Assembly (NCBI RefSeq): GCF_038237375.1
Contig: NZ_CP151273.1
Span: forward strand, 806,001 to 870,000
Source: Alcaligenes sp. SDU_A2
GTDB lineage: Bacteria > Pseudomonadota > Gammaproteobacteria > Burkholderiales > Burkholderiaceae_B
Direction: 5' to 3'
DNA: 64,000 nt
In this document: piece after piece, positions 1 through 64,000 of the stretch
Layout of the letters: every line of letters begins with the position of its first letter
Position numbering within the stretch: the stretch's first letter is position 1
Notes under the pieces: model-generated
What the model saw: only the letters and a program-made list of their open reading frames with translations
Told to the model about the DNA's origin: nothing
Database searches by the model: none
Position numbers and translations under genes: made by a program

Positions 1-1958
1 CGCGCACCTCCCAGCATATCCCGAATGATATTCTGCGCGAGCTGCATGGCTTTATTCACATGTTCGAGGACACGCCCGAATTTGTGGCCAGGCACATCAT
101 CCGCGAAGCGCGCTCGTACCTGGATAGTTTGGCCCCGCCGTTTTTCCGCGAGTTGGTCGATTATGCGTCGGACGGTTCGTATTCCTGGCACTGTCCAGGG
201 CATTCGGGCGGCGTCGCCTTCCTGAAAAGCCCGGTCGGCCAGATGTTTCATCAGTTTTTTGGCGAAAACATGCTGCGCGCCGACGTGTGCAACGCCGTGG
301 ACGAGCTGGGCCAGTTACTGGACCATACCGGCCCGGTGGCCGAAGCCGAGCGCAACGCCGCCCGCATCTTTCATGCGGATCACTGCTTTTTCGTGACCAA
401 CGGCACGTCCACGTCCAACAAAATCGTCTGGCACGCCAATGTGGCCAACGACGATGTGGTGGTGGTGGATCGCAACTGCCACAAGTCCATTCTGCACGCC
501 ATTACCATGACGGGTGCCATCCCGGTGTTTTTGCGCCCGACGCGCAATCACCTGGGCATTATTGGCCCCATCCCGCAGGACGAGTTCCACCCTGACAATA
601 TCCGTCGCAAGATCGAGGCCAATCCCTTTGCTAGCAAGGCCAAGAACAAGAAGCCCCGCATCCTGACGCTGACCCAGTCCACCTACGACGGCGTGATCTA
701 TAACGTCGAGATGATCAAGGAAACGCTGGACTCGGAAATCGACACGCTGCATTTCGACGAGGCCTGGCTGCCGCACGCGGCATTCCATGACTTCTATCAC
801 GATATGCATGCCATAGGCGCAGATCGTCCACGCAGCAAAAACACCATGATCTATGCCACGCATTCCACGCACAAGATGCTGGCCGGTCTGTCGCAGGCCT
901 CCCAGATCACCGTGCAGGATGCGGAAAACAGGTTGCTGGACCGCAACGTGTTCAACGAAGCCTACCTGATGCACACCAGCACCAGCCCCCAGTACGCCAT
1001 TATTGCGTCTTGCGACGTGGCAGCGGCCATGATGGAGCCGCCCGGCGGCACGGCCCTGGTCGAGGAAAGCATACGCGAGGCCATGGACTTTCGCCGCGCC
1101 ATGCGCAAAGTGTCCAGCGAATACGGCGAGGACGACTGGTGGTTCAAAGTCTGGGGTCCGGACCGTCTGGCCGACGAAGGCATAGGCAACCGGGACGACT
1201 GGATGCTGCGTTCAGGGGCGGAGTGGCACGGTTTCGGCAAGTTGCCGACCGACTTCAATATGCTGGACCCGGTCAAGGCCACCGTCATCACGCCCGGCCT
1301 GGATATCTCCGGGACGTTCGCCGAGCATGGCATTCCGGCCGCCCTGGTGTCCAAGTATCTGGCCGAGCATGGTGTGGTGGTCGAAAAAACCGGCCTGTAT
1401 TCGTTCTTCATCCTGTTTACCATCGGCATTACCAAAGGCCGCTGGAACACATTGCTGACGGCCTTGCAGCAATTCAAGGACGATTACGACCGTAACCAAC
1501 CCATGTGGCGCATTCTGCCGGACTTCTGCAAGGCTCAGCCTACCTACGAGCGCATGGGCTTGCGCGATCTGTGTCAACAGATCCACGAGGCCTACCACAA
1601 GTACGATCTGGCCCGCCTGACCACCGAGGTCTACCTGAGCGATATGGTGCCGGCCATGAAGCCGTCGGACGCGTATGCCAAGATGGCGCACCGCGAAATC
1701 GAGCGTGTCGGCATCGACGAGCTGGAAGGGCGCGTCACCGGTGTGCTGCTGACCCCTTACCCGCCCGGTATTCCGCTGCTCATTCCCGGCGAGCGATTTA
1801 ACTCGCGCATCGTGGAATATCTGCAGTTCGCTCGCGAATTCAATGCCCGCTTCCCTGGTTTTGAAACCTATGTGCACGGCCTGGCCCAGGATATCGGTCC
1901 GGATGGCCTGCCGCGCTACTACGTCGATTGCGTACGTGAATCCGAAGTTAGTGAGTAA
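1..1958 (+). CDS. Orn/Lys/Arg decarboxylase family protein (5' truncated by window)
   Basis: PLP-dependent fold-type I basic amino acid decarboxylase (arginine, lysine or ornithine to diamine plus CO2). The reading frame is open from base 3, so the N-terminal wing domain lies outside the window; the first ATG (60) is internal. Seen: FFVTNGTSTSNK, then LHFDEAWLPH (the cofactor Asp), then ATHSTHKMLAG, whose Lys is the expected Schiff-base residue, then the large C-terminal domain ending near a TAA. About 650 residues are visible against roughly 720-760 for the family. Substrate cannot be told from sequence alone. The next gene starts 6 bases later, so the two are probably cotranscribed. Confidence 0.9.
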   Translation, partial: RTSQHIPNDILRELHGFIHMFEDTPEFVARHIIREARSYLDSLAPPFFRELVDYASDGSYSWHCPGHSGGVAFLKSPVGQMFHQFFGENMLRADVCNAVDELGQLLDHTGPVAEAERNAARIFHADHCFFVTNGTSTSNKIVWHANVANDDVVVVDRNCHKSILHAITMTGAIPVFLRPTRNHLGIIGPIPQDEFHPDNIRRKIEANPFASKAKNKKPRILTLTQSTYDGVIYNVEMIKETLDSEIDTLHFDEAWLPHAAFHDFYHDMHAIGADRPRSKNTMIYATHSTHKMLAGLSQASQITVQDAENRLLDRNVFNEAYLMHTSTSPQYAIIASCDVAAAMMEPPGGTALVEESIREAMDFRRAMRKVSSEYGEDDWWFKVWGPDRLADEGIGNRDDWMLRSGAEWHGFGKLPTDFNMLDPVKATVITPGLDISGTFAEHGIPAALVSKYLAEHGVVVEKTGLYSFFILFTIGITKGRWNTLLTALQQFKDDYDRNQPMWRILPDFCKAQPTYERMGLRDLCQQIHEAYHKYDLARLTTEVYLSDMVPAMKPSDAYAKMAHREIERVGIDELEGRVTGVLLTPYPPGIPLLIPGERFNSRIVEYLQFAREFNARFPGFETYVHGLAQDIGPDGLPRYYVDCVRESEVSE

Positions 1959-1964
1959 CGCCGC

Positions 1965-3197
1965 GTGATCCCTTTTTTCGACGTCGCCATTATCGGCGCA
2001 GGGGCGGCCGGCATGCTGGCCGCCAGTATTGCCGGTCAGCGCGGGCTGCGGGTCGTGTTGATCGATCATGCAGAAAAGCTGGCCGAGAAGATCCGCATCT
2101 CCGGCGGTGGCCGCTGCAATTTCACCAATACCGGCACTTCCTCGGAAAACTTCATCTCGCAGAATCCGCATTTTTGCCGTTCTGCGCTGACGGCGTATAC
2201 ACCCCAGGATTTTCTGGAACTGGTACGCGCCTATAACATCGGTTTTCACGAAAAGCACAAAGGCCAGTTGTTCTGCGACGACTCCAGCGAGTCCATCATC
2301 CAGATGCTGCGCCAGGAATGCCTGAAAGGACAAGTGTCCTGGCGCATGCCTTGTTCGGTGCAGTCCATAGGGCGCAACGATGCCGGTTTTGTACTGCGTA
2401 CCAGCCAGGGCGATCTGAATGCTCGTCAGGTTGTCATTGCCACCGGCGGCATGGCCATTCCCCAACTGGGCGCTACCGACTATGCCTTGCGGGTCGCGCG
2501 GCACTTTGGCCTTAAAGTCATCGAGCCGCATCCGGCACTGGTGCCGTTAACCTTCGATGGCCGCGATTGGAAGCCGTTTTCCTCGCTCAGCGGCATGGCC
2601 TTGGAAGTACAGGTCAGCACGGGTGCAGGCAAGCAGCGCCAGGCTTTTTTGGAAGATCTGCTGTTTACGCATCGCGGCCTGTCAGGGCCGGCTATTTTGC
2701 AAATTTCCAGTTATTGGAAATCGGGTGAGGGGATCAGCATCGATCTGGCCCCCGGACAGGATATTGGTCAGCAGCTGCTTGAACTCAAGCCCGGCAATCG
2801 CCAACTGCTGGTGACGGTGCTCTCTACTTTGTGGCCGCGCCGTCTGGTGGAGCAGTGGCTAGATACATCCGATTTGCTGCCCAAAGGCGTTGGGCAGCAG
2901 CGTCTTGCCGACCTGCCCGACCGCGTGCTGCGCACGGTGGGGCAGGTGATCAATGCCTGGCAGCTCAAGCCCAGCGGTACGGCGGGTTATAAAAAGGCTG
3001 AAGTCATGAGCGGTGGAGTCGATACGCGCGAACTGAATCAGAAGAATATGGAAGCCCGCAAGGTGCCCGGCCTGTTCTTTATTGGCGAGGCGGTGGACGT
3101 GACGGGCTGGTTGGGTGGGTACAACTTCCAGTGGGCTTGGGCGTCGGCAGCGGCCTGTGCTCGTTCGCTGAGTGCCGACCCCGAGCGCGGTTTATAG
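1965..3197 (+). CDS. BaiN/HI0933-family FAD-dependent oxidoreductase
   Basis: Flavoprotein of the HI0933/YhiN/BaiN family, usual length near 400 residues (410 here). Seen: N-terminal FAD-binding GAGAAGMLAA Rossmann motif, the family signature KIRISGGGRCNFTN near residue 42, VVIATGGMAIPQLGATDYA in the middle, and the C-terminal GLFFIGEAVDVTGWLGGYN. The GTG start follows the decarboxylase stop by six bases. Cellular role is poorly defined for the family; some members reduce bile-acid intermediates, which is not a safe inference here. Likely cytoplasmic. Confidence 0.88.
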   Translation: MIPFFDVAIIGAGAAGMLAASIAGQRGLRVVLIDHAEKLAEKIRISGGGRCNFTNTGTSSENFISQNPHFCRSALTAYTPQDFLELVRAYNIGFHEKHKGQLFCDDSSESIIQMLRQECLKGQVSWRMPCSVQSIGRNDAGFVLRTSQGDLNARQVVIATGGMAIPQLGATDYALRVARHFGLKVIEPHPALVPLTFDGRDWKPFSSLSGMALEVQVSTGAGKQRQAFLEDLLFTHRGLSGPAILQISSYWKSGEGISIDLAPGQDIGQQLLELKPGNRQLLVTVLSTLWPRRLVEQWLDTSDLLPKGVGQQRLADLPDRVLRTVGQVINAWQLKPSGTAGYKKAEVMSGGVDTRELNQKNMEARKVPGLFFIGEAVDVTGWLGGYNFQWAWASAAACARSLSADPERGL

Positions 3198-3267
3198 TGC
3201 AGCAATGCGCCGGCTTGTCTGTCAGCGGCCGGTGCCAGGACATTGGCTTATTATTTGAGAGGGACAT

Positions 3268-3642
3268 ATGCAGCTACCAGAGGACAGAAAATACGTGGCC
3301 ACGCACGAGTGGGCCAAGGCAGAAGGCGATGTGGTGCTGGTGGGCATCACGGATTTTGCTCAGGATCAGTTGGGCGATCTGGTGTTTGTTGGCGATTTCA
3401 CGCCCGGCACGCGTCTGGCCGCCGGTGAAACCGCCGGCGTGGTGGAGTCGGTCAAGGCCGCCTCGGATATTTATGCTCCCGTCGCTGGCGAAGTGGTGGA
3501 GTTCAACGAAGCCTTGTCGGATGCCCCCAACTTAATCAATGACGCGGCCTTTGATACTTGGATTTTCAAGCTCAAGGCGGACAATCCAGCCGACTTGGAC
3601 GCATTGCTCGATGGCCCTGGTTACGAGGCTGTGGCGCAATAA
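3268..3642 (+). CDS. gcvH: Glycine cleavage system H protein
   Basis: Lipoyl carrier of the glycine cleavage complex; shuttles the aminomethyl group from GcvP to GcvT. Length 124 is normal. ESVKAASD holds the lipoylated Lys63, with ETAGVVESVK and YAPVAGEVVEFN forming the two halves of the lipoyl fold; the N-terminus reads YVATHEWAK as in the family. A GAGGG-like ribosome site lies just upstream. Neither gcvT nor gcvP is in the window: the gene is flanked by a BaiN-type flavoprotein and by repeat copy A. It may still serve a glycine cleavage system encoded elsewhere, or act as a lipoyl relay. Confidence 0.95.
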   Translation: MQLPEDRKYVATHEWAKAEGDVVLVGITDFAQDQLGDLVFVGDFTPGTRLAAGETAGVVESVKAASDIYAPVAGEVVEFNEALSDAPNLINDAAFDTWIFKLKADNPADLDALLDGPGYEAVAQ

Positions 3643-3670
3643 CAGTCGGGTTTTGGGCCGCTAAAAAAGG

Positions 3671-4205
3671 GTCTTCGAAGAATTTCGAGCGCCAATTTAC
3701 CCAGTCGATGAGGAACTGGCCTTTTGAAGACGCCATTCAAGGCGCAGCAAGATCGGACAGGGCTGATGGCTTGCCGGCGCTGCGCGCCGGTGCCCTGGTC
3801 GGTGCGCATGGCCGGGCGCGTCGTTAACTCCGGCGGGTTGCTTGTCCACCGGACAAGCAACAAGCGCCGCCGTCAAACAGAACGACGCTTGCACCCCGTC
3901 CCCGCGCGCCGCCTGCGGCAAGCCATCCGACCCGCCCTTTTCGATCTTGCTGCGCCTTGAACGGCTCAAAACACCGATGACATAGTCCCAGCGATACATA
4001 GCCATACCCCAACAGAACATTCAGCGGATGGCTGATACCTGGTACAGCGTACGCGGGTGCCTTGCCGTTTGGGCCAAGCACAGCGGTGCCGTTCTCGCCA
4101 AGCCGACCCCCTGCGGCCTGCCTGGCGAGAACCCGAGGTTCTCTGCGCTTGGCCCAAACGGCCCGCCCACTACGAAGGAGTTCCCGGCATCTCTCGAAGA
4201 ACCAT
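3671..4205. repeat. Structured repeat element, copy A (single module)
   Basis: About 535 bp without a credible gene. Right end ATCTCTCGAAGAACCAT is an inverted match to the left end TCTTCGAAGAATT (imperfect on the left). Inside: 24-bp arms at 3732-3755 and 3942-3965 (one mismatch) enclose 12-bp arms at 3765-3776 and 3916-3927 and a hairpin at 3837-3861 (11-bp stem, 3-base loop). A second nested hairpin has 15-bp arms at 4065-4079 and 4147-4161, with inner 10-bp arms at 4091-4100 and 4123-4132. A longer, diverged copy lies inverted at 23632-24369. Looks like a non-autonomous mobile or RNA-structured repeat; no transposase is present. Confidence 0.85.
3837..3861. repeat. Core hairpin of repeat copy A
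   Basis: Perfect 11-bp inverted repeat GTTGCTTGTCC / GGACAAGCAAC with loop ACC. The matching hairpin of copy B (24175-24199) has GTTACTTGTCC / GGACAAGTAAC, a paired G-C to A-T change that keeps the stem. Confidence 0.9.
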
Positions 4206-4245
4206 AAAAAATGCCAGTCAGTTAATTGCTGACTGGCATTTTTTA
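4206..4245. terminator. Bidirectional rho-independent terminator
   Basis: Stem ATGCCAGTCAG (4211-4221) / CTGACTGGCAT (4229-4239), loop TTAATTG, flanked by A6 on the left and T6 on the right, so it can stop transcription both ways. It sits directly against the right end of repeat copy A, between gcvH and the leftward yggT gene. Confidence 0.9.
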
Positions 4246-4287
4246 TGACGTGGCCTTGTTCGGAACATGAACCACGGTTGTAGCCGT

Positions 4288-4851
4288 TTAAATCGGCACC
4301 AGGCTGAATGCCAGGCGGGTGATGACCATGTTCAGTACTTGGGTCAGAAGCAGAACGACCAACGGCGACAGATCCAGCCCGCCCAGATCTGGAAGGATGC
4401 GGCGGATGGGGGCCAGCAGCGGGTCGGTAATGGTGCGCAGCAAGGGCATGCTGGGCGATTGCGGTTGAATCCAGGACATGAGCGCCTGCAGCAGCACGAC
4501 CCAGAAGATCAGGCTAAGCGACCAGCGCAGCAGGGTGAGCGCAGCGGCCAGTATCAGCATGGGCAGATTGGCCAAGACCGAGAAAGAACCCGACAGCACC
4601 AGGGCGCTAAGCAGCAGGTAGACCAACGCGCTGAGCCAGCCTCCCAGCAGCGATGGCCAGTCCCAGAATTTACCGGCCTTGATCAGGCGGCGCAGTGGCA
4701 TGACCAGCCAGTCGGTGACCTTGAACATGGCCTGCGAATAGGGATTGAAGGGGTGTACCCGCAAGGCGTAGACCCAGGCGCGCAATAGCAAAACCGTACC
4801 CAGGAGCGAGAAGACGATATTGATGAGGAATAGGGCAACGTCACTGAACAT
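4288..4851 (-). CDS. YggT family integral membrane protein
   Basis: About 187 residues with two tandem YggT-type units, each hydrophobic helices plus a motif of the form TDPLLAPIRRILPDLGGLDLSPL (clear in the C-terminal unit; VTDWLVMPLRRLI in the first). Members of this family sit in the inner membrane and have been linked to osmotic or cation stress and cell-division complexes, with no firm biochemical role. Start set at the ATG giving MFSDVALF, since the 22 residues upstream are poorly conserved-looking; a start at 4917 is possible. Lies downstream of the histone-like gene but separated from it by a strong terminator. Confidence 0.85.
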   Translation of the reverse strand: MFSDVALFLINIVFSLLGTVLLLRAWVYALRVHPFNPYSQAMFKVTDWLVMPLRRLIKAGKFWDWPSLLGGWLSALVYLLLSALVLSGSFSVLANLPMLILAAALTLLRWSLSLIFWVVLLQALMSWIQPQSPSMPLLRTITDPLLAPIRRILPDLGGLDLSPLVVLLLTQVLNMVITRLAFSLVPI

Positions 4852-4906
4852 GATGGCCGTATGTGAAAAGAGGAAGAAAGAATTGTCGCATGCGACCGCC
4901 GAAAGC

Positions 4907-4936
4907 CAAAGAGCCACCCGCAGGGGTGGCTCTTTG
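4907..4936 (-). terminator. Rho-independent terminator after the histone-like gene
   Basis: Stem CAAAGAGCCACCC / GGGTGGCTCTTTG (13 bp) with loop GCAG, located just past the stop of the leftward histone-like gene and before yggT. The U tract is short, so efficiency is uncertain. Confidence 0.7.
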
Positions 4937-4956
4937 TGCGCATACGCCTTGTTTGA

Positions 4957-5709
4957 TTAAGGCCGCTTGCCGGTCGGGAAGGGCCAGGAACCGGCTGGAT
5001 TGATGTCTTGTCGGCTGGGCTCGGCAGGGGCGGCGGTCTTGGCGGCTTTGCGGGCGGCGGTCTTGTTGCCGGTCTTTTTGGCCGGAGCGGCCGCGGGCGT
5101 GTCGGTAGCTTTGGTCACGGGCTTGCTTTCTTTCTTGGGGGCTGCTGCTTTTTTAGCGGCTGCGGGAGTACTGGCCTTCTTGGCAACGGTCTTTGCAGCG
5201 GCTGGAGCAGCCGTTTTTACAGTGGATTTCGCGGCGGTTTTCTTGGCCGCGGGCTTGGCGGCTACCTTTTTGGCGGCGGCTTTGGTGGCCGGACTTGCCT
5301 TGGTAGCTGTTTTTGCAGTCGCGCTCTTGGCGGGGGCTTTTTTGGCCGCCGCTTTTTTCACGGCTGCGGTTTTAGTGGAAGTTTTAGCGGCTGGCTGGCC
5401 TGCTGTTTTGGTGGCTGCGGATTTTTTCGTTGCTGTTTTGGCCGTGCTTTTCACGGCTTTGCTGGTATCGGCTGCTGGGGTGGTTGCGGTCTTTTTTGCA
5501 ACGGCTTTTTGGGCGGTGGTTTTAGCCGCTTTTTTAACGGCTGTTTTAGGAGCCGCCGTTTTGCTGGAGGTGGACTTGCTGCTGGCTGGGCTGGCCTTGG
5601 AGGCATCAGCATTCACAGGGGTGACGGCGGTTTTTGCGGTCGTCGCTTTTTTCGCGCCGGCCGCTTTGACTGCGGTCGATTTTGCTGCGCCTTTTTTGGC
5701 AGTTGCCAT
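4957..5709 (-). CDS. Alanine/lysine-rich histone H1-like (AlgP-type) protein
   Basis: 250 residues almost entirely of Ala, Lys, Thr, Pro and Ser in KKAAAKKA/KTA-type repeats, as in eukaryotic H1 tails and the bacterial AlgP/BpH1 proteins; expected to bind DNA nonspecifically and act in nucleoid organisation. The C-terminus NPAGSWPFPTGKRP is the only non-repetitive part and is a conserved tail in this group. Start: AAGGAG precedes two in-frame ATGs; the second (5709, MATAKKG) has proper 7-base spacing, the first would be too close. The repeats make the length prone to slippage between strains. Confidence 0.88.
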   Translation of the reverse strand: MATAKKGAAKSTAVKAAGAKKATTAKTAVTPVNADASKASPASSKSTSSKTAAPKTAVKKAAKTTAQKAVAKKTATTPAADTSKAVKSTAKTATKKSAATKTAGQPAAKTSTKTAAVKKAAAKKAPAKSATAKTATKASPATKAAAKKVAAKPAAKKTAAKSTVKTAAPAAAKTVAKKASTPAAAKKAAAPKKESKPVTKATDTPAAAPAKKTGNKTAARKAAKTAAPAEPSRQDINPAGSWPFPTGKRP

Positions 5710-5860
5710 GATCATGCTCCTTGAGAACAAGTCTTTAGTTTGTCCACACCCATTTGACCTGGCCCGGGAAATCGTATTGGCCTTTTGCAAATGACGCAGG
5801 CGTACGAGGGTGACACTTTATACGCTAGAAGTCTAACGGAAGACTCTATACAGTCAAGCA

Positions 5861-5986
5861 TTAATCCCCGCTAAATGCTTTGCCGGTTTGGTATTGCTTG
5901 GCGCGTGTCTCAAAAAAGTTGCGTTCTTTTTTCAGATCGATCATTTCGGCCATCCTGATCGGGTGGCAAAAGCAGCAATGTGGCAT
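5861..5986 (-). pseudogene. Relic or mini-ORF resembling the C-terminus of ribonucleotide reductase beta (NrdB)
   Basis: A 41-codon leftward frame from ATG (5986) to TAA ends MAEMIDLKKERNFFETR then AKQYQTGKAFSGD. From memory, class Ia NrdB proteins of betaproteobacteria end in a very similar stretch (EMIDLKKEKNFFETR, then YQTGGALSWD). The match begins abruptly: the upstream part MPHCCFCHPIR is only weakly alike and there is no longer frame. No clear ribosome site. Most simply a leftover 3' end of nrdB after a rearrangement; the key Trp of the tail is replaced by Gly. Confidence 0.55.
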
Positions 5987-6105
5987 ACAAATCTGGTGCT
6001 ACAGCCCATGTAGATGCGCTTGTCGTTCAAGGGCATGCCGTCTTTTGTCGGTCGTTGCCGGCCCGGTGGTCGATGTGGGCGGATAAACCGTTTCTGTCGC
6101 CATCG

Positions 6106-6131
6106 AAAAAAAAGCCTTGCCGAAGCAAGGC
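6106..6131 (-). terminator. Rho-independent terminator of the indolepyruvate oxidoreductase gene
   Basis: On the minus strand GCCTTGC-TTCG-GCAAGGC is followed by eight T (6106-6113). It lies 35 bases beyond the stop codon of the large leftward gene. Confidence 0.85.
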
Positions 6132-6167
6132 CTTGAAGGGACGCCCTTATTGGGCCGTCGAGGAGGA

Positions 6168-9100
6168 TTAGAGGTGCTGGGCGCTCAGGTTCTGGGTAGG
6201 CGCATCGGCTTGCGTCAGTTGTGCAGACAACTGTGCAAAACGCTGCTGGTATTGCTGGGCCGCCGCCATTTTGACGGGGCCAAAGCCGCGCAATTGCTGG
6301 GGCAGTTCGGCCAGTTCCAGGGCCGTCGCGTATTGGCTGGCATTCAGACCTTGGGCCAGACGGGTCAGCAAGGCCTGGTATTCGCGCCAGAAACGGCGTT
6401 CCATCCGGCGCTCCTGGCTATAGCCGAATACATCCAGGGGCGTATTGCGCAGTGTCTTGCCCTTGGCCAGCCAGCGCAGCAGCGTGGCGGTGCGGGGGCC
6501 AAACGTCATTTTGCGTGGTCGGCCTGTCGATGGGTCATGGCGGGCCAGCAAGGGCGGGGCAAAGTGAAAGCGCAGGCTGAAATCGCCTTGGAATTGGCGT
6601 TCCAGGTCTTGACGGAAATCCGGGTGGCTGAACAGGCGGGCCACTTCGTACTCGTCCTTGTAGGCCATCAGCTTGTACAAGCTGCGGGCTGCTTTCTCGG
6701 TCAGCGTCGGGCGTTGGCCGGGACGCAATGTTTCTTCGGCTTGTTGCAGGGCCGAGATCGTCTGGGTGAAGCGGCGCGCATAGGCTGCATCTTGATACTG
6801 TTCCAGGTTGCGGCTGCAACGCTGCACGATTTGTTCCAGAGTTTCACGACGTTGCAGCGTGACCACCTGAGCGGCCGGTTGTTGCAGACCGGCCAGGGCC
6901 TGATCATCGTGGCTCAGCACACGACCAATGTGGAAGGCATCCAGATTGGCCTGGATGGCGACACCGTTCAGGCGTATGGCCTGTTCGATGGCCGCGCTGC
7001 TGACCGGCACCGAACCCTGCTGCCAGGCCATGCCCAGCAGCATCATATTGGACAGCAGGCTGTCGCCGAACAGGCGCGTGGCGGCTTCGTGAGCGTTGAT
7101 GGATCGGACCTGATTGCGGCCCGCAGCATCCTGCAACTGCGTCAGCAGGCGCTGGGCGTCCAGAGGCGCATCCGGATTGCGGGTAAATTCGGCCGTGGGG
7201 GCCAGGTATTCATTGATGATGGCGTGGGTGTGGCCTGCGCGCAGGCAGGATATGGCATTAGGGTGCGCGGCGGCGACCACATCGCACAAAATGGCCAGAT
7301 CGGCCTGGCCCGGGTCCACGCGCACGGCACCGGTAGGCTGTGCGCCGGCCGACAGGCGGATGTGGCTGATGACCGTGCCGCCTTTTTGTGCCAGCCCGGT
7401 CATGTCCAGCACCGATGCGCTGCGCCCTTCCAGGTGCGCGGCCATAGACAGTACGGCCCCGATGGTAATGACGCCGGTTCCGCCCACGCCGGCCACGATG
7501 ACATTGCTCGAGCGCGTCAGGTCGGCGGGAGCGGGCAGTCCAGGCAGTTTTTCCAGCAGGCGTGCCTTCAGGTCGGCCTGGCCGTCGTCGTTGCCGCGCC
7601 GCAGCGAACCACCCATGACGGACACAAAGCTGGGGCAAAAACCATCCACGCAGGAATAGTCTTTATTACAGCTGGATTGATCGATCTGGCGCTTGCGCCC
7701 TTCGGGTGTTTCGGCGGGTACCAGCGACAGGCAGTTGGACTGCACGCCGCAGTCGCCGCAGCCTTCGCAGACGGCTTTATTGATAAACAGGCGGCGCGCT
7801 GGGTCCGGGTACTCGTTCTTTTTGCGGCGGCGGCGTTTTTCCGCCGCGCAGGTCTGGTCGTGAATCAGAATGGTCACGCCGGGAATCTCGCGCAGCTCGC
7901 GTTGCAGACGATCCAGCTCGCGGCGGTGATGCACCTGGATGCCGGCAGGCAGGTCTACGCCGCGATAGCGTTCGGGTTCGTCGGTAGTGATGACCACGCG
8001 GCGCGCGCCTTCGCCCAGCGTCTGCTGGCAGATGCGCGGCACCGAGATCGGGCCGTCCACGGGTTGGCCGCCCGTCATGGCCACGGCGTCATTGAACAAG
8101 ATCTTGTAGGTAATGTTCGCGCCGGCGGCAATGGCCTGGCGTATGGCCAGATAGCCGGAATGAAAGTAAGTGCCTTCGCCCATGTTCTGGAACATATGGC
8201 CGGCCTGGATAAAGGGCGACAATCCCACCCAGTCCGTGCCTTCGCCGCCCATCTGGGTCAGGCCGCGCGTCTTGCGGTCCATCCAGGTCGCCATATAGTG
8301 GCAACCCACGCCGGCCATGGCCTGGCTGCCTTCGGGCACTTTGGTGGACGTATTATGTGGACAGCCCGAACAAAAATAGGGGCGTCGCGTCAGGCCGTCC
8401 GTGTCGATGACGGGCATGGACTGCGCCGTACAGGCCGGCAATTGCAGACCGGCATGGCGGCCCAGCCAGCGGCGCAGGCCAACGGCGACGCGGGCCGGGC
8501 TGAGCTGGCCATCGGCGGGAATCAGCACTTCTTGTTCCACATCGCGCTTGCCCGAGACAGTGGGGCGTTGGGCGCGGTTAAACAACAGGTTCTTGAGCTG
8601 GTCCTCGATGATCGGGCCTTTTTCTTCGATGACCAACACATGGTCCAGGCCGTCGATGAAGTTTTCCAGCGACTGGGCATTGACCGGCCAGCTCAGGCCG
8701 ATCTTCAGATGGCGGATGGCCGGTAGTTCGCCGATTGTGGCCAGTTGTTCCAGGGCATCCAGGGCATCGAGCGTAGCCTTGCCGGTCGAAACAATGCCCA
8801 GGCGCGCGCCGGGGGCCGCTTCCAGAGTGCGATCCAGGCTGTGTTTGCGGGCGAAGTCACGCACGCTTTGCAGGCGTGCCTCCAGGGTGCCTTCGATGGC
8901 TGGGGTCAGAAATTCGCTGGGGTTATATGGGTGCAGGCCACCTTGGGCATCGTTCAGCGCCGCATCCAGGTCGTCCAGCGGGGCGATCTCGAAAGAGCGT
9001 CCGCTTTCCACCGTTTCGGTAATGGCTTTCAAGGCCACCCAGGAACCCGAGTAACGCGACAGCGCCCAGGCCCAGACGCCGAAACGCTCATATTCTTCGA

Positions 9101-9635
9101 CCGACGAAGGGTTGACGACCGGAATGCTCCAGGCGATCAGCGAGTGTTCGCTGGCATGCGGAATGGAGGAGGACGAAGCCACATGGTCATCGCCCACAAT
9201 CATCAGCACGCCGCCGTTGCGCGAAGCGCCGGCTGCGTGGCCGTGGTGCAGAGCGTCGCCGGCGCGATCCAGGCCGGGGCCTTTGCCATACCACATGGCA
9301 AAGACGCCATCGACGGTGCGGTCGGCGCGTTCGCCCGCCTGTTGCGTGCCCATGATCATGGATGCGGCCAGATCTTCGTTGATGGCGGGCTGAAAGCGCA
9401 CCTTCGCCTGGTCAAGCTGTTTTTGTGCTTTCCACATGACCATGTCCACCCCGCCCAATGGCGAACCGCGGTAGCCGGACACAAAACCGGCTGTGTTCAG
9501 TCCGCGCTCCTGGTCCAGGCGGTATTGGGTCAGCAGCATGCGTACCAGGGCTTGCGTGCCGGTCAGGAAAATGCGGCCGGACCGTGCGGTCAGGTTGTCG
9601 CTGAGCTTGTAGTGTGTGTCGACGGACTGCGTCAT
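6168..9635 (-). CDS. Fused indolepyruvate ferredoxin oxidoreductase (IorA-IorB type)
   Basis: Oxidises aryl-pyruvates (from aromatic amino acid transamination) to aryl-acetyl-CoA using thiamine pyrophosphate and Fe-S clusters. 1155 residues, normal for the fused proteobacterial form. Seen: N-terminal pyrimidine-binding-like domain (about 20-390), FCSGCPHN at 421-428, TPP-binding GGEGTDWVGL at 463-472, ferredoxin-like CEGCGDC at 623-629 with further Cys at 656, 662 and 667, then a C-terminal gamma-type domain beginning NVIVAGVGGTGVITIG near 690. GGAGG ribosome site before the ATG. Divergent from an Lrp/AsnC regulator that probably controls it. Confidence 0.93.
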   Translation of the reverse strand: MTQSVDTHYKLSDNLTARSGRIFLTGTQALVRMLLTQYRLDQERGLNTAGFVSGYRGSPLGGVDMVMWKAQKQLDQAKVRFQPAINEDLAASMIMGTQQAGERADRTVDGVFAMWYGKGPGLDRAGDALHHGHAAGASRNGGVLMIVGDDHVASSSSIPHASEHSLIAWSIPVVNPSSVEEYERFGVWAWALSRYSGSWVALKAITETVESGRSFEIAPLDDLDAALNDAQGGLHPYNPSEFLTPAIEGTLEARLQSVRDFARKHSLDRTLEAAPGARLGIVSTGKATLDALDALEQLATIGELPAIRHLKIGLSWPVNAQSLENFIDGLDHVLVIEEKGPIIEDQLKNLLFNRAQRPTVSGKRDVEQEVLIPADGQLSPARVAVGLRRWLGRHAGLQLPACTAQSMPVIDTDGLTRRPYFCSGCPHNTSTKVPEGSQAMAGVGCHYMATWMDRKTRGLTQMGGEGTDWVGLSPFIQAGHMFQNMGEGTYFHSGYLAIRQAIAAGANITYKILFNDAVAMTGGQPVDGPISVPRICQQTLGEGARRVVITTDEPERYRGVDLPAGIQVHHRRELDRLQRELREIPGVTILIHDQTCAAEKRRRRKKNEYPDPARRLFINKAVCEGCGDCGVQSNCLSLVPAETPEGRKRQIDQSSCNKDYSCVDGFCPSFVSVMGGSLRRGNDDGQADLKARLLEKLPGLPAPADLTRSSNVIVAGVGGTGVITIGAVLSMAAHLEGRSASVLDMTGLAQKGGTVISHIRLSAGAQPTGAVRVDPGQADLAILCDVVAAAHPNAISCLRAGHTHAIINEYLAPTAEFTRNPDAPLDAQRLLTQLQDAAGRNQVRSINAHEAATRLFGDSLLSNMMLLGMAWQQGSVPVSSAAIEQAIRLNGVAIQANLDAFHIGRVLSHDDQALAGLQQPAAQVVTLQRRETLEQIVQRCSRNLEQYQDAAYARRFTQTISALQQAEETLRPGQRPTLTEKAARSLYKLMAYKDEYEVARLFSHPDFRQDLERQFQGDFSLRFHFAPPLLARHDPSTGRPRKMTFGPRTATLLRWLAKGKTLRNTPLDVFGYSQERRMERRFWREYQALLTRLAQGLNASQYATALELAELPQQLRGFGPVKMAAAQQYQQRFAQLSAQLTQADAPTQNLSAQHL

Positions 9636-9747
9636 GATGAAACCTCCAGATACCGATCATGATAGATTTTCCGACGCCCCATTTTTTTGCGTTATAGTTG
9701 CGCGTATTCCCTATCCTTTGAAATATTTATTTCGTATTTATTGAAAT
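9636..9747. promoter_or_regulatory. Divergent promoter region between the oxidoreductase and Lrp genes
   Basis: AT-rich 112-bp spacer. The stretch 9717-9750 holds a repeated GAAATAT around TATTTATT runs, the sort of AT-rich degenerate dyad that Lrp-family proteins bind. No clean -35/-10 pair could be chosen. Operator call is inference. Confidence 0.4.
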
Positions 9748-10206
9748 ATGGATAAAACTGATCTAAAAATTCTGGACGTGCTCCAGCAAGACGGTCGGGC
9801 GTCAGCCCAACAGGTCTCCGAGAGGGTCGGACTGTCGACCGCGCCAGTCTGGCGACGCATCAAAACTTTGGAAAAAGACCGGGTCATACAAGGATATTTT
9901 GCGCGCGTCGACCGCCGTCAGGTAGGCCTGCAAAGCTGTATGTTTACCCAGATCAGTCTGGACCGGCACTCGGGCGAGATCGTGGATAACTTCATACGGG
10001 CAGTGCGCGATGCCCCCGAAATACTGGAATGTCATGCCGTCACAGGGGATGCCGACTTTTTGCTGAAGATCCTGGTGTCCAGTGCCGAAGCCTATGACGA
10101 CTTCTTGCATCGCTTTTTGTTCAATATGCCGGGCGTGCGCCAGACGCGCACCATTGTGGCCATGCGCGAGATCAAGAACGAAACCCGTCTGCCTTTGCCG
10201 CTTTGA
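9748..10206 (+). CDS. Lrp/AsnC family transcriptional regulator
   Basis: 152 residues, normal for the family. N-terminal helix-turn-helix: DKTDLKILDVLQQDGRAS at the start, then QVSERVGLSTAPVWRRIKTLE (recognition helix), then the RAM ligand-binding domain with HAVTGDADFLLKILV. Likely senses an amino acid or aryl-pyruvate-related ligand and controls the divergent indolepyruvate oxidoreductase; the pairing of these two genes is common in betaproteobacteria. No strong ribosome site. Confidence 0.92.
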   Translation: MDKTDLKILDVLQQDGRASAQQVSERVGLSTAPVWRRIKTLEKDRVIQGYFARVDRRQVGLQSCMFTQISLDRHSGEIVDNFIRAVRDAPEILECHAVTGDADFLLKILVSSAEAYDDFLHRFLFNMPGVRQTRTIVAMREIKNETRLPLPL

Positions 10207-10307
10207 TGCATCTTGTTATGGGGCTTGAACAGGGCCTTCAGGTAGAATAATCGGGATTGGGCGGTCTGCGCGGCGGGCCGGCATGTACTCTCGAAGGACT
10301 GGTTTCT

Positions 10308-10817
10308 ATGAAGAAGGCGAATATCCTGCGGCGGTCTTCCTGGACCGCCTTGCTGGCCACTGTGTTACTGAGTGCCTGCGCGGTCAAGCCGCCAGCGCCT
10401 GCTCCCCAGGCACCGGTGCCCGCCAAGCCTGTGCATCCTGCTTGCCAGCCGGCGGCCGCAGGCGATGCGCTGGTGGGCAATTGGCTGAGCAAACACCGGC
10501 AAAAAGGGGTGGTGGGCGAATTGCGCACGCTATTTACCTTGCAGCCCAATGGCACAATGGCCTATACCGAACAGGTCAAGCGGCCCAACAAGCCCTCGCA
10601 GGGCTTGAGTGAAAGCGGTTGCTGGGCACGACAGGGCAATGCTCTGGTGCTCGATACGCAGGAATCCAACGGGGTGGTCACCGAGCCGGGCGATCCCATC
10701 TATCAGAACAGCTACACCATTGTCAGCTCGACGGCGCGTAATCTGGTTTTGCGGGGCGAGGACGGCGCTACGTATCGTCTGACCAAGATGTCGCCGGGTT
10801 ACCGCCTGCCGTTCTGA
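10308..10817 (+). CDS. Putative lipoprotein of unknown function
   Basis: 169 residues. MKKANILRRSSWTALLATV is a lipoprotein signal with lipobox LLSAC, followed by a Pro/Ala-rich linker (KPPAPAPQAPVPAKP). The globular part (about 50-169) has GNWLSKHRQKGVVGELRTLF and a beta-rich pattern (LFTLQPNGTMAYTEQ, NSYTIVSSTARNLVLR) like small lipocalin-type lipoproteins, but I do not recognise the family. Start chosen at the ATG nine bases after GAAGGA; upstream in-frame codons would destroy the signal peptide. Followed by a terminator, so it is its own unit. Confidence 0.75.
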   Translation: MKKANILRRSSWTALLATVLLSACAVKPPAPAPQAPVPAKPVHPACQPAAAGDALVGNWLSKHRQKGVVGELRTLFTLQPNGTMAYTEQVKRPNKPSQGLSESGCWARQGNALVLDTQESNGVVTEPGDPIYQNSYTIVSSTARNLVLRGEDGATYRLTKMSPGYRLPF

Positions 10818-10840
10818 CTCCCGTTTTTGTTTCAATCCAG

Positions 10841-10866
10841 GACCGTCCCTGTGGCGGTCTTTTTTT
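10841..10866 (+). terminator. Rho-independent terminator
   Basis: GACCG / CGGTC stem with nine-base loop followed by seven T, 24 bases after the lipoprotein stop. Confidence 0.75.
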
Positions 10867-10895
10867 CTGGCCTGTTTGCCCGGGCCTTTTGCACC

Positions 10896-11444
10896 ATGGC
10901 CCTGCGCTCCACCATTTATAAAGTTGAATTGAACGTCGCCGATAACGACCGTTCCTATTACGGCAGCCATGCCGCCACCTTGGCGCGTCATCCTTCCGAA
11001 ACCGAAGAGCGTCTGATGGTGCGTTTACTGGCCTACGGTCTGTATGTCGATACCGATGAGCGTCTGGCCTTCGCCCGTGGCCTGAGCGATGCGGACGAAC
11101 CGGCCCTGTGGGAGCACGACCTAAGCGGCGACTTGCTGCACTGGTTGGAAGTGGGCTTGCCCGACGAGCGTCGCATGCTCAAAGCCAGCGCGCGCGCCCG
11201 TCGCGTCACGGTGCTGGCCTATGGACGTAATGTGGGTATCTGGTGGAGCGGGGTCAAAGACAAGATCACGCGTGCGCGCAATATTCAGGTCTACGCCCTG
11301 GATGCCGTCGGCACCGAAGAACTGGCCAAACTGGCCGGACGTGGCATATCCCTGAATCTGAACATCCAGGACGGCACTGTCTGGGCCAGCAGCGAACAGG
11401 GCGAGGCCACCATCGAGGTCAGCCGCCTGAACCCGGATGTGTGA
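10896..11444 (+). CDS. yaeQ: YaeQ family protein
   Basis: 182 residues, nearly the length of E. coli YaeQ (181). Begins MALRSTIYKVELNVAD and carries the family features SYYGSHAATLARHPSETEERLMVRLLAYG, GLPDERRMLKASARA and NIQDGTVWAS. The fold is PD-(D/E)XK nuclease-like (known from structures of the family); no verified function, although early reports linked it to RfaH. Start is the ATG at 10896; there is no obvious ribosome site. Convergent with gltX across a strong terminator. Confidence 0.9.
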   Translation: MALRSTIYKVELNVADNDRSYYGSHAATLARHPSETEERLMVRLLAYGLYVDTDERLAFARGLSDADEPALWEHDLSGDLLHWLEVGLPDERRMLKASARARRVTVLAYGRNVGIWWSGVKDKITRARNIQVYALDAVGTEELAKLAGRGISLNLNIQDGTVWASSEQGEATIEVSRLNPDV

Positions 11445-11540
11445 TGTGCAGCACCTGCTGGGAGCGTAATCATGTCGGGGTTGGGTGTGGCAGCGGCGGC
11501 GTGAACGGACGGCTCTGTCGCTCGTCAATGCCGGGCAGAC

Positions 11541-11573
11541 AAAAAAGGCGGCTCTGCAGAGCCGCCTTTTTTT
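11541..11573. terminator. Bidirectional terminator between yaeQ and gltX
   Basis: Fully palindromic GGCGGCTCTGCAGAGCCGCC (11547-11566) flanked by A6 and T7, placed between two convergent genes. Confidence 0.9.
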
Positions 11574-11598
11574 GATCGGGCTGGATAGCCCGCCGGGC

Positions 11599-13005
11599 TT
11601 ACAGTCCGGCCAGGCGTCCCAGCACTTTGTCGCGGCCGATCAAGGCCAGCACGGCGTCCACGGCAGGGGTCTGCTTCTGGCCGGTAACGGCAACGCGCAG
11701 GGGGATGGCCAGCTTGGGCATCTTGACCTCGTGTTCGGCCAGTATCTGCTTGATCAGCGCGGCCAGGCTTTCGGTGTTCCACTGCGGCAGCGCAGCGGCC
11801 TTGGCGGCGAAGTCGCGTAGCAGAGTGCGGGCTTCAGGCGTCAGGATTTCGGTCTGCAGCTCGTCGCTGGCCGGCTCGAAGGGGCGGCAGAACAGCAGGG
11901 CACCTTCGGCTAACTGGTTCAGGGTTTCGGCGCGGTCTTTTAACAAGCCCATGATGCCGGGCAGATCCTGGCCTTCGGTCTTGCCGCCCAGTGCCTGAAT
12001 GCGCGGCGCGACGCGTTCGGCCAGATCGGTGTCGTCGCTGGCCTTGATGTAGTGGGCGTTGACCCAGTTCAGTTTCTTGGGGTCCCACTGCGAGGCCGAT
12101 TTATTCAGGCTGCGGGTATCGAACCATTGCACCAATTGTTCGCGGGTAAACAGTTCGTCGTCCCCGTGGCTCCAGCCCAGACGGGCCAGATAGTTGATCA
12201 TGGCCTCGGGCAGATAGCCGTCCTTGTCGTAATCCATGATGCTGACCGCGCCGTGGCGCTTGGACAGTTTTTCGCCGTCCGGGCCCAGAATCATGGGAAC
12301 GTGGCCGTACTGGGGCAAGGTGGCACCCAAGGCCTGCAAGATAACGATCTGGCGGGGCGTGTTGTTGACATGGTCGTCGCCACGGATGACGTGGGTGATG
12401 TTCATGTCCCAGTCGTCCACGACCACGCAGAAGTTATAAGTGGGCGTGCCGTCGGTGCGCGCGATGACCAGATCGTCCAGTTCACCGTTGTCAAAGCTGA
12501 TGCGTCCCTTGACCAGATCGTCCCAACTGGTGGCACCGGTCTGCGGGCTCTTGAAGCGCACCACGGGCAGGCGATCGGCTGGAACGGCGGGCAGGGTCTT
12601 GCCGGCTTCCGGGCGCCAGGTACCGTCGTAGCGGGGCTTCAAGCCCAGGGCGCGGGCTTTTTCGCGCATGGCCTCGACTTCGTCGGGGCTGCTGTAGCAA
12701 TAATAGGCGTGGCCGTCGCGCAGCAGTTGCGCAATAACTTCGCGGTAGCGGTCCATGCGCTGCATTTGGTAGAAGGGGCCTTCATCGGCGTCCAGGCCCA
12801 GCCATTGCATACCGTCCAGAATGCCTTGCACGGCTTCTGGGGTCGAACGCTCCAGGTCCGTGTCCTCGATGCGCAGTACGAAGCTGCCTTTATGATGGCG
12901 GGCAAATGCCCAGGAAAACAGCGCGGTGCGCGCGCCGCCCAAGTGCAGGTAGCCGGTGGGCGAGGGGGCGAAACGGGTACGGATGGCGTTGGTAGACGTG
13001 CTCAT
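11599..13005 (-). CDS. gltX: Glutamyl-tRNA synthetase
   Basis: Class I aminoacyl-tRNA synthetase charging tRNA-Glu. 468 residues, normal. [20 protein letters not shown] near the start contains the HIGH-type motif (HLGG), followed by [18 protein letters not shown] is the KMSKS-type loop near residue 240. The C-terminal anticodon-binding domain is complete. Start at the ATG giving [12 protein letters not shown]; a frame extending 12 codons upstream is probably not translated. Confidence 0.96.
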
Positions 13006-13194
13006 GACTTGTGTTCGGCGTTGACCTTGAAAAGTCCGCAAGCGGGACTGAATCGAAGTATTTTAACTCAGCCGCAGGTTCTGGCCCCGTCAGGCGGCGG
13101 CGTATTGTTCAGGTGGCTTTTACTTTGGCGGCAGCTTGCTTAAGATGGAAGCTCTTTTAATTCTGGCGCGTGGTATCAGCATGATGGAGCATGT

Positions 13195-15666
13195 ATGGCA
13201 GCTTTAAGGCATCGTCTGACGGCATTATTTGAACCTCGTTCGGTACTGACCGTGTCGACGCTGCCTTTGCCGATTTTGCGCGATCCGCCGGCCCGTCTGG
13301 TCGGGCGTATTACCCAGGCCGTCATCAGCGCGACCGAGGTGCGCGTGCCCGACCGTCTCGAAGGGTTGACCGGCGTGCAGCGTCTGGATCTGGCTCTGGT
13401 CAGCATTGCGCCCGATCGTCTGCCCCAGGCGCTCGATGCCATTCGGCCCCACAAGCCGCGCGTCGTCATCATCCTGCCGTCCGATCTGGCATCCCAGGAC
13501 CCGCTCGAAGACATGGTCTATGCCCGTTCCTGGGCGCGTATTCACGATTGTCTGGTCTTGGGGCCGCGTGCTTTTGGCGTGCAGCGCCCGCACATGGGCA
13601 TCAATCTCAGCCACGAACCGCAGATGGCGCTGGCAGGCCGGGTGGCGCTGGTGTCACAGTCGCGCTCGATTACGTCGGCGCTGATGGACTGGGCCGAAGA
13701 TGTCAGCCTGGGTTTTTCCGCCATTGTGTCCGTGGGCGACGAGGCTGTGGTGGATGTGCCCGAGATCTTGGATTACCTGGCGATGGACCCGCGCACGGAC
13801 AGTATCGCTTTGTACCTGGAGCACACCCCGGCATCGCGTCGCTTTACCAGTGCACTGCACGCGGTCGCGGCGGTCAAGCCGGTTGTGGTTCTGAAGGTCG
13901 GCGGGCAGCGTCAGATGGGCGAGGCCCACGAGGCGGTCTTCAATGCCTTGATGCGCCGCGTGGGCGCTGTGCGCATTCGTTACTTCGTGCAGTTGTTCTC
14001 GGCCCTGAAGGTTCTGGTCTACACACGCAGGCCCAAAGGGCGGCGCATTGCCTTGTTCTCCAACGGCAACGGAGCCGCTCAACTGGCACTGGATGTGCTG
14101 GGGCCGGATGCGGCCGTGACCTGTCCCGAACTGTCTACATCAACTCAACGCGCCTTGCAGAATCTGCTGGTGCCGGGCGACCAGCCGCAGAATCCGGTGG
14201 TGACCTTCGCCCCGCTGACGCCCATGCGTATTGATTCGGTCGTCTCCACCTTGCTTGATGATGCGGATATTGACGGGGTGCTGGTGTTGCTGACCCCCGA
14301 TCCTTTGTCGGACATGCAGGCAGTCTCGCGCCAGCTGGCTATGCTGTCGGCCAGTGCGCGCAAGCCCATCATTACCTGCCTGATCGGCGATGCCGACATG
14401 CGCCCGTTGCGTCATCTGCTCGATGGCGTGGGCACGCCGGCGTTCCGTACGCCCGACACCGCCGCCAATGCCTTTGATTTGCTGGCGCGCTACCACTACA
14501 ACCAGCATCTGTCGCAGCAGACCCTGCCGCCCTTGCCCTTGGGCACGTTGCCCGAAGTCGAACCAGCGCGGGCATTGGTCAGCGAGCTGCAAAGCGAACG
14601 TCGTCAGCCCACGGAACAGGAATGCCGCGATCTGCTGCGTTACTTTCATGTGCCTGTGGTGGATTTGCGCGTTACCACTGACCAGGGCGAACCGGATACC
14701 GACCTGCCTGCTATGGCAATCCGTTTCGAGACCGACGACAAGCTTGGGCCATATGCCGTATTTGGCGCACCTGGCCACGAAGGCTGGCTGTCATCCACGT
14801 ATCCGGCGGTGGAAATGCCGCCCCTGAATCGATACTTGGCTCGTCAATTGGTCGAGCGTAGTCCGCTGTGGCGCAAGATGCTCTCGTCGCGATTGACGCC
14901 TTTGGTGCTGACGCAGTTGCTGCAGACGCTGGAGCGTCTGTCTGATCTGATGAGCGAATTGCCCGGTGTGCGCAGCGTGGCGCTGGACCCCTTGATGGCC
15001 GGAGACAACAGCCTTTACATCCAGAGCATCAAGATCACCTTGAGCACCCAGTCCATGCTGGTCCTTCCGGAAACGGCCGGCTACAAGCATATGGCCATTC
15101 ATCCGTATCCGCGCCACTTGATCGGGCGTCGTCAGTTCCAGGACGGACAGCGCTGGACCTTGCGGCCCATACGGCCTGAAGATGCCGAGGCGCTACAGAC
15201 CTTCATGCGGGCGCTGTCGGACGAAACCCGTTATATGCGGTTCGTTTCCATGTTGCGCGAATTGACCCCGCGCATGCTTTCGCGCTACACCCGCATCGAT
15301 TACGACCGTGAGTTGGCCCTGATTGCCACCATACGTTCGCCCAATCCGGATAACCGCAATCATCCGCGCGACGAGATCATCGGCTTTGCGCATTACCTGC
15401 GCAATGCCGATGGCCGAGGCGCGGAGTACGCACTGGTCATCGGCGATGCCTGGCAACGACGTGGGCTGGGCCTGACCCTGATGCAATCCTTGATTCAGGC
15501 CGCGGCCGAGCAAGGTCTGACCTATATCGATGGCTATGTGCTGGCATCCAATTCGCCCATGCAGGCGCTCATGAAACGCTTGGGCTTTCAGAACGACCCG
15601 GACCCCGAGGACGCCAGCATGCGGCGCGTCTGGCTGGATCTGGGCGAGACACGACGTTCCGATTGA
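13195..15666 (+). CDS. Pat-like GNAT acetyltransferase with degenerate acyl-CoA synthetase domain
   Basis: 823 residues. N-terminal CoA-binding and ligase-like domains (LALVSQ-like GRVALVSQSRSITSALMDWA; SVGDEAVVDVPEILDYLAMDP; LYLEHTP), a shrunken ATP-grasp-like region (about 470-640), and a C-terminal GNAT domain (RPIRPEDAEALQTFMRALSD, RYMRFVSM, GDAWQRRGLGLTLMQSLI). This is the layout of protein lysine acetyltransferases Pat/PatZ, which silence acetyl-CoA synthetase. The loop that in NDP-forming synthetases carries the catalytic His (ASHTGALAG after LKSG) is missing here: LKVGGQRQMGEAHEAVF runs straight on. So the ligase half is probably only a sensor. Good GGAG ribosome site. Confidence 0.85.
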   Translation: MAALRHRLTALFEPRSVLTVSTLPLPILRDPPARLVGRITQAVISATEVRVPDRLEGLTGVQRLDLALVSIAPDRLPQALDAIRPHKPRVVIILPSDLASQDPLEDMVYARSWARIHDCLVLGPRAFGVQRPHMGINLSHEPQMALAGRVALVSQSRSITSALMDWAEDVSLGFSAIVSVGDEAVVDVPEILDYLAMDPRTDSIALYLEHTPASRRFTSALHAVAAVKPVVVLKVGGQRQMGEAHEAVFNALMRRVGAVRIRYFVQLFSALKVLVYTRRPKGRRIALFSNGNGAAQLALDVLGPDAAVTCPELSTSTQRALQNLLVPGDQPQNPVVTFAPLTPMRIDSVVSTLLDDADIDGVLVLLTPDPLSDMQAVSRQLAMLSASARKPIITCLIGDADMRPLRHLLDGVGTPAFRTPDTAANAFDLLARYHYNQHLSQQTLPPLPLGTLPEVEPARALVSELQSERRQPTEQECRDLLRYFHVPVVDLRVTTDQGEPDTDLPAMAIRFETDDKLGPYAVFGAPGHEGWLSSTYPAVEMPPLNRYLARQLVERSPLWRKMLSSRLTPLVLTQLLQTLERLSDLMSELPGVRSVALDPLMAGDNSLYIQSIKITLSTQSMLVLPETAGYKHMAIHPYPRHLIGRRQFQDGQRWTLRPIRPEDAEALQTFMRALSDETRYMRFVSMLRELTPRMLSRYTRIDYDRELALIATIRSPNPDNRNHPRDEIIGFAHYLRNADGRGAEYALVIGDAWQRRGLGLTLMQSLIQAAAEQGLTYIDGYVLASNSPMQALMKRLGFQNDPDPEDASMRRVWLDLGETRRSD

Positions 15667-16000
15667 CGGTTGTGTGCATTAAGAAGCCAGGCATGTCCGG
15701 TGGGCCAGCGTTTGAATCACCCCTGCGTCTGCCCGTCGGCTAGATGCAGGCGGGACGATGGTGCTGTCGGGATGGCGTGTCCGTGCGTGCGCACAGGTGG
15801 CCGATCATCATTACCGCTACCCGAGCATGAAATGGGCGGGTGACATCAACACCAAGGGAAAGACAGATACGATGGTTTTCGGTTGCTTGTGGAAGATCGG
15901 TAGTCAGCGTGTTTTTGCTGGTCGGGCTGGCCGCCGGTGGCTGGTGGGGAGGGCAGACGTGGGATGAGCGCATCCCACGGGTCTATCAGTAAGGACAGGC
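15667..16000. other. Intergenic stretch, no clear gene
   Basis: About 330 bp between the convergent acetyltransferase and esterase genes. A short frame from GTG 15909 to TAA 15992 encodes a hydrophobic peptide VFLLVGLAAGGWWGGQTW plus nine residues, resembling the end of a small membrane protein, but it has no ribosome site and no ATG. No terminator was recognised. Confidence 0.5.
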
Positions 16001-16669
16001 CTAGCGCAGTACCGTACGCAGAAATTCGCCAATGGCGGTGATTTCGTCCGGGCAGACGGCGTGCGGCATGGGGTAGGTGTGCCATTGCACTTCGTAGCCC
16101 AGAGACTGCAGTTGTTCGCGGCTGGCCTGAGCGCGGCTGATCGGTACCACCGGGTCCAGCGTGCCGTGCGCCATAAAGATGGGCGTGCCGTTGTTGGCGG
16201 GGTGTCGCTCGGTGGCGATGGCACCGGCCAGTGGCAGGTAGCCGGACAGGCAGATCAGTCCGGCCAGGCGTTCGGGCAAGCGCAGGCCGGTTTGCAGCGT
16301 CATGGCGCTGCCTTGCGAGAATCCGGCCAGCACGATGCGTTCGGACGGAATGCCGCGCGCGTTCTCGCGGGCGATCAGGTTCTGTACCTCGGTCTGGGAG
16401 TGGCGCAGACCGTTTTCGTCCTCGTGCCGCACCAGATCGGCCATGTAAATGTCGTACCACGAACGCATGGCCATGCCGCCGTTGATGGTGACAGGCTGCA
16501 CCGGCGCATGCGGGAAAATAAAGCGGATGGCCGGCGCGGTCTCCAGTCCCAGTTCGGGCACGATGGGCGCGAAGTCATGGCCATCGGCCCCCAGTCCATG
16601 CAGCCAGATCACGGCGTGCTGCGGGTTCAGGCCGGTTTCGATTTCAATGGACTCAAGCAGAGGATTCAT
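16001..16669 (-). CDS. Alpha/beta hydrolase, phospholipase/carboxylesterase family
   Basis: 222 residues, typical of the small EstB/YpfH-type carboxylesterases. [16 protein letters not shown] is the oxyanion region, [11 protein letters not shown] holds nucleophile Ser118, and Asp172 (HGTLDPVVP) and His203 (MPHAVCP) complete the triad. No signal peptide, so cytoplasmic; acts on short acyl esters. Start overlaps the stop of darP by four bases (ATGA), implying translational coupling. Confidence 0.92.
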
Positions 16670-17214
16670 GAGGACTCCGAAAGATCTACCAAGGTCTTGA
16701 TGTACTGGTACAGGGCGCGATAGTGTTTGCGTTGCGGGTCCTGGCCGGGCATCAGTGTCTCATTTTTCTGCGACTCTTTGCGGGCGGCGCGAATCAGGGT
16801 GCGCAACTGCTGTATGTCCGCGCCCGGGAATTGGTCCATGAACTCAGTCAGCGCGTCGTCGCTGCGCAACAACAAATCGCGCAGCGCTTCGAGCCTGTGC
16901 ATGGCCTGGGTCTGTTCGCGGGAACCGTTTTCCCAGATATCGAGCTGTTGCAAAATAGGCTCGGGGTCGACCTGGCGCATCAGCTTGCCCACAAAGTGGA
17001 TCTGTCGGCGGCGGCCTTCGCGGGCCGTGATGCGTTTGGCGTCCTTGATGGCCGCCAGCAGGCGCTCGTCGAGCTGGAGTTGTTTGAGCCTGTCGTCGGA
17101 TAGTTCGATCAGGCGTTTTCCCAGGTCCAACAGGGCATGCATTTCCCGCTTGACCTGCGATTTGCTGGGTCTGTCGTATCCGTTTTCGTCGATTTCAGTG
17201 CGTGGGCGGGACAT
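16666..17214 (-). CDS. darP: Dual-action ribosomal maturation protein DarP (YjgA)
   Basis: 182-residue, highly charged helical protein that in E. coli associates with and matures the 50S subunit. Seen: [20 protein letters not shown] near the N-terminus, [19 protein letters not shown] and a C-terminal [10 protein letters not shown], all family hallmarks. It is divergent from pmbA, the same arrangement as yjgA-pmbA in E. coli, which supports the call. Confidence 0.93.
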
Positions 17215-17276
17215 AAAGAGTGAAAAAGATTGTCGCCAATTGGCTATGATAACCGCCTAACCCTGAAAGAGTAGCA

Positions 17277-18644
17277 ATGAGTCAACGAACTATTTCTCAA
17301 TTGGCGATCAGCGCCAACCAGTTCCAGTTCTGCGATCTGGTGGACGAAGCACTGCGTCATGCCAAGAAGCTGGGCGCCAGCGATGCAGCGGTGGATATTT
17401 CCGAGAACAAGGGTCTGGCCGTCTCGGTGCGCCAGCTCGAGCTGGAAACTGTCGAACAGACGCAGGACCGCTCTTTGGCCGTCACGGTGTTTGCCGGCCA
17501 GCGCAGCGGTTCGGCCTCGACCTCGGATTTTTCGCTCAAGGCTCTGCGCGAAACGGTGGAAGCGGCCTGGCATATCGCCCGTTACACGGCCGAAGATCCT
17601 TTTGCCGGTCTGCCCGAAACCGAGATGCTGGCGCTGGACTATCCGGATCTGCAATTGCACCACCCTTGGATGCTGGACGCCGATCAGGCATGCCGCCTGG
17701 CTATTCGCGCCGAACAGGCTGCATTGGATACCAGTCCTTTGGTCAGCAATTCCGAAGGGGCGTCGGTGGATACCCTGGAAGGGCATTTCGTCATGGGCAA
17801 CAGCCGGGGTTTTTTGGGCGGCTATCCCTATAGCCGCCATTCCATCAGCGTCAGCCCCATCGTGGGCAAGGGCGATTGCATGCATCGCGACTACTGGTAC
17901 AGTACCTCGCGCGATCCGCATCGGCTTTCCAGCCCTCAGGACGTGGGGCGCTATGCCGCCGAACGTACCTTGTCGCGCCTGTCGGCGCGCCGCATTCCCA
18001 CGGGCCGTTATCCGGTCTTGTTCGAGGCACCGTTGGCGGTCGGCTTGCTAGGATCATTGGTGCAGGCCACCAGCGGCTCGGCGCTGTACCGCAAAATGTC
18101 GTTTCTGGTCGATTCCCTGGGCAAGTCAGTGCTGGCCAAGCATATCGATGTGGTCGAGCGTCCGCATCTGGCCGGTGCTATGGGCAGTGCGCCGTTCGAC
18201 GGCGAAGGCGTGCGCACGCAGGACCGCGATGTGGTGCGCGGCGGGGAGCTGAAAGGTTATTTTCTGTCGTCGTACGCAGGGCGCAAGTTGGGCATGCCTT
18301 CCACGGGCAATGCCGGTGGTTCGCACAATCTGTTGCTGAGTTCGCGTCTGACGCGTCCCCAGGACGATTTGGATGCCATGCTGCGCAAGATGGGGCGCGG
18401 CTTGCTGGTAACCGAGCTGATCGGCCAGGGCATCAATTACCTGACCGGCGACTACTCACGCGGCGCGTTTGGCTACTGGGTTGAAAACGGCCAGATCCAG
18501 CACGCCGTGGAAGAAGTAACCATTGCCGGCAACCTGGCCGAGATGTTTACGCAGATCGTCGCCGTCGGTGCGGATACCTTTGGGCGTGGTTCCAAAAGCA
18601 GCGGTTCCATCCTGATCGAACAGATGTCGGTGGCGGGGGCCTGA
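17277..18644 (+). CDS. pmbA: Metalloprotease-associated protein PmbA (TldE)
   Basis: 455 residues, normal. PmbA/TldE partners TldD in a zinc-protease complex that degrades or trims peptides such as microcin precursors and the CcdA antitoxin. Seen: TQDRSLAVTVFAGQRSGSASTSDF, the mid-protein VLFEAPLAVGLLGSL, and the C-terminal TGNAGGSHNLLL, VTELIGQGINYLTGDYSRGAFGYWVENG signature. PmbA itself lacks the HEXXXH of TldD, as expected. AAAGAG ribosome site. Confidence 0.95.
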   Translation: MSQRTISQLAISANQFQFCDLVDEALRHAKKLGASDAAVDISENKGLAVSVRQLELETVEQTQDRSLAVTVFAGQRSGSASTSDFSLKALRETVEAAWHIARYTAEDPFAGLPETEMLALDYPDLQLHHPWMLDADQACRLAIRAEQAALDTSPLVSNSEGASVDTLEGHFVMGNSRGFLGGYPYSRHSISVSPIVGKGDCMHRDYWYSTSRDPHRLSSPQDVGRYAAERTLSRLSARRIPTGRYPVLFEAPLAVGLLGSLVQATSGSALYRKMSFLVDSLGKSVLAKHIDVVERPHLAGAMGSAPFDGEGVRTQDRDVVRGGELKGYFLSSYAGRKLGMPSTGNAGGSHNLLLSSRLTRPQDDLDAMLRKMGRGLLVTELIGQGINYLTGDYSRGAFGYWVENGQIQHAVEEVTIAGNLAEMFTQIVAVGADTFGRGSKSSGSILIEQMSVAGA

Positions 18645-18804
18645 GCTCCCCACCGTTTAAGCCGGTGTGCAAAAGGCCGTAAAGGGGAGCATTGCGGGAT
18701 AATCCCCGTCTGGGGCTGCCCCGCTGGCTCATAGGCCAGTGTAATATCCTTAGCACAAAAAAATATTTCCCAATAATTGTCGAATGCCTACAAGGAGGTT
18801 TCCC

Positions 18805-19908
18805 ATGCAGCGTCGCTCGTTCCTGAAGAAGGCCGGCCTTGGTGCCGTGGCCGGCAGCGCGGCCATTGCCGCTCCCGCCATTGCCCAGAGCAATCCCAAG
18901 ATCAACTGGAAGCTGACATCCACCTACGGTCCGGCCACGCCGGCTCTGTTTTCCACCGCCCAGACATTCTGCAAGATGATCGAAGAGGCGACGGACGGGA
19001 ACTTCAGCATCCGTCTGTACCCCGCCGGCGAGATCGTGCCCGGCTTCGGCGTTATGGATGCCGTCAGCAATGGTACGGTGGAATGCGGCCAGACCGCTTC
19101 GTACTACTATTACGGCAAAGATCCTTCCTTCAGCTTTGATACGGCCGTTCCGTTCGGTCTGAACGCCCGCCAGATGAATGCCTGGATGCAGGAAGGCAAT
19201 GGCACCAAGCTGCTGCGTGAATTGTTCGCCACCCGCAACATCATCAACTTCGGCTTCGGCAACACGGGCACCCAGATGGGTGGCTGGTACCGCAAAGAAA
19301 TCAACTCCCTGGAAGACCTGAAAGGCCTGAAGATGCGTACCGCCGGCTTTGCAGGCGAAGTGCTGGCCCGCATGGGCGTGGTGCCCCAGCAGGTGCCGCC
19401 GGGCGATATTTATCCATCGCTGGAAAAGGGTACGCTGGATGCCGTCGAGTTTGTCGGTCCTGTGGACGACGAAAAGCTGGGTTTCCAGAAAGTGGCCAAG
19501 TATTACTACTACCCCGGTTGGTGGGAAGGTTCGGCCCAGGTGTCTTTGTATGTGAACGACGCCGCTTTCAAGGCCTTGCCCAAGCAGTATCAGTCCCTGA
19601 TCGAAACGGCCTCGCGCGCGGCTGGCGAACGCATGATCTGCCAGTACGACGCCCAGAGCCCCGCCGCTTTGCGTCGCCTGATCGCCAGCGGAGCCGTGCT
19701 CAAGGCTTTCCCGCGCGATGTCATGGACGAAGCCTTCAAGACCTCTAATGTGTTGTACAAAGAGTTCTGCGACAAGGACCCCATGTTCAAAAAGATCCAT
19801 GACGATTACATGGGTTTCCGTGATGCCATCGTGCCATGGTTCCGTGTCGCCGAAGGCTCTTACGACAACTACCTGGGCATTGCCCTGGCCAACCAGAAAA
19901 AAGGCTAA
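18805..19908 (+). CDS. TRAP transporter DctP-type substrate-binding protein
   Basis: 367 residues. MQRRSFLKKAGLGAVAGSAA is a twin-arginine signal (cleavage likely after AAPAIAQ), followed by a DctP fold: WKLTSTYGPATPALFSTAQTF, YPAGEIVPGFGVMDAVSNGTVE, LKGLKMRTAGFAGEVLARMG and LEKGTLDAVEFVGPVDDEKLGF, the last typical of binding proteins for 2-oxo acids and related carboxylates. An AAGGAGG site fixes the start. No dctQ or dctM membrane gene is adjacent and a terminator follows, so its permease must be elsewhere. Confidence 0.9.
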   Translation: MQRRSFLKKAGLGAVAGSAAIAAPAIAQSNPKINWKLTSTYGPATPALFSTAQTFCKMIEEATDGNFSIRLYPAGEIVPGFGVMDAVSNGTVECGQTASYYYYGKDPSFSFDTAVPFGLNARQMNAWMQEGNGTKLLRELFATRNIINFGFGNTGTQMGGWYRKEINSLEDLKGLKMRTAGFAGEVLARMGVVPQQVPPGDIYPSLEKGTLDAVEFVGPVDDEKLGFQKVAKYYYYPGWWEGSAQVSLYVNDAAFKALPKQYQSLIETASRAAGERMICQYDAQSPAALRRLIASGAVLKAFPRDVMDEAFKTSNVLYKEFCDKDPMFKKIHDDYMGFRDAIVPWFRVAEGSYDNYLGIALANQKKG

Positions 19909-19948
19909 GTCCCGCATGCCGCGCAACCAGCGCGGCACTTCTGGTCCC

Positions 19949-19984
19949 AACCCTTGCGTCCTGCCGGAAGCAAGGGTTTTTTAT
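19949..19984 (+). terminator. Rho-independent terminator
   Basis: AACCCTTGC / GCAAGGGTT stem with a 12-base loop and T6, after the TRAP binding-protein gene. Confidence 0.85.
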
Positions 19985-20292
19985 TGTCTGACGGTATCGC
20001 TTGGCTGGGACGCGGTTGATGACGCTCGAATGGCGGCATGCTACTGGGCCGGGAAAGGCGGCGCTGGTGTTGGTATCTTGCGCGGTTTATGAAAAACGCC
20101 GTGTGTTATCCGTTGTTTATGTTATCATAATGGGCTATTTGGCGAAAAATGCACGGGCGGAATATAACGTCTTGGCAGGGCCGGATAGGGTTGCGGATCT
20201 ATGCTGGCTGCTTTGCGGCTATGGGTGGATACGCGGCGTAATGGGGCAGGCGCGTTGTCTGCCCTGTGGATTTTTTATATTTAGGAACCATC
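19985..20292 (+). promoter_or_regulatory. Promoter and leader region of rplM-rpsI
   Basis: About 300 bp without a gene ahead of rplM. It should contain the promoter and an untranslated leader; in E. coli this leader is the target of L13 autoregulation, but I could not identify the equivalent structure here. TTATCATAAT near 20122 is a possible -10 region without a convincing -35. Confidence 0.35.
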
Positions 20293-20721
20293 ATGAAGAC
20301 CTTCGTTGCCAAGCCGCATGAAGTCAAACGTGACTGGTTTGTGATCGACGCTAAAGGCAAAGTCCTTGGTCGTGTGGCCAGCGAAGTCGCACGCCGTCTG
20401 CGTGGCAAGCACAAACCCGAATACACCCCTCACGTTGATACGGGCGATTACATCATTATTATCAATGCCGCTGATATTGCCGTGACCGGCAACAAAGCGC
20501 AGGATAAGAAATACTATCGCCACTCCAACTTCCCAGGCGGTATTTACGAAACCAATTTCCAAACCATGCAAGAGCGCTTCCCCGGCCGTGCCATCGAAAA
20601 GGCCGTCAAGGGTATGTTGCCTAAAGGCCCCCTGGGCTACGCCATGGCCAAGAAACTGAAGGTTTACGCTGGTGCAGAGCATCCTCATACTGCGCAACAG
20701 CCTAAAACTCTGGACATCTAA
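20293..20721 (+). CDS. rplM: 50S ribosomal protein L13
   Basis: 142 residues, exactly the usual size. [20 protein letters not shown] at the start, then [36 protein letters not shown], and the C-terminal [20 protein letters not shown]. Start follows AGGAACC; the in-frame ATG 27 bases upstream would not fit. First gene of the conserved rplM-rpsI operon. Confidence 0.98.
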
Positions 20722-20730
20722 GGATAGGTC

Positions 20731-21123
20731 ATGATCGGTAACTGGAATTACGGTACGGGCCGTCGCAAGACCTCCGTCGCTCGTGTCTTCATCAAGAAGG
20801 GTTCGGGCCAAATCGTGGTCAACGGCAAGCCTGTTGACGAATACTTCGCTCGTGAAACGGGTCGCATGATCGTGCGTCAGCCTCTGGTGCTGACCAATCA
20901 TTCCGAGTCGTTCGACATCAAGATCAACGTGCATGGCGGCGGCGAAAGCGGCCAGGCCGGTGCTGCCCGTCACGGCATCACCCGCGCTTTGATCGATTAC
21001 GACGAGTCCCTGAAATCGGCCCTCAAGCAGGCCGGTCTGGTAACCCGCGACGCCCGTGAAGTCGAGCGTAAAAAAGTTGGTTTCCACAAGGCACGTCGCC
21101 GCAAACAGTTCAGCAAGCGTTAA
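20731..21123 (+). CDS. rpsI: 30S ribosomal protein S9
   Basis: 130 residues. [20 protein letters not shown] at the N-terminus and the universally conserved C-terminal tail [17 protein letters not shown], which reaches the P-site tRNA. Nine bases after rplM and ended by a terminator. Confidence 0.98.
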
Positions 21124-21149
21124 TTCGCTTTGCAGCCTCTGTTTGGCGC

Positions 21150-21179
21150 AAAAAACCCCGACTTCGGTCGGGGTTTTTG
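21150..21179 (+). terminator. Rho-independent terminator of rplM-rpsI
   Basis: CCCCGAC-TTCG-GTCGGGG stem-loop followed by T5, with A5 upstream. Confidence 0.9.
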
Positions 21180-21284
21180 TTTGGCGGCTACATTTGCCCA
21201 TGCAAGCACGGCTCTTTCCGCCGGGACGGCACGCAACTGCGCTAACATAGGATTTTTGCTCTCATTTCATCATCAGGAACGTTC

Positions 21285-22349
21285 ATGGCTTCACACAGCG
21301 ATACCCGGATCAAAGTAGGGATTGTCGGCGGCACCGGTTATACAGGTGTCGAGCTGCTGCGACTGCTGTCCCAGCACCCCAATGTTGAACTGGTTGCCAT
21401 TACTTCCCGCAAGGAAGACGGCGTGCCGGTGTCGGACATGTATCCGAATCTGCGTGGCCATGTGGACCTGAAGTTCTCCACGCCCGAGCAAGCGAATCTG
21501 GAGCAGTGCGATGTGGTGTTTTTCGCCACGCCGCATGGCGTTGCCATGAGTCAGGTCGAACGCCTGCTGGCAGCGGGTGTGCGTGTCATCGACCTGGCAG
21601 CCGACTTCCGCTTGCAGGACACCGACACTTTCCAGAAGTGGTACAAGATGGAGCACAGTTGCCCGGATGTGCTGCGTCAATCGGCTTATGGCTTGCCAGA
21701 GCTGTTGCGCGACAAAATTGCGCAGGCCAAGGTTATCGGCAACCCCGGCTGCTATCCCACCACCGTGCTGCTGGGCCTGGCTCCTTTGCTGGAAGGCGGC
21801 AAACCACGGGTGGACACCGCGCGCCTGATCGCAGACTGCAAGTCCGGCGTGTCCGGTGCCGGTAAAGGCGCTTCAGTACCCAACCTGTTTGCCGAAGCCA
21901 GCGATAACTTCAAGGCCTATGCTGTGGCGGGCCATCGTCACCACCCTGAAATCGTCGAACAGTTGCAAGGTCTTGCCGGCGCTCCGGTGGGGCTGACTTT
22001 CGTGCCGCACCTGGTGCCCATGATTCGCGGCATGTTCTCCACCATTTATGCCCGTATCCTGCCCGAGGCGTTGGATACCGACTTCCAGGCCCTGTTCGAG
22101 CAGCGTTACGCCCAGGAGCCGTTTGTGGACGTGCTGCCGGCCGGCACCTTGCCCGAGACACGTTCTGTGCGCGCATCCAACCAGTTGCGCATTTCGGTGC
22201 AGCGTCCGGGCAATGGCGACCAGCTCATCGTGCTGGTGGTACAAGACAATCTGGTCAAGGGTGCGTCCGGTCAAGCAGTGCAGAACATGAACATTCTGTT
22301 TGGCCTGCCCGAGCAGACCGGTCTGGGTCACGTTGCCATTCTGCCCTGA
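21285..22349 (+). CDS. argC: N-acetyl-gamma-glutamyl-phosphate reductase
   Basis: Third step of arginine synthesis: NADPH reduction of N-acetylglutamyl phosphate to the semialdehyde. 354 residues (long type). [19 protein letters not shown] is the nucleotide-binding motif, [19 protein letters not shown] holds catalytic Cys156, and GHRHHPEI carries the active-site His. AGGAA site before the ATG. Position between rpsI and erpA is common in Alcaligenaceae and Burkholderiales. Confidence 0.96.
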
Positions 22350-22384
22350 TGGGAACTTGCCTGCGGTGAACAGGTCCAATACGC

Positions 22385-23122
22385 ATGACTGAAGCACCCG
22401 ATTCAAACCGCCGCAACGCTCTCCGCACCCGTTTTTCGGGTGCTGGAGGGGGGATTATATTGGCCCTGCTGGCGGGTATTGTTCTGGGTGGCGGTGGATT
22501 ATGGGCCTATCAAACCGTTATTCAGCAGGATCTGCGCACTGATCGCATCGAACTGGCTTTGCAGGATTTGAGCCGTAGCCAGGAATCCTTGCGCCAGATG
22601 CAAACGCAGTTCGAGGTCTTGCGCGGGCAGTTGGTGCTAGAAGAAAGCACGCGCAAGGGGCTGGAAAAATCCTTGCAAAGCACCCAGGACGATCTGGCCC
22701 GCACGCGTGAACAATTGGCCTTTTACGAGCAGTTGTTGCCGCCCGGGCCCAGCGGTTCGATCAGTATCCGCGCCCTGGATGTCAGCCAGCGCGGCGATTT
22801 GTTGGGCTACAAGGTGTTGTTGCAGCGTAACGCCACGGAAGGCAAGGCTTTTTCTGGCAGCCTGCAATTTCAGGCGACTGGTCGGCAGGACGGAAAAACC
22901 GTTAAAATCGATTTATCGCCTGCCGTGGGGCCCGAGCCGCAGGCCGTACAAAATACCGACGAAACGTCGGACTCGTTGGCTTTGAATTTCAATCAGTTTC
23001 AGCGTGCAATGGGTTGGCTGGCTTTGCCGGCAGGGTTTGAACCCGTCTCCCTGACACTGAATATCCTGGAAGGAAACACCATCAGAGTGTCCCGCCAGGC
23101 GCAGATCGCCCAACCCGACTGA
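22385..23122 (+). CDS. DUF6776-type membrane-anchored coiled-coil protein
   Basis: 245 residues, function unknown. One N-terminal transmembrane helix (about 24-45, GGIILALLAGIVLGGGGLWA), then a coiled coil (about 50-120; DLSRSQESLRQMQTQFEVLR and further heptads), then a beta-rich periplasmic domain (SISIRALDVSQRGDLLGYKV onward). Topology is cytoplasmic N-terminus with the bulk outside, reminiscent of cell-envelope scaffold proteins. Found in this neighbourhood in related genomes as far as I recall. Follows argC by 35 bases. Confidence 0.72.
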   Translation: MTEAPDSNRRNALRTRFSGAGGGIILALLAGIVLGGGGLWAYQTVIQQDLRTDRIELALQDLSRSQESLRQMQTQFEVLRGQLVLEESTRKGLEKSLQSTQDDLARTREQLAFYEQLLPPGPSGSISIRALDVSQRGDLLGYKVLLQRNATEGKAFSGSLQFQATGRQDGKTVKIDLSPAVGPEPQAVQNTDETSDSLALNFNQFQRAMGWLALPAGFEPVSLTLNILEGNTIRVSRQAQIAQPD

Positions 23123-23198
23123 TTGCCCGACCCACGGGCAGAGCAGGGCGGTCTAAACGATGTTTACGTATGCCGGCGGGGGCCGGCTGGAGAACCAC

Positions 23199-23567
23199 AT
23201 GAGCACCCTTACCGAATCCGTTGATCTGCAAGCCCCTCCGTCCCCTCTTATCTTCACCGATGCGGCCGTAGAAAAAGTGCGGGAGCTGCTGATCGAAGAG
23301 GGCAGTCCCGAACTCAAGCTGCGCGTGTTCGTGCAAGGAGGCGGCTGTTCCGGATTCCAGTATGGCTTTACCTTCGATGAGCTGGTCAACGACGATGACA
23401 CCATTATTGACAAAGACGGCGTGCAGCTGTTGGTGGACGCCATGAGCTTTCAGTATCTGGTCGGCGCGGAAATTGATTATAAAGACGACCTGGATGGCGC
23501 GCAGTTCGTCATTCGCAATCCGAATGCCAGCACGACCTGTGGCTGCGGTTCCTCGTTTACGGTATAA
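23199..23567 (+). CDS. erpA: Iron-sulfur cluster insertion protein ErpA
   Basis: A-type carrier delivering Fe-S clusters to apoproteins, including isoprenoid enzymes. 122 residues, with the three cluster-ligating cysteines Cys50 ([15 protein letters not shown]), Cys114 and Cys116 (TTCGCGSSF). Start is the ATG after GGAG; an upstream in-frame ATG at 23160 is rejected because the residues between look unlike the family. Followed by a terminator against which repeat copy B begins. Confidence 0.95.
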
Positions 23568-23599
23568 AACCTGCTTGCCTGCCATCAGGCACTTGCCCA

Positions 23600-23631
23600 A
23601 AAGCCCTGCTGATACGAGCAGGGCTTTTTTT
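23600..23631 (+). terminator. Rho-independent terminator of erpA
   Basis: AGCCCTGCT / AGCAGGGCT stem (23602-23625) with loop GATACG and a T7 tract. The left inverted repeat of repeat copy B starts at the next base. Confidence 0.9.
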
Positions 23632-23813
23632 ATGGTTCTTCGAGAGATTTCGGGGACTCTTTCGTATTGGGTCGGTCGTTTGGGTCAAACGGACAGACAT
23701 TCGGGTTCTCGCCAGGCCGACCGCAGCGGGCCGGCTTGGCGGGGTCCTTCGCCCGCGCTGCGCGCGGGTTCCCTGGTCAGGATACCGGGGCGGGCGGGGC
23801 GTGAACTCGCAGG

Positions 23814-23838
23814 GTGATTCGTCCACTGGACGAATCAC
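23814..23838. repeat. Core hairpin of the extra module in copy B
   Basis: Perfect 11-bp inverted repeat GTGATTCGTCC / GGACGAATCAC with loop ACT. Shares the GTCC-NNN-GGAC core with the two other hairpins (3837-3861, 24175-24199), while the outer stem has a different but still self-complementary sequence. Confidence 0.9.
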
Positions 23839-24174
23839 AAGCGTCCTGCTCGAACAGCACGCCCCTTGTCTCCCGCCCCAGCATCCCGCCTGCGGCGCAG
23901 GCCCTGACTCGCCCGCCGGCCCGCTGCGGTCGGCTTGGCGAGAACGGCACCGCTTGTGTTTGGCCCAAACGGCGGGATGTCCGTGTATGCGGCATAAGGC
24001 GTCAGCCATACGCTCAATGTTCTGTTGGGTATAGCTATGTGTGGCCGGGCCTATGTGGCTGGTGTTTTGAGCCGTTCAAGGCGCAGCATGCTCGGACGGG
24101 GCGGGTCGGATGGCTTGCCGCAGGCGGGGCGTGGGGACGGGGTGCAAGCGTCGTTCTGTTTGACGGCGGCGTTT

Positions 24175-24199
24175 GTTACTTGTCCGGCGGACAAGTAAC
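24175..24199. repeat. Core hairpin of the main module in copy B
   Basis: GTTACTTGTCC / GGACAAGTAAC with loop GGC; one base pair differs from copy A on both arms together. Confidence 0.9.
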
Positions 24200-24383
24200 C
24201 CGCCGGAGTTAACGACGCGCCCGGCGCTGCGCCCCGACCAGGGTACCGGCGCGCAGCGCCGGCAAGCTATTAGCCCTGTCCGAGCATGCTGCGCCTTGAA
24301 TGGCGTCTTCAAAAAACCAGTTCCTCATTGACTTGGTAAATTGGCTCTCGGAATTCTTCGAAGAACCATTTTTATGATCTCCT

Positions 24384-24469
24384 AGCATCAGCATCAGCAT
24401 CAGCATCAGCATCAGCATCAGCATCAGCATCAGCATCAGCATCAGCATCAGCATCAGCATCAGCATCAG
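24384..24469. repeat. Hexanucleotide microsatellite (AGCATC)n
   Basis: 86 bp of uninterrupted AGCATC, just over 14 units, beginning 14 bases after the end of repeat copy B. No gene is plausibly read through it; a leftward frame would give a Leu-Met repeat that looks like an artefact. Unit length divisible by three, so slippage would not shift a frame; if functional it would be through spacing. Confidence 0.95.
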
Positions 24470-24647
24470 TCCTGCCGGTCGGCATTTACCACATCCCACA
24501 CTCGGTCACGATGAGATTGCCCCTGTAGCATAACTAGCAGGGTGGGTATAAAGCGCATAGCTTATAAGACGGTGGCGGCGTTCATACGCTATGTTCATAT
24601 CAAAGATAGTAGCGTGGGGTTTAGCGCTGGCTCTGTCCTTTGCTTTG

Positions 24648-24663
24648 GTATAAATTTTTATAC
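24648..24663. promoter_or_regulatory. Palindrome ahead of the toxin-antitoxin pair
   Basis: GTATAAATTTTTATAC: 7-bp arms GTATAAA / TTTATAC around TT, 13 bases before the ATG at 24676. It overlaps a likely -10 (TATAAAT). Position and symmetry fit an autoregulatory operator for the antitoxin; inference only. Confidence 0.5.
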
Positions 24664-24675
24664 GGGCGGTGTGTA

Positions 24676-25014
24676 ATGGATAAAGAAATTCGGTAGGTCG
24701 GGTCGGCATAGCACGATCTTTTGAGTTTTCCCGTCCATGCCCGCCGACAGGCGGGGTTTCAGTTAGGTAAGGTGCAGGCTGGCCTGGAGCCGGAGGACTG
24801 GAAGCCTTTTGATGAGGTCGGTGCCGGCACCCGTGAAATCCGCATCTGGGAATTGGGTGGCGCATTCCGGGTAATCTATGTCGCCAAGTTTGAGGAAGCG
24901 TTGTACATCCTGCACTGCTTCCAGAAGAAAACGCAGGCTACCCAGCATCAGGACAAGCTCATTGCTTCGGCCCGTTATAGGGCTATTGCCCATGCAAGGA
25001 AAAATACACCATGA
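24676..25014 (+). pseudogene. HigB/RelE-type toxin (Gp49-like) with two in-frame TAG codons
   Basis: From ATG 24676 the frame reads MDKEIR-TAG-VGSA-TAG-HDLLSFPVHARRQAGF and then continues open as VQAGLEPEDWKPFDEVGAGTREIRIWE..FRVIYVAKFEEALYILHCFQKKTQ, the typical body of phage-derived Gp49/HigB-like mRNA interferases (about 110 residues). As I know the family, residues 7 and 12 are usually W and an aromatic or polar residue (IRWVGSAYDDL-like), so both stops replace sense codons. A TTG at 24721 could give a 97-residue form lacking the first strand. Stop overlaps the antitoxin start by four bases. Confidence 0.75.
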
Positions 25015-25343
25015 AAATCGATACTGAAATCCGCCACGTCAGCAAACCAGGAGCGAATCTGTTCCTGGAGCTGGGTTTTTCACCGCAGGAAGCCCAGCGG
25101 CTGCATTTGGCATCGCAGCAGCAGGTCAACGACACTAAGCTGCTCAAGGAGCAGCTCATGGCTGAACTGGCAGGATGGATCGAACAACATCACTTAAAGC
25201 AAGCCGAAGCGGCGGAAATTCTGATGGTGTCCCGCCCGCGTGTATCGGATGTAGTAAATAAGAAGACCACGAAGTTCACCATTGATACGCTGGTCGAGAT
25301 GTTGAGTCGCATCGGCAAACCCGTACGCTTGGCGGTTGGCTAG
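25011..25343 (+). CDS. HigA-type XRE antitoxin
   Basis: 110 residues. Helix-turn-helix at about 58-85 (KQAEAAEILMVSRPRVSDVV), followed by TKFTIDTLVEMLSRIGKPVRL, the signature of antitoxins paired with Gp49-type toxins. Binds its own operator and neutralises the toxin. Coupled to the toxin frame by an ATGA overlap. The stop is TAG, and the same frame stays open for another 43 codons to a TGA at 25470. Confidence 0.88.
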   Translation: MKIDTEIRHVSKPGANLFLELGFSPQEAQRLHLASQQQVNDTKLLKEQLMAELAGWIEQHHLKQAEAAEILMVSRPRVSDVVNKKTTKFTIDTLVEMLSRIGKPVRLAVG

Positions 25344-25472
25344 CAGGCCCAGGAGCCGGGGCTGGCTACCACGGCGCTTCGCACGGCATTGCCGCTGCTA
25401 CAAGCGGGCAAGCTCAATCCGCGTAACGGCAGCTCTGGTTCACTGACGGAATACCGACCTTATATCGAATGA
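25344..25472 (+). pseudogene. Open extension or gene remnant behind the antitoxin
   Basis: In frame with the antitoxin after its TAG: QAQEPGLATTALRTALPLL then QAGKLNPRNGSSGSLTEYRP and YIE before TGA. The residue mix looks coding rather than random, but I do not recognise it. Could be the tail of a lost gene fused by deletion, or a longer antitoxin form if TAG is read through. Confidence 0.3.
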
Positions 25473-25556
25473 GACGGTGCGGGCTGCGGGTACCCTTCGC
25501 TTGGGTCCGCCGCCTCGTTATACAGATTTCGAGTAAGTTTCTTTTGTCTATAAATA

Positions 25557-25570
25557 TGCATGTACGCGCA
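25557..25570. promoter_or_regulatory. MarR operator half-match, site 1
   Basis: TGCATGTACGCGCA, an imperfect copy of the 14-bp palindrome found at site 2, placed just upstream of the presumed -35 of the DsbA-SMR-deaminase unit. Confidence 0.55.
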
Positions 25571-25575
25571 AATAG

Positions 25576-25603
25576 TTTGACGGGTGTATTTTGCTTCTAT
25601 AAA
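25576..25603 (+). promoter_or_regulatory. Likely sigma-70 promoter of the DsbA-SMR-deaminase unit
   Basis: TTTGAC (25576-25581), 16-base spacer, TATAAA (25598-25603), flanked on both sides by the TGCATG-type operator sites. Confidence 0.55.
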
Positions 25604-25604
25604 A

Positions 25605-25618
25605 TGCATGTACATGCA
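25605..25618. promoter_or_regulatory. MarR operator, site 2 (perfect palindrome)
   Basis: TGCATGTACATGCA, a perfect 14-bp palindrome directly after the -10 and ahead of the TAGGAGG ribosome site. A bound dimer here would block transcription. The same arms recur ahead of marR at 27601. Confidence 0.7.
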
Positions 25619-25634
25619 AATTATAGGAGGTCAA

Positions 25635-26264
25635 ATGACATCTATCATCATCTACTCAGACTACGTGTGTCCCTACTGCTTGTTGGCGGAAAAGGTACTG
25701 TCCGATGCAATCGGCAGCAGGAATATCACCATCACCTGGCGTCCCTTTGAGTTGCGCCCAGCACCGGAGCCGACCTTAAAGCCACAGGACCCTTATCTGC
25801 CTGCCATATGGGACAGGTCCGTTTATCCGTTGGCCCAACGTCTTGGGGTGGCGATCCGCTTGCCCTCGATATCCCCTCAGCCTCGCACGGCCAAAGCGTT
25901 TGAACTTTTGGCGATGGCCCAAGACCAGGGGCTGGATCATGCCTACTCCCTGCGCATTCTGCGGGCGTTCTTTTGCGAGGATAGGGACATTGGCGAGACT
26001 GACGTTTTGATTGAACTTGCTGCCCAAATCGGACTTGACCCTGAGCAAGCACGGCACGCGCTTGAGAACGGCACCTATACGCAACGCCATTGCGAAGCGC
26101 AGCGTCACGCCCGCGAGGACATGCAGATCACGTCTGTTCCCACCATTGTCGTTGGCGAACAGGTGTTTCGGGGCATGCCCCCTCTGGACGCGCTCCAGCA
26201 TGCCATTACCCTGCTCGAAAGTGCTCCAGAAGCGGATCTGTTATCCGTGCCGCCGCAGAGCTGA
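25635..26264 (+). CDS. DsbA family (FrnE-like) thioredoxin-fold oxidoreductase
   Basis: 209 residues, no signal peptide, so cytoplasmic like FrnE and 2-hydroxychromene-2-carboxylate isomerase relatives. SIIIYSDYVCPYCLLAEKVL has the redox motif Cys12-Pro-Tyr-Cys15; WRPFELRPAP and the C-terminal ITSVPTIVVGEQVFRGMPP (cis-Pro loop) match the family. Start set by TAGGAGG seven bases ahead of the ATG. First gene of a five-gene unit with two SMR transporters, a deaminase and MarR. May reduce thiols or conjugate glutathione; substrate unknown. Confidence 0.88.
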   Translation: MTSIIIYSDYVCPYCLLAEKVLSDAIGSRNITITWRPFELRPAPEPTLKPQDPYLPAIWDRSVYPLAQRLGVAIRLPSISPQPRTAKAFELLAMAQDQGLDHAYSLRILRAFFCEDRDIGETDVLIELAAQIGLDPEQARHALENGTYTQRHCEAQRHAREDMQITSVPTIVVGEQVFRGMPPLDALQHAITLLESAPEADLLSVPPQS

Positions 26265-26328
26265 ACGCGTATTTCTTAGTGCAGTACTCACTTGTCTCTA
26301 GGGACATATCAACGAAAGGACTTTCATC

Positions 26329-26649
26329 ATGAGTTGGTCATATCTAGGCATTGCCGTGGTTTTCGAGATTGCTGTGGCTATTTCAGCGGGCAAAGCCCAA
26401 GGCTTTACCCGGTTTGGCTGGACGGCCGTCACCTTGCTCAGCGGGGCGATTGCTACCTATTTTCTCAGTCTGGCCTTGTTGACTTTCGATGTCGGCGTTG
26501 GCTATGCAATCTGGACATCGGTTTCCGGCGTGGGGATCGTCATTCTGGGTGCCTTGTTTTTTGGGCAGCGCTTGAGCCTGAGCAAGTTTTTTGGGGTCGC
26601 GCTTGTTATCGGCGGCGTTATCGGTCTGCGGCTTAGCGGCGCAGCATAA
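26329..26649 (+). CDS. SMR family transporter, first of a pair
   Basis: 106 residues with four transmembrane helices, the size of EmrE. Glu13 in VVFEIAVAISAG corresponds to the essential membrane Glu14 of EmrE; VGYAIWTSVSGVGIVILGAL is the helix-3 signature. Probably forms a heterodimer with the next gene product, as paired SMR proteins do, and uses proton exchange to export a cationic compound. An AAAGGA site precedes the ATG. Confidence 0.92.
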   Translation: MSWSYLGIAVVFEIAVAISAGKAQGFTRFGWTAVTLLSGAIATYFLSLALLTFDVGVGYAIWTSVSGVGIVILGALFFGQRLSLSKFFGVALVIGGVIGLRLSGAA

Positions 26650-26704
26650 CGACGATAGCCTTGCCCCTCACTCATCCACTTCTGAGATCACAAAGGAATT
26701 CGAT

Positions 26705-27094
26705 ATGACAATGATTAAGGTAACGAATAAAAGCAACGGGCGTGCATGGATCATGCTCTTGCTGGCGAGTGTTTTCGAGATTGGCTATGCCATCAGCGTT
26801 GGAGGCAGTCAGGCTTTCACGGTGCTTGCTTGGTCGCTTTGCGCAGCGGTGTTTTTTCTATTGACCTTGTACGCGCTCAGCGTTGCACTTAAAACCATCG
26901 ATGTGGGCATCGGCTATGCGGTATGGGCCGGCATCGGCTCGGTCGGAGCGGCGGCATTCGGCAGTGTTCTGCTTGATCAGCCAATGACGTTGAGCCAAGC
27001 GTTCTGGTTGGCAGTCATTATCGGTGGTGTGGTGTGGTTGAAGCTTGCCGATAGCGCCAGGCTTGGGGCTATCAAGAGCGAGGTTCGCGCATGA
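26705..27094 (+). CDS. SMR family transporter, second of a pair
   Basis: 129 residues, with a short polar N-terminal extension and a C-terminal tail (ARLGAIKSEVRA) relative to EmrE. Glu25 in ASVFEIGYAISVGG is the conserved membrane carboxylate; VGIGYAVWAGIGSVGAAAFG is closer to the SugE/Gdx-type helix 3. Start at the ATG after AAAGGA; a longer upstream frame lacks a ribosome site. Its stop overlaps the deaminase start by four bases. The unequal lengths suggest opposite membrane orientations in a heterodimer. Confidence 0.9.
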   Translation: MTMIKVTNKSNGRAWIMLLLASVFEIGYAISVGGSQAFTVLAWSLCAAVFFLLTLYALSVALKTIDVGIGYAVWAGIGSVGAAAFGSVLLDQPMTLSQAFWLAVIIGGVVWLKLADSARLGAIKSEVRA

Positions 27095-27594
27095 TGGCCG
27101 ATGATCCCGCCCCATACCTTGTCCAATCCATGCAGGAGGCTGTGGCTTACTCGGCAGAGCATGTGCATGGCGGGGGAATTCCTTTTGCTGCTTTCGTGGT
27201 TGACGCACACGGCACGGTGCTTGGACGCGGTGTCAACCGTGTTCGGGAGCTCCTTGACCCGACCGCCCATGCCGAAGTGCAAGCCATTCGGGATGCGTGC
27301 CGGACAGTGGGCGCACCCAATCTGGGCGGTCTGACGCTGGTGGCTTCCGGGGAGCCCTGCGCCATGTGCTACTTGAGCGCGCTTTATGCCGGTATCGGAC
27401 GGGTCTACTTCGCGGTTGACCGGAACGAGGCGGCGGCGCATGGGTTCGACTATCGTGGCACGTATTCTCTATTCTCTCGTGATCCACAGCACTGGCCATC
27501 GCTCCTGGCCCGTAAACTGCCGGTGCCACAGGGCTTGCAGCCTTTCCTGGCTTTCAGCTCCCATGTGCAGGCCCCCAGGAGCGGTGGTTCTTAA
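27091..27594 (+). CDS. Cytidine/guanine-deaminase-like nucleoside deaminase
   Basis: 167 residues, zinc-dependent CMP/dCMP deaminase fold. His60-Ala-Glu62 (DPTAHAEVQAI) and Pro89-Cys90-x-x-Cys93 (GEPCAMCYLSALYAG) supply the zinc ligands and the proton-shuttle Glu. Closest in look to GuaD-type guanine deaminases and related amine hydrolases. Translationally coupled to the second SMR gene (ATGA overlap), so product or substrate is likely linked to what the transporter moves. Actual substrate unknown. Confidence 0.88.
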   Translation: MMADDPAPYLVQSMQEAVAYSAEHVHGGGIPFAAFVVDAHGTVLGRGVNRVRELLDPTAHAEVQAIRDACRTVGAPNLGGLTLVASGEPCAMCYLSALYAGIGRVYFAVDRNEAAAHGFDYRGTYSLFSRDPQHWPSLLARKLPVPQGLQPFLAFSSHVQAPRSGGS

Positions 27595-27600
27595 TAACTT

Positions 27601-27614
27601 TGCATGGACATGCA
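27601..27614. promoter_or_regulatory. MarR operator, site 3
   Basis: TGCATGGACATGCA: same TGCATG / CATGCA arms as site 2 with a GA instead of TA centre, 45 bases ahead of the marR start. Supports autoregulation. Confidence 0.65.
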
Positions 27615-27658
27615 CATGATAAAATGAGCCATTCATCGTTTAAAGGGAGTGTGCGGCA

Positions 27659-28072
27659 ATGGCCTCAAAAAGAAGCGATGCTTGGCTCAAACTGATTCAT
27701 GTTGTTGCCCATGTCGAGTCCGAGCTGGGCAAAGTGCTGCAAGCACGGCACGGGCTTGGTCTGTCAGAGTATCGGGCGCTGGACATACTGGCTCGATCTG
27801 AAAACTCCGAACTGCGTATGCAGGAGTTGGCCGCGTATCTGCGCTTGAATCAAAGTTCAGTGTCGCGGATGGTCGAGCGCCTGGAGCGTGCAGGTCTGAC
27901 GGTGCGCGACCTATGTCCGGACGACAAACGGGGTGTGTACACGGTGCTGACCAACGACGGGCGCACACGTTTGGACAGTGCACAACCTGACTACGAAAGT
28001 GCCTTGGAGGCGGCGCTCAACGAGCATGGCGGCCAGACACTGTTGGCAAGTTACGGGGTGAAGGCTCAATAG
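27659..28072 (+). CDS. MarR family transcriptional regulator
   Basis: 137 residues. Winged helix-turn-helix: SEYRALDILARSENSELRMQ, ELAAYLRLNQSSVSRMVERL (recognition helix), RDLCPDDKRGVYTVLTNDGR (wing). Such proteins act as ligand-released repressors binding palindromes close to 14-16 bp; three matching TGCATG-type sites lie at 25557, 25605 and 27601, so it most likely represses the upstream four genes and itself. GGGAG ribosome site. No obvious sensing cysteine pair; ligand unknown. Confidence 0.9.
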   Translation: MASKRSDAWLKLIHVVAHVESELGKVLQARHGLGLSEYRALDILARSENSELRMQELAAYLRLNQSSVSRMVERLERAGLTVRDLCPDDKRGVYTVLTNDGRTRLDSAQPDYESALEAALNEHGGQTLLASYGVKAQ

Positions 28073-28085
28073 TTCATGCGCTAGG

Positions 28086-29183
28086 TCATGCCGGATAGCA
28101 GGCACCCAGTACAGAAGGGCGGCGCGCTCCAGTAACAGAAGGCAGGCCGGCTGGAATGCGCTCTATATGGGCGTGCGCCAACCAGGCGAAGGCCAGGGCT
28201 TCGATGTGTTGGGGGTCCAAGCCTAGCTGGCTGGTGGAACGTACGGGCAAGCCCAGTGTCGCCGAGAGGCGGGCCAATAGTTGTGGATTGGCCGCGCCTC
28301 CGCCGCAAGCCAGCACTTCCTGGGCCTGCGGAGCATGGGAATGTATGGCCTGGGCGATGCTGCGCACCGTCAGCTCCAACAAGGTAGCCTGCACGACGGC
28401 GGCGTCAATGCCCGCATTGCCATAGAGATCCGCCAGATGCCGGTCCAGCCATTGCAGGTTGAACAGGTCCCGCCCTGTGGATTTTGGGGGAGGCAATTGC
28501 AGCCACGGTTCGCTCAACAAGGTGGCAAGCAGCATGGCATCCGGGGTGGCACTGGCGGCCCATTGGCTGTCGCGGTCGTATGGCAAGCCTTGGTGGCGCT
28601 GTATCCAGGCGTCCAGCAGCATATTGGCCGGGCCGGTATCAAAACCTGATACAGCTTGGTCGGGCAGCAGTAAAGAGATGTTGGCAATGCCGCCCATGTT
28701 CAGCACCACGCGCCCGTATGCGCAGCGAAATAAGGCCTCGTGGACAATAGGAACCAAGGGAGCTCCTTGGCCTCCGGCGGCAATGTCGCGGCTGCGAAAG
28801 TCCGCAATTACATCCACGCCGCTGTGTTCGGCAATATAGGCGGGCGCATTTAGCTGCAGGGTATAGCCTTGGTCCGGGGCATGTCGTATGGTCTGACCAT
28901 GGACCCCGATGGCCCGCAGTGCGGATTTATAAGGGCCTTGCGTCCAGGGGCGACAGGCCTGTACATACAAATCGGCCAATTGCAGGGCCGCTCGATTGGC
29001 TCTGGCCAGCTCGTCGTGGCCGGGGTGCTGCAAATCCAGCAGTTGTTCGCGCAGCCTGGCCGGCATGGGCAGGCTGTTGGCGTCTAAGACCTGGCCCCCC
29101 GGGACGTTGAAGTCGGCCAGGACGGCATCGATACCGTCCATGCTGGTGCCGGACATCAAGCCTATATATAAAGGGCCTTGCAT
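28086..29183 (-). CDS. anmK: Anhydro-N-acetylmuramic acid kinase
   Basis: Recycles 1,6-anhydroMurNAc from peptidoglycan turnover to MurNAc-6-phosphate. 365 residues, normal. GLMSGTSMDGIDAVLADF at the N-terminus is the phosphate-binding signature; VVLNMGGIANISLL and VLACGGGAANPQLLARL follow in order. Starts six bases after the M23 peptidase stop, so the pair is an envelope-recycling operon. Confidence 0.96.
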   Translation of the reverse strand: MQGPLYIGLMSGTSMDGIDAVLADFNVPGGQVLDANSLPMPARLREQLLDLQHPGHDELARANRAALQLADLYVQACRPWTQGPYKSALRAIGVHGQTIRHAPDQGYTLQLNAPAYIAEHSGVDVIADFRSRDIAAGGQGAPLVPIVHEALFRCAYGRVVLNMGGIANISLLLPDQAVSGFDTGPANMLLDAWIQRHQGLPYDRDSQWAASATPDAMLLATLLSEPWLQLPPPKSTGRDLFNLQWLDRHLADLYGNAGIDAAVVQATLLELTVRSIAQAIHSHAPQAQEVLACGGGAANPQLLARLSATLGLPVRSTSQLGLDPQHIEALAFAWLAHAHIERIPAGLPSVTGARRPSVLGACYPA

Positions 29184-29189
29184 GGGAGC

Positions 29190-30557
29190 CTAGCGGCTGG
29201 CCAGCTGTACGCCTTCAGGCGCGGGTTGCAGTAGCTCGAAGCTGTTCTGGTAAGCGGCCAGTACGGCACTGAATTGTTTACGTTGCGGGGCATCCAGCAC
29301 GCGTGCCACAGGCAGGTTGACCGATAGCGGGTCCACTGCTTTCTGGGCAATGCGAAATTCGTAGTGCAGGTGCGGGCCGGTTGCCCAGCCGGTAGCGCCC
29401 ACATAGCCGATCAATTGGCCTTGCTCCACGCGGTCGCCCTTGCGCAAGCCCGAGGCGAAACGGCTTTGGTGCGCGTATAGCGTGGTGAACTCGCCGTGGT
29501 GTTTAAGGATGATGGTGTTGCCGTAGCCGTTCTGGCGGCCGATGAAATCGACAACGCCGTCGGCCGTGGCATGAATGGGCGTGCCGTTGGGCGCGGCGTA
29601 ATCGACGCCGTTGTGATTGCGCCAGCCGCCGTGGACTGGGTGGCGGCGTCCGCCAAAGGTGGAGCTGATGCGGGAAAATTTCAGGGCAGTGCGCAGGAAC
29701 GCGCCTTTGAGGCTTTTGCCGCTGAAGTCGTAGTAGCCGCCACTGCTGTTTTCGGGTTCAAACCAGGCGGCCTCGTGCGCCGTGCCTTGGTTGACGAATT
29801 CCACTGCCAATAAACGGCCTGCACCGACTTCCTGACCTTCGTGACCGTAGGACTCGTAGACCACCCGGAAGCTGTCCCCTTTGCGCAGATCCTTCAGGAA
29901 GTCGATCTTGCTGCCCAGTACATCGGCCATCTGCAATGTGATGGCATCGGGAATGCCGGCCTGGTCGGTCGCGCCGAATAGCGAACTGTTGATTTCAGCC
30001 TGGGCTACGCGCACCTGGGTCTGGGCCTGATCGCTCAGTTCCTGGGCGGTGAAGCCGTCCTGGCCGTCGGGACGCACTTCCAGCCAGCGCGCCACCCCGC
30101 CGTCGGCTTGTTCCGAGTAAGGCGTGTGCTTATAGCGCAACCACAGCAACGTGCCGTTGGCGTCCAGGGCTGCTTGCAGGGTGCGTCCTGGATACAGTTT
30201 GTAAATAGAACGCGCCTGTTTGTCGTGGGTCAGAAATTGCAGCAGCCCTTCTTCATTGATGTTCATGCGCTGCAAAAGGGCGGCCAGCGTATCACCCCGA
30301 CGTATGCGGGTTTCGGTGACATAGGCCTGCGAATCCTGGGTTTGCAGCACGGTCAGGTCGGCAGGCAAGGTCAAGGTGCTGCGTGCCTGGTAAATCAGGG
30401 GTTCGGGGCTGCCGGGCATGACCACGGCCAGGGCACCGGCCGCGGCAAACGAGCCAAGGGCGGCGACGATCAGTCCGGCGCGGATGAAAGGGGCTCGACG
30501 AAGTCGAGGCTGGTGGATGTCAAGGGGTGGGGAGGAGCGTTTCCCTTTGCTGAACAT
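29190..30557 (-). CDS. M23 family metallopeptidase (MepM-like)
   Basis: 455 residues. One N-terminal membrane helix (about 27-48), an OapA/LysM-like region (about 75-125, RRGDTLAALLQRMNINEEGL), a Csd3-type linker domain, and a C-terminal M23 LytM domain: RHPVHGGWRNHNGVDYAAPN with His/Asp zinc ligands, then YAHQSRF and GPHLHYEFRI. All metal ligands are present, so it should be an active endopeptidase cutting peptidoglycan cross-links during growth. Divergent from tyrS. Confidence 0.93.
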   Translation of the reverse strand: MFSKGKRSSPPLDIHQPRLRRAPFIRAGLIVAALGSFAAAGALAVVMPGSPEPLIYQARSTLTLPADLTVLQTQDSQAYVTETRIRRGDTLAALLQRMNINEEGLLQFLTHDKQARSIYKLYPGRTLQAALDANGTLLWLRYKHTPYSEQADGGVARWLEVRPDGQDGFTAQELSDQAQTQVRVAQAEINSSLFGATDQAGIPDAITLQMADVLGSKIDFLKDLRKGDSFRVVYESYGHEGQEVGAGRLLAVEFVNQGTAHEAAWFEPENSSGGYYDFSGKSLKGAFLRTALKFSRISSTFGGRRHPVHGGWRNHNGVDYAAPNGTPIHATADGVVDFIGRQNGYGNTIILKHHGEFTTLYAHQSRFASGLRKGDRVEQGQLIGYVGATGWATGPHLHYEFRIAQKAVDPLSVNLPVARVLDAPQRKQFSAVLAAYQNSFELLQPAPEGVQLASR

Positions 30558-30796
30558 AAAACCAGAACCTTGAGGTGCGTACGGATCACGGCCTTGCCGT
30601 TGGCGGCTGACTGCGTGTACTGGGCGGACAAAAAGACATTCCTGCCCGGTAGAAGCGGCCTGTGCGGGAATGATAAGATAATTCGGGATACGAATCCTTG
30701 CCGAAACTCAAGCGCGGCTCGTAATAGCAGGCTATCCTAGCGTATTAGGCTGTATTTTTCGAGCATTTTTACTTTTTAGTTTGTCACCAGATTGTT

Positions 30797-32023
30797 ATGT
30801 CATCCCCATCAGAGCCCATTTCCCCGGACGTCCTTGCCGATCTTGCCATTGTCAGACGCGGTTGCGACGAATTGCTGGTCGAATCCGAGTTTGCACGCAA
30901 GCTGGCGCGTAGCCGCGCGACCGGCCAGCCTTTGCGCATCAAGCTAGGCTTGGACCCGACCGCGCCGGACATTCACCTTGGGCACACCGTGGTCCTGAAC
31001 AAAATGCGTCAGCTTCAGGATCTGGGGCATACCGTCATCTTTCTGATTGGCGATTTCACCTCCACCATCGGAGATCCCAGCGGGCGCAACAGCACCCGCC
31101 CGCCGCTCACGCCTGAACAGGTCGTGACCAATGCCAAGACCTATTACGATCAGGCTGCTCTGGTGCTGGACCCGGCGCGCACCGAAGTGCGTTACAACTC
31201 CGAATGGTGCGACAAGCTGGGTTCGCGCGGCATGATTCAGCTGGCCTCGCGCTATACCGTTGCCCGCATGATGGAACGCGACGACTTCACCAAGCGCTTC
31301 AAGGCCAATCAGCCCATCTCGGTCCACGAATTTCTGTACCCCTTGCTGCAAGGCTACGATTCAGTTCAGCTCAAGGCGGACCTGGAATTGGGCGGCACCG
31401 ACCAGAAGTTCAATCTGCTGGTCGGGCGCGAACTGCAAAAAGAATACGGCCAGGAGCAGCAGTGCATCCTGACCATGCCGCTGCTGGTGGGGCTGGACGG
31501 CGTAGAAAAAATGTCCAAGTCCAAGGGTAACTATATTGGCATCAGCGAGACGCCGGACTCCATGTTCGGCAAACTCATGTCCATTTCGGATTCCCTGATG
31601 TGGCGTTATTTCGAGCTGCTGTCCTTCCGCTCTCTGGACGATATCGCTGGCTTGCAGCGTCAGATCGACGAAGGCCGCAATCCGCGCGACGTCAAGGTGG
31701 AACTGGCTCAGGAAATTGTTACGCGCTTTCATAACGCCAAGGCCGCCGAGCAGGCGCTGGAAAATTTCGATGCCCGTTTCCGTCGTGGCGAAATGCCCGA
31801 GGACATGCCCGAAGTGACCGTGGCCGGCGAACGCGGCCTGCTCAAGGTCTTGCGCGAAGCGGGTCTGGTGGCCTCGGGCAGCGAAGCCCAGCGCAATGTA
31901 GAGCAGGGCGGCGTGCGCATCGATGGCGAGCGCGTGGACGATAAAGGTTTGCAACTGGAGCCGGGCAGCTATGTGCTGCAGGTGGGCAAGCGCAAGTTTG
32001 CCCGCGTCACCCTGACCGGCTGA
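30797..32023 (+). CDS. tyrS: Tyrosyl-tRNA synthetase
   Basis: 408 residues (TyrZ-like long type). [20 protein letters not shown] holds the HIGH motif, [11 protein letters not shown] the KMSKS loop, and the C-terminus is an S4 RNA-binding domain ([20 protein letters not shown]). Divergent from the M23 gene, the arrangement seen in related Burkholderiales. Confidence 0.97.
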
Positions 32024-32042
32024 TTGAACGTGGAGGTCTGCA

Positions 32043-32678
32043 ATGAAACTGCGCAGTGATTCTTTTCAGGACCAGGGCGTCATTCCCGAGCGTCTGGCGT
32101 TTTGCCGCTACGATGCCCAGTCCCGCGTCGCCCTGGCGGGTAACGCCAACCCGCATCTGACCTGGTCGGATGCGCCTGGACAGACCGAATCCTATGTGGT
32201 GATCTGCCACGACCCAGACGTTCCCAGCCGGCCCGACGATGTCAATCAGGAAGGCCGCGAGGTGCCGGCCGATCTGCCCCGAGTGGATTTCTTTCATTGG
32301 GTGCTGATCAACGTCTCGGCGGATGTTCACACGCTGGCCGAAGGCTCTTACTCCAAAGGTATTACACCAAGGGGCAAGGCCGGGCCGCTGGCCTTGGACG
32401 GCACGCGTCAGGGCGTGAACGACTACACCTCCTGGTTTGCCGCTGACCGTGACATGAATGGGGACTACTTCGGTTACGACGGGCCTTGCCCTCCCTGGAA
32501 CGATGCCTTGCCGCACCGATATGTGTTTACGGTCTATGCGCTGGATATCGCCGAACTGCCGCTGGAAGGCCGCTTTACCGGGCAGGATGTGTTGCGTGTC
32601 ATTGAAGGCCATATCCTGGCCAAAGCCTCCATTACCGGCATTTACACCCTGAATCCGCGCTTGCTGGGGCAATCCTGA
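32043..32678 (+). CDS. YbhB/YbcL family (PEBP) protein
   Basis: 211 residues, phosphatidylethanolamine-binding-protein fold without signal peptide. NPHLTWSDAPGQTESYVVIC and HDPDVPSRPDD form the anion-binding pocket; FFHWVLINV and GPCPPWNDALPHRYVFTVYA complete the fold. Role of bacterial YbhB/YbcL proteins is unclear. GGAGG ribosome site; starts 19 bases after tyrS. Confidence 0.9.
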   Translation: MKLRSDSFQDQGVIPERLAFCRYDAQSRVALAGNANPHLTWSDAPGQTESYVVICHDPDVPSRPDDVNQEGREVPADLPRVDFFHWVLINVSADVHTLAEGSYSKGITPRGKAGPLALDGTRQGVNDYTSWFAADRDMNGDYFGYDGPCPPWNDALPHRYVFTVYALDIAELPLEGRFTGQDVLRVIEGHILAKASITGIYTLNPRLLGQS

Positions 32679-32860
32679 TTCGTACGGCGGATTCCTTGAA
32701 AAATCTTCATGTTTTCTTGAGTCCGCCCGCAGCCACTTTATTTTTTTCCGGATTTTGCGTGGTTTCCGGCCTGAAAGCGGCCGGGTAAGGCGGAATGCGC
32801 TGCATCCGCGCTAAAATGCTGCTTTCTTGTTTGCTTCCACTTAAACCGTTAGGAACCCTC

Positions 32861-34108
32861 ATGTTTGACCGTTCTGCCACTCTCGACAAAGTCGATCCCG
32901 AACTCTGGGCCGCTATCCAAAAAGAAGACGTGCGCCAGGAGCAGCACATCGAGTTGATCGCCTCTGAGAACTACACCAGCCCCGCCGTGATGCAAGCCCA
33001 GGGTACGCAGCTGACGAACAAATACGCAGAGGGTTACCCCGGTAAGCGCTACTACGGCGGTTGCGAGTACGTGGACGTTGTGGAGCAACTGGCCATCGAT
33101 CGCCTGAAAGAGCTGTTCGGTGCCGAAGCTGCCAACGTGCAACCCAATTCCGGCTCGCAGGCCAACCAGGGTGTGTACATGGCCGTGCTCAAGCCCGGCG
33201 ACACCGTATTGGGCATGAATCTGGCCGAAGGCGGCCACCTGACGCACGGCTCGCCCGTCAATGCCTCGGGTAAGCTGTATAACTTCGTCTCCTATGGCCT
33301 GAATGCCGACGAAGAAATCGATTACGACCGCCTGGAGCAACTGGCCAAGGAACACAAGCCCAAGCTGATCGTGGGCGGCGCATCCGCGTACGCCCTGCGC
33401 ATCGACTTCGAGCGCATGGCCCGTATCGCCCACGAAAACGGCGCACTGTTCATGGTGGACATTGCCCACTACGCCGGCCTGGTTGCCGGTGGTGCCTACC
33501 CCAATCCCGTGCCCCACGCCGACTTTGTGACTTCGACCACCCACAAGTCTCTGCGCGGTCCACGTGGCGGCGTCATCATGATGAAGGCCGAGCACGAGAA
33601 GGCGGTCAACTCCGCTATCTTCCCTGGCATCCAGGGCGGTCCGCTGATGCACGTTATCGCCGGTAAGGCCGTGGCGTTCAAGGAAGCGTTGGAGCCCGAA
33701 TTCAAGACCTATGCCGCCCAAGTGGTCAAGAACGCCGACGTGCTGGCCCGTACGCTGGTGCAGCGCGGCCTGCGCATTGTGTCCGGCCGCACGGAAAGTC
33801 ACGTCATGCTGGTGGACCTGCGCTCCAAGGGCATTACGGGCAAGGTGGCCGAAGAGGCGCTGGGCAAGGCACACATCACCGTCAACAAGAACGCCATTCC
33901 AAACGACCCGGAAAAACCGTTCGTCACCAGCGGCATCCGTTTGGGCACGCCTGCCATGACCACGCGTGGCTTTACCGAAGCCGAAGCCGAGCAGACTGCG
34001 CACCTGATTGCCGATGTTCTGGACAATCCGCATGACGAAGCCGTGCTGGCCGACGTTCGCCGCCGCGTGCACGAACTGACTGCCAAGCTGCCTGTGTATT
34101 CCAATTAA
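32861..34108 (+). CDS. glyA: Serine hydroxymethyltransferase
   Basis: Interconverts serine and glycine with tetrahydrofolate as one-carbon acceptor. 415 residues. [20 protein letters not shown] at the start, [13 protein letters not shown] with the PLP lysine, and [12 protein letters not shown] near the C-terminus. AGGAACC precedes the ATG; an upstream in-frame ATG at 32795 is not used. Followed by nrdR across a GC hairpin, the conserved glyA-nrdR order. Confidence 0.98.
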
Positions 34109-34118
34109 TTTGCCCGGA

Positions 34119-34142
34119 GCGGGCCGCAAGGCCCGCGATTTT
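34119..34142 (+). terminator. Hairpin between glyA and nrdR (terminator or attenuator)
   Basis: GCGGGCC-GCAA-GGCCCGC followed by GATTTT, ending one base before the nrdR start codon. It could end most glyA transcripts or hide the nrdR ribosome site. Confidence 0.6.
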
Positions 34143-34143
34143 A

Positions 34144-34605
34144 ATGAAGTGTCCGTTCTGTCATCATGCCGATACCCAGGTGATCGATTCCCGAATCACC
34201 GAAGAAGGCGACGCCATCCGGCGGCGGCGTAAATGTTCGGCTTGTGAACGACGTTTCACCACGTACGAGCGCTCTGAACTGAGTTTGCCCGTGGTGGCCA
34301 AGCGCAATGGCACGCGTATGGACTTCGATCCTGCGCGCTTGCGCGCCAGTATGGGCGTTGCCTTGCGCAAGCGCCCCGTGCCCATGCAGCAGGTCGATGC
34401 CGCCGTGCAGCGCATCGAAGAAAAGCTCCAGCTTCGGGGGGAACGCGAAGTTTCATCCGAAACCATCGGTGAATTGGTCATGGCTGAACTCAAACAGCTC
34501 GATCAGGTGGCGTATGTGCGCTTCGCTTCGGTCTATAAGAGCTTTAAAGATATACGCGAGTTCGTGCAGGCCATCGACGAAATGAACGAGCCCGGCGGCT
34601 CCTGA
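34144..34605 (+). CDS. nrdR: Transcriptional repressor NrdR
   Basis: Zinc-ribbon/ATP-cone repressor of ribonucleotide reductase genes. 153 residues: [17 protein letters not shown] and [18 protein letters not shown] give the four-cysteine zinc ribbon, then the ATP-cone begins near [13 protein letters not shown]. Start abuts the glyA hairpin. No nrd gene other than the C-terminal relic at 5861-5986 is in the window. Confidence 0.97.
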
Positions 34606-34607
34606 TC

Positions 34608-35768
34608 ATGGGGGCTGCCATGCTGGATCAAGACGATTACGACTGGATGCGGCAGGCCTTGGCGCTGGCCGAGCAGTCGCTTTATATTACTGCGCCCAAT
34701 CCGCGCATTGCCTGCCTGATCGTGCGCGAGGGACGTTTGCTGGCCAGCGGCGTGACCCAGCAGGCGGGCGGACCACACGCCGAAGTCATGGCGTTGCGCC
34801 AGGCCCGCGAGAACGGCGTGGATGTGGCGGGTGCTACTTTTTATGTCACCTTGGAACCGTGCAGTCATCATGGCCGCACGCCGCCTTGCGCCCAGGCGCT
34901 GGTAGAGGCGGCACCGGCTCGTGTGGTCGTGGCTATGCATGACCCCAACCCGCTGGTGGCCGGGCGTGGCTTGGCCTTGTTGCGCCAAGCGGGCATTACG
35001 GTCGATGGCCCGCTGTGCGTGGAGCAGGCGTTGCAAGTCAATGCCGGATTTTTTGCCCGCATGACCCGCGCCAGACCGTGGCTGTGGCTCAAGATGGCCG
35101 CGTCACTGGATGGCCGCAGTGCCTTGCCCGATGGCCGTTCGCAATGGATCACCGGCCCTCAGGCCCGCGACGACGGTCATCATTGGCGTGCGCGCAGTTG
35201 CGTGGTGCTGACCGGAATAGGCACGGTGCAGGCCGACAATCCGCGTCTGAATGTGCGCGCCGTCGATACCCCGCGTCCACCCATCAAGGCGGTGCTGGAT
35301 ACGCAGCTCAGGCTGGACCCGGCGGCGGCTTTGCTGGATGGCACGCCGTGCTGGGTGTTCAGCCACCGGCGCGATCCACAGCGCGAAGCGCAGTTGGCCG
35401 ATCGCAATGCCCAGGTCATACCCATGCCTTTACGGGACGGGCATGTGGATGTGCGCGCCGTATTGGATTGGATGGCCGGGCAGCAGATCAACGAAGTGCA
35501 TGCCGAAGCGGGAGCCCGCTTGTCCGGTGCATTGCTGGACGCCGCCGTGGTGGATCAACTGCTGATGTATGTGGCACCCAAGATTCTAGGGCATGGGCGT
35601 GGCGTGGCTGATATTGCCGCGCTGTCCGGCTTGGATGCCGTGCAACCATTTGAATTTACCGATCTGCGTTTGCTGGGACAGGACGCGCGTCTGTTGGCGC
35701 GGCAGCGCGAACATTGGGCCGCGCTGCTGCACGCGGTGGGCGGGGCAGATCAGCGCAACGAATACTGA
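34608..35768 (+). CDS. ribD: Bifunctional riboflavin biosynthesis deaminase/reductase RibD
   Basis: 386 residues. N-terminal deaminase: GGPHAEVMALRQA and LEPCSHHGRTPPCAQAL hold zinc ligands. C-terminal reductase from about 150: PWLWLKMAASLDGRSALPDG, GIGTVQADNPRLNVR and EAGARLSGALLDAAVVD. Catalyses two steps from diaminohydroxyribosylamino-pyrimidinone. Start at 34608, three bases after nrdR; an ATG at 34620 preceded by a G-rich stretch is an equal candidate. Confidence 0.95.
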   Translation: MGAAMLDQDDYDWMRQALALAEQSLYITAPNPRIACLIVREGRLLASGVTQQAGGPHAEVMALRQARENGVDVAGATFYVTLEPCSHHGRTPPCAQALVEAAPARVVVAMHDPNPLVAGRGLALLRQAGITVDGPLCVEQALQVNAGFFARMTRARPWLWLKMAASLDGRSALPDGRSQWITGPQARDDGHHWRARSCVVLTGIGTVQADNPRLNVRAVDTPRPPIKAVLDTQLRLDPAAALLDGTPCWVFSHRRDPQREAQLADRNAQVIPMPLRDGHVDVRAVLDWMAGQQINEVHAEAGARLSGALLDAAVVDQLLMYVAPKILGHGRGVADIAALSGLDAVQPFEFTDLRLLGQDARLLARQREHWAALLHAVGGADQRNEY

Positions 35769-35890
35769 TTCCCTTTGGTCTGTGCCGGTCTCGTGATGGC
35801 TGGCTTTTCTCGGGCAAGGCGGGATGGATGGGACGCCCCAGGCGTTCATGCATATCAGCGGCGACGCTATTTTTTTGCAAGAGGCTTATT

Positions 35891-36514
35891 GTGTTTACAG
35901 GTATCGTGGCCGCCGTAGGCCGAATCACCGAAGTTACCCCTTTGCTGCAAGGGCAGGACGATGCAGGCGTGCGCCTGCACATCCACGCTGGTGGCCTGCC
36001 TTTGAATGAAGCACGCCTGGGCGATTCCATCGCCATTCAGGGAGCGTGCATGACGGCGGTCGAACTGCACGACGACGCTTTTGTGGTGGACGTGTCCCGG
36101 GAAAGTCTGAATCGCACCGTTGGGCTGGACCAGCCTGGCGAAGTCAATCTGGAGCACGCCCTGCGCCTGGGTGATTCCTTGGACGGCCATATTGTGTCCG
36201 GCCATGTGGACGGCGTGGGAACAGTCAGCTATTTCGAACCCGTGGGCGAGTCGTGGGATCTACGCATACAGGTGCCGGCGGATATGGCGCGTTACTTTGC
36301 CTATAAAGGGTCGGTGACTGTTAATGGTGTCAGCCTGACCGTCAACCAGGTGGACGATAATGCCCAGGGTTGCGAGATCCGTATCAACCTGATCCCGCAT
36401 ACCGTGCAGGTCACCACCCTGAAAAACTTGCGAGCGGGCAGTTCGGTCAACTTGGAAGTAGATACCATTGCCCGTTACGTCGAGCGCATGTTTAGTCTGC
36501 AGCAATCGGCGTAA
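35891..36514 (+). CDS. ribE: Riboflavin synthase alpha subunit
   Basis: Dismutates two 6,7-dimethyl-8-ribityllumazines to riboflavin. 207 residues with two similar lumazine-binding halves, the first starting VFTGIVAAVGRITEV, the second GDSLDGHIVSGHVDGVGTVS then YKGSVTVNGVSLTVNQV. The GTG at 35891 yields the family's usual FTGIV start. The rest of the rib operon (ribBA, ribH) does not follow; a tRNA-Ser and an island come next. No FMN riboswitch was recognised upstream. Confidence 0.95.
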   Translation: MFTGIVAAVGRITEVTPLLQGQDDAGVRLHIHAGGLPLNEARLGDSIAIQGACMTAVELHDDAFVVDVSRESLNRTVGLDQPGEVNLEHALRLGDSLDGHIVSGHVDGVGTVSYFEPVGESWDLRIQVPADMARYFAYKGSVTVNGVSLTVNQVDDNAQGCEIRINLIPHTVQVTTLKNLRAGSSVNLEVDTIARYVERMFSLQQSA

Positions 36515-36612
36515 TGCTGCATGTTCTAGCGGGTTTTATGCTTTAAAGCGACGGTTTTTGGGTCGGTTAGCCTTGCTGGCATACAGATATCGTTCGATAG
36601 GCTAGACGATGC

Positions 36613-36642
36613 TTGCAAAACAGGTCTGAATACTGCTACTAT
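36613..36642 (+). promoter_or_regulatory. Possible promoter of tRNA-Ser
   Basis: TTGCAA, 18-base spacer, TACTAT; about 48 bases upstream of the tRNA 5' end. Confidence 0.35.
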
Positions 36643-36689
36643 TATGGACTTGGCATTAGCTGCTTTAAATGCGGCGCGCCAAAAAATTA

Positions 36690-36780
36690 GGACAGGTGGC
36701 CGAGTGGTTGAAGGCGCACGCCTGGAAAGCGTGTATACGTGAATAGCGTATCGGGGGTTCGAATCCCCCTCTGTCCGCCA
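36690..36780 (+). tRNA. tRNA-Ser (anticodon GGA)
   Basis: 91 bases including encoded CCA. Acceptor GGACAGG / TCTGTCC, anticodon stem CACGC / GCGTG around loop CTGGAAA, a long variable arm (TATACGTGAATAGCGTA) as in class II tRNAs, and T-loop GGGGGTTCGAATCCCCC. Discriminator G as for serine tRNAs. Reads UCC and UCU. Its 3' side borders an AT-richer accessory island. Confidence 0.97.
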
Positions 36781-36798
36781 AGAATTCTGAACGATATT

Positions 36799-36833
36799 TA
36801 AAAACCGCAGCGATATTCGCTGCGGTTTTTTTA
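36799..36833 (+). terminator. Rho-independent terminator after tRNA-Ser
   Basis: CCGCAGCGA / TTCGCTGCGG stem-loop with A5 before and T7 after, 20-odd bases past the tRNA. Confidence 0.88.
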
Positions 36834-37181
36834 TTGCCTTAAATTTTGGGTAGGCTTGGCCCTACCCCGCAAATTGGGGCCTTCATCAGGCCCGGTGAAT
36901 GGCACCATTGCACCCGGGCTGCCCCTATACGTGGGGCACTAGGCATCAGGCCCGACTGATGACTGCATGTCATCTGCCTTGGGGGAAGATCGGCAGGTGC
37001 GAGTTTTCAAGCTTTCTGAATCCCTAAGCACAGTGTGAAACCATCGTCGTTGCGTGGAAGCCCTTGGTGATCCCGTTGGACTTCGTGGGGTCGATACACA
37101 CGATACTCTGGTGTTGGCAATGTGCCCTTGCAGCTTGATTTCACTGGTTATTGCGTTGGCGCTTAGGCGTTCTGCTTATGA
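36834..37181. other. Intergenic stretch with a repeated hairpin unit
   Basis: About 350 bp without a gene. Two copies of the pattern CCCC-N7-GGGGC followed by CATCAGGCCCG occur at 36865-36894 and 36922-36954, plus a smaller GTAGG / CCTAC hairpin at 36850-36865. The remainder (36970-37180) shows no structure or frame I can name; it may be eroded island sequence. Confidence 0.5.
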
Positions 37182-38099
37182 TCATCCTTGATTCAACAAG
37201 AGGATGTTGTCGCACAGTGTGCGGCTAAGTTTCTTTGCGGAAGGGGATAGGCTTTTTCCATTTAACGTCACTAATCCCCATGTTCCGAATCTATCGCCTG
37301 TCATTTTTATATTAAGTTTTTTTAGTCTTTCTTTCTTGTAGATTTCTGACTCGACATGATTAGAGCAAAGCATAATTATGTCCGTATCGGGGAGCAGGTT
37401 TTTAAGCAATAGTATGTCATTGCATTTTATGCTTATTTTAAAATCTTTATCGTTAATTTTTAACGATTTTTTTATTTCTGCAAGAACGACATCGGGTATG
37501 GAGACAGAGGCGATAGGGTAGTGCAACAAGGCCTCGGCGGGTATGGTCTGGTCTTTGTGTTGTTGATACAAGGTATGGTTTTGTAGGCAGTAAAAACCAA
37601 TTTTTGGGCTATTCAGAAGTTCGATTTTTATATTTCTGTGGTCTGTGATTTGCCTAATGTCCGCTATAAAAAACTCTATTTTTTCTGCTTCCAGTAAGTT
37701 CAGTAGGTGCGACCAGTCATTAATTGTAATGTCGAAGGTAATGTTTGGGTGGTCCAGGTGGTAGTTGCGCAATGTCGGGGGAATAACTGTTGCCGCCAAG
37801 AATGGCCCGATCCCAAAACTAATTTCTCCCTCCTCACCCGAAAATATATTTTTTACTTCTTGCTGAAAATTGTCTGACTCGGCCAGGAGCAGGCGCGCGC
37901 TTTCAATGATTTGTTGGCCGGCATATGTCACGCTGACTTTGGCGTTGTCTCGATCAAAAAGACGAATGCCTATGCTTTTTTCAAAGCTGGCGACACTGCG
38001 GCTCAGTGCTGACTGGGTAAGAAATACACGTTCACTGGCTCGATGAAAGTTGAGCGTATCGGCAACGGCAACAATATGTTTGAGTTGTTTCAAGTTCAT
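37182..38099 (-). CDS. LysR family transcriptional regulator (island)
   Basis: 305 residues. N-terminal helix-turn-helix MNLKQLKHIVAVADTLNFHR, ASERVFLTQSALSRSVASFE, then a substrate-binding domain. Base composition is clearly AT-richer than the core genes, with many Ile, Lys and Asn residues, pointing to transfer. Divergent from the cupin/oxidoreductase/aldehyde dehydrogenase genes it likely activates. Start chosen at MNLKQLK; the nine residues upstream do not fit the family. Confidence 0.92.
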   Translation of the reverse strand: MNLKQLKHIVAVADTLNFHRASERVFLTQSALSRSVASFEKSIGIRLFDRDNAKVSVTYAGQQIIESARLLLAESDNFQQEVKNIFSGEEGEISFGIGPFLAATVIPPTLRNYHLDHPNITFDITINDWSHLLNLLEAEKIEFFIADIRQITDHRNIKIELLNSPKIGFYCLQNHTLYQQHKDQTIPAEALLHYPIASVSIPDVVLAEIKKSLKINDKDFKISIKCNDILLLKNLLPDTDIIMLCSNHVESEIYKKERLKKLNIKMTGDRFGTWGLVTLNGKSLSPSAKKLSRTLCDNILLLNQG

Positions 38100-38225
38100 T
38101 GGTCGTCTCCGTGTGATGAGTGCCATGCATCAATTTAGGCTTGATAATGCATTGTACATGCCAGAAACGGCTATGGATAATGCGTAAGTGTCTGATTTGA
38201 TTTTTGAAAATAAGGTGATATGACA

Positions 38226-38594
38226 ATGACACAAAGACACTTAGCAACTATGCGGCAAGACGCAATTACGCAGCAGGCACCGGGCTCGGTAGTGCAGGCG
38301 GGCAACCAAGGCGCTGCGGGTCCGACACACAGAGTATGGCCGGCTTATGGTGAAGAAACAGGGCGCAGAGCAGGCGTTTGGGACAGCACGCATGGCAGTT
38401 GGGACGTGCATATCGCCGGCTACGACGAGTTCTGTGTGATTCAAGAAGGCGAAGTGGTGATTACTGATTTGCAGGGTACCCAGCACCGCTTGATCGCCGG
38501 CGATAGCTTGGTGATGGAAGATGGCTTTCAGGGCACCTGGCACGTTCCGCATTACGCACGCAAGTACTACTTCATCACGCCATCGGTTAAGTGA
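38226..38594 (+). CDS. Cupin domain protein (DUF861/EutQ-like)
   Basis: 122 residues. GVWDSTHGSWDVHIAGYDEF, CVIQEGEVVITDLQGTQHRL and AGDSLVMEDGFQGTWHVPHY form the single cupin barrel of the DUF861 group, often found beside amine or amino acid oxidases. AAGGTG is correctly spaced for the ATG at 38226 rather than the one at 38220. Stop overlaps or abuts the following oxidoreductase. Confidence 0.85.
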   Translation: MTQRHLATMRQDAITQQAPGSVVQAGNQGAAGPTHRVWPAYGEETGRRAGVWDSTHGSWDVHIAGYDEFCVIQEGEVVITDLQGTQHRLIAGDSLVMEDGFQGTWHVPHYARKYYFITPSVK

Positions 38595-38596
38595 CT

Positions 38597-39892
38597 ATGC
38601 AGCGGAATCAACAGTATCTTCCGCCCGAACTGGATAGTCTGTGGCTGCACACAGCGCCTGAGCTGCGGCTCAAGCCGATCTGGCCCATCGAGGCAGAGCG
38701 CAGCGATGTGGTGATTATTGGTGCGGGCATTACTGGTTTGCGCGCGGCGCTGGAGCTGGCCAGTCAAGGGCTGGAAGTCCTTGTGCTCGAGGCCGGGGAT
38801 GTGGGGTGGGGAGCGTCGGGCCGCAGCGGCGGACAAGTCAATCCGATTATGCGGCTCGGTTCTAAAGCACTGGAACAAGGTCTGGGCAAGCCGGCGGCAA
38901 CGCGCTTGATAAAAGCCACGATACAGTCGGCCAATGAAGTCTTTAGCGTGATCAAACAACACGATATTGACTGTGACGCCGTCCAGAAAGGGTGGTTACA
39001 GGTTGCGCATTGTGCTTCTGCCGCCAAGGCCTTAACGGAATTGGCCCATGACTGGCAGGCTTATGGTGCCTCTGTGCGGTGTTTAAGCGCGGCGGAAACT
39101 CAGCATTTGTCCGGCTCCGCTTACTACCATGCCGCCTTGTTGCATGAAGAAGCTGGGCATATACAGCCATTGTCGTATGCCAGGGGCTTGGCGCGCGCAG
39201 CGATGGCGCACGGTGCACGAATTTATACCCACAACGCCGTAACGGCCGTGAAAAAACAGGGACCACAGGCTTGGACGGTCCAGCTTGGCGATACCCGCAT
39301 TCAGGCCAAAACCGTTTTGTTATGTACCAATGGGTATACCTCGGGTGTCTCGCCAAAGTCTGATAAAAGCTATTTGCCTTTTACTCCTATACAGCTGGCG
39401 ACAGAGCCGTTGAGCACAGAGTTGTATCACGCGATTTTGCCACAAGAACATACCATCGCCGATTCGCGCAGACTGATCTTTTATGGTCGTAAAACGGCGG
39501 ATAAGCGTTTGGTATTTGGTGGTTTAGGGAAAAATATCCGTAGCGATCGAGATTACGAAAGAATAAAACGCGAAGCGGTACATATTTTTCCATTGCTAAA
39601 AAATGTGAAGTGGGAATATCAGTGGGGCGGAAATATCGCCATGACTGAAGATAGTCTGCCGCATATACACGAACTGGATCGTGGATTCCTGGCGGCATTG
39701 GGATGTAATGGCCGTGGGGTGGCAATGGGGACGGTTTTGGGACGGGTCTTGGCAGAAAAGGTTCTGCAAGGAGGAGATGAGTTAGATGTACCCGTGACCG
39801 CAGTAAAAACTATCAAATGGCATGGTTTTAAAAAAATGATGGCACCACATGTGTTACCTGTATTGGGGTGCTTGGATAAGATGGATAAATAA
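38597..39892 (+). CDS. FAD-dependent amine/amino acid oxidoreductase (DAO family, PuuB-like)
   Basis: 431 residues. DVVIIGAGITGLRAALELAS binds FAD; VLEAGDVGWGASGRSGGQVN is the marker of gamma-glutamylputrescine oxidase (PuuB/OrdL) type enzymes; C-terminal GCNGRGVAMGTVLGRVLAEKVL closes the FAD site. Oxidises a primary amine or amino group to an aldehyde, fitting the aldehyde dehydrogenase next to it. Start ATG at 38597; a GTG two codons earlier overlaps the cupin stop. Confidence 0.9.
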   Translation: MQRNQQYLPPELDSLWLHTAPELRLKPIWPIEAERSDVVIIGAGITGLRAALELASQGLEVLVLEAGDVGWGASGRSGGQVNPIMRLGSKALEQGLGKPAATRLIKATIQSANEVFSVIKQHDIDCDAVQKGWLQVAHCASAAKALTELAHDWQAYGASVRCLSAAETQHLSGSAYYHAALLHEEAGHIQPLSYARGLARAAMAHGARIYTHNAVTAVKKQGPQAWTVQLGDTRIQAKTVLLCTNGYTSGVSPKSDKSYLPFTPIQLATEPLSTELYHAILPQEHTIADSRRLIFYGRKTADKRLVFGGLGKNIRSDRDYERIKREAVHIFPLLKNVKWEYQWGGNIAMTEDSLPHIHELDRGFLAALGCNGRGVAMGTVLGRVLAEKVLQGGDELDVPVTAVKTIKWHGFKKMMAPHVLPVLGCLDKMDK

Positions 39893-39913
39893 TAGATATT
39901 TAAAGGTGAGGGT

Positions 39914-41359
39914 ATGGAACAGGTTTGCTCATATATTAATGGAAAACTTCATTGCAATAATGGTGAGGATTTGATAGAGGTATTTAACCCATCGTCGGGG
40001 GAAAAGCTTGTTGAGTTTATGGATGCAAGCGATGACGATGTGGACTATGCCGTTAGTTCGGCACTTGTGGCAAGTAAGAGTTGGGCGGCGACTCCCGCCA
40101 TTGAAAGAGCAACGTACTTGACAGAAATTGCAAGAGAGATACGAAAAAGAAAAGAAGATATAGCAAAAATTATTACCAAAGAGCAAGGGAAGGTTTATGG
40201 CTTGTCGTTGGTGGAGGTGGAATTTACCGCCAACTATATGGACTATATGGCGGAGTGGGCCAGAAGAATTGAAGGGGAAGTGATAGAAAGTGACAAGCGG
40301 GGCGAAAGTATTTTTTTACTGAGAAAGCCTATTGGGGTTGCGGCTGGTATCGTGGCCTGGAATTTTCCATTCTTCTTGTTGGCAAGAAAAATGGCTCCGG
40401 CATTAGTTGCCGGAAATACCATTGTATTGAAATCGAGCGAAGAAACACCGCTGAATGCAATGGCATTTGTACAGGCTGTAGAGGCCGCCAAGCTGCCAGA
40501 TGGCGTGTTTAATCTAGTTAGCGGAAAAGGTAATACCGCTGGTGCGCGTTTGTCAGAAAATCCAAATGTTGGAATTATTAGCTTTACCGGCAGTGTAGAA
40601 ACTGGCAAGGCCATTATGAAGGCGGCAAGTCAGAATTTAACCAAGGTGAACCTGGAGCTGGGTGGCAAGGCACCGGCCATCGTTTTGAAAGATGCCAATC
40701 TGGATCTTGCTGCTAAAGCAATTTTTGATTCCAGGGTTATCAATAGCGGGCAGGTATGTAATTGCGCAGAGCGGGTGTATGTAGAGCGACCGGTTGCTGA
40801 GGAGTTTTTGGAGAAGCTAAAGAATTTAATGGCCAATGTAAAAATTGGTGACCCAAGTGGTGACGAACAGGTCGAAATGGGGCCGTTAATTAACAAACAG
40901 GCCGTTGTAAAAGCCAGTGCAATGCTGCAACGCGCATTGGGCGAAGGTGCGACTCTGTATTATGGTGGTGAAACCTTAGAGCAGATAGGTCCGTGCTTTT
41001 TTCAACCCACTATTTTGACGGATTGCCATGAAAATATGGAGATCATGCAGAATGAAATTTTTGCACCAATTCTGCCTGTTCAAATTGTCGATAGTTTGAA
41101 AGAAGCGGTGGATCTGGCGAATAGTGGCCGCTATGGTTTGACTTCGTCGATTTATACTGAAAACTTTGCTAGTGCGATGCAGGCATGCAAAGAGTTGGAG
41201 TTTGGTGAAACGTATGTGAATCGAGAGAACTTCGAAGCCATGCAAGGCTTTCATGCCGGAAGAAAGCAATCAGGCATTGGAGGGGCGGATGGAAAGCATG
41301 GTTTGTATGAGTACATGGACACACATGTGATTTACCTTAATCATGGTGAATTGAAATAA
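39914..41359 (+). CDS. Aldehyde dehydrogenase (AldA-like)
   Basis: 481 residues, close to E. coli lactaldehyde dehydrogenase AldA. Seen: GIVAWNFPFFLLARKMAPAL, FTGSVETGKAIMKAA, LELGGKAPAIVL (general-base Glu), NSGQVCNCAERVYVE (catalytic Cys) and a C-terminal FHAGRKQSGIGGADGKHGLY. NAD-dependent oxidation of the aldehyde made by the upstream oxidoreductase is the simplest reading. AT-rich codon use like the rest of the island. AAGGTGAG ribosome site. Confidence 0.93.
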   Translation: MEQVCSYINGKLHCNNGEDLIEVFNPSSGEKLVEFMDASDDDVDYAVSSALVASKSWAATPAIERATYLTEIAREIRKRKEDIAKIITKEQGKVYGLSLVEVEFTANYMDYMAEWARRIEGEVIESDKRGESIFLLRKPIGVAAGIVAWNFPFFLLARKMAPALVAGNTIVLKSSEETPLNAMAFVQAVEAAKLPDGVFNLVSGKGNTAGARLSENPNVGIISFTGSVETGKAIMKAASQNLTKVNLELGGKAPAIVLKDANLDLAAKAIFDSRVINSGQVCNCAERVYVERPVAEEFLEKLKNLMANVKIGDPSGDEQVEMGPLINKQAVVKASAMLQRALGEGATLYYGGETLEQIGPCFFQPTILTDCHENMEIMQNEIFAPILPVQIVDSLKEAVDLANSGRYGLTSSIYTENFASAMQACKELEFGETYVNRENFEAMQGFHAGRKQSGIGGADGKHGLYEYMDTHVIYLNHGELK

Positions 41360-41393
41360 AAAAATATAATTAATTTAAAATTTGGAGACAATC

Positions 41394-42407
41394 ATGTTAA
41401 AGAAAATAAATATTAATTATTTTTTCAGTATTTTGCTTCTGGTGGCATTGCAGTCCATAATGAATGTTGCTGTGGCTGCCAAGGAGTTCAATGTGGCTGT
41501 TTCGGGGACGAAAGGAGGAGGTCAGTATGTGCTGGCTAAAGAATTTTCGGAACAGCTCAGTAAGTTGACAGATGGTCAATATACCGCATTTCTATATTTG
41601 AATAGCCAACTGGGAGACGAGCAAAGCACTATCAATGATGCCGCTATGGGTTTGTTGGATATGTCTGTAGTGGCAACGAATAATATTTCACCTTTTTCAC
41701 CGATTGTCGGCGTGTTGAGCTTGCCGTATTTAATAAAAACAGAAGAAGAGGCGCTGAAGCTGGTACAGAGTGATTTTATTAAAAATGAAATTGTGGAAAG
41801 GGTGGCGAAGGAAGCGGGAGTAAGGATTATTGGATGGGATTTTACCGGGTTTAGGTCAATAACAAATTCAAAAAGGCCTATTAAAAATTTGGCTGACTTG
41901 CAGGGCCTGGTTATGCGTGTTCCAAAATCTAAGGTCTTGATTGAAACGTGGAATTCTTGGGGCATCAATCCTTCGCCGCTGGCGTGGAGTGAGGTATATA
42001 CTGCCTTGCAGCAAAAAGTGGTTGATGGGCAGGCATTGCCTATCCATGATATTTACAATGAAAAATTGTATGAATATCAAAAATATTTATCAAAGGCGCA
42101 TTACAATTATCTTATTCAGCCTCTGGTCATTTCGGAATCGATATACCAAGACCAGCCTGCTGATATTCAGAAAAAAATTGTAGAGGCGGGAACTTTGGCA
42201 AGCCTCAAGAATTTTGAATGGGGTAAGGAAAATAAAAAAATAGCAGAGGATATGCTGGCATCCAAAGGGGTGGAGATAATATCGGATATGGATGAAAGCG
42301 AGATGGAGCGAAGGTCTGTTGGTGGAGTATGGCCAAAATACTACGACGAGTATGGTAAGGATGTGGTGGAGAATATTCTTACTGTATTGGGTCGTAATCC
42401 GACCTAA
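41394..42407 (+). CDS. TRAP transporter DctP-type substrate-binding protein (island)
   Basis: 337 residues. Sec signal (KINYF-type start, hydrophobic core, cleavage near NVAVAAKEF), then the DctP fold: YLNSQLGDEQSTINDAAMG, SPIVGVLSLPYLIKTEEEA, LADLQGLVMRVPKSKVL. Expected to deliver the substrate of the oxidoreductase/dehydrogenase pair. As with the other TRAP binding protein in the window, no DctQ/DctM genes follow. GGAGA site fixes the start. Low GC. Confidence 0.9.
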   Translation: MLKKININYFFSILLLVALQSIMNVAVAAKEFNVAVSGTKGGGQYVLAKEFSEQLSKLTDGQYTAFLYLNSQLGDEQSTINDAAMGLLDMSVVATNNISPFSPIVGVLSLPYLIKTEEEALKLVQSDFIKNEIVERVAKEAGVRIIGWDFTGFRSITNSKRPIKNLADLQGLVMRVPKSKVLIETWNSWGINPSPLAWSEVYTALQQKVVDGQALPIHDIYNEKLYEYQKYLSKAHYNYLIQPLVISESIYQDQPADIQKKIVEAGTLASLKNFEWGKENKKIAEDMLASKGVEIISDMDESEMERRSVGGVWPKYYDEYGKDVVENILTVLGRNPT

Positions 42408-42442
42408 TGGCTAGGTGTTAGGATCGAAACGGTCTGGTTGAT

Positions 42443-42476
42443 GGTGGGCTATCTATGCTGGTAGCTCACCATTTTA
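42443..42476 (+). terminator. Probable terminator of the island operon
   Basis: GGTGGGCTA / TAGCTCACC stem (one G-T mismatch) and ATTTTA tail after the TRAP binding-protein gene. Confidence 0.5.
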
Positions 42477-42797
42477 GTGATTGTGGATTTAAGCGGTCAG
42501 TGACGCTCCCTATTGCAGTTTGATGGCCGTAGGTGTGGTCGGTGCTCGCGGTGAAGCGTTTCTGCGCGCAACGGCCAGGATGCATACATAGTTCATTCAT
42601 GTGGCCGAACGCGCAGAAATGAAGTTGGCCGTTTGGGTATTGAACCCGGTGCCGCGCATCTGTGTGATGACGTTTTACGTATGGCAATCTGAATCGGTCA
42701 CGCGTAGCGTGTCGTTTCGCATACGGGAAGGGGCAATGAAGGGTGCCTTGTGCGGGTTTCTTCAGGCATAGTGCTGGCGCATCGTCGCGTAGTGTTT
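42477..42797. other. Intergenic stretch with a long hairpin
   Basis: About 320 bp without a convincing gene. Inverted repeat TTTCTGCGCG (42559-42568) / CGCGCAGAAA (42610-42619) with inner GGCCA / TGGCC. GC content returns here to core level, so the island's right edge is probably near 42.42 kb. Confidence 0.5.
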
Positions 42798-43688
42798 CTA
42801 TGTAGAGCCTTCGTTCATAAGAGGCGGATTGTCGCTGCGTAATTGTTCGCCGATCCAGTTGGCAAAAAGTTCTGCCCGAGGGTCTTCGTGCAGCGGTTTG
42901 GGCGAGAGCAGGTAGTAGCTTGAGCCGTCGCGGATGAAGCCATGCGGTGCGATCAGTTGGCCGTCGCGGATTTCGTCTTGCACCATCAGGTGCGAAACCA
43001 GGGCAATGCCTTGTCCGCTCAGGGCTGCCTGAATACATAAATAAAAATGATCCAGCTGCAAAGACATGGCGTGCTTCGTGCCGTGTCGGCTTAGTCGGCT
43101 CCAGGTAGCCCATGCCTTGGGTCGGGAACTGGTATGAATCAGCACTTGCCCCGCAGCGCCGACCGGTTGGGGATAGGCAGGCTGGCAGACGGGGCCGATG
43201 CGCTCATCGCATAACTTGATGCCGAACACAGAGTCGGCCCAGTGGAAATCGTCGCGCCGTATGGCCAGGTCCATGCCCATCTTGGCAAAGTTGACCGGCC
43301 CCCCTGCGGTCATGATATGTACGGTGACAGCGGGGTGTTGGGCGCGGAACTGTCCCAGTCTTGGGATTAGCCATTTCATGGCGATGGTCGGTTCACAGGA
43401 GACGACCAGCGCATGTTCGCGCTGTGTTTGCTGCAATTGATACACGATGTCTTCCAGGCGCTCGAACATAGAGGCGGTGACCTGTTTGAGCTGATGTCCG
43501 GCGGGCGTCAAAAAGACGGCGCGGTTACGCCTTTCGAACAATTGCACGCCAAGCGCGTCTTCCAGAGCCCGGATTTGCCTGCTGACCGCCCCGTGCGTGA
43601 CGTTCAGGGCATGGGCCGCTTGCACGAAACTGCCGGTTTGCGCCGCCGCATCAAAATAACGGAACGCGGAGAGGTTTGGAATGTTCAT
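42798..43688 (-). CDS. LysR family regulator (GcvA-like)
   Basis: 296 residues. NIPNLSAFRYFDAAAQTGSF, VQAAHALNVTHGAVSRQIRA and LEDALGVQLFERRNRAVFLT is the GcvA/AmpR-type N-terminal domain; a full ligand-binding domain follows (KWLIPRLGQFRAQHPAV). Divergent from the dioxygenase-LysE pair across 125 bp, so it probably regulates them. Start at the ATG giving MNIPNLS. Confidence 0.92.
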   Translation of the reverse strand: MNIPNLSAFRYFDAAAQTGSFVQAAHALNVTHGAVSRQIRALEDALGVQLFERRNRAVFLTPAGHQLKQVTASMFERLEDIVYQLQQTQREHALVVSCEPTIAMKWLIPRLGQFRAQHPAVTVHIMTAGGPVNFAKMGMDLAIRRDDFHWADSVFGIKLCDERIGPVCQPAYPQPVGAAGQVLIHTSSRPKAWATWSRLSRHGTKHAMSLQLDHFYLCIQAALSGQGIALVSHLMVQDEIRDGQLIAPHGFIRDGSSYYLLSPKPLHEDPRAELFANWIGEQLRSDNPPLMNEGST

Positions 43689-43813
43689 TGTCGACGAAAT
43701 GTCACAGATAAAGGAAAGCAATCATCGTTTTTAAATTATCACGACAACAATAATAATCAAATAGTGCCAGGAATGTGCGCTGCTGATATGAATGTTGATT
43801 TTCGGAGTCTTGT
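43689..43813. promoter_or_regulatory. Divergent regulatory region of LysR and dioxygenase
   Basis: 125-bp AT-rich spacer between divergent starts. Contains AATTATCACGACAACAATAATAAT-type sequence with A/T tracts; several T-N11-A possibilities but no single convincing LysR box. Confidence 0.35.
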
Positions 43814-44584
43814 ATGAACGGTTATGCGGTATCGTCAGAGAAAGATTTATATAAAAATAAAAAAATGGGAATGTCTAATTGCTTGCATGATATTTGTGCG
43901 CATTTGGCGAAAAGCAATTTTATTTTTCTGACTCAACCTGCCATGGACAGCCTTCTGGATATTGCCGCTGCCGATTGGAAGGATTTTCAGGAAAGCTGGA
44001 ATCGCCTGGAACAGGATACGTACATGAAAGATGGCGGTACATACCGGTTTCGGCGGCACGCTACCTACAGTGTCGAGCCCTATGGCACGCCGCGTCTGGA
44101 GCCGGCTCAGCCCCATTACCAATCCCTGGACTACAACCCCTTGAACGGTGGCATCGCGCGTCATTTTGCACCGGTCGAACAGGCGATTCTGGATAATTCG
44201 GCCTTTCAGTCGATTTTGGGGCTGTGTGCCGCTGTGTTTACAAACATGGGGCCCTTTTACGTTTGGCATATCGAAGTGCATCAGTTCCGTATCCTGGCGC
44301 AGCAGCAAGGCGCATCGCCTACGCCCGAGGGCATTCACCGGGATGGTGTCGACTTTGTATTCATGATGCTGATCGACCGGGTCAATGTGCTGGAAGGCTG
44401 CACACGAGTCGTCGATCTGCAGCGCCGTCCTTTGGGGCAGTTCACCCTGACCCACCCGATGGAGGTTGCCATTGTCAATGATCATCATGTGATGCATGGG
44501 GTAACACCTATTTTGCCGGAAAACGAGTGCCTGCCCGGCTATCGGGATGTGCTGGTGATTACGTTTCGCAAGAAGTCGTTTTAA
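43814..44584 (+). CDS. 2OG-Fe(II) dioxygenase family protein (BsmA/IDO-like)
   Basis: 256 residues. HRDGVDFVFMMLIDR gives His175-x-Asp177 and NDHHVMHGVTPI the distal His228, the iron facial triad of the BsmA/isoleucine-4-hydroxylase (PF10014-like) group, whose known members hydroxylate free aliphatic L-amino acids. Upstream YSVEPYGTPRLEPAQPHYQS and LDYNPLNGGIARHFAPV also fit. CGGAG site. Followed 17 bases later by a LysE-type exporter, suggesting that the hydroxylated amino acid is exported. Substrate not determinable from sequence. Confidence 0.85.
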   Translation: MNGYAVSSEKDLYKNKKMGMSNCLHDICAHLAKSNFIFLTQPAMDSLLDIAAADWKDFQESWNRLEQDTYMKDGGTYRFRRHATYSVEPYGTPRLEPAQPHYQSLDYNPLNGGIARHFAPVEQAILDNSAFQSILGLCAAVFTNMGPFYVWHIEVHQFRILAQQQGASPTPEGIHRDGVDFVFMMLIDRVNVLEGCTRVVDLQRRPLGQFTLTHPMEVAIVNDHHVMHGVTPILPENECLPGYRDVLVITFRKKSF

Positions 44585-44601
44585 CGGGACTGGGCCACAA
44601 A

Positions 44602-45219
44602 ATGCACGAGCTTATTGCTGTTGCCACCATCACCATTCTGGCTGTGATCAGTCCCGGGCCTGACTTTGCCATGGTCACCCGCAATGGCTTTTCCTTTGGA
44701 CGCAAGATCGGCCTTATTTCCGCCTTGGGGATTGCCGCCGGGGTTCAGGTGCATGTCTTTTACACGGTGCTGGGCATTGCCGTGTTGATCACGCAGTCGC
44801 CCGGCCTTTTTCTGGCCATGAAGATAGCGGGAGCCGCCTACTTGATGTACCTGGGCTACAAGTCCTTCAGCAACCGCACGCCGATTACGATCGATACGGC
44901 ACCAGGGCATATGCCCAGCAACTGGCAGGCATTTGGCATGGGTTTTTTTACCAATGCCTTGAATCCTAAGACCATGTTGTTTGTGGTGGCGACCTTCACG
45001 CAGGTTGTGGACCCTGGGGCACCATTCTGGCTGAATTTTTCTTATGGCGCGTTCATGTCGTTTGCTCACTGGGTTTGGTTCAGCATTGTGGCCATCGTCT
45101 TTTCCGAGAAACGCCTGCGCGCCGCGATGCTGGCCAGGCAGCGTGCCGTCGATGTGTTGATTGGTGCTTCCTTGTTTGGCTTGGGAGGGTCGTTGCTGTT
45201 CGCAAACTCGACCCTGTAA
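44602..45219 (+). CDS. LysE/RhtB family amino acid exporter
   Basis: 205 residues, six predicted membrane helices. AVISPGPDFAMVTRNGFSFG is the family signature, then GIAAGVQVHVFYTVLGIAVL and GFFTNALNPKTMLFVVATF. Exports amino acids or derivatives by proton exchange. Start at the ATG giving MHELIAV, 17 bases after the dioxygenase stop; the pair is probably one transcript. Confidence 0.93.
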   Translation: MHELIAVATITILAVISPGPDFAMVTRNGFSFGRKIGLISALGIAAGVQVHVFYTVLGIAVLITQSPGLFLAMKIAGAAYLMYLGYKSFSNRTPITIDTAPGHMPSNWQAFGMGFFTNALNPKTMLFVVATFTQVVDPGAPFWLNFSYGAFMSFAHWVWFSIVAIVFSEKRLRAAMLARQRAVDVLIGASLFGLGGSLLFANSTL

Positions 45220-45732
45220 GACATAGCGTCCGGTTAGGGACGGTGTGCGGCATTTATGGTGGCATTGAAAGCGGGGCGATGAAGCCGATACCGGTTTGTG
45301 GGTCGAGTCCTGTGTCTAGCTATCAGTCATTTAGCCTGGTTTGGTATGTATGTTTTGTTAATGGCTTTGCCAAAAAAGTTAGAGGATTTTTTGTTTTTTT
45401 TGGCGTATTTGCATAATGACTGGAGAAAAATGATAAACGTATTGTCAGACGCCTGATTTTTATTCAATAAAAATATCAGCTGCCTATTTGTTTGAAATTT
45501 AAGTCGTATGATTATTTATTTTAAATAGATGTTTTTTCTGATTTTCCGGAGTCTGTTTTATTTGCTGATTATCATGCGGATTCTGGATTGCGTCGTTTAT
45601 CTACTTTCGCGACAATCGTCCGCAGACGCCCAGACGCCCAGACGCCCAGACGCCCAGACGCCCAGACGCCCAGATCATCCGTTTTGTTGCCCAGCGGAGC
45701 GTGCGTCTGTGGCTTTGTGCTCGGGCAGGTGT
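45220..45732. other. AT-rich intergenic stretch with an octamer repeat
   Basis: About 510 bp between the convergent LysE and arsB genes. CTGATTTTTATT / AATAAAAATATCAG near 45453-45479 is a weak AT-rich hairpin that may end the LysE transcript. 45340-45560 is strongly AT-rich, unlike both neighbours. No credible gene. Confidence 0.55.
45623..45675. repeat. Octanucleotide tandem repeat (CAGACGCC)n
   Basis: 53 bp: six full CAGACGCC units plus CAGAT, 58 bp beyond the arsB stop. The 8-bp unit would shift a reading frame on slippage. A rightward frame from ATG 45529 (hydrophobic start MFFLIFRSLFYLLIIM, then DAQTPRRP repeats) crosses it but has no ribosome site. Confidence 0.93.
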
Positions 45733-47022
45733 TCAGGCGACAAGACTTAATCGCAGGGCCAGCGCCGCCAGGGTCAGAAGCAGCACGGGCGTGGTCAGCA
45801 CGACACCCATGCGAAAGTAGTAGCCCCAACCGATCGTCGTGCCTTTTCTGGCCAGCACATGTAGCCACAGTAGAGTAGCCAAGCTGCCGATAGGTGTGAA
45901 TTTAGGGCCTAGGTCGCTACCGATAACATTGGCGTAGATCATGGCTTCTTTGACCACGCCGGTCGCGTTGGATGCATCAATCGACAATGCGCCGATCAGC
46001 ACAGTGGGCAGGTTGTTCATGACTGACGACAGCAGGGCAGACAGAACACCAGTGCCTATGGCCGCTCCCCAAAGGCCGCCCTGGGCGAATTGATCCAGCA
46101 GTTTGGCCAGGTGATCAGTCAGCCCCGCGTTGCGCAGGCCGTACACCACCAGATACATGCCCAGCGAGAACAACACAATTTGCCAGGGCGCGCCTCGCAA
46201 TACTTTGCGGGTGCTGATGACGGTGCCGCGAGCTGCTGCGGCCAGCAGAAGCAGCGCTCCCAGTGCGGCAAGGGCGCTGACTGGAACGCCCAAAGGCTCC
46301 AGGGCGAAAAAGCCGACCAGCAGCAAGACCAGCACGGCCCAACCCGCCCGAAACGTGGCCTTGTCTTTGATTGCCGTGGCGGGTTGGCGCAGCTGAGCAA
46401 GCTTGTAGGTGGTGGGAATGGCGCGTCGAAACAGCAGCATCAACATGCCCAGGCTGGCCAGAACCGAGACTATGTTGACGGGAACCATGACGCGGGCATA
46501 GTCGTTAAAGCTGATATTGAAATAGTCGGCCGAGACGATGTTGACCAGGTTGGAGACCAGCAGTGGCAGGCTGGCTGTGTCGGCAATAAAACCGGCAGCC
46601 ATGACAAAGGCCAGTGTGGCCGTGGATGAAAATCCCAGAGCAAGCAGCATGGCCATGACGATGGGTGTCAGGATCAGTGCCGCGCCATCGTTGGCGAACA
46701 AAGCCGAAACGGCGGCTCCAAGCAGTATGATCAGCGCAAAAAGCCGCCGCCCATTGCCTGCGCCCCAGCGGGCAAAATGCAGCGCGGCCCACTCAAAGAA
46801 ACCGGCTTCGTCCAGCAATAGGCTGATAATGATGATGGCAATGAAGGTGGCCGTGGCATTCCAGACAATGCTCCAGACCACCGGAATATCGGTCCATTGC
46901 ACCACGCCCAGCAGCAAGGCCAGCATCGCTCCCAGGCTGGCACCCCAGCCTATGCCAAGGCCGCGAGGCTGCCAGATGACCAAGGTGAGCGTGAACAGAA
47001 AAATCAAAATGGCGGTCAGCAT
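45733..47022 (-). CDS. arsB: Arsenite efflux permease ArsB
   Basis: 429 residues, around twelve membrane helices, the standard ArsB length. [79 protein letters not shown] and [20 protein letters not shown] are close to enterobacterial ArsB. Exports As(III)/Sb(III). Last gene of arsR-arsC-arsB. Confidence 0.95.
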
Positions 47023-47120
47023 GGGAAAATCCGGAAAAATGCGCGCATGCGGGCAGCATGCCAGGCGTATTCAGGCTTGCAATACAGGGTGTGATGGAAG
47101 GGGTAGCGCAGCCGACGTGG

Positions 47121-47627
47121 CTAGTGCGACGCCAGCTCTCGGGCAGCCGATTGCAACATGGCATGTGCCAGTTTTTGCTGGGGAAGGTTGATCAGCAGCT
47201 CCAGGCGACGACGCATCAGATACATCGTCTGGCGAAATGCCTCTTGTTTTTCGGCTTCTGGCGCATCGCCTGCGGAGGGGTCGGGGTAGCCCCAGTGTGC
47301 GGTAGCCGGGTGGCCGGGCCAGAGCGGGCAGGCCTCTCCGGCGGCGTTATCGCACACGGTAATGATCAGATCCATCTGTGGTGCATCGGGGCGGGCGAAC
47401 TCATCCCAGCTTTTGCTGCGCAGCCCTTCTACAGACACGCCGGCATGTTCAAGCACGTGTAGTGTCAGTGGGTTGGGGCGTGCGTCGGCGCGAGGGGCGC
47501 TGCCTGCGGAATAGGCCTTGAAGCGGCCTTGGCCCATATCATTGAGCAAGGCTTCGGCCAGTATGCTGCGAGCCGAATTGTGCGTGCACAGAAACAGGAC
47601 ATTGAGGGGGGGCGTGGTATCAGGCAT
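47121..47627 (-). CDS. arsC: Arsenate reductase, low-molecular-weight phosphatase type
   Basis: 168 residues. NVLFLCTHNSARSILAEALL has the catalytic P-loop Cys14-x5-Arg-Ser, and WGYPDPSAGDAPEAEKQEAF the general-acid Asp loop. This places it in the protein-tyrosine-phosphatase-like ArsC group, not the glutaredoxin-linked E. coli R773 group. Reduces As(V) to As(III) for ArsB. ATG six bases after the arsR stop. Confidence 0.93.
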   Translation of the reverse strand: MPDTTPPLNVLFLCTHNSARSILAEALLNDMGQGRFKAYSAGSAPRADARPNPLTLHVLEHAGVSVEGLRSKSWDEFARPDAPQMDLIITVCDNAAGEACPLWPGHPATAHWGYPDPSAGDAPEAEKQEAFRQTMYLMRRRLELLINLPQQKLAHAMLQSAARELASH

Positions 47628-47632
47628 GGATG

Positions 47633-47980
47633 TCAGCGGCAGATGGCTTTGGGTTGGTCGATGGTATCGGGGCACAGGGTGACCGGAGCGCATGCGGCAC
47701 CCTGGCAGCAGTTTTCGGTCAGATACGCCAGCAGGCCATTCATGACGTCCAGAGCGGGGCGATACAGTACATGACGCCCTTGCCGTTCGCTAAGAACCAG
47801 ACCGGCATGGGCGAGTTCTTTCAGATGGAACGATAAGGCATTGGGGGCGATGCGCAATTGTTCGGCCAACATACCGGGGGTCAGGCCTTGCGGGCCGGCA
47901 ACTACCAGAGCACGGAACACGCGTAGCCGTGCTTCGTGAGCCAGAGCGGAAAGGGAGCGTATAACGTCGGGTTCTTGCAT
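47633..47980 (-). CDS. arsR: ArsR family arsenic-responsive repressor
   Basis: 115 residues. Winged helix: LSALAHEARLRVFRALVVAG, GMLAEQLRIAPNALSFHLKE, LAHAGLVLSERQGRHVLYRP. The usual CVC arsenite motif in the DNA-binding helix is absent; instead the C-terminal NCCQGAACAPVTLC carries four cysteines, the arrangement of C-terminal metalloid-sensing ArsR variants. An AT-rich operator lies just upstream. Confidence 0.93.
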   Translation of the reverse strand: MQEPDVIRSLSALAHEARLRVFRALVVAGPQGLTPGMLAEQLRIAPNALSFHLKELAHAGLVLSERQGRHVLYRPALDVMNGLLAYLTENCCQGAACAPVTLCPDTIDQPKAICR

Positions 47981-48004
47981 GGGTTAATAATACATCAATT
48001 GTTG

Positions 48005-48019
48005 AATAATTGAATTATT
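48005..48019. promoter_or_regulatory. Likely ArsR operator
   Basis: AATAATTGAATTATT, a perfect 7-1-7 palindrome 24 bases upstream of the arsR start, next to TCAATTGTTGA, another short inverted repeat. Confidence 0.6.
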
Positions 48020-48089
48020 AGATGGCTGCTTATGGACGCTGGAGCAAAAAGGCAACGGTTTTTGGGGCATCGGCGCAGCGGGGTTTGGG

Positions 48090-49412
48090 TTAAGGTTCGA
48101 CGGTCTGAAGCGTATGCGGCGATGTGGATATGGGGCAGACGAAGTGGATGCGTACGATATTGTCGTTCGGTGTTGGCGCGAATGCGTGTAGACGCCAGTT
48201 CAGGCGTTCGCAGATCAGGCCGACAATGAACAGGCCCAGGCCCGAGAGCGACAACAGTTCGCTGGCGTCGGGTGTCGGGTCGTTCAGGTAGTTTCGGTAG
48301 GCATCGGGCAGGCCCGCTCCGTGATCCACAATATCGGCGTGCGTATCGGTCAGCGTGGCCTGGACCGGACCTTGGGTGTGTTGCAGGGAGTTCTGCATCA
48401 GATTACGCAGCAAAATTTTGACCAGGACCGGGTCGCCGTGTACCTGGGGCTGCGCCTGGATGTCCAGGATCAGTCGTTGCCGGGCGTCCGGCAACTGGCG
48501 CGCCAGGTCGTCCTGGATCTCGCGCAGCACGGCGGCCAGGGAAATGGGCTCATGCCTGTCCTGGCTGGATGTCCGGCGGGTCAGCCGCAGAAGAACATCG
48601 ATATTGGCCGCCATTTCGTTGACCGCCCGGCGCATGCGCAGCAGCGGTGCCCGGTCGGCACTTTCCAAGCCGCCGCGCCGTTCGATCACATCGAGTGCGC
48701 CGGCAATCACGGCAATAGGCGTACGCAGTTCGTGGCTGGCCAAACCCATCAAGGATTGTTCGCGCTTGACGTAGTTCTCCAGCTCGCTCAAGAAAACATT
48801 GAAGGACTGGGCAATGGCCCGCAGTTCGGTGTCCTGGTAGTCGGCGTAGACGCGCGGCATGCGGCGGGCCGGCGTCGTGCTCCGGATCTGGGCGACCAGT
48901 TGCTGCACCGGCGCGACCAGCTTTTTGCCGGTGATGCGAGAGAGCATGATACCCAGGGCCACGACGGCCAGGCCCAGGATCAGCAGGAAACGATGAAATT
49001 CCTGTTCGCGGGTCTCAAACAGGGTAATGTCTTTGGCCAGGAACAAGCGGCCGTCGCGAATCGGGCCAGTGGTAATCAGGTAGGTATGCGCACCCAGTTT
49101 GATCTCGCCGGAAAACGGAAAGGGCAAGCCCTGGAATAGCTCGGGCATGCGTCCGTCCTGCTGCATGCCGGCCGGCACGTAATAGGCTTTGAGCGTGGCG
49201 ATGTCCCAGACCAGGATTTCATTAGGGCGCGCATTATCCAGCAGAAAGTCGCGCTCGGCCTGCATGTCCATATCCAGCAAGGATTGTTCCAGTCTGTCGT
49301 TGGCGGTCAATACGGAAGCGACGGTCACCAGAAATGTGATCAGAATGGCACCCAGAACGGTGCGGCGGATACGTTTTTCGATGGTGCTGTTGCGCATGCG
49401 TGCCATTGCCAT
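48090..49412 (-). CDS. Two-component sensor histidine kinase
   Basis: 440 residues. Membrane helices at about 17-37 and 142-159 enclose a roughly 105-residue periplasmic sensor; then a HAMP-like linker, dimerisation domain with ASHELRTPIAV (His227), and an ATPase domain with NLMQNSLQHTQ, DHGAGLP and LSGLGLFIVGLICE. The N-box is slightly atypical (Q before N). Starts three bases after the response regulator stop. Last gene of an operon with two lipid-A-type glycosyltransferases, so probably a PmrB-like sensor of envelope-active cations; inference from context. Confidence 0.92.
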   Translation of the reverse strand: MAMARMRNSTIEKRIRRTVLGAILITFLVTVASVLTANDRLEQSLLDMDMQAERDFLLDNARPNEILVWDIATLKAYYVPAGMQQDGRMPELFQGLPFPFSGEIKLGAHTYLITTGPIRDGRLFLAKDITLFETREQEFHRFLLILGLAVVALGIMLSRITGKKLVAPVQQLVAQIRSTTPARRMPRVYADYQDTELRAIAQSFNVFLSELENYVKREQSLMGLASHELRTPIAVIAGALDVIERRGGLESADRAPLLRMRRAVNEMAANIDVLLRLTRRTSSQDRHEPISLAAVLREIQDDLARQLPDARQRLILDIQAQPQVHGDPVLVKILLRNLMQNSLQHTQGPVQATLTDTHADIVDHGAGLPDAYRNYLNDPTPDASELLSLSGLGLFIVGLICERLNWRLHAFAPTPNDNIVRIHFVCPISTSPHTLQTVEP

Positions 49413-49415
49413 GCT

Positions 49416-50111
49416 TTATGTCTCGTCCGGTGTGCTCAGTCGGTAGCCGCGTCCGTGCAGAGTCTTGATCAGATTGGCTCCCAGCTTGTCGTGTAGTAAC
49501 TTGCGCAGCAGATAGACATGGGTGCGCAGGGTATGCGGCTCCACCTCTTTGTCTGCCCACAGAGTCTGGGCCAGTTGCTCGTAGGACACGAAGTTGGGGT
49601 AGGCGCGTATCAGGGCTTCGGTAATGTGGGCCGGCATGCCCGATAGTTGCAGCGGGGCACCGTTGCCCAGGCGTATGCACAGCGTGCCCAGATCAAAGCT
49701 GATGCTGCCGGCGCGCAGTATCTGCGAGCCGCTGGAACTGCGTCGGTGCAGCGCATCGATACGCATGGCCAGCTCTTTAAGGTCGAATGGTTTGACCAGG
49801 TAATCGTCGGCACCCAGGGTAAAACCGTTGACCTTGTCTTCGATGTGGTCTTTGGCCGTCATCATGATGATGGGGGTGGCGCAATTTAAGTCGTTGCGTA
49901 TGCGTTGACACAAGGAAAAACCCGACATGCCGGGCAACATGATATCCATGACGATGACATCGTAATGGTTGGTGGCGGCCAGATGCAGCGCCACCAGGCC
50001 GTCCATGGCAAAGTCCAGCACATACCGGCCACCTTCCAGAAATTCGCTGATGTTGGCCGCCAGCGCGGCGTTGTCTTCGATGACCAGGATGCGTATGTGC
50101 TGTTCATTCAT
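49416..50111 (-). CDS. OmpR/PmrA-type response regulator
   Basis: 231 residues. Receiver domain: RILVIEDNAALAANISEFL, phosphoacceptor Asp56 in DVIVMDIMLPGMSGF, Lys107 in DDYLVKPFD. C-terminal winged helix ends LHDKLGANLIKTLHGRGYRL. Its start overlaps the glycosyltransferase 39/83 stop by four bases (ATGA), meaning coupled translation with an enzyme gene, which is unusual for a regulator. Confidence 0.94.
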   Translation of the reverse strand: MNEQHIRILVIEDNAALAANISEFLEGGRYVLDFAMDGLVALHLAATNHYDVIVMDIMLPGMSGFSLCQRIRNDLNCATPIIMMTAKDHIEDKVNGFTLGADDYLVKPFDLKELAMRIDALHRRSSSGSQILRAGSISFDLGTLCIRLGNGAPLQLSGMPAHITEALIRAYPNFVSYEQLAQTLWADKEVEPHTLRTHVYLLRKLLHDKLGANLIKTLHGRGYRLSTPDET

Positions 50112-51586
50112 GGCCGCGCGGCTCCTTGGGCCGGAGGTGGAGTGTTGCTATGCCTGCCTTTGGCGAAGAATAAAGAATAATGCCGGCTCTTGAACAGGAC
50201 GGGACTGTTGTCGGGCAAGCCGGCTTGGGCTACCGAGTCGCTGTCTACAGCCACAAATACCCCTTGCGGGTACGAATCCAGGAAAGCAGGCGTGATCTTG
50301 CCTTCGAGCAGACGTGCCGTATCCCGAGAATAATAGCGTGCCGAAAATGGCAGTGAGTCCACGTAGTATAGAGGTTGATCGCTGCGGGCGTAGGCCTGTT
50401 GTGTGGCGATCAGGCCTCGCTCGGTTTTGAGCAGGGTCGGGTTGATCAGTGCGGCCACCCCGATCAGCAGGCCTACGGCTGGCGCGGCGGCCATCAGCAG
50501 CGGCCAGCTTATGCGACTGGGGGCAGTGTTTTTTCGGGCAAGATAGCCGGCCAGCAAGATGGAAAAGGCGGGTAGCGAGGGCAGCACGTACGTCCACAGG
50601 ATATTGCCTGATAAGGTGAAAAAGGCGGGCGTAACCAATGCCCATGCCAGCAAAAAGCTGTGTTCTGTGCCGGTGTGCAGGGACTGTTTCCAGGACAGAC
50701 GCTTGCGCAGGGCCGCGCTCAGCAGCAGCCAGAGTGCGTACGGTCCCCATGGCAAGGTGGCGAATACCCAGTCCAGCCATATGCTGCCGTAGGCGCGTTG
50801 GTGTGCCGAGCCATATAGATCGCCGTGCCAGCCTGGATCGACGAAGCGATAATAGTGTTCTCCCAAAATGAAGTAGCGCAGAAAGCCGGGGGTTTTCTGT
50901 TCCGCCAGAACGTACCAGGGCAGACTCAGCACCAGAAACAATAGTAGTCCGCCCAGCCAGGGCAGGCGGCCCACGCAGAGCAGTGCCGTGCGGCGTTGCG
51001 CCAGCAGCCAGAGCACGATGACGGCGACAATCAGCACCAGGGCCAGCGGGCCTTTGGACAGCATGCCCAGCGCCAGCCCCAGAAAGAAAGCATAGCCCCA
51101 TAGGGGGCGGCGGGTCTCTTGCTGTTTGCCCAGGGCGACCAGGCTTAGTGCAACGGCCAGGGTCAGATACGCGTCGGTCAGCACGGCACCGGCCAGGACA
51201 AAGGACAGCAGGCAACTGCTGTAAATCAGGGTGGCCAGCCGGGCTGTCAAGACACCAAAACGGTCGCGGGCATAGCTATAGATGAGCGCCGCCGTGGCCA
51301 GTGTCGCCAGCCAGGCCGGTAGACGGGCGGCAAAATCGGTATAGCCGAACAGGCGAAAGGACAGCGCCGATGCCCAGAAAGCCAGTGGCGGCTTGCCCCA
51401 GAATGGGACGCCGGGTTCGAACCAGGGTGTGATCCAATCGCCGGTCGCCGCCATCAACCGGGCGATTTCGGCGTAGCGGGGTTCGGACGTATCGGCCATC
51501 GGCAAAACGGCCATCAAAACCAGACGCAGCCCGAACAGGGCCGCCAATAGCCAAAGCCAGCGACGCAGAGGTTCAGTGTTGGACAT
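50108..51586 (-). CDS. ArnT-like glycosyltransferase (family 39/83)
   Basis: 492 residues, a dozen or so membrane helices. TSEPRYAEIARLMAATGDWI, PWFEPGVPFWGKPPLAFWAS and LGMLSKGPLALVLIVAVIVL are ArnT/PMT features: the ExR-type catalytic loop (EPRYAE) near the N-terminus. Such enzymes move an aminosugar from undecaprenyl phosphate to lipid A phosphates, reducing binding of cationic peptides. The Bordetella homologue LgmB adds glucosamine. Start MSNTEPLRR overlaps the upstream glycosyltransferase by 14 bases. Confidence 0.88.
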   Translation of the reverse strand: MSNTEPLRRWLWLLAALFGLRLVLMAVLPMADTSEPRYAEIARLMAATGDWITPWFEPGVPFWGKPPLAFWASALSFRLFGYTDFAARLPAWLATLATAALIYSYARDRFGVLTARLATLIYSSCLLSFVLAGAVLTDAYLTLAVALSLVALGKQQETRRPLWGYAFFLGLALGMLSKGPLALVLIVAVIVLWLLAQRRTALLCVGRLPWLGGLLLFLVLSLPWYVLAEQKTPGFLRYFILGEHYYRFVDPGWHGDLYGSAHQRAYGSIWLDWVFATLPWGPYALWLLLSAALRKRLSWKQSLHTGTEHSFLLAWALVTPAFFTLSGNILWTYVLPSLPAFSILLAGYLARKNTAPSRISWPLLMAAAPAVGLLIGVAALINPTLLKTERGLIATQQAYARSDQPLYYVDSLPFSARYYSRDTARLLEGKITPAFLDSYPQGVFVAVDSDSVAQAGLPDNSPVLFKSRHYSLFFAKGRHSNTPPPAQGAARP

Positions 51587-52610
51587 GGTGGTATTGCTCG
51601 GTAGAGGAAGTGTGCTTGTCTGCCGCGCTTTGTGTACTGCTTTGCAGAACATCGCGAATCAGATAAATGGGCCGCTGTTTGGTTTCCATATAGGTTTTGC
51701 CGACGTATTCGCCCAGCAGGCCCATGGTGATCAGCTGCATGCCGCCCAGAAAAGCGATAATGGCCACCAAAGAGGGATAGCCGTGTACAGCTTCGCCATA
51801 CAGAAGGGTTTTGGCGGCGATGAACAGCCCATAGGTCAAGCCTGTGCCGGCCACGAGCAGTCCCAGACCGGACGCCCAGCGCAACGGTTTAATGGAAAAA
51901 GAGGTAATGCCTTCGATGGCCAGGCCGAGCAGGCCGCGATAGTTCCATTTGGTCTTGCCAGCGGCGCGGGCATGGCGCTCGTACAGCAGTTCCGTGGTCG
52001 GCAGACCTATCCAGGCGAACAGGCCTTTCATGTATCGGGAACGCTCGGGCAATTGCAGCAGGGCCTGGACGGCGCGCGCGCTCATCAGGCGAAAGTCGCC
52101 CGTGTCCTCGGGGATGGGTACATCGCTCAGCCAGTTCAGCAGCCGGTAATACAGATGGGCGCTCAGGCGTTTATGCCAGGGATCGCCCGCGCGCGAACGG
52201 CGTCGCATGCGCACGATATCCGCACCGGCACGCCAGGCGCGCACCATGTCGGGGATTAATTCGGGTGGGTCCTGCATGTCGGCGTCCAGGGTGATGACGG
52301 CAGCTCCCGCGCAGTGTTGCAGCCCGGCTGTCAGGGCGGCTTCTTTGCCGAAGTTGCGGCTAAGACGCACCAGTTTGATATTGGCCTGGGTGCAGGCCAA
52401 TGCCGCCAGCGCGTCCGAGCTGCCGTCCACGCTGCCGTCGTCCACAAAGACAAGTTCGTAGCGTAGATCCAGTTCGTCCAGCACGCTGCGCAGGCGCGCA
52501 TAGCAGTGTGGCAGTACCTCTACCTCGTTATAGACGGGAATTAGCAGGGACAGTGTGGGCGCGCGTGTTTCCGAGCGTAGGGGGACGTGCAATTTACGGA
52601 TATTGCTCAT
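51573..52610 (-). CDS. Undecaprenyl-phosphate glycosyltransferase, family 2 (ArnC/GtrB-like)
   Basis: 345 residues. LSLLIPVYNEVEVLPHCY, VFVDDGSVDGSSDALA, TLDADMQDPPELIPDMV and EDTGDFRLMSARAVQAL are the GT2 dolichol-phosphate-mannose-type motifs; two C-terminal membrane helices (LGLLVAGTGLTYGLFIAAK; IAFLGGMQLITMGLLGEYVG). Charges undecaprenyl phosphate with a sugar that the ArnT-like enzyme can transfer. Start set at MSNIRKLHV; an upstream extension of 55 codons is possible but looks non-coding. First gene of the operon with the two-component system. Confidence 0.9.
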   Translation of the reverse strand: MSNIRKLHVPLRSETRAPTLSLLIPVYNEVEVLPHCYARLRSVLDELDLRYELVFVDDGSVDGSSDALAALACTQANIKLVRLSRNFGKEAALTAGLQHCAGAAVITLDADMQDPPELIPDMVRAWRAGADIVRMRRRSRAGDPWHKRLSAHLYYRLLNWLSDVPIPEDTGDFRLMSARAVQALLQLPERSRYMKGLFAWIGLPTTELLYERHARAAGKTKWNYRGLLGLAIEGITSFSIKPLRWASGLGLLVAGTGLTYGLFIAAKTLLYGEAVHGYPSLVAIIAFLGGMQLITMGLLGEYVGKTYMETKQRPIYLIRDVLQSSTQSAADKHTSSTEQYHHVQH

Positions 52611-52891
52611 GAAAATAGGACTCTCTTCGATAGCCCGTCGCTGCGTAAGGCCGGCAGGGCGGTCACAAGGACTCTGTGGGGTAGGGCTTGCGCATCGTAG
52701 TGCCTGCCGCATCCAAAACAGGTCAAGAAAATATCGAAATTTCGTCAAACTGTGCCGCTGTAGGCGAGTGTTCAAGGGGCTGGCTTCCTGATACGATATT
52801 TTTTTGCTGTCTGCGCTTTTGGTTTTGCAGGTAGCCTTGTCTGGGCCGGGCTCATTGCCGTATTGGTCCGCTGCCGAATATGGAGTGTTTC

Positions 52892-53440
52892 ATGGGTGCC
52901 GCCGAACTGTCTGTCGTATTAGCCGCGATCGTGCACCCCGGCAAGGGCCATGCCGATGCCTTGCTGCTGGATTTTGTGCAGCGCGTGCAAGATGGGGGCT
53001 GCGTTGTGCGTGGCTTGGTGCCGGGACCGCAAAGCGATCCCCAGGACTGTGCGGCACGCACAGTACGGGACCTGGAAACCGGTGTCCTCTATCCGATAAG
53101 CCAGGGCCAAGGCAAGCAGCCCGGCGTTTGTTGTCTGGACCCCGATGCCTTGTTGACTGCCGGCGTGGTTTTGCGGCGTGCGCTGCAAGGCCCGGCCGAC
53201 CTGGTCGTCGTTAACCGTTTCGGTATCCAGGAGGCGGCAGGCGGGGGTTTCTGTGCCGAATTTCTGGAATTGATCACGGCGGGCTATCCTGTGTTGACGG
53301 TGGTTTCCCATGCGTATCTGCCGGCTTGGCGCGAGTTCACGGGGGGGCTGGCGACCGAGCTGAATGCTGATATGGCGGCTTTGTCGGCGTGGTTTGAACA
53401 GGTGCGCGGCCAGGCTGCTGCCGATCCGGTGGCATCCTGA
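52892..53440 (+). CDS. DUF2478 family protein
   Basis: 182 residues. VVLAAIVHPGKGHADALLLD, FVQRVQDGGCVVRGLVPGPQ and ADLVVVNRFGIQEAAGGGFC match the DUF2478 group, small proteins with a P-loop-like fold often near molybdate or nitrogenase genes; no established function. The start ATG at 52892 is seven bases after GGAG; the ATG at 52880 overlaps that site. Divergent from the glycosyltransferase operon. Confidence 0.78.
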   Translation: MGAAELSVVLAAIVHPGKGHADALLLDFVQRVQDGGCVVRGLVPGPQSDPQDCAARTVRDLETGVLYPISQGQGKQPGVCCLDPDALLTAGVVLRRALQGPADLVVVNRFGIQEAAGGGFCAEFLELITAGYPVLTVVSHAYLPAWREFTGGLATELNADMAALSAWFEQVRGQAAADPVAS

Positions 53441-53546
53441 TCCAGGCTGGTGGGTATTTGCCGTGTCTGCGGGCCCCCAGGCCTGCGGTATTTGTATTGG
53501 GCAGACCGGGTGTGTCTGCCTGTTTTTATTCAAGAAAGAGAAAAGT

Positions 53547-54032
53547 ATGTCCCCTGTCCGTGACGATGCCGAATTGACCTTCCGTCGGGTAACGTCTGCC
53601 AACGTGTCCGAAATCTGCGAACTGAGCAATACCTTGTCCGATGAGCAGCGCGATTTTGTCGCCGACAATGGAACGTCGATTGCTGAAGGTTTTTGTTCGG
53701 AGTCGGCCTGGTTTCGCGGTGTGTATGCCGATGAAACCCTGGTGGGTTTCATCATGCTGCATGACGGTTCCGATTGGGACGACGGCATAGATTGCCCTGG
53801 GCCGTATCTGTGGCGATTTATGATTGCCGGACCTTTCCAGGGGTGTGGGTTTGGACGGCGGGCGCTGGAGCAGTTGGCGGCGCGCCTGCGTGTGCGCGGC
53901 ATCAAGCGCTTGTATACCAGTTATGGCCTGGGCGCGGGTGGTCCGCAGGCGTTCTACCAGAAGCTGGGCTTTGTGCCCACCGGCGGCATGTTCGACGAGG
54001 AAGTCGAAGTGGCCCTGGAGCTGACCGGTTGA
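53547..54032 (+). CDS. GNAT family N-acetyltransferase
   Basis: 161 residues. LTFRRVTSANVSEICELSNT starts the fold, LWRFMIAGPFQGCGFGRRAL is the acetyl-CoA pyrophosphate loop (Q-x-x-G-x-G), and GPQAFYQKLGFVPTG the C-terminal strand. FQGCGFGRRALEQL resembles spermidine acetyltransferase (BltD) types. Start at MSPVRDD after an AGAAAGAG stretch. Confidence 0.88.
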   Translation: MSPVRDDAELTFRRVTSANVSEICELSNTLSDEQRDFVADNGTSIAEGFCSESAWFRGVYADETLVGFIMLHDGSDWDDGIDCPGPYLWRFMIAGPFQGCGFGRRALEQLAARLRVRGIKRLYTSYGLGAGGPQAFYQKLGFVPTGGMFDEEVEVALELTG

Positions 54033-54104
54033 TGAAAACAGCGGCCTGGATGCCGCCGTTCATCGCTTTACGGCCGTGCCGGGACGGGTTCATGATAGAG
54101 CGAG

Positions 54105-55289
54105 TCAGGCCGGCTGCTGCATCGGTGGCCGCAGCCAGTAGGTAAAGCTGCGCAGCAGCCATTCCACGGGGCCGTACTGAAAGCGGCGCAGCCATAGGCG
54201 GCTGAGCAGGCATTGGCTCAGGTACAGAGACACGGCAACGGCCAGGATGGCGCTGGGCGAGAGTTGGCCGACCAGACCCAGGCCGACTCCGTAAAAGATC
54301 AGCACGCAGCTTAACGATTGCAGCAAGTAATTGCTTAGTGCCATGCGTCCGGCGGGTGCCAGCAGAAATTGCATTGCCGCGCGGGCTTTGCCTTGGTAAC
54401 TGCTCCAGGCCAGCGTGCAGTACAGGCCGGTTAGTAGAGGGGCGGTCAGGATGGTCAAAATCAGTGCGACCCCCTCGGTTTGGGTGCCGATCAGGAATGT
54501 CGTGGCATAGCCGTAAAACAGGCCCGACGGCAGACCGACCATTAATCCCCATAGACGCATGCGCTGGCGCAGCACCGCGTTGGCGTGCCGATCCTGGAAC
54601 AGGCGACGTCGGCCGGCGATCAGGCCCAGGCAGAACATGGCCAGCGCACATGGTCCTTGCATCATGACCAGACTGCTCCAGCTGTGTTTCAGCATGTCTA
54701 TGTTTTCGGCGAGAATGTCGCGCCAGCCGCCTTGGTATTGGAGGATATGTTGCGCAAGCTCGGCGTGTGCCTTGGCCGGGTCGAAGGGACCGTCGTCAAT
54801 ACCGAAAATCAAGTAGGTCCACAGCGCCGCCGTGGTGGCGATCAAGCCGGCCGCCAGCCAGGCCAGAAAGCGGTCGCTGCGATGACGCAACAGCAGCAAG
54901 AGCAGGCCGACCAGCGAGTAGGTGATCAGAATGTCAGCGGTGTACAGCAGCGTCGCGTGCAGCACTCCCAGGATAAGTAGCCCCAGCAGGCGACGCATGA
55001 AGGTGCGCGCAAAGGGTTGGCCGTTGCGCTGCGCGGACAATATTTGCAGCGAGAAGCTGTAGCCGAACAAGAACGAGAACAGCAGATAGAATTTGGTCTC
55101 TACAAAGGTCTGCACCAACAGGGCGCAGAGCTTGTCCAGAAGTGTCGTGCTCAAGGGGTTGGGCAGGCCCGAGCCATAATAGGGCGATGCAAAGACGACG
55201 ATATTGACCAAAAGAATGCCCAGCAAGGCCAGACCGCGCAGGCAGTCAAGAAAATCCTGGCGTTCTGGGGAGCAAGAGACAGAGGTCAT
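54105..55289 (-). CDS. DUF418 family membrane protein (YeiB-like)
   Basis: 394 residues, around ten membrane helices. FLDCLRGLALLGILLVNIVV at the N-terminus (acyltransferase-3-like first helix) and C-terminal GRMALSNYLLQSLSCVLIFY with LWLRRFQYGPVEWLLRSFTY are the DUF418 signature. Function unknown; relatedness to membrane acyltransferases suggests acyl transfer to an envelope component. Confidence 0.88.
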   Translation of the reverse strand: MTSVSCSPERQDFLDCLRGLALLGILLVNIVVFASPYYGSGLPNPLSTTLLDKLCALLVQTFVETKFYLLFSFLFGYSFSLQILSAQRNGQPFARTFMRRLLGLLILGVLHATLLYTADILITYSLVGLLLLLLRHRSDRFLAWLAAGLIATTAALWTYLIFGIDDGPFDPAKAHAELAQHILQYQGGWRDILAENIDMLKHSWSSLVMMQGPCALAMFCLGLIAGRRRLFQDRHANAVLRQRMRLWGLMVGLPSGLFYGYATTFLIGTQTEGVALILTILTAPLLTGLYCTLAWSSYQGKARAAMQFLLAPAGRMALSNYLLQSLSCVLIFYGVGLGLVGQLSPSAILAVAVSLYLSQCLLSRLWLRRFQYGPVEWLLRSFTYWLRPPMQQPA

Positions 55290-55498
55290 TCAGTCATCCA
55301 AGGTGACGCAAAATCGAAGGCGGGATACGACTGTTTCTTTGTCGCGGACTCGGTCAGTCCGACCGATCCGGCAAGGGGGCGCAGGCGTAAAGCGGCTGAT
55401 AATACTACGGTGATCATCAATACAGCGTTAGATCGTGCGCCTTGAACGCCTGCCTGTGTCGGCGACAATAGCGTATCGTTTTTTGTGGGGGCTATATC

Positions 55499-56062
55499 GT
55501 GCATCCTCGTTTTGAGCAGTTTATCCATCGTATGGACGCTTTGATGGCGCGTGGCGCTCTGGTCGAGTCGGACATTTTGCGTCAGGGGGGCGCTTTGCTT
55601 GGCGAACTGGTCGCCCAGGACGACTGGCTGGCACCGGAATATGCGCAGCCGCATCCCCAGTTTTATCAGCAGTACCTGCTGTACTGCTGTCCCGAGCAGC
55701 GTTTTTCCGTGGTCAGCTTTGTGTGGGGGCCAGGTCAGAAAACACCTGTTCATGACCACACCGTATGGGGGCTGATCGGCATGTTGCGCGGTAGCGAGCA
55801 ATCGCGCGCCTTCAGCCGTGATGCGCGGACCGGCCATTTGCAGCCAGGAGAGGTCCGATTATTGGCTCCCGGCGATGTGCAGGCTGTATCGCCCAGGGTG
55901 GGCGATATTCACGAGGTGTCCAATAGTCATGCCGATCGGGTCTCGATCAGCATTCATGTATATGGTGCGGATATCGGGCAGGTGCGTCGCCATGTGTTCG
56001 ATCCGCAGACCGGTAGCACCAAGGAGTTTATTTCGGGCTACGCGAACACGCGTCGGGCTTGA
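55499..56062 (+). CDS. Cysteine dioxygenase/3-mercaptopropionate dioxygenase family protein
   Basis: 187 residues, single-domain cupin. GPGQKTPVHDHTVWGLIGML gives iron ligands His85 and His87, and GDIHEVSN His138. Bacterial members with this length include 3-mercaptopropionate and mercaptosuccinate dioxygenases, which convert the thiol to a sulfinate. GTG start after a G-rich ribosome site; no ATG fits. Monocistronic. Confidence 0.87.
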   Translation: MHPRFEQFIHRMDALMARGALVESDILRQGGALLGELVAQDDWLAPEYAQPHPQFYQQYLLYCCPEQRFSVVSFVWGPGQKTPVHDHTVWGLIGMLRGSEQSRAFSRDARTGHLQPGEVRLLAPGDVQAVSPRVGDIHEVSNSHADRVSISIHVYGADIGQVRRHVFDPQTGSTKEFISGYANTRRA

Positions 56063-56081
56063 GCGCTTTGGCGATTGGGGC

Positions 56082-56489
56082 TCAAGGCGTATTCCAGTTT
56101 TTGAACATCTCCATGACTTGGGCCTCTGTCATGGTGGGGGTGTCGTTGGCCAGCGTGTAGTAATCGGGTTTTTTGTCGATGAAGATCTGGTTGTTGATGC
56201 GCAGTCCCTGTGCATCCTGGAACAGTCCGGCGGACAGGGCGTAGAAACCGCCGGTTTGCAGGCGGTAATACAGGTGTGTGCCGCAGTGCAGGCAAAAACC
56301 GCGCTCGGCCCATTCGGATGAACGATAGTGGGCGATGTCTTTTTCGCCTTCGATCTCGATGGTCTTGCTTTCGATAGAGAAAAACGGCCCCCCGCCCCAG
56401 CGCCGGCACATGCTGCAATGGCAGACGCCCACGTCAGTGTGATCCAGGCAGTGGATGGCGATGCGGCCGCACAGACAATGTCCTTTCAT
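56082..56489 (-). CDS. GFA family zinc protein
   Basis: 135 residues. MKGHCLCGRIAIHC, VGVCHCSMCRRWGGGPFFS and FCLHCGTHLYYRLQ hold the zinc-binding cysteines of the glutathione-dependent formaldehyde-activating (GFA/CENP-V) fold. Activity with formaldehyde adducts is not guaranteed for this branch. Convergent with the dioxygenase gene. Confidence 0.9.
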   Translation of the reverse strand: MKGHCLCGRIAIHCLDHTDVGVCHCSMCRRWGGGPFFSIESKTIEIEGEKDIAHYRSSEWAERGFCLHCGTHLYYRLQTGGFYALSAGLFQDAQGLRINNQIFIDKKPDYYTLANDTPTMTEAQVMEMFKNWNTP

Positions 56490-56561
56490 GGCTGTTCTCC
56501 GAAAAAGTTTCTCGCCTAATGGTACACCGCCTTGGCTGTTTGTCGCAGGCGTTTCGCGGGC

Positions 56562-57044
56562 TCAGGATTGGGTGCTTCCCTGTGGAATCAAGGTCACATC
56601 GATCCACTGCGCCTGGGTCAGTTCTGCCAGGCGCTCGGGCGAGATACGCACTGTGGAATTGATGGAACCGGCCGCCGGCATGACGATGTCATAGTCTTGC
56701 AGGGAAACGTCGCAGTACACCGGTAAAGGCGTGGCCAGGCCAAAGGGGCAAATGCCGCCCACCGGGTGACCTGTCAGGATTTGGGTGCTTTCTTGATCCA
56801 GCATGCGGGTTTTGACGCCGAAGACAGCGCGCAATTTTTTGTTGTCCAACCGGGCATCACCCCTGGCCACGAGCAGTACGGTGCGCTCGCCTGCGCGCAG
56901 GCTCAGCGTTTTGGCGATCTGGCCGGGTTCGACCTGATGTACCTGCGCGGCCAGCGCGACGGTGGGTGTGCCGTCGGCCGTTTCGATAATGGCAATATCG
57001 GGTGCGTGCTGCAGAAAGAAGCGTTTGACGGAATCCAGGCTCAT
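56562..57044 (-). CDS. YbaK/ProX family aminoacyl-tRNA deacylase
   Basis: 160 residues. Editing domain that hydrolyses mischarged tRNAs. QIAKTLSLRAGERTVLLVARGDARLDNKKL begins with the catalytic-region Lys, and GHPVGGICPFGLATPLPVY is the family GxxPxG loop. Start at MSLDSVKRF; residues upstream in frame have no ribosome site. Confidence 0.92.
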   Translation of the reverse strand: MSLDSVKRFFLQHAPDIAIIETADGTPTVALAAQVHQVEPGQIAKTLSLRAGERTVLLVARGDARLDNKKLRAVFGVKTRMLDQESTQILTGHPVGGICPFGLATPLPVYCDVSLQDYDIVMPAAGSINSTVRISPERLAELTQAQWIDVTLIPQGSTQS

Positions 57045-57154
57045 AGGACAGGTAATACAGTGACTTGTTAAACTTTTTGACGAACGACAAGTCTTAAATA
57101 GTTGGACTTGTGTGTCAACCAAGGCGCAGCAGCGTCTTTTATGGGAATTCGATC

Positions 57155-57574
57155 GTGTTCAAACCTTTGTTGCTTTCGGCCAGTCTGCTGGCGTTCAGCG
57201 CCCTGGCTCAGGCCGGTGGCCCCGCCCTGACCGTTTACCAGGACCCCAACTGCGGCTGTTGCGATGGTTGGGCTCAGCACATGCGCGATTCCGGGTTTCA
57301 GGTGACGTCCATCAAAACCCGCGACATGGCGCAGATCAAGCAGAAACTGGGCGTTCCGGGCGAACTGGCGTCCTGTCATACTGCCGTGGTGGAGCAAACC
57401 GGGCAGCGCGTGGAGGGCCATGTGCCGGCCAATGTGGTTCGCCGGATGATGACCGATATGCAGGTGCAGGGCGTGGCTGCGCCCGGCATGCCCCAGAACG
57501 CTCCCGGCATGGGGGAATTGGATGGCAATCTGATCACGCTGGATTTCAAAGGTCGTCCTTATTCGCGCGACTGA
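57155..57574 (+). CDS. DUF411 periplasmic metal-binding protein
   Basis: 139 residues. Signal peptide VFKPLLLSASLLAFSALAQA, then VYQDPNCGCCDGWAQHMRDS with the CGCC motif, PGELASCHTAVV and HVPANVVRRMM, typical of DUF411 proteins often linked with copper-resistance genes. No other copper gene is adjacent. GTG start after ATGGGAATTC. Confidence 0.87.
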   Translation: MFKPLLLSASLLAFSALAQAGGPALTVYQDPNCGCCDGWAQHMRDSGFQVTSIKTRDMAQIKQKLGVPGELASCHTAVVEQTGQRVEGHVPANVVRRMMTDMQVQGVAAPGMPQNAPGMGELDGNLITLDFKGRPYSRD

Positions 57575-57687
57575 CGGGCATGAATCAGGTGGCAAGCTGA
57601 TACACGAAACTACATAGCGATACTTGTAAGGCATACGCGCCCTTGTCATTATGGGCACTCAGTGATTCTGATAAGGAGGTTCCATCC

Positions 57688-58074
57688 ATGCAGCAATCTG
57701 TCAAAGCGTTTCTGGCTGCTGCCGCGGTCGCGTTTGGCCTCTCCAGTCCTTTGGCCATGGCCCAGCAAAGCAATGCGGCCTCGTCCGGCGCAGCCATGCC
57801 GGCTGCCACGCAGGTCGTCAAGCCGACGGACTCGCAATTGCAGCAGTATGTGGGCACTTATAAAAAAGTCGCCCAGACGGCTGCCGAATATCAACCTCGT
57901 CTGGATGCCGCCAAGACCGATGCCGAGCGTCAGTCCATCGTCCAGGAAGCCGATGAGCGCCTGGTAGGTGTGGTCAAGTCCAATGGCATGGATCTGGCCG
58001 AATACAACGGCATCAGCCTGGCTATCCAGCAGGACCCTGCCTTGCGTCAGCGCGTTGAAGGCATGCTGAAATAA
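57688..58074 (+). CDS. DUF4168 family exported protein
   Basis: 128 residues. Signal peptide MQQSVKAFLAAAAVAFGLSS ending near AMAQQ, then a helical domain with QLQQYVGTYKKVAQTAAEYQ, DERLVGVVKSNGMDLAEYNG and ISLAIQQDPALRQRVEGML, as in DUF4168 proteins. Periplasmic, function unknown. Strong AAGGAGG site and its own terminator. Confidence 0.85.
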   Translation: MQQSVKAFLAAAAVAFGLSSPLAMAQQSNAASSGAAMPAATQVVKPTDSQLQQYVGTYKKVAQTAAEYQPRLDAAKTDAERQSIVQEADERLVGVVKSNGMDLAEYNGISLAIQQDPALRQRVEGMLK

Positions 58075-58135
58075 AACGGCAGCGGCCGCGCTGCAGTCTC
58101 TTTAATCTGCGTAGTGACCGGGACGCCGGTCCATT

Positions 58136-58169
58136 CCCCTGGTGCCGATTGTCGGCCCAGGGGTTTTTT
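58136..58169 (+). terminator. Rho-independent terminator
   Basis: CCCCTGG / CCAGGGG outer stem with inner GCCGA / TCGGC and a T6 tract, after the DUF4168 gene. Confidence 0.88.
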
Positions 58170-58200
58170 GCGTCCGCCGTATCCTGGCGGCGGCGTGGTG

Positions 58201-59004
58201 TTAGCCTTTGCGGCCGAACAGTCGGGCAGTGGTGTAGCGGATCTGCGACCAGACAGCTTTCAGTCCGATGGACAGCATGTTCAGTTCGCCGGTCTCGTTC
58301 TTATTGTGACGACCGCGCGCCTGCAGGCGCAGTAGCGTCTGCTGCATTTGCGCCTGCAACTGCTGGGTTTGTGCCAGCACCGCCTGGCTTTGAAGCAAAA
58401 TAGCCTGTGCTTCTAGTGTGGTAACGGTCGATGTTGCCGCAGCAGGCGCGGTCGTGGTGGATGGGCGGCCTTGCGCTGCTTCGGATGCGCTGGCCAGGGA
58501 CGGGGCCGTGGCGGCTAAAGGCGTGTCGGGCTGCTCGTCGGGTTCATTTTCGCCCTGGACCAGGCGTGCCAGATTGCGTTCGAATTGGCCCAGGATCTGG
58601 CTGGCGACTTCGGCGATCATGCCGCTGCCGCGTCCATACTGGGCTACGGCACCCGATAAGGTCAGCTCGGTACTGACCTCTACATCTGTACCGCCGTCTG
58701 GAGCGCTTGTCAGGGCGAAGCTGAAGTCCGAGCTGGCTGCGCCGCGCCCTTTTGGGTCCAGGCCGGCTCCGCGCAGATAGGCAATGTAGTTTTCCTGGTC
58801 CGTGCGCAGTAGTTCCGCCGTGCCGTCGAAGGCGAGCTTGATGGGGCCTAGCCGCACCGATACAGAGCCTTGGTATGTGTTGTTGTCCAGCACCCCGGTC
58901 AGGGTGGCGCCGGGCAGGCAGGGCATGATGCGAGGCACGTCCAGCATCAGTGTCCAGGCCTGCTCCAGCGGCAGGGGAATATGAAACCGGTTCTTGAAAT
59001 TCAT
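58201..59004 (-). CDS. CoxG-like SRPBCC protein
   Basis: 267 residues. N-terminal CoxG/polyketide-cyclase domain (about 1-150): PLEQAWTLMLDVPRIMPCLP, GATLTGVLDNNTYQGSVSVR and LGPIKLAFDGTAELL; then an Ala/Pro/Ser-rich linker and a Gln-rich helix (LLQSQAVLAQTQQLQAQMQQ). CoxG proteins help anchor or mature molybdenum hydroxylases at the membrane. Last gene of the leftward operon, 17 bases after the Mo subunit. Confidence 0.88.
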   Translation of the reverse strand: MNFKNRFHIPLPLEQAWTLMLDVPRIMPCLPGATLTGVLDNNTYQGSVSVRLGPIKLAFDGTAELLRTDQENYIAYLRGAGLDPKGRGAASSDFSFALTSAPDGGTDVEVSTELTLSGAVAQYGRGSGMIAEVASQILGQFERNLARLVQGENEPDEQPDTPLAATAPSLASASEAAQGRPSTTTAPAAATSTVTTLEAQAILLQSQAVLAQTQQLQAQMQQTLLRLQARGRHNKNETGELNMLSIGLKAVWSQIRYTTARLFGRKG

Positions 59005-59020
59005 GGCAGCGTTCCTGTGT

Positions 59021-61402
59021 TTATTGTGTTTTCTGCGTGGCCTGATCAATCAGTTCCAGCAGGCGCATGGGGCTGAGCGGGAACTCGTTAATGCACACAT
59101 TCAGCGGGGCCAGCGCCTGCTCCACCGCCGAGATCACGGCCGCTGCGACGGCGATGGTGGAGCATTCGCCCACGCCCTTGACGCCCAGGGGGTTCAGTGG
59201 TGTGGGTGAGGGGCAGAACAGCACGTCGATATGGGGGATTTCGGGGGCGGTGGGCAGCAGGTATTCGGCGCAGGTCGTGGACAGGGGCTGCCCTTGCGCG
59301 TCGTAGGCCATGTGCTCGAACAAGGCATTGCCCAGTCCGTGGACCACACCGCCGACAACCTGACCCGTCACGATCAGGGGGTTGATTAGATTGCCGCAGT
59401 CCTGCACGGCCAGATAGCGTGTAATCTCGATGGCACCCGTAGCCGCATCCACCTGAACTTCGCACGCGTGCGTGGAGCCGGCATAGGTCTGTGCGTCGCA
59501 GTGAAAGTGGGCGGTACATTCCAGCCCCGGATCGGTCTGGATGGGCAGGCTGTAGCCCGGCACCCCTTTCAGCATCATAGCCAAACGCGCCAGGCTGACG
59601 GTCTGGTCCGTGGCGCTGCTGGCGACGATGCCGTAGGCGATACTCAGCGTTTCCGGTGCAGCATTCAGTACGGCGGCGGCGACCTGCAGCACTTTTTCGC
59701 GTAATTGTTTCGATGCTTGTTCTACCGCCGTGCCCGCCATGAGCGCCTGACGGCTGGCGAACCCCCCCATTCCGAAGCCGATATGGCGGGTATCCCCGGC
59801 GTGAATGTCCACGCCGCCAGGGTCAATGCCGAAATGCGCGGCGCAGATCTGCGCCAGCGAGGTTTTGATGCCTTGGCCCATCGCCAAAGCGCCGGTAAAG
59901 ACGGCAATGCGCCCGGACGGGAAAATCTTGACGGTGGCCGATTCATAGGGGCCGCGGCCGGTGGGTTTGACCGCGTTGGCCAGCCCTTGGCCAAGGTATA
60001 GCCCTTGTTGCAAGGCCGCTTGTCGGCGCTGCTCGAAACCGCTGCGGTCCATCGCCTGTTCCGCCATGGCCTGCATGCGAGGAAAGTCGCCGCTGTCGAT
60101 CACCAGCGGTACGCCGGCTCTGGACTTGAGCGGCTTGGTGTACGGGATTTTGCTTATTGGGATCAGGTTCAGTTCGCGGCAACGGATCGGGTCCAGCCCG
60201 GTACGCTGAGCCAGTCTGTCCAGGAGCCTGTCCATGACGAAGGCCGCCTGCGGGTAGCCGGCGCCGCGCACGGTGGCGACCGGCACCTTGTTGGTGTAGA
60301 CCACATCGGCGGTCAGGCTGAAAGCCGGCACGAGATAAGGCCCCGTCATGGACGAGGCTGCGTTATAGGGGACGTTGGTGCCTTGCGGCGTGTAAGCGCC
60401 GTGGTCGTGGACAAAGTGGCCGCGCAGGCCTCGGATGCGCCCGTCGCGGTCCGCCGCCAACGACATGGTCCAGAACTGGTCGCGTTCCTGGATAGAGGTC
60501 AGGAAGTTCTCGCGCCTGTCCTCTATCCATTTAACCGGACGACGCAACAGTCGGGCGACGGCAGGAATAACGATTTCTTCTGGATAAATCATGAACTTGG
60601 CACCGAAGCCGCCGCCTACGTCCGGTGTGATGACCCGTAACTGGTCTTCGCGCTGACCCAGCATCAGTGCCAGGGTATAGTGCAGTTCGTGGGCCATCTG
60701 TGTAGAGGACCATACCGTCAGTTCCTGGTCTGCGATATCCAGTCGCGCCAGCACGCCACGCCCTTCGATGGGGTGGGCGCAGCCGCGATGGGCGCTAAAG
60801 GCCGCCTCGATAAGAATCTCGGCACCCTCGAAGGCCTTATCTATCTCGCCATAGGCCAGTGTGTAGTTTTGCAGTACGTTGCTGTCCAGTTCGGTGCGTA
60901 CCGGTGGCGCGTCTGGTGCCAGGGCCTGGCGTGCGTCGGCTACGGCGGGCAGAATCTCGAAATCGATGGCGACCAGTGCGGCTGCATCCTCGGCGATATG
61001 GCGTGATTGGGCCACGACGACGGCGATGGCCTCGCCGACAAAGGCGACCTCGTCGCGGGCCAGCACAAAGGGCACCGTGTTTTCCGGCAGCACGGCAAAA
61101 GCAAAGCCCAAGGGCATGCGCCAGTGGGTCAGTTCGCCCATCAGATCCTGGGCGGCGAACACGGCGTCTACGCCGGGCAGAGCACGGGCGGCCGACAAGT
61201 CGATGGAGCGGATGCGCGCGTGCGCGTGCGGGCTGCGCACAAAGCAGGCGTGCAGCACGCCGTCCATGGGGATGTCGTCCAGGAATTGCGCCTGCCCGCT
61301 CAGCAGGGCCTGGTCTTCCAGGCGCAGGAAAGATTGCCCCATACCGGGAGCGGGCAGCTCCAGGGCAGTCCGTTCCAGTGCGCGGGAGTTATTCATGTTC
61401 AT
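59021..61402 (-). CDS. Xanthine dehydrogenase family molybdopterin-binding subunit (CoxL-like)
   Basis: 793 residues, large subunit of a molybdenum hydroxylase. Seen: GRAQFLDDIPMDGVL-like start (SGQAQFLDDIPMDGVLHACF), VTPDVGGGFGAKFMIYPEEI, TVRGAGYPQAAFVMDRLLDR and a C-terminal GVKGVGECSTIAVAAAVISA containing the catalytic Glu. The CO-dehydrogenase active-site loop AYRCSFR is not present, so it is not a true CO dehydrogenase; more likely it hydroxylates an aromatic or N-heterocyclic acid. Start overlaps the 2Fe-2S gene by 14 bases. Confidence 0.92.
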   Translation of the reverse strand: MNMNNSRALERTALELPAPGMGQSFLRLEDQALLSGQAQFLDDIPMDGVLHACFVRSPHAHARIRSIDLSAARALPGVDAVFAAQDLMGELTHWRMPLGFAFAVLPENTVPFVLARDEVAFVGEAIAVVVAQSRHIAEDAAALVAIDFEILPAVADARQALAPDAPPVRTELDSNVLQNYTLAYGEIDKAFEGAEILIEAAFSAHRGCAHPIEGRGVLARLDIADQELTVWSSTQMAHELHYTLALMLGQREDQLRVITPDVGGGFGAKFMIYPEEIVIPAVARLLRRPVKWIEDRRENFLTSIQERDQFWTMSLAADRDGRIRGLRGHFVHDHGAYTPQGTNVPYNAASSMTGPYLVPAFSLTADVVYTNKVPVATVRGAGYPQAAFVMDRLLDRLAQRTGLDPIRCRELNLIPISKIPYTKPLKSRAGVPLVIDSGDFPRMQAMAEQAMDRSGFEQRRQAALQQGLYLGQGLANAVKPTGRGPYESATVKIFPSGRIAVFTGALAMGQGIKTSLAQICAAHFGIDPGGVDIHAGDTRHIGFGMGGFASRQALMAGTAVEQASKQLREKVLQVAAAVLNAAPETLSIAYGIVASSATDQTVSLARLAMMLKGVPGYSLPIQTDPGLECTAHFHCDAQTYAGSTHACEVQVDAATGAIEITRYLAVQDCGNLINPLIVTGQVVGGVVHGLGNALFEHMAYDAQGQPLSTTCAEYLLPTAPEIPHIDVLFCPSPTPLNPLGVKGVGECSTIAVAAAVISAVEQALAPLNVCINEFPLSPMRLLELIDQATQKTQ

Positions 61403-61898
61403 GGCTGGCCCTTATCGCGGCAGCGGCGTGTTGCACTGCGCGCACAATGTTCTGGTAGCCGGTGCAGCGACACAGGTGGCCGGACAGCACATCGCGGATT
61501 TGTTCTTCACTGGGGTCGGCGTGGCTTTCCAGCAACTCCACCACGGACATCAGCACGCCGGGTGTACAAAAACCACACTGCAGCGCATGCAGTTCCTTGA
61601 ATGCTTGCTGGACTGGATGCCAGCGGCCCTGTTTGTCGGCCAGCCCTTCGATGGTGCGGATCTGCATACCTTGGGCCTGGACCGCCAGCATCAGGCAACT
61701 GCGTGCCGAATGGCCGTCGATCTGTACGGTGCAGGCACCACACACGCCATGTTCGCAGCCTACGTGGGTGCCGGTCAGGCCCAGTTCGTGGCGCAGGAAA
61801 TCGGCCAGATTGACGCGCGGTTCGGCCTTCGCTGTCCGGTTGTGGCCGTTGACGCAAAGAGTGATGGGGCGGCTGCCCGAAAGCGTTGAGTTACTCAT
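61389..61898 (-). CDS. (2Fe-2S)-binding subunit of molybdenum hydroxylase (CoxS-like)
   Basis: 169 residues. Plant-ferredoxin-type cluster CEHGVCGACTVQIDG..C and second cluster CGFCTPG..CRCTGYQNI, both complete. Passes electrons from the Mo site to the FAD subunit. ATG at 61898 overlaps the upstream FAD subunit stop by eight bases. Confidence 0.95.
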   Translation of the reverse strand: MSNSTLSGSRPITLCVNGHNRTAKAEPRVNLADFLRHELGLTGTHVGCEHGVCGACTVQIDGHSARSCLMLAVQAQGMQIRTIEGLADKQGRWHPVQQAFKELHALQCGFCTPGVLMSVVELLESHADPSEEQIRDVLSGHLCRCTGYQNIVRAVQHAAAAIRASHEHE

Positions 61899-62766
61899 GC
61901 CCTTGTCCTGTACGAGAGAGCGCGAGTCGTAAGGCGCGCGCCGTGTATTCTTTGGCCAGACGCTGGCGATACCAGCCTTGCACATAACTGTCGCTGGAGG
62001 CCTCCACCTGGCCGCACAGCTCAGCGGCTCGGGCGATGTCCTGGGGGCCGGCAGGTGTGCCCAGCAAGGTGTTTTCTGCCTCGGTCATGCGCAGCGGAAA
62101 AGCGCCTACCCCGCCCAGGGTGATGCTGGCCCGCGCGACCAGCCCTGCCTTGTCCAACACAAGCAGGACGGCACATGAGACGATGGCAAAGTCGCCGTGG
62201 CGGCGGGAAAATTCCAGAAAAGCCCAGCCGTGGCCGGTCGGCCACGGCTGAACCTGCACTTGGGTCAGTAACTCGTCTGCCTGCATGCTGGGGGTCATGT
62301 AGGCAGCCGGAAACTGGGCCATTGGAATGGCTCTTTCCCCACGTACGCTGGAGACCGTCAGTACGGCATCCATTGCCATGCAGACGGTGGGTATTTCGGC
62401 TGAAGGGTCCAGTTGGCAGAGACTGCCGCCTACGGTGCCGCGATTGCGGGTCTGACGGTGCCCCACGTTCAGAATGGCTTCTTTCCAAAGTGGCAGGCGA
62501 GCCGCCACCAGTTCGGAGAATTCCACCTCACGCTGGCGCGTCATGGCACCGATGGCGATGCGGCCGTCCTCTTGCGGGCGGATATAGGCCAGCTCGGTCA
62601 AAGGATTGATGTCCACCAGTGCATCCGGAAATGCGAAGCGCATATTAAGCATGGCCAGTAGAGACTGGCCGCCGGCCAGCACGCGTGCGTTGTCCTGGGT
62701 GGACAACAGCTCCAGTGCCTGGGCCAATGTCTGAGGAGCGTGGTAATTGAAAACAGGAGCCTTCAT
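61891..62766 (-). CDS. FAD-binding subunit of molybdenum hydroxylase (CoxM-like)
   Basis: 291 residues. VLAGGQSLLAMLNMRFAFPD and RNRGTVGGSLCQLDPSAEIP are the two FAD loops of the family; C-terminal CO-dehydrogenase flavoprotein domain follows (SRRHGDFAIVSCAVLLVLDK). Final electron output of the complex. Gene order FAD, 2Fe-2S, Mo, CoxG. Confidence 0.94.
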   Translation of the reverse strand: MKAPVFNYHAPQTLAQALELLSTQDNARVLAGGQSLLAMLNMRFAFPDALVDINPLTELAYIRPQEDGRIAIGAMTRQREVEFSELVAARLPLWKEAILNVGHRQTRNRGTVGGSLCQLDPSAEIPTVCMAMDAVLTVSSVRGERAIPMAQFPAAYMTPSMQADELLTQVQVQPWPTGHGWAFLEFSRRHGDFAIVSCAVLLVLDKAGLVARASITLGGVGAFPLRMTEAENTLLGTPAGPQDIARAAELCGQVEASSDSYVQGWYRQRLAKEYTARALRLALSRTGQGHE

Positions 62767-62778
62767 GCCGATGCCGCC

Positions 62779-63771
62779 TTATATTTTGGAGAGGTCCAGC
62801 GCCGAGGCCGCGAACAGCTCCTCGGGCCGGACCAGGCGTTGCGACATGCCCTGGTCGTGATGGTATTGCGCGAACGTCTGGATGGTGTGGCGGTTGGCGT
62901 CCAGGCCATAGGGCCAGTAGTCCTCCCCCATCAGTGCGCGTGCTTCGTTGTGATGATGCACCATCCAGGGCAGTGTCACGGCCAGATGACACAGCTCGTT
63001 CAGCTCGTGGATGGCCAGCTCTTTGGCTTTCAGAAACGCCTTGTACACACTGACCGGCAACCAGGGGTTGTCCTGCACCAGGGACTTGCGTATGCCCACC
63101 ATATGCATGATGGGAAAGATGCCCGTGCGGCGGAAATAGTCTTTTTCCACCTCCAGATATTCGTCCCCGAACAGGCGGCCCACATTGGGCGCGCCGCGTA
63201 AAAAGCACGAAGGTGCGCGTGCGCCGATATAGCCGTCGATTTCGCCTTTTTCCAGCATGTCCGACAGCGTCCGGTCGTCGGGGATTTGTTCCAGGTGGAT
63301 GTCGGCCGGCAGGTCTATGGGCGCGCGTTCGCCTCGGCCCGGCTCTTCGATGCCGCCCCGCACCCATTTGATCTGGTTCGGGCGGATGCCGAACTCGTCT
63401 TGCAAGATGCCGCGAATCCAGACGTTGGCGGTGATCTGGTATTCGGGCACGCCGATGATCTTGCCTTTCAGGTCCTCGGGCTTTGTGATGCGGTCCGTGC
63501 GCACGTAGATGCCCGAATGGCGGAACACGCGCGACAGGAAAGCCGGAATGCCGACGTACTGATTGTCGCCGCGTGCCGTGGTCATCATGTGGCTGCTCAT
63601 GGAGATTTCCGTGACATCGAATTCCTCGTAGCGGAATGCGCGATGAAACGCTTCCTCCGGTTCCAGCGACACGACATTGACATCGCAGCCTTCAATGCCC
63701 ACGCGCCCGTCCTTCAAGGCCAGGGTGCGGTCGTAATTGCCAATCGATACGCTCAGCTTCAGTGTGCTCAT
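62779..63771 (-). CDS. 4,5-dihydroxyphthalate decarboxylase-like protein (NMT1/SBP fold)
   Basis: 330 residues with no signal peptide, starting MSTLKLSVSIGNYDRTLALK, then GRVGIEGCDVNVVSLEPEEA, EFDVTEISMSSHMMTTARGD, PEDLKGKIIGVPEYQITANV and HMVGIRKSLVQDNPWLPVSV. The lack of a signal and the NYDRTLALKDGRV start match cytoplasmic 4,5-dihydroxyphthalate decarboxylases, which reuse a periplasmic-binding-protein fold. Placed with a molybdenum hydroxylase, it may decarboxylate the hydroxylated aromatic acid. A cytoplasmic binding protein is the alternative. Confidence 0.8.
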   Translation of the reverse strand: MSTLKLSVSIGNYDRTLALKDGRVGIEGCDVNVVSLEPEEAFHRAFRYEEFDVTEISMSSHMMTTARGDNQYVGIPAFLSRVFRHSGIYVRTDRITKPEDLKGKIIGVPEYQITANVWIRGILQDEFGIRPNQIKWVRGGIEEPGRGERAPIDLPADIHLEQIPDDRTLSDMLEKGEIDGYIGARAPSCFLRGAPNVGRLFGDEYLEVEKDYFRRTGIFPIMHMVGIRKSLVQDNPWLPVSVYKAFLKAKELAIHELNELCHLAVTLPWMVHHHNEARALMGEDYWPYGLDANRHTIQTFAQYHHDQGMSQRLVRPEELFAASALDLSKI

Positions 63772-63780
63772 GGTGGGTCC

Positions 63781-64000
63781 TTAGTTGATTTTCAGTCCGA
63801 TTTTCTGGGCCAGTTCCCGGAAACGGTCGATATCCGTATTGATCATGGTCTGGAATTGGGCCGGCCCGTCGTGCGCGACCGTGTAGCCCAGGCTGGCCAG
63901 CTTGGCTTTTACGTCGTCACGCGCAATGATTTTTTCTACGGCGTCATGCACTTTTTGGATAACCGGCTCGGGTGTGCCCGCGGGGGCCAGCAGGCCGTGC
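63781..64000 (-). CDS. Bug/TctC-type substrate-binding protein (C-terminal part only)
   Basis: Only the last 72 residues are in the window: HGLLAPAGTPEPVIQKVHDA onward, ending FRELAQKIGLKIN. GLLAPAGTP..VI..... and the final TDIDRFRELAQKIGLKI are diagnostic of tripartite tricarboxylate (Bug) binding proteins, which are expanded in Alcaligenaceae. Upstream gene in the hydroxylase operon, so it may capture the aromatic acid substrate. Confidence 0.88.
   Translation of the reverse strand, partial: HGLLAPAGTPEPVIQKVHDAVEKIIARDDVKAKLASLGYTVAHDGPAQFQTMINTDIDRFRELAQKIGLKIN

Follow-up and report, generated by a model that had tools for sequence, protein, structure and literature searches.

The window, by which we mean the whole 64-kb stretch of DNA analysed here, carries two copies of a structured repeat (Table 1). 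Copy A lies where a glycine cleavage H protein gene and a YGGT family gene converge, and copy B has an iron-sulphur cluster biosynthesis gene directed at it. The ends given in Table 1 replace those of an earlier, sequence-only reading of this DNA. That reading described a terminal repeat, ATGGTTCTTCGA, whose inverted ends are real but whose AT is part of an 8-bp target duplication. As it also stated, no transposase gene is recognised inside either copy, and no promoter-like site was found in window positions 3500-4400. The genes flanking copy A are far apart in 8/8 same-genus genomes that match both of them, so that no empty site could be read. Adjoining copy B is a perfect hexanucleotide array, (AGCATC)14 (24384-24469), which is likely to be slippage-variable, and the window also holds a perfect 8-bp tandem repeat, CAGACGCC, in 6.5 copies (45623-45674).

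Table 1. Features of copies A and B in the 64-kb window. F is the strand of the covariance model.
Feature	Position	Strand	Remarks
Copy A	3669..4203	+	shell family F1, short form, single core
Copy B	23634..24367	-	F1 shell, full form, two cores
Core of copy A	3759..3940	model strand F on +	covariance model 187.9 bits, E 2.2e-35
Right half of copy A, reduced and lacking the second core	4064..4173	-	weak match (12.6 bits, E 0.6 only); fold of copy A
First core of copy B	23737..23917	F on +	178.2 bits
Second core of copy B	24096..24277	F on -	174.8 bits; (+,-) pair with 23737..23917
Left target duplication of copy A, CTAAAAAA	3661..3668	.	7/8 identical to right side
Right target duplication of copy A, ATAAAAAA	4204..4211	.	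is the terminator T-tract on the opposite strand
Target duplication of copy B, ATAAAAAA read on -	23626..23633	.	7/8 match
Target duplication of copy B, ATAAAAAT read on -	24368..24375	.	7/8 match to ATAAAAAA
Intrinsic terminator hairpin adjoining copy A duplication	4212..4239	.	T-tracts on both strands
Intrinsic terminator hairpin beside copy B	23600..23625	+	
Glycine cleavage H protein gene (GCV_H), directed at copy A	3268..3642	+	PF01597
YGGT family gene, directed at copy A	4288..4917	-	PF02325
Iron-sulphur cluster biosynthesis gene, directed at copy B	23160..23567	+	PF01521

Both copies fold better than their shuffled sequences, with z -9.5 for copy A (0/100 shuffles equally good) and z -14.4 for copy B (0/20). 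The paired arms singled out by the sequence-only reading are present, the outer stem as AAGATCG/CGATCTT in A and ATGCTCG/CGAGCAT in B, and the core hairpin as GTTGCTTGTCC/GGACAAGCAAC in A and GTTACTTGTCC/GGACAAGTAAC in B. The nested inverted repeats that it described are found in both copies as well, but B has two inverted cores where A has one and a reduced right part. What had been taken for a family of two copies comprises 82 core matches in the source genome (covariance model, E 0.001), which are spread over three or more shell families and include some with no recognised shell. Shell and conserved core are thus distinct entities, one nested in the other.

The core is a multi-helix hairpin of ~181 nt with conserved internal loops and variable stems. 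Read from the outside inward on the strand opposite to that of the model (the wobble-tolerant R strand, see below), it begins with an outer arm of up to ~30 bp and a mostly perfect stem of ~15-24 bp, followed by an internal loop built around GCAAG. A stem of 8 bp, the loop CTGTTTGAG, a stem of 5 bp and a bulge resembling GACGCTTG then lead to an apical hairpin often ending GTCC NNN GGAC; after GAGTT the stems return, and GGGAAG is followed by a side hairpin. The covariance model (181 positions, 50 pairs) was built on an alignment of 44 cores from the source genome and its genus, chosen from 92 cores found by BLAST, in which 34/50 predicted pairs show double changes. Across 90 cores, double changes occur at 38/50 pairs and 93.2% of cells are paired; the covariation score is 0.486 vs 0.156 for shuffled alignments (0/500) and at most 0.105 with slid partners, which bears out the earlier claim that pairing is maintained through changes of the letters themselves. 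The same core plan recurs in other genera with wholly different stems. At gathering score, Rfam 15 recognised one tRNA in the window and nothing in the element, and five loci searched at E up to 5 gave 12 matches, all below gathering scores; RT-15 (E 0.11), mir-1269 (E 0.025) and the others were taken as chance. Searches of open-licence papers outside bioRxiv gave no listing or passage that describes the element.

The shell of copies A and B is a non-autonomous transposon-like element. Its family, F1, has short inverted GGYTCTTCGA ends (GGYTCTTCG termini) and occupies A/T-tract sites with an 8-bp A/T duplication; 33 F1 loci, whole or fragmentary, were fetched from the 3.65-Mb genome, the other seven of the 40 fetched being F2. 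In the 24 F1 copies with both ends (a tally that includes L045, whose right end is misplaced), the duplication matches at 8/8 positions in five, 7/8 in eight and at most 6/8 in 11, and such A/T-rich duplications are weak evidence singly. F1 and F2 are both located at terminators. A terminator hairpin adjoins 18 of the 30 F1 copies tested (all but L027, L037 and L040) vs 52/3000 random points of the window, and inspection by eye of the six F2 copies with both ends shows each flanked by two similar terminator hairpins that look like a duplication. F2 measures ~835 bp between its ends CTGCTGACAAACCC, both of which were matched in six copies. Five of these are 834-835 bp long; in the sixth (822 bp) the pattern probably fell on a shifted site, and the seventh F2 copy yielded no length. 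A third shell, F3, has three copies (L275-L277), two of them with recognisable GGTTCTT ends. Cores are present in F1, F2 and F3, usually two per shell in opposite orientation. At L020, L041 and one side of L025 and of L029, F1 or F2 occupies an intergenic region that contains plain cores in the genomes of either of two Alcaligenes species, G005 or G008. One F1 copy, L024 (G000:C1:2961035-2962743), lies beside what reads by eye as a type I-E CRISPR repeat, GGTTCATCCCCGCTTACGCGGGGAACAC.

What moves the shell may be guessed from its ends; the mover itself was not found. ISL3 elements of related genomes start GGCTCTTC or GGCTCTAC, and two of them (L200 and L216) are surrounded by exact 8-bp duplications, GGTGCAGA and AAAATCAA, while two others (L199 and L203) showed none. 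The F1 terminal repeats share their first 8 nt, GGYTCTTC, with some ISL3 ends and differ in the remainder. The earlier view that no named family fits holds for the core, which has no Rfam fit; in the shell, the first 8 nt of the ends and the 8-bp duplication resemble those of ISL3-family elements. No ISL3 transposase was found in the source genome (E 1e-10; search of 61 family genomes), and a candidate resident ISL3 helper was rejected because the weak match sits in a 408-aa ORF read as a desaturase from its sequence. Y1 (RAYT/IS200) transposases were likewise found in 0/10 same-genus genomes, source genome included (E 1e-6), which led us to discard RAYT or IS200 as the mover. Nor did an autonomous version emerge between the distant cores of L095, where a 1.6-kb spacer has no recognised transposase and its ORFs read by eye as an integrase fragment and a nuclease-like protein. 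A plasmid or phage origin found no match in plasmid and phage searches, and viral contigs gave no match for one strict pattern.

The family-wide search with the covariance model that the sequence-only reading had proposed places the core in 65/200 family genomes and 22/43 genera, source genome included (E 1e-4, strict filters, number of matches in each genome capped), and leaves 135/200 without a match. In an order-wide sample of 200, some family members included, the source genome was the sole one to match (E 1e-5). Copy number is 29 in each of G005 and G008, 55 in G041 and 21 in G026, some of the matches in the latter two being partial. With a strict pattern, 43 stretches were retrieved from named genomes, whose titles read Alcaligenes, Paralcaligenes, Allopusillimonas, Candidimonas or Alcaligenaceae bacterium, all names that belong to Alcaligenaceae; the core has so far been found in one bacterial family only, Alcaligenaceae by the named matches. 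The element is dispensable, given that no match was found in these 135 family genomes or in G003, one of the 10 same-genus genomes. The 15 copies read from G041 are very similar, and contigs of that genome end within core fragments. The G041 cores (L089 and the even numbers of L116-L142) lie amid what reads by eye as small REP-like palindromes, each with GTAG at its foot (GTAGCGSCASCCCTTGTGGSTGSC), and no Y1 transposase is listed for that genome. In G006:C1, core loci at 3023218, 3068468 and 3113718 are exactly 45,250 bp apart, so that either a stretch of 45 kb is duplicated in tandem or the assembly is at fault.

One alternative is that the core is simply part of a selfish, MITE-like DNA transposon and that an enzyme acting in trans uses its fold to transpose it. 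Such a reading draws on the 8-bp duplications of F1 and its landing at terminators (18/30 vs 52/3000), on the similar terminator hairpins flanking six F2 copies by eye, on the very similar G041 copies (15 read) and contigs that end in core fragments, and on the related ISL3 ends with the exact duplications of L200 and L216 (none in L199 or L203). Against it stands the behaviour of the core in G005 and G008, two species compared in order to reduce the effect of shared ancestry. Their 24 and 23 loci, respectively, include 21 that are orthologous one to one with equal core orientation; at one locus a pair in G008 corresponds to a single core in G005. Core divergence is 247/4698 = 0.053 with 8 gap sites, as compared with 468/3383 = 0.138 and 257 gap sites in adjacent sequence 31-100 bp off the core and 2176/19670 = 0.111 in flanks more than 400 bp away. 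When 330 bp around the cores were searched for GGTTCTTCG or GGCTCTTCG ends, exact matches turned up at 0 of the 47 G005/G008 loci and matches with one mismatch at 12, and the source genome, as described above, lacks ISL3 and Y1 transposases at E 1e-10 and E 1e-6. We therefore consider it unlikely that the core is merely a component of a selfish transposon.

Several further observations bear on the age and constraint of the core. Two source-genome cores without a recognised shell, L279 and L283, are orthologous in place to G005/G008 on both flanks, indicating that some loci predate the split from these species. In the 26 orthologous core pairs, loops (75/1425 = 0.053) and stems (0.058) diverge alike, so that the whole core is slow rather than its loops alone; in two of five sets, drawn from three orthologue groups, loops are faster than stems (0.082 and 0.094 vs 0.041 and 0.057). 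At a locus beside a gene read as uppP, compared across five species, hairpin windows show 0.03-0.07 differences per site, intergenic windows beside or between the hairpins 0.17-0.46 and coding flanks 0.07-0.15, and one species (L075) has lost most of the first hairpin.

The gene setting was assessed in G005 and G008, where coding strands of the flanks were called by third-position substitution between the two species. Both flanks could be called at 12 of the 21 orthologous loci, which divide into 11 convergent and one tandem, and 29/33 called neighbours are directed at the element. Omitting four flanks with rival or opposed calls (left of L219, L231 and L258; right of L226) leaves 8/9 loci convergent and 25/29 neighbours directed at the element. 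A crude longest-ORF scan of 40 loci in the source genome found no excess of convergent neighbours. Where cores are paired, the arrangement is (+,-) in 11/11 pairs of G005 and G008, representing 6 distinct loci, and in 25/26 pairs of the source genome, many of which are related copies. Significance testing of these tallies counted orthologous pairs as independent and retained the ambiguous flanks, and the Fisher test likewise took sites to be independent. The single same-orientation pair of the 26, L022 (G000:C1:3208387-3208922), looks as if one core had been inverted.

Stem changes in the 26 orthologous core pairs reveal a pronounced strand bias. They comprise 49 double changes from one Watson-Crick pair to another, set against a chance expectation of ~4 doubles of any kind, 33 single changes that exchange a Watson-Crick pair with A.C on F (G.U on R), 5 that do so with G.U on F, and 14 others. 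When the five most diverged pairs are removed (21/26 retained, at most 12 differences each), 19 doubles, 24 R-strand wobbles, 3 F-strand wobbles and 8 others are left, and a set of 58 cores has 86 cells of R-strand wobble vs 10 of F-strand wobble. The bias holds at both partner states (20:5 for G-C and 13:0 for A-T), such that a C-to-T bias alone is insufficient to explain it. The better fold is on the R strand in 79/90, 23/26 and 53/58 cores, three sets that overlap in part. A molecule made from the R strand would show such a bias. Because divergence is low and the wobble bias is 33:5, selection probably acts on the fold of one single strand, and that strand is likely to be RNA.

The same bias weighs on the suggestion, made in the sequence-only reading, that structure might be kept either as RNA or as a DNA cruciform. 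Structure is indeed kept; a cruciform is less likely than one-strand folding, given that most single changes create wobble pairs on the same strand. More broadly, a DNA-level structure (a cruciform, or a site where converging genes meet that binds gyrase or a nucleoid protein) would suit the convergent setting, the inverted pairs, the very long perfect stems and the tolerance of inverted orientation, but a cruciform uses both strands equally while the observed bias favours one, although single-stranded DNA could show it, and we regard this alternative as improbable.

Two observations point to events within the palindromes themselves. Five species were compared by eye at a locus between genes read as secF and map: two of them carry the core in the opposite orientation to the remaining three, and two have the outer part turned round with respect to a third; inversions of this kind are described as a footprint of template switching (PMC8794818). 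Two of the 26 orthologous core pairs, L226/L239 and L232/L245, show 28 and 39 differences; many of their stem pairs have changed jointly, suggesting that copies were converted by one another instead of changing step by step. Together, the secF-map inversion and the joint exchanges indicate that palindrome-driven change or conversion probably operates beside selection. Least probable, and already weakened, is the idea that pairing is maintained by mutation instead of selection: template switching, raised in the sequence-only reading, or conversion in palindromes would produce the inverted core, a footprint named for the former (PMC8794818), and the multi-base compensated changes of L226/L239 and L232/L245, but offers no evident reason for the 33:5 strand preference and would not by itself lower loop divergence (0.053 vs 0.138 in adjacent sequence).

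The computed properties of the core are its fold, covariation, strand bias, low orthologue divergence, inverted pairs and 3' location in two species. What they may mean is, in our judgement, evenly poised between acceptance and doubt: the core would be a structured single-stranded intergenic element, probably an RNA of the R strand, resembling REP/BIME at 3' ends. It would be transcribed from the R strand as part of read-through transcripts and, whether alone or paired in inverted orientation, mostly where genes converge in the two species compared, would fold in the 3' part of the transcript into a large stem, whose conserved internal loops might be recognised by a protein. By analogy with REP/BIME, its likeliest job would be to end or protect 3' ends and to separate converging transcription. 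In the source genome, cores additionally travel within the non-autonomous transposon-like shells F1, F2 and F3. Points against this reading are the lack of a promoter-like site in window positions 3500-4400, the dispensability of the element and the hairpin largely lost at the uppP locus, loops that are no slower than stems, the crude source-genome scan with its lack of convergent excess, the joint stem exchanges in two core pairs, and the core inversion at an orthologous locus, which is odd for a transcript of fixed direction. Somewhat doubtful, though possible, is a new multi-copy structured RNA class, held in place by selection at most loci, arranged in inverted pairs between convergent genes, recognised through its conserved internal loops by a partner and repeatedly captured by different transposon shells; the copy numbers behind this proposal are 82, 29 and 29 in the three fully counted Alcaligenes genomes. 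If the RNA interpretation is right, a large structured element is absent from the RNA catalogue searched, and its many conserved copies make its role testable locus by locus. One-strand wobble also provides a means to separate selection from palindrome-repairing mutation, and the shells present structured elements carried within transposons that land at terminators.

Comparison with known systems places the two parts of the element differently. The core resembles a structured RNA family in its covariation above shuffled and slid controls and in wobble that falls mostly on one strand, yet the element reached no Rfam 15 model at gathering score, either in the window or at the five loci searched. 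MITEs of the ISL3 family have an 8-bp duplication and no gene. F1 is like them in its GGYTCTTC ends, 8-bp duplication and lack of a gene, as is F3 by its ends, but the similarity of the shell is confined to ~8 nt of its ends and the source genome has no helper. IS1202-type targeting creates a long target duplication of ~25 bp, and the surroundings of F2, likened to it on duplication alone, appear to contain a similarly long one. As described in PMC3110155, BRE is a beta-proteobacterial repeat of ~90 bp that often stands in tandem, varies in number and occurs in Comamonadaceae too; in Alcaligenaceae it is dispersed and usually intergenic, with small RNAs detected in one region; our element, compared with BRE by that description only, is likewise a dispersed and mostly intergenic Alcaligenaceae repeat. 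The closest parallel is with REP/BIME of the GTAG and CGTC families, portrayed in PMC3733652 as dispersed intergenic palindromes, mostly between convergent or unidirectional genes and often dimers, with stems of 5-13 bp bearing a GTAG or CGTC tag, transposase genes associated with the GTAG class, and stems whose GT pairs and alternative paired residues were read as hinting that they function as RNA. Alcaligenes faecalis appears in a table of predicted REP candidates (PMC12306157). The core is also intergenic, often paired and at 3' ends (29/33 neighbours; 25/29 unambiguous). It differs in being a multi-helix structure of ~181 nt with conserved internal loops and outer arms of up to ~30 bp as opposed to a palindrome of 20-40 bp, in showing no GTAG or CGTC tag in its conserved columns, and in belonging to a genus in which 0/10 genomes have a RAYT (Y1) transposase (E 1e-6). 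Judged on this analogy, the element would fit a REP-like repeat at converging 3' ends, much larger and more elaborate than REPs themselves.
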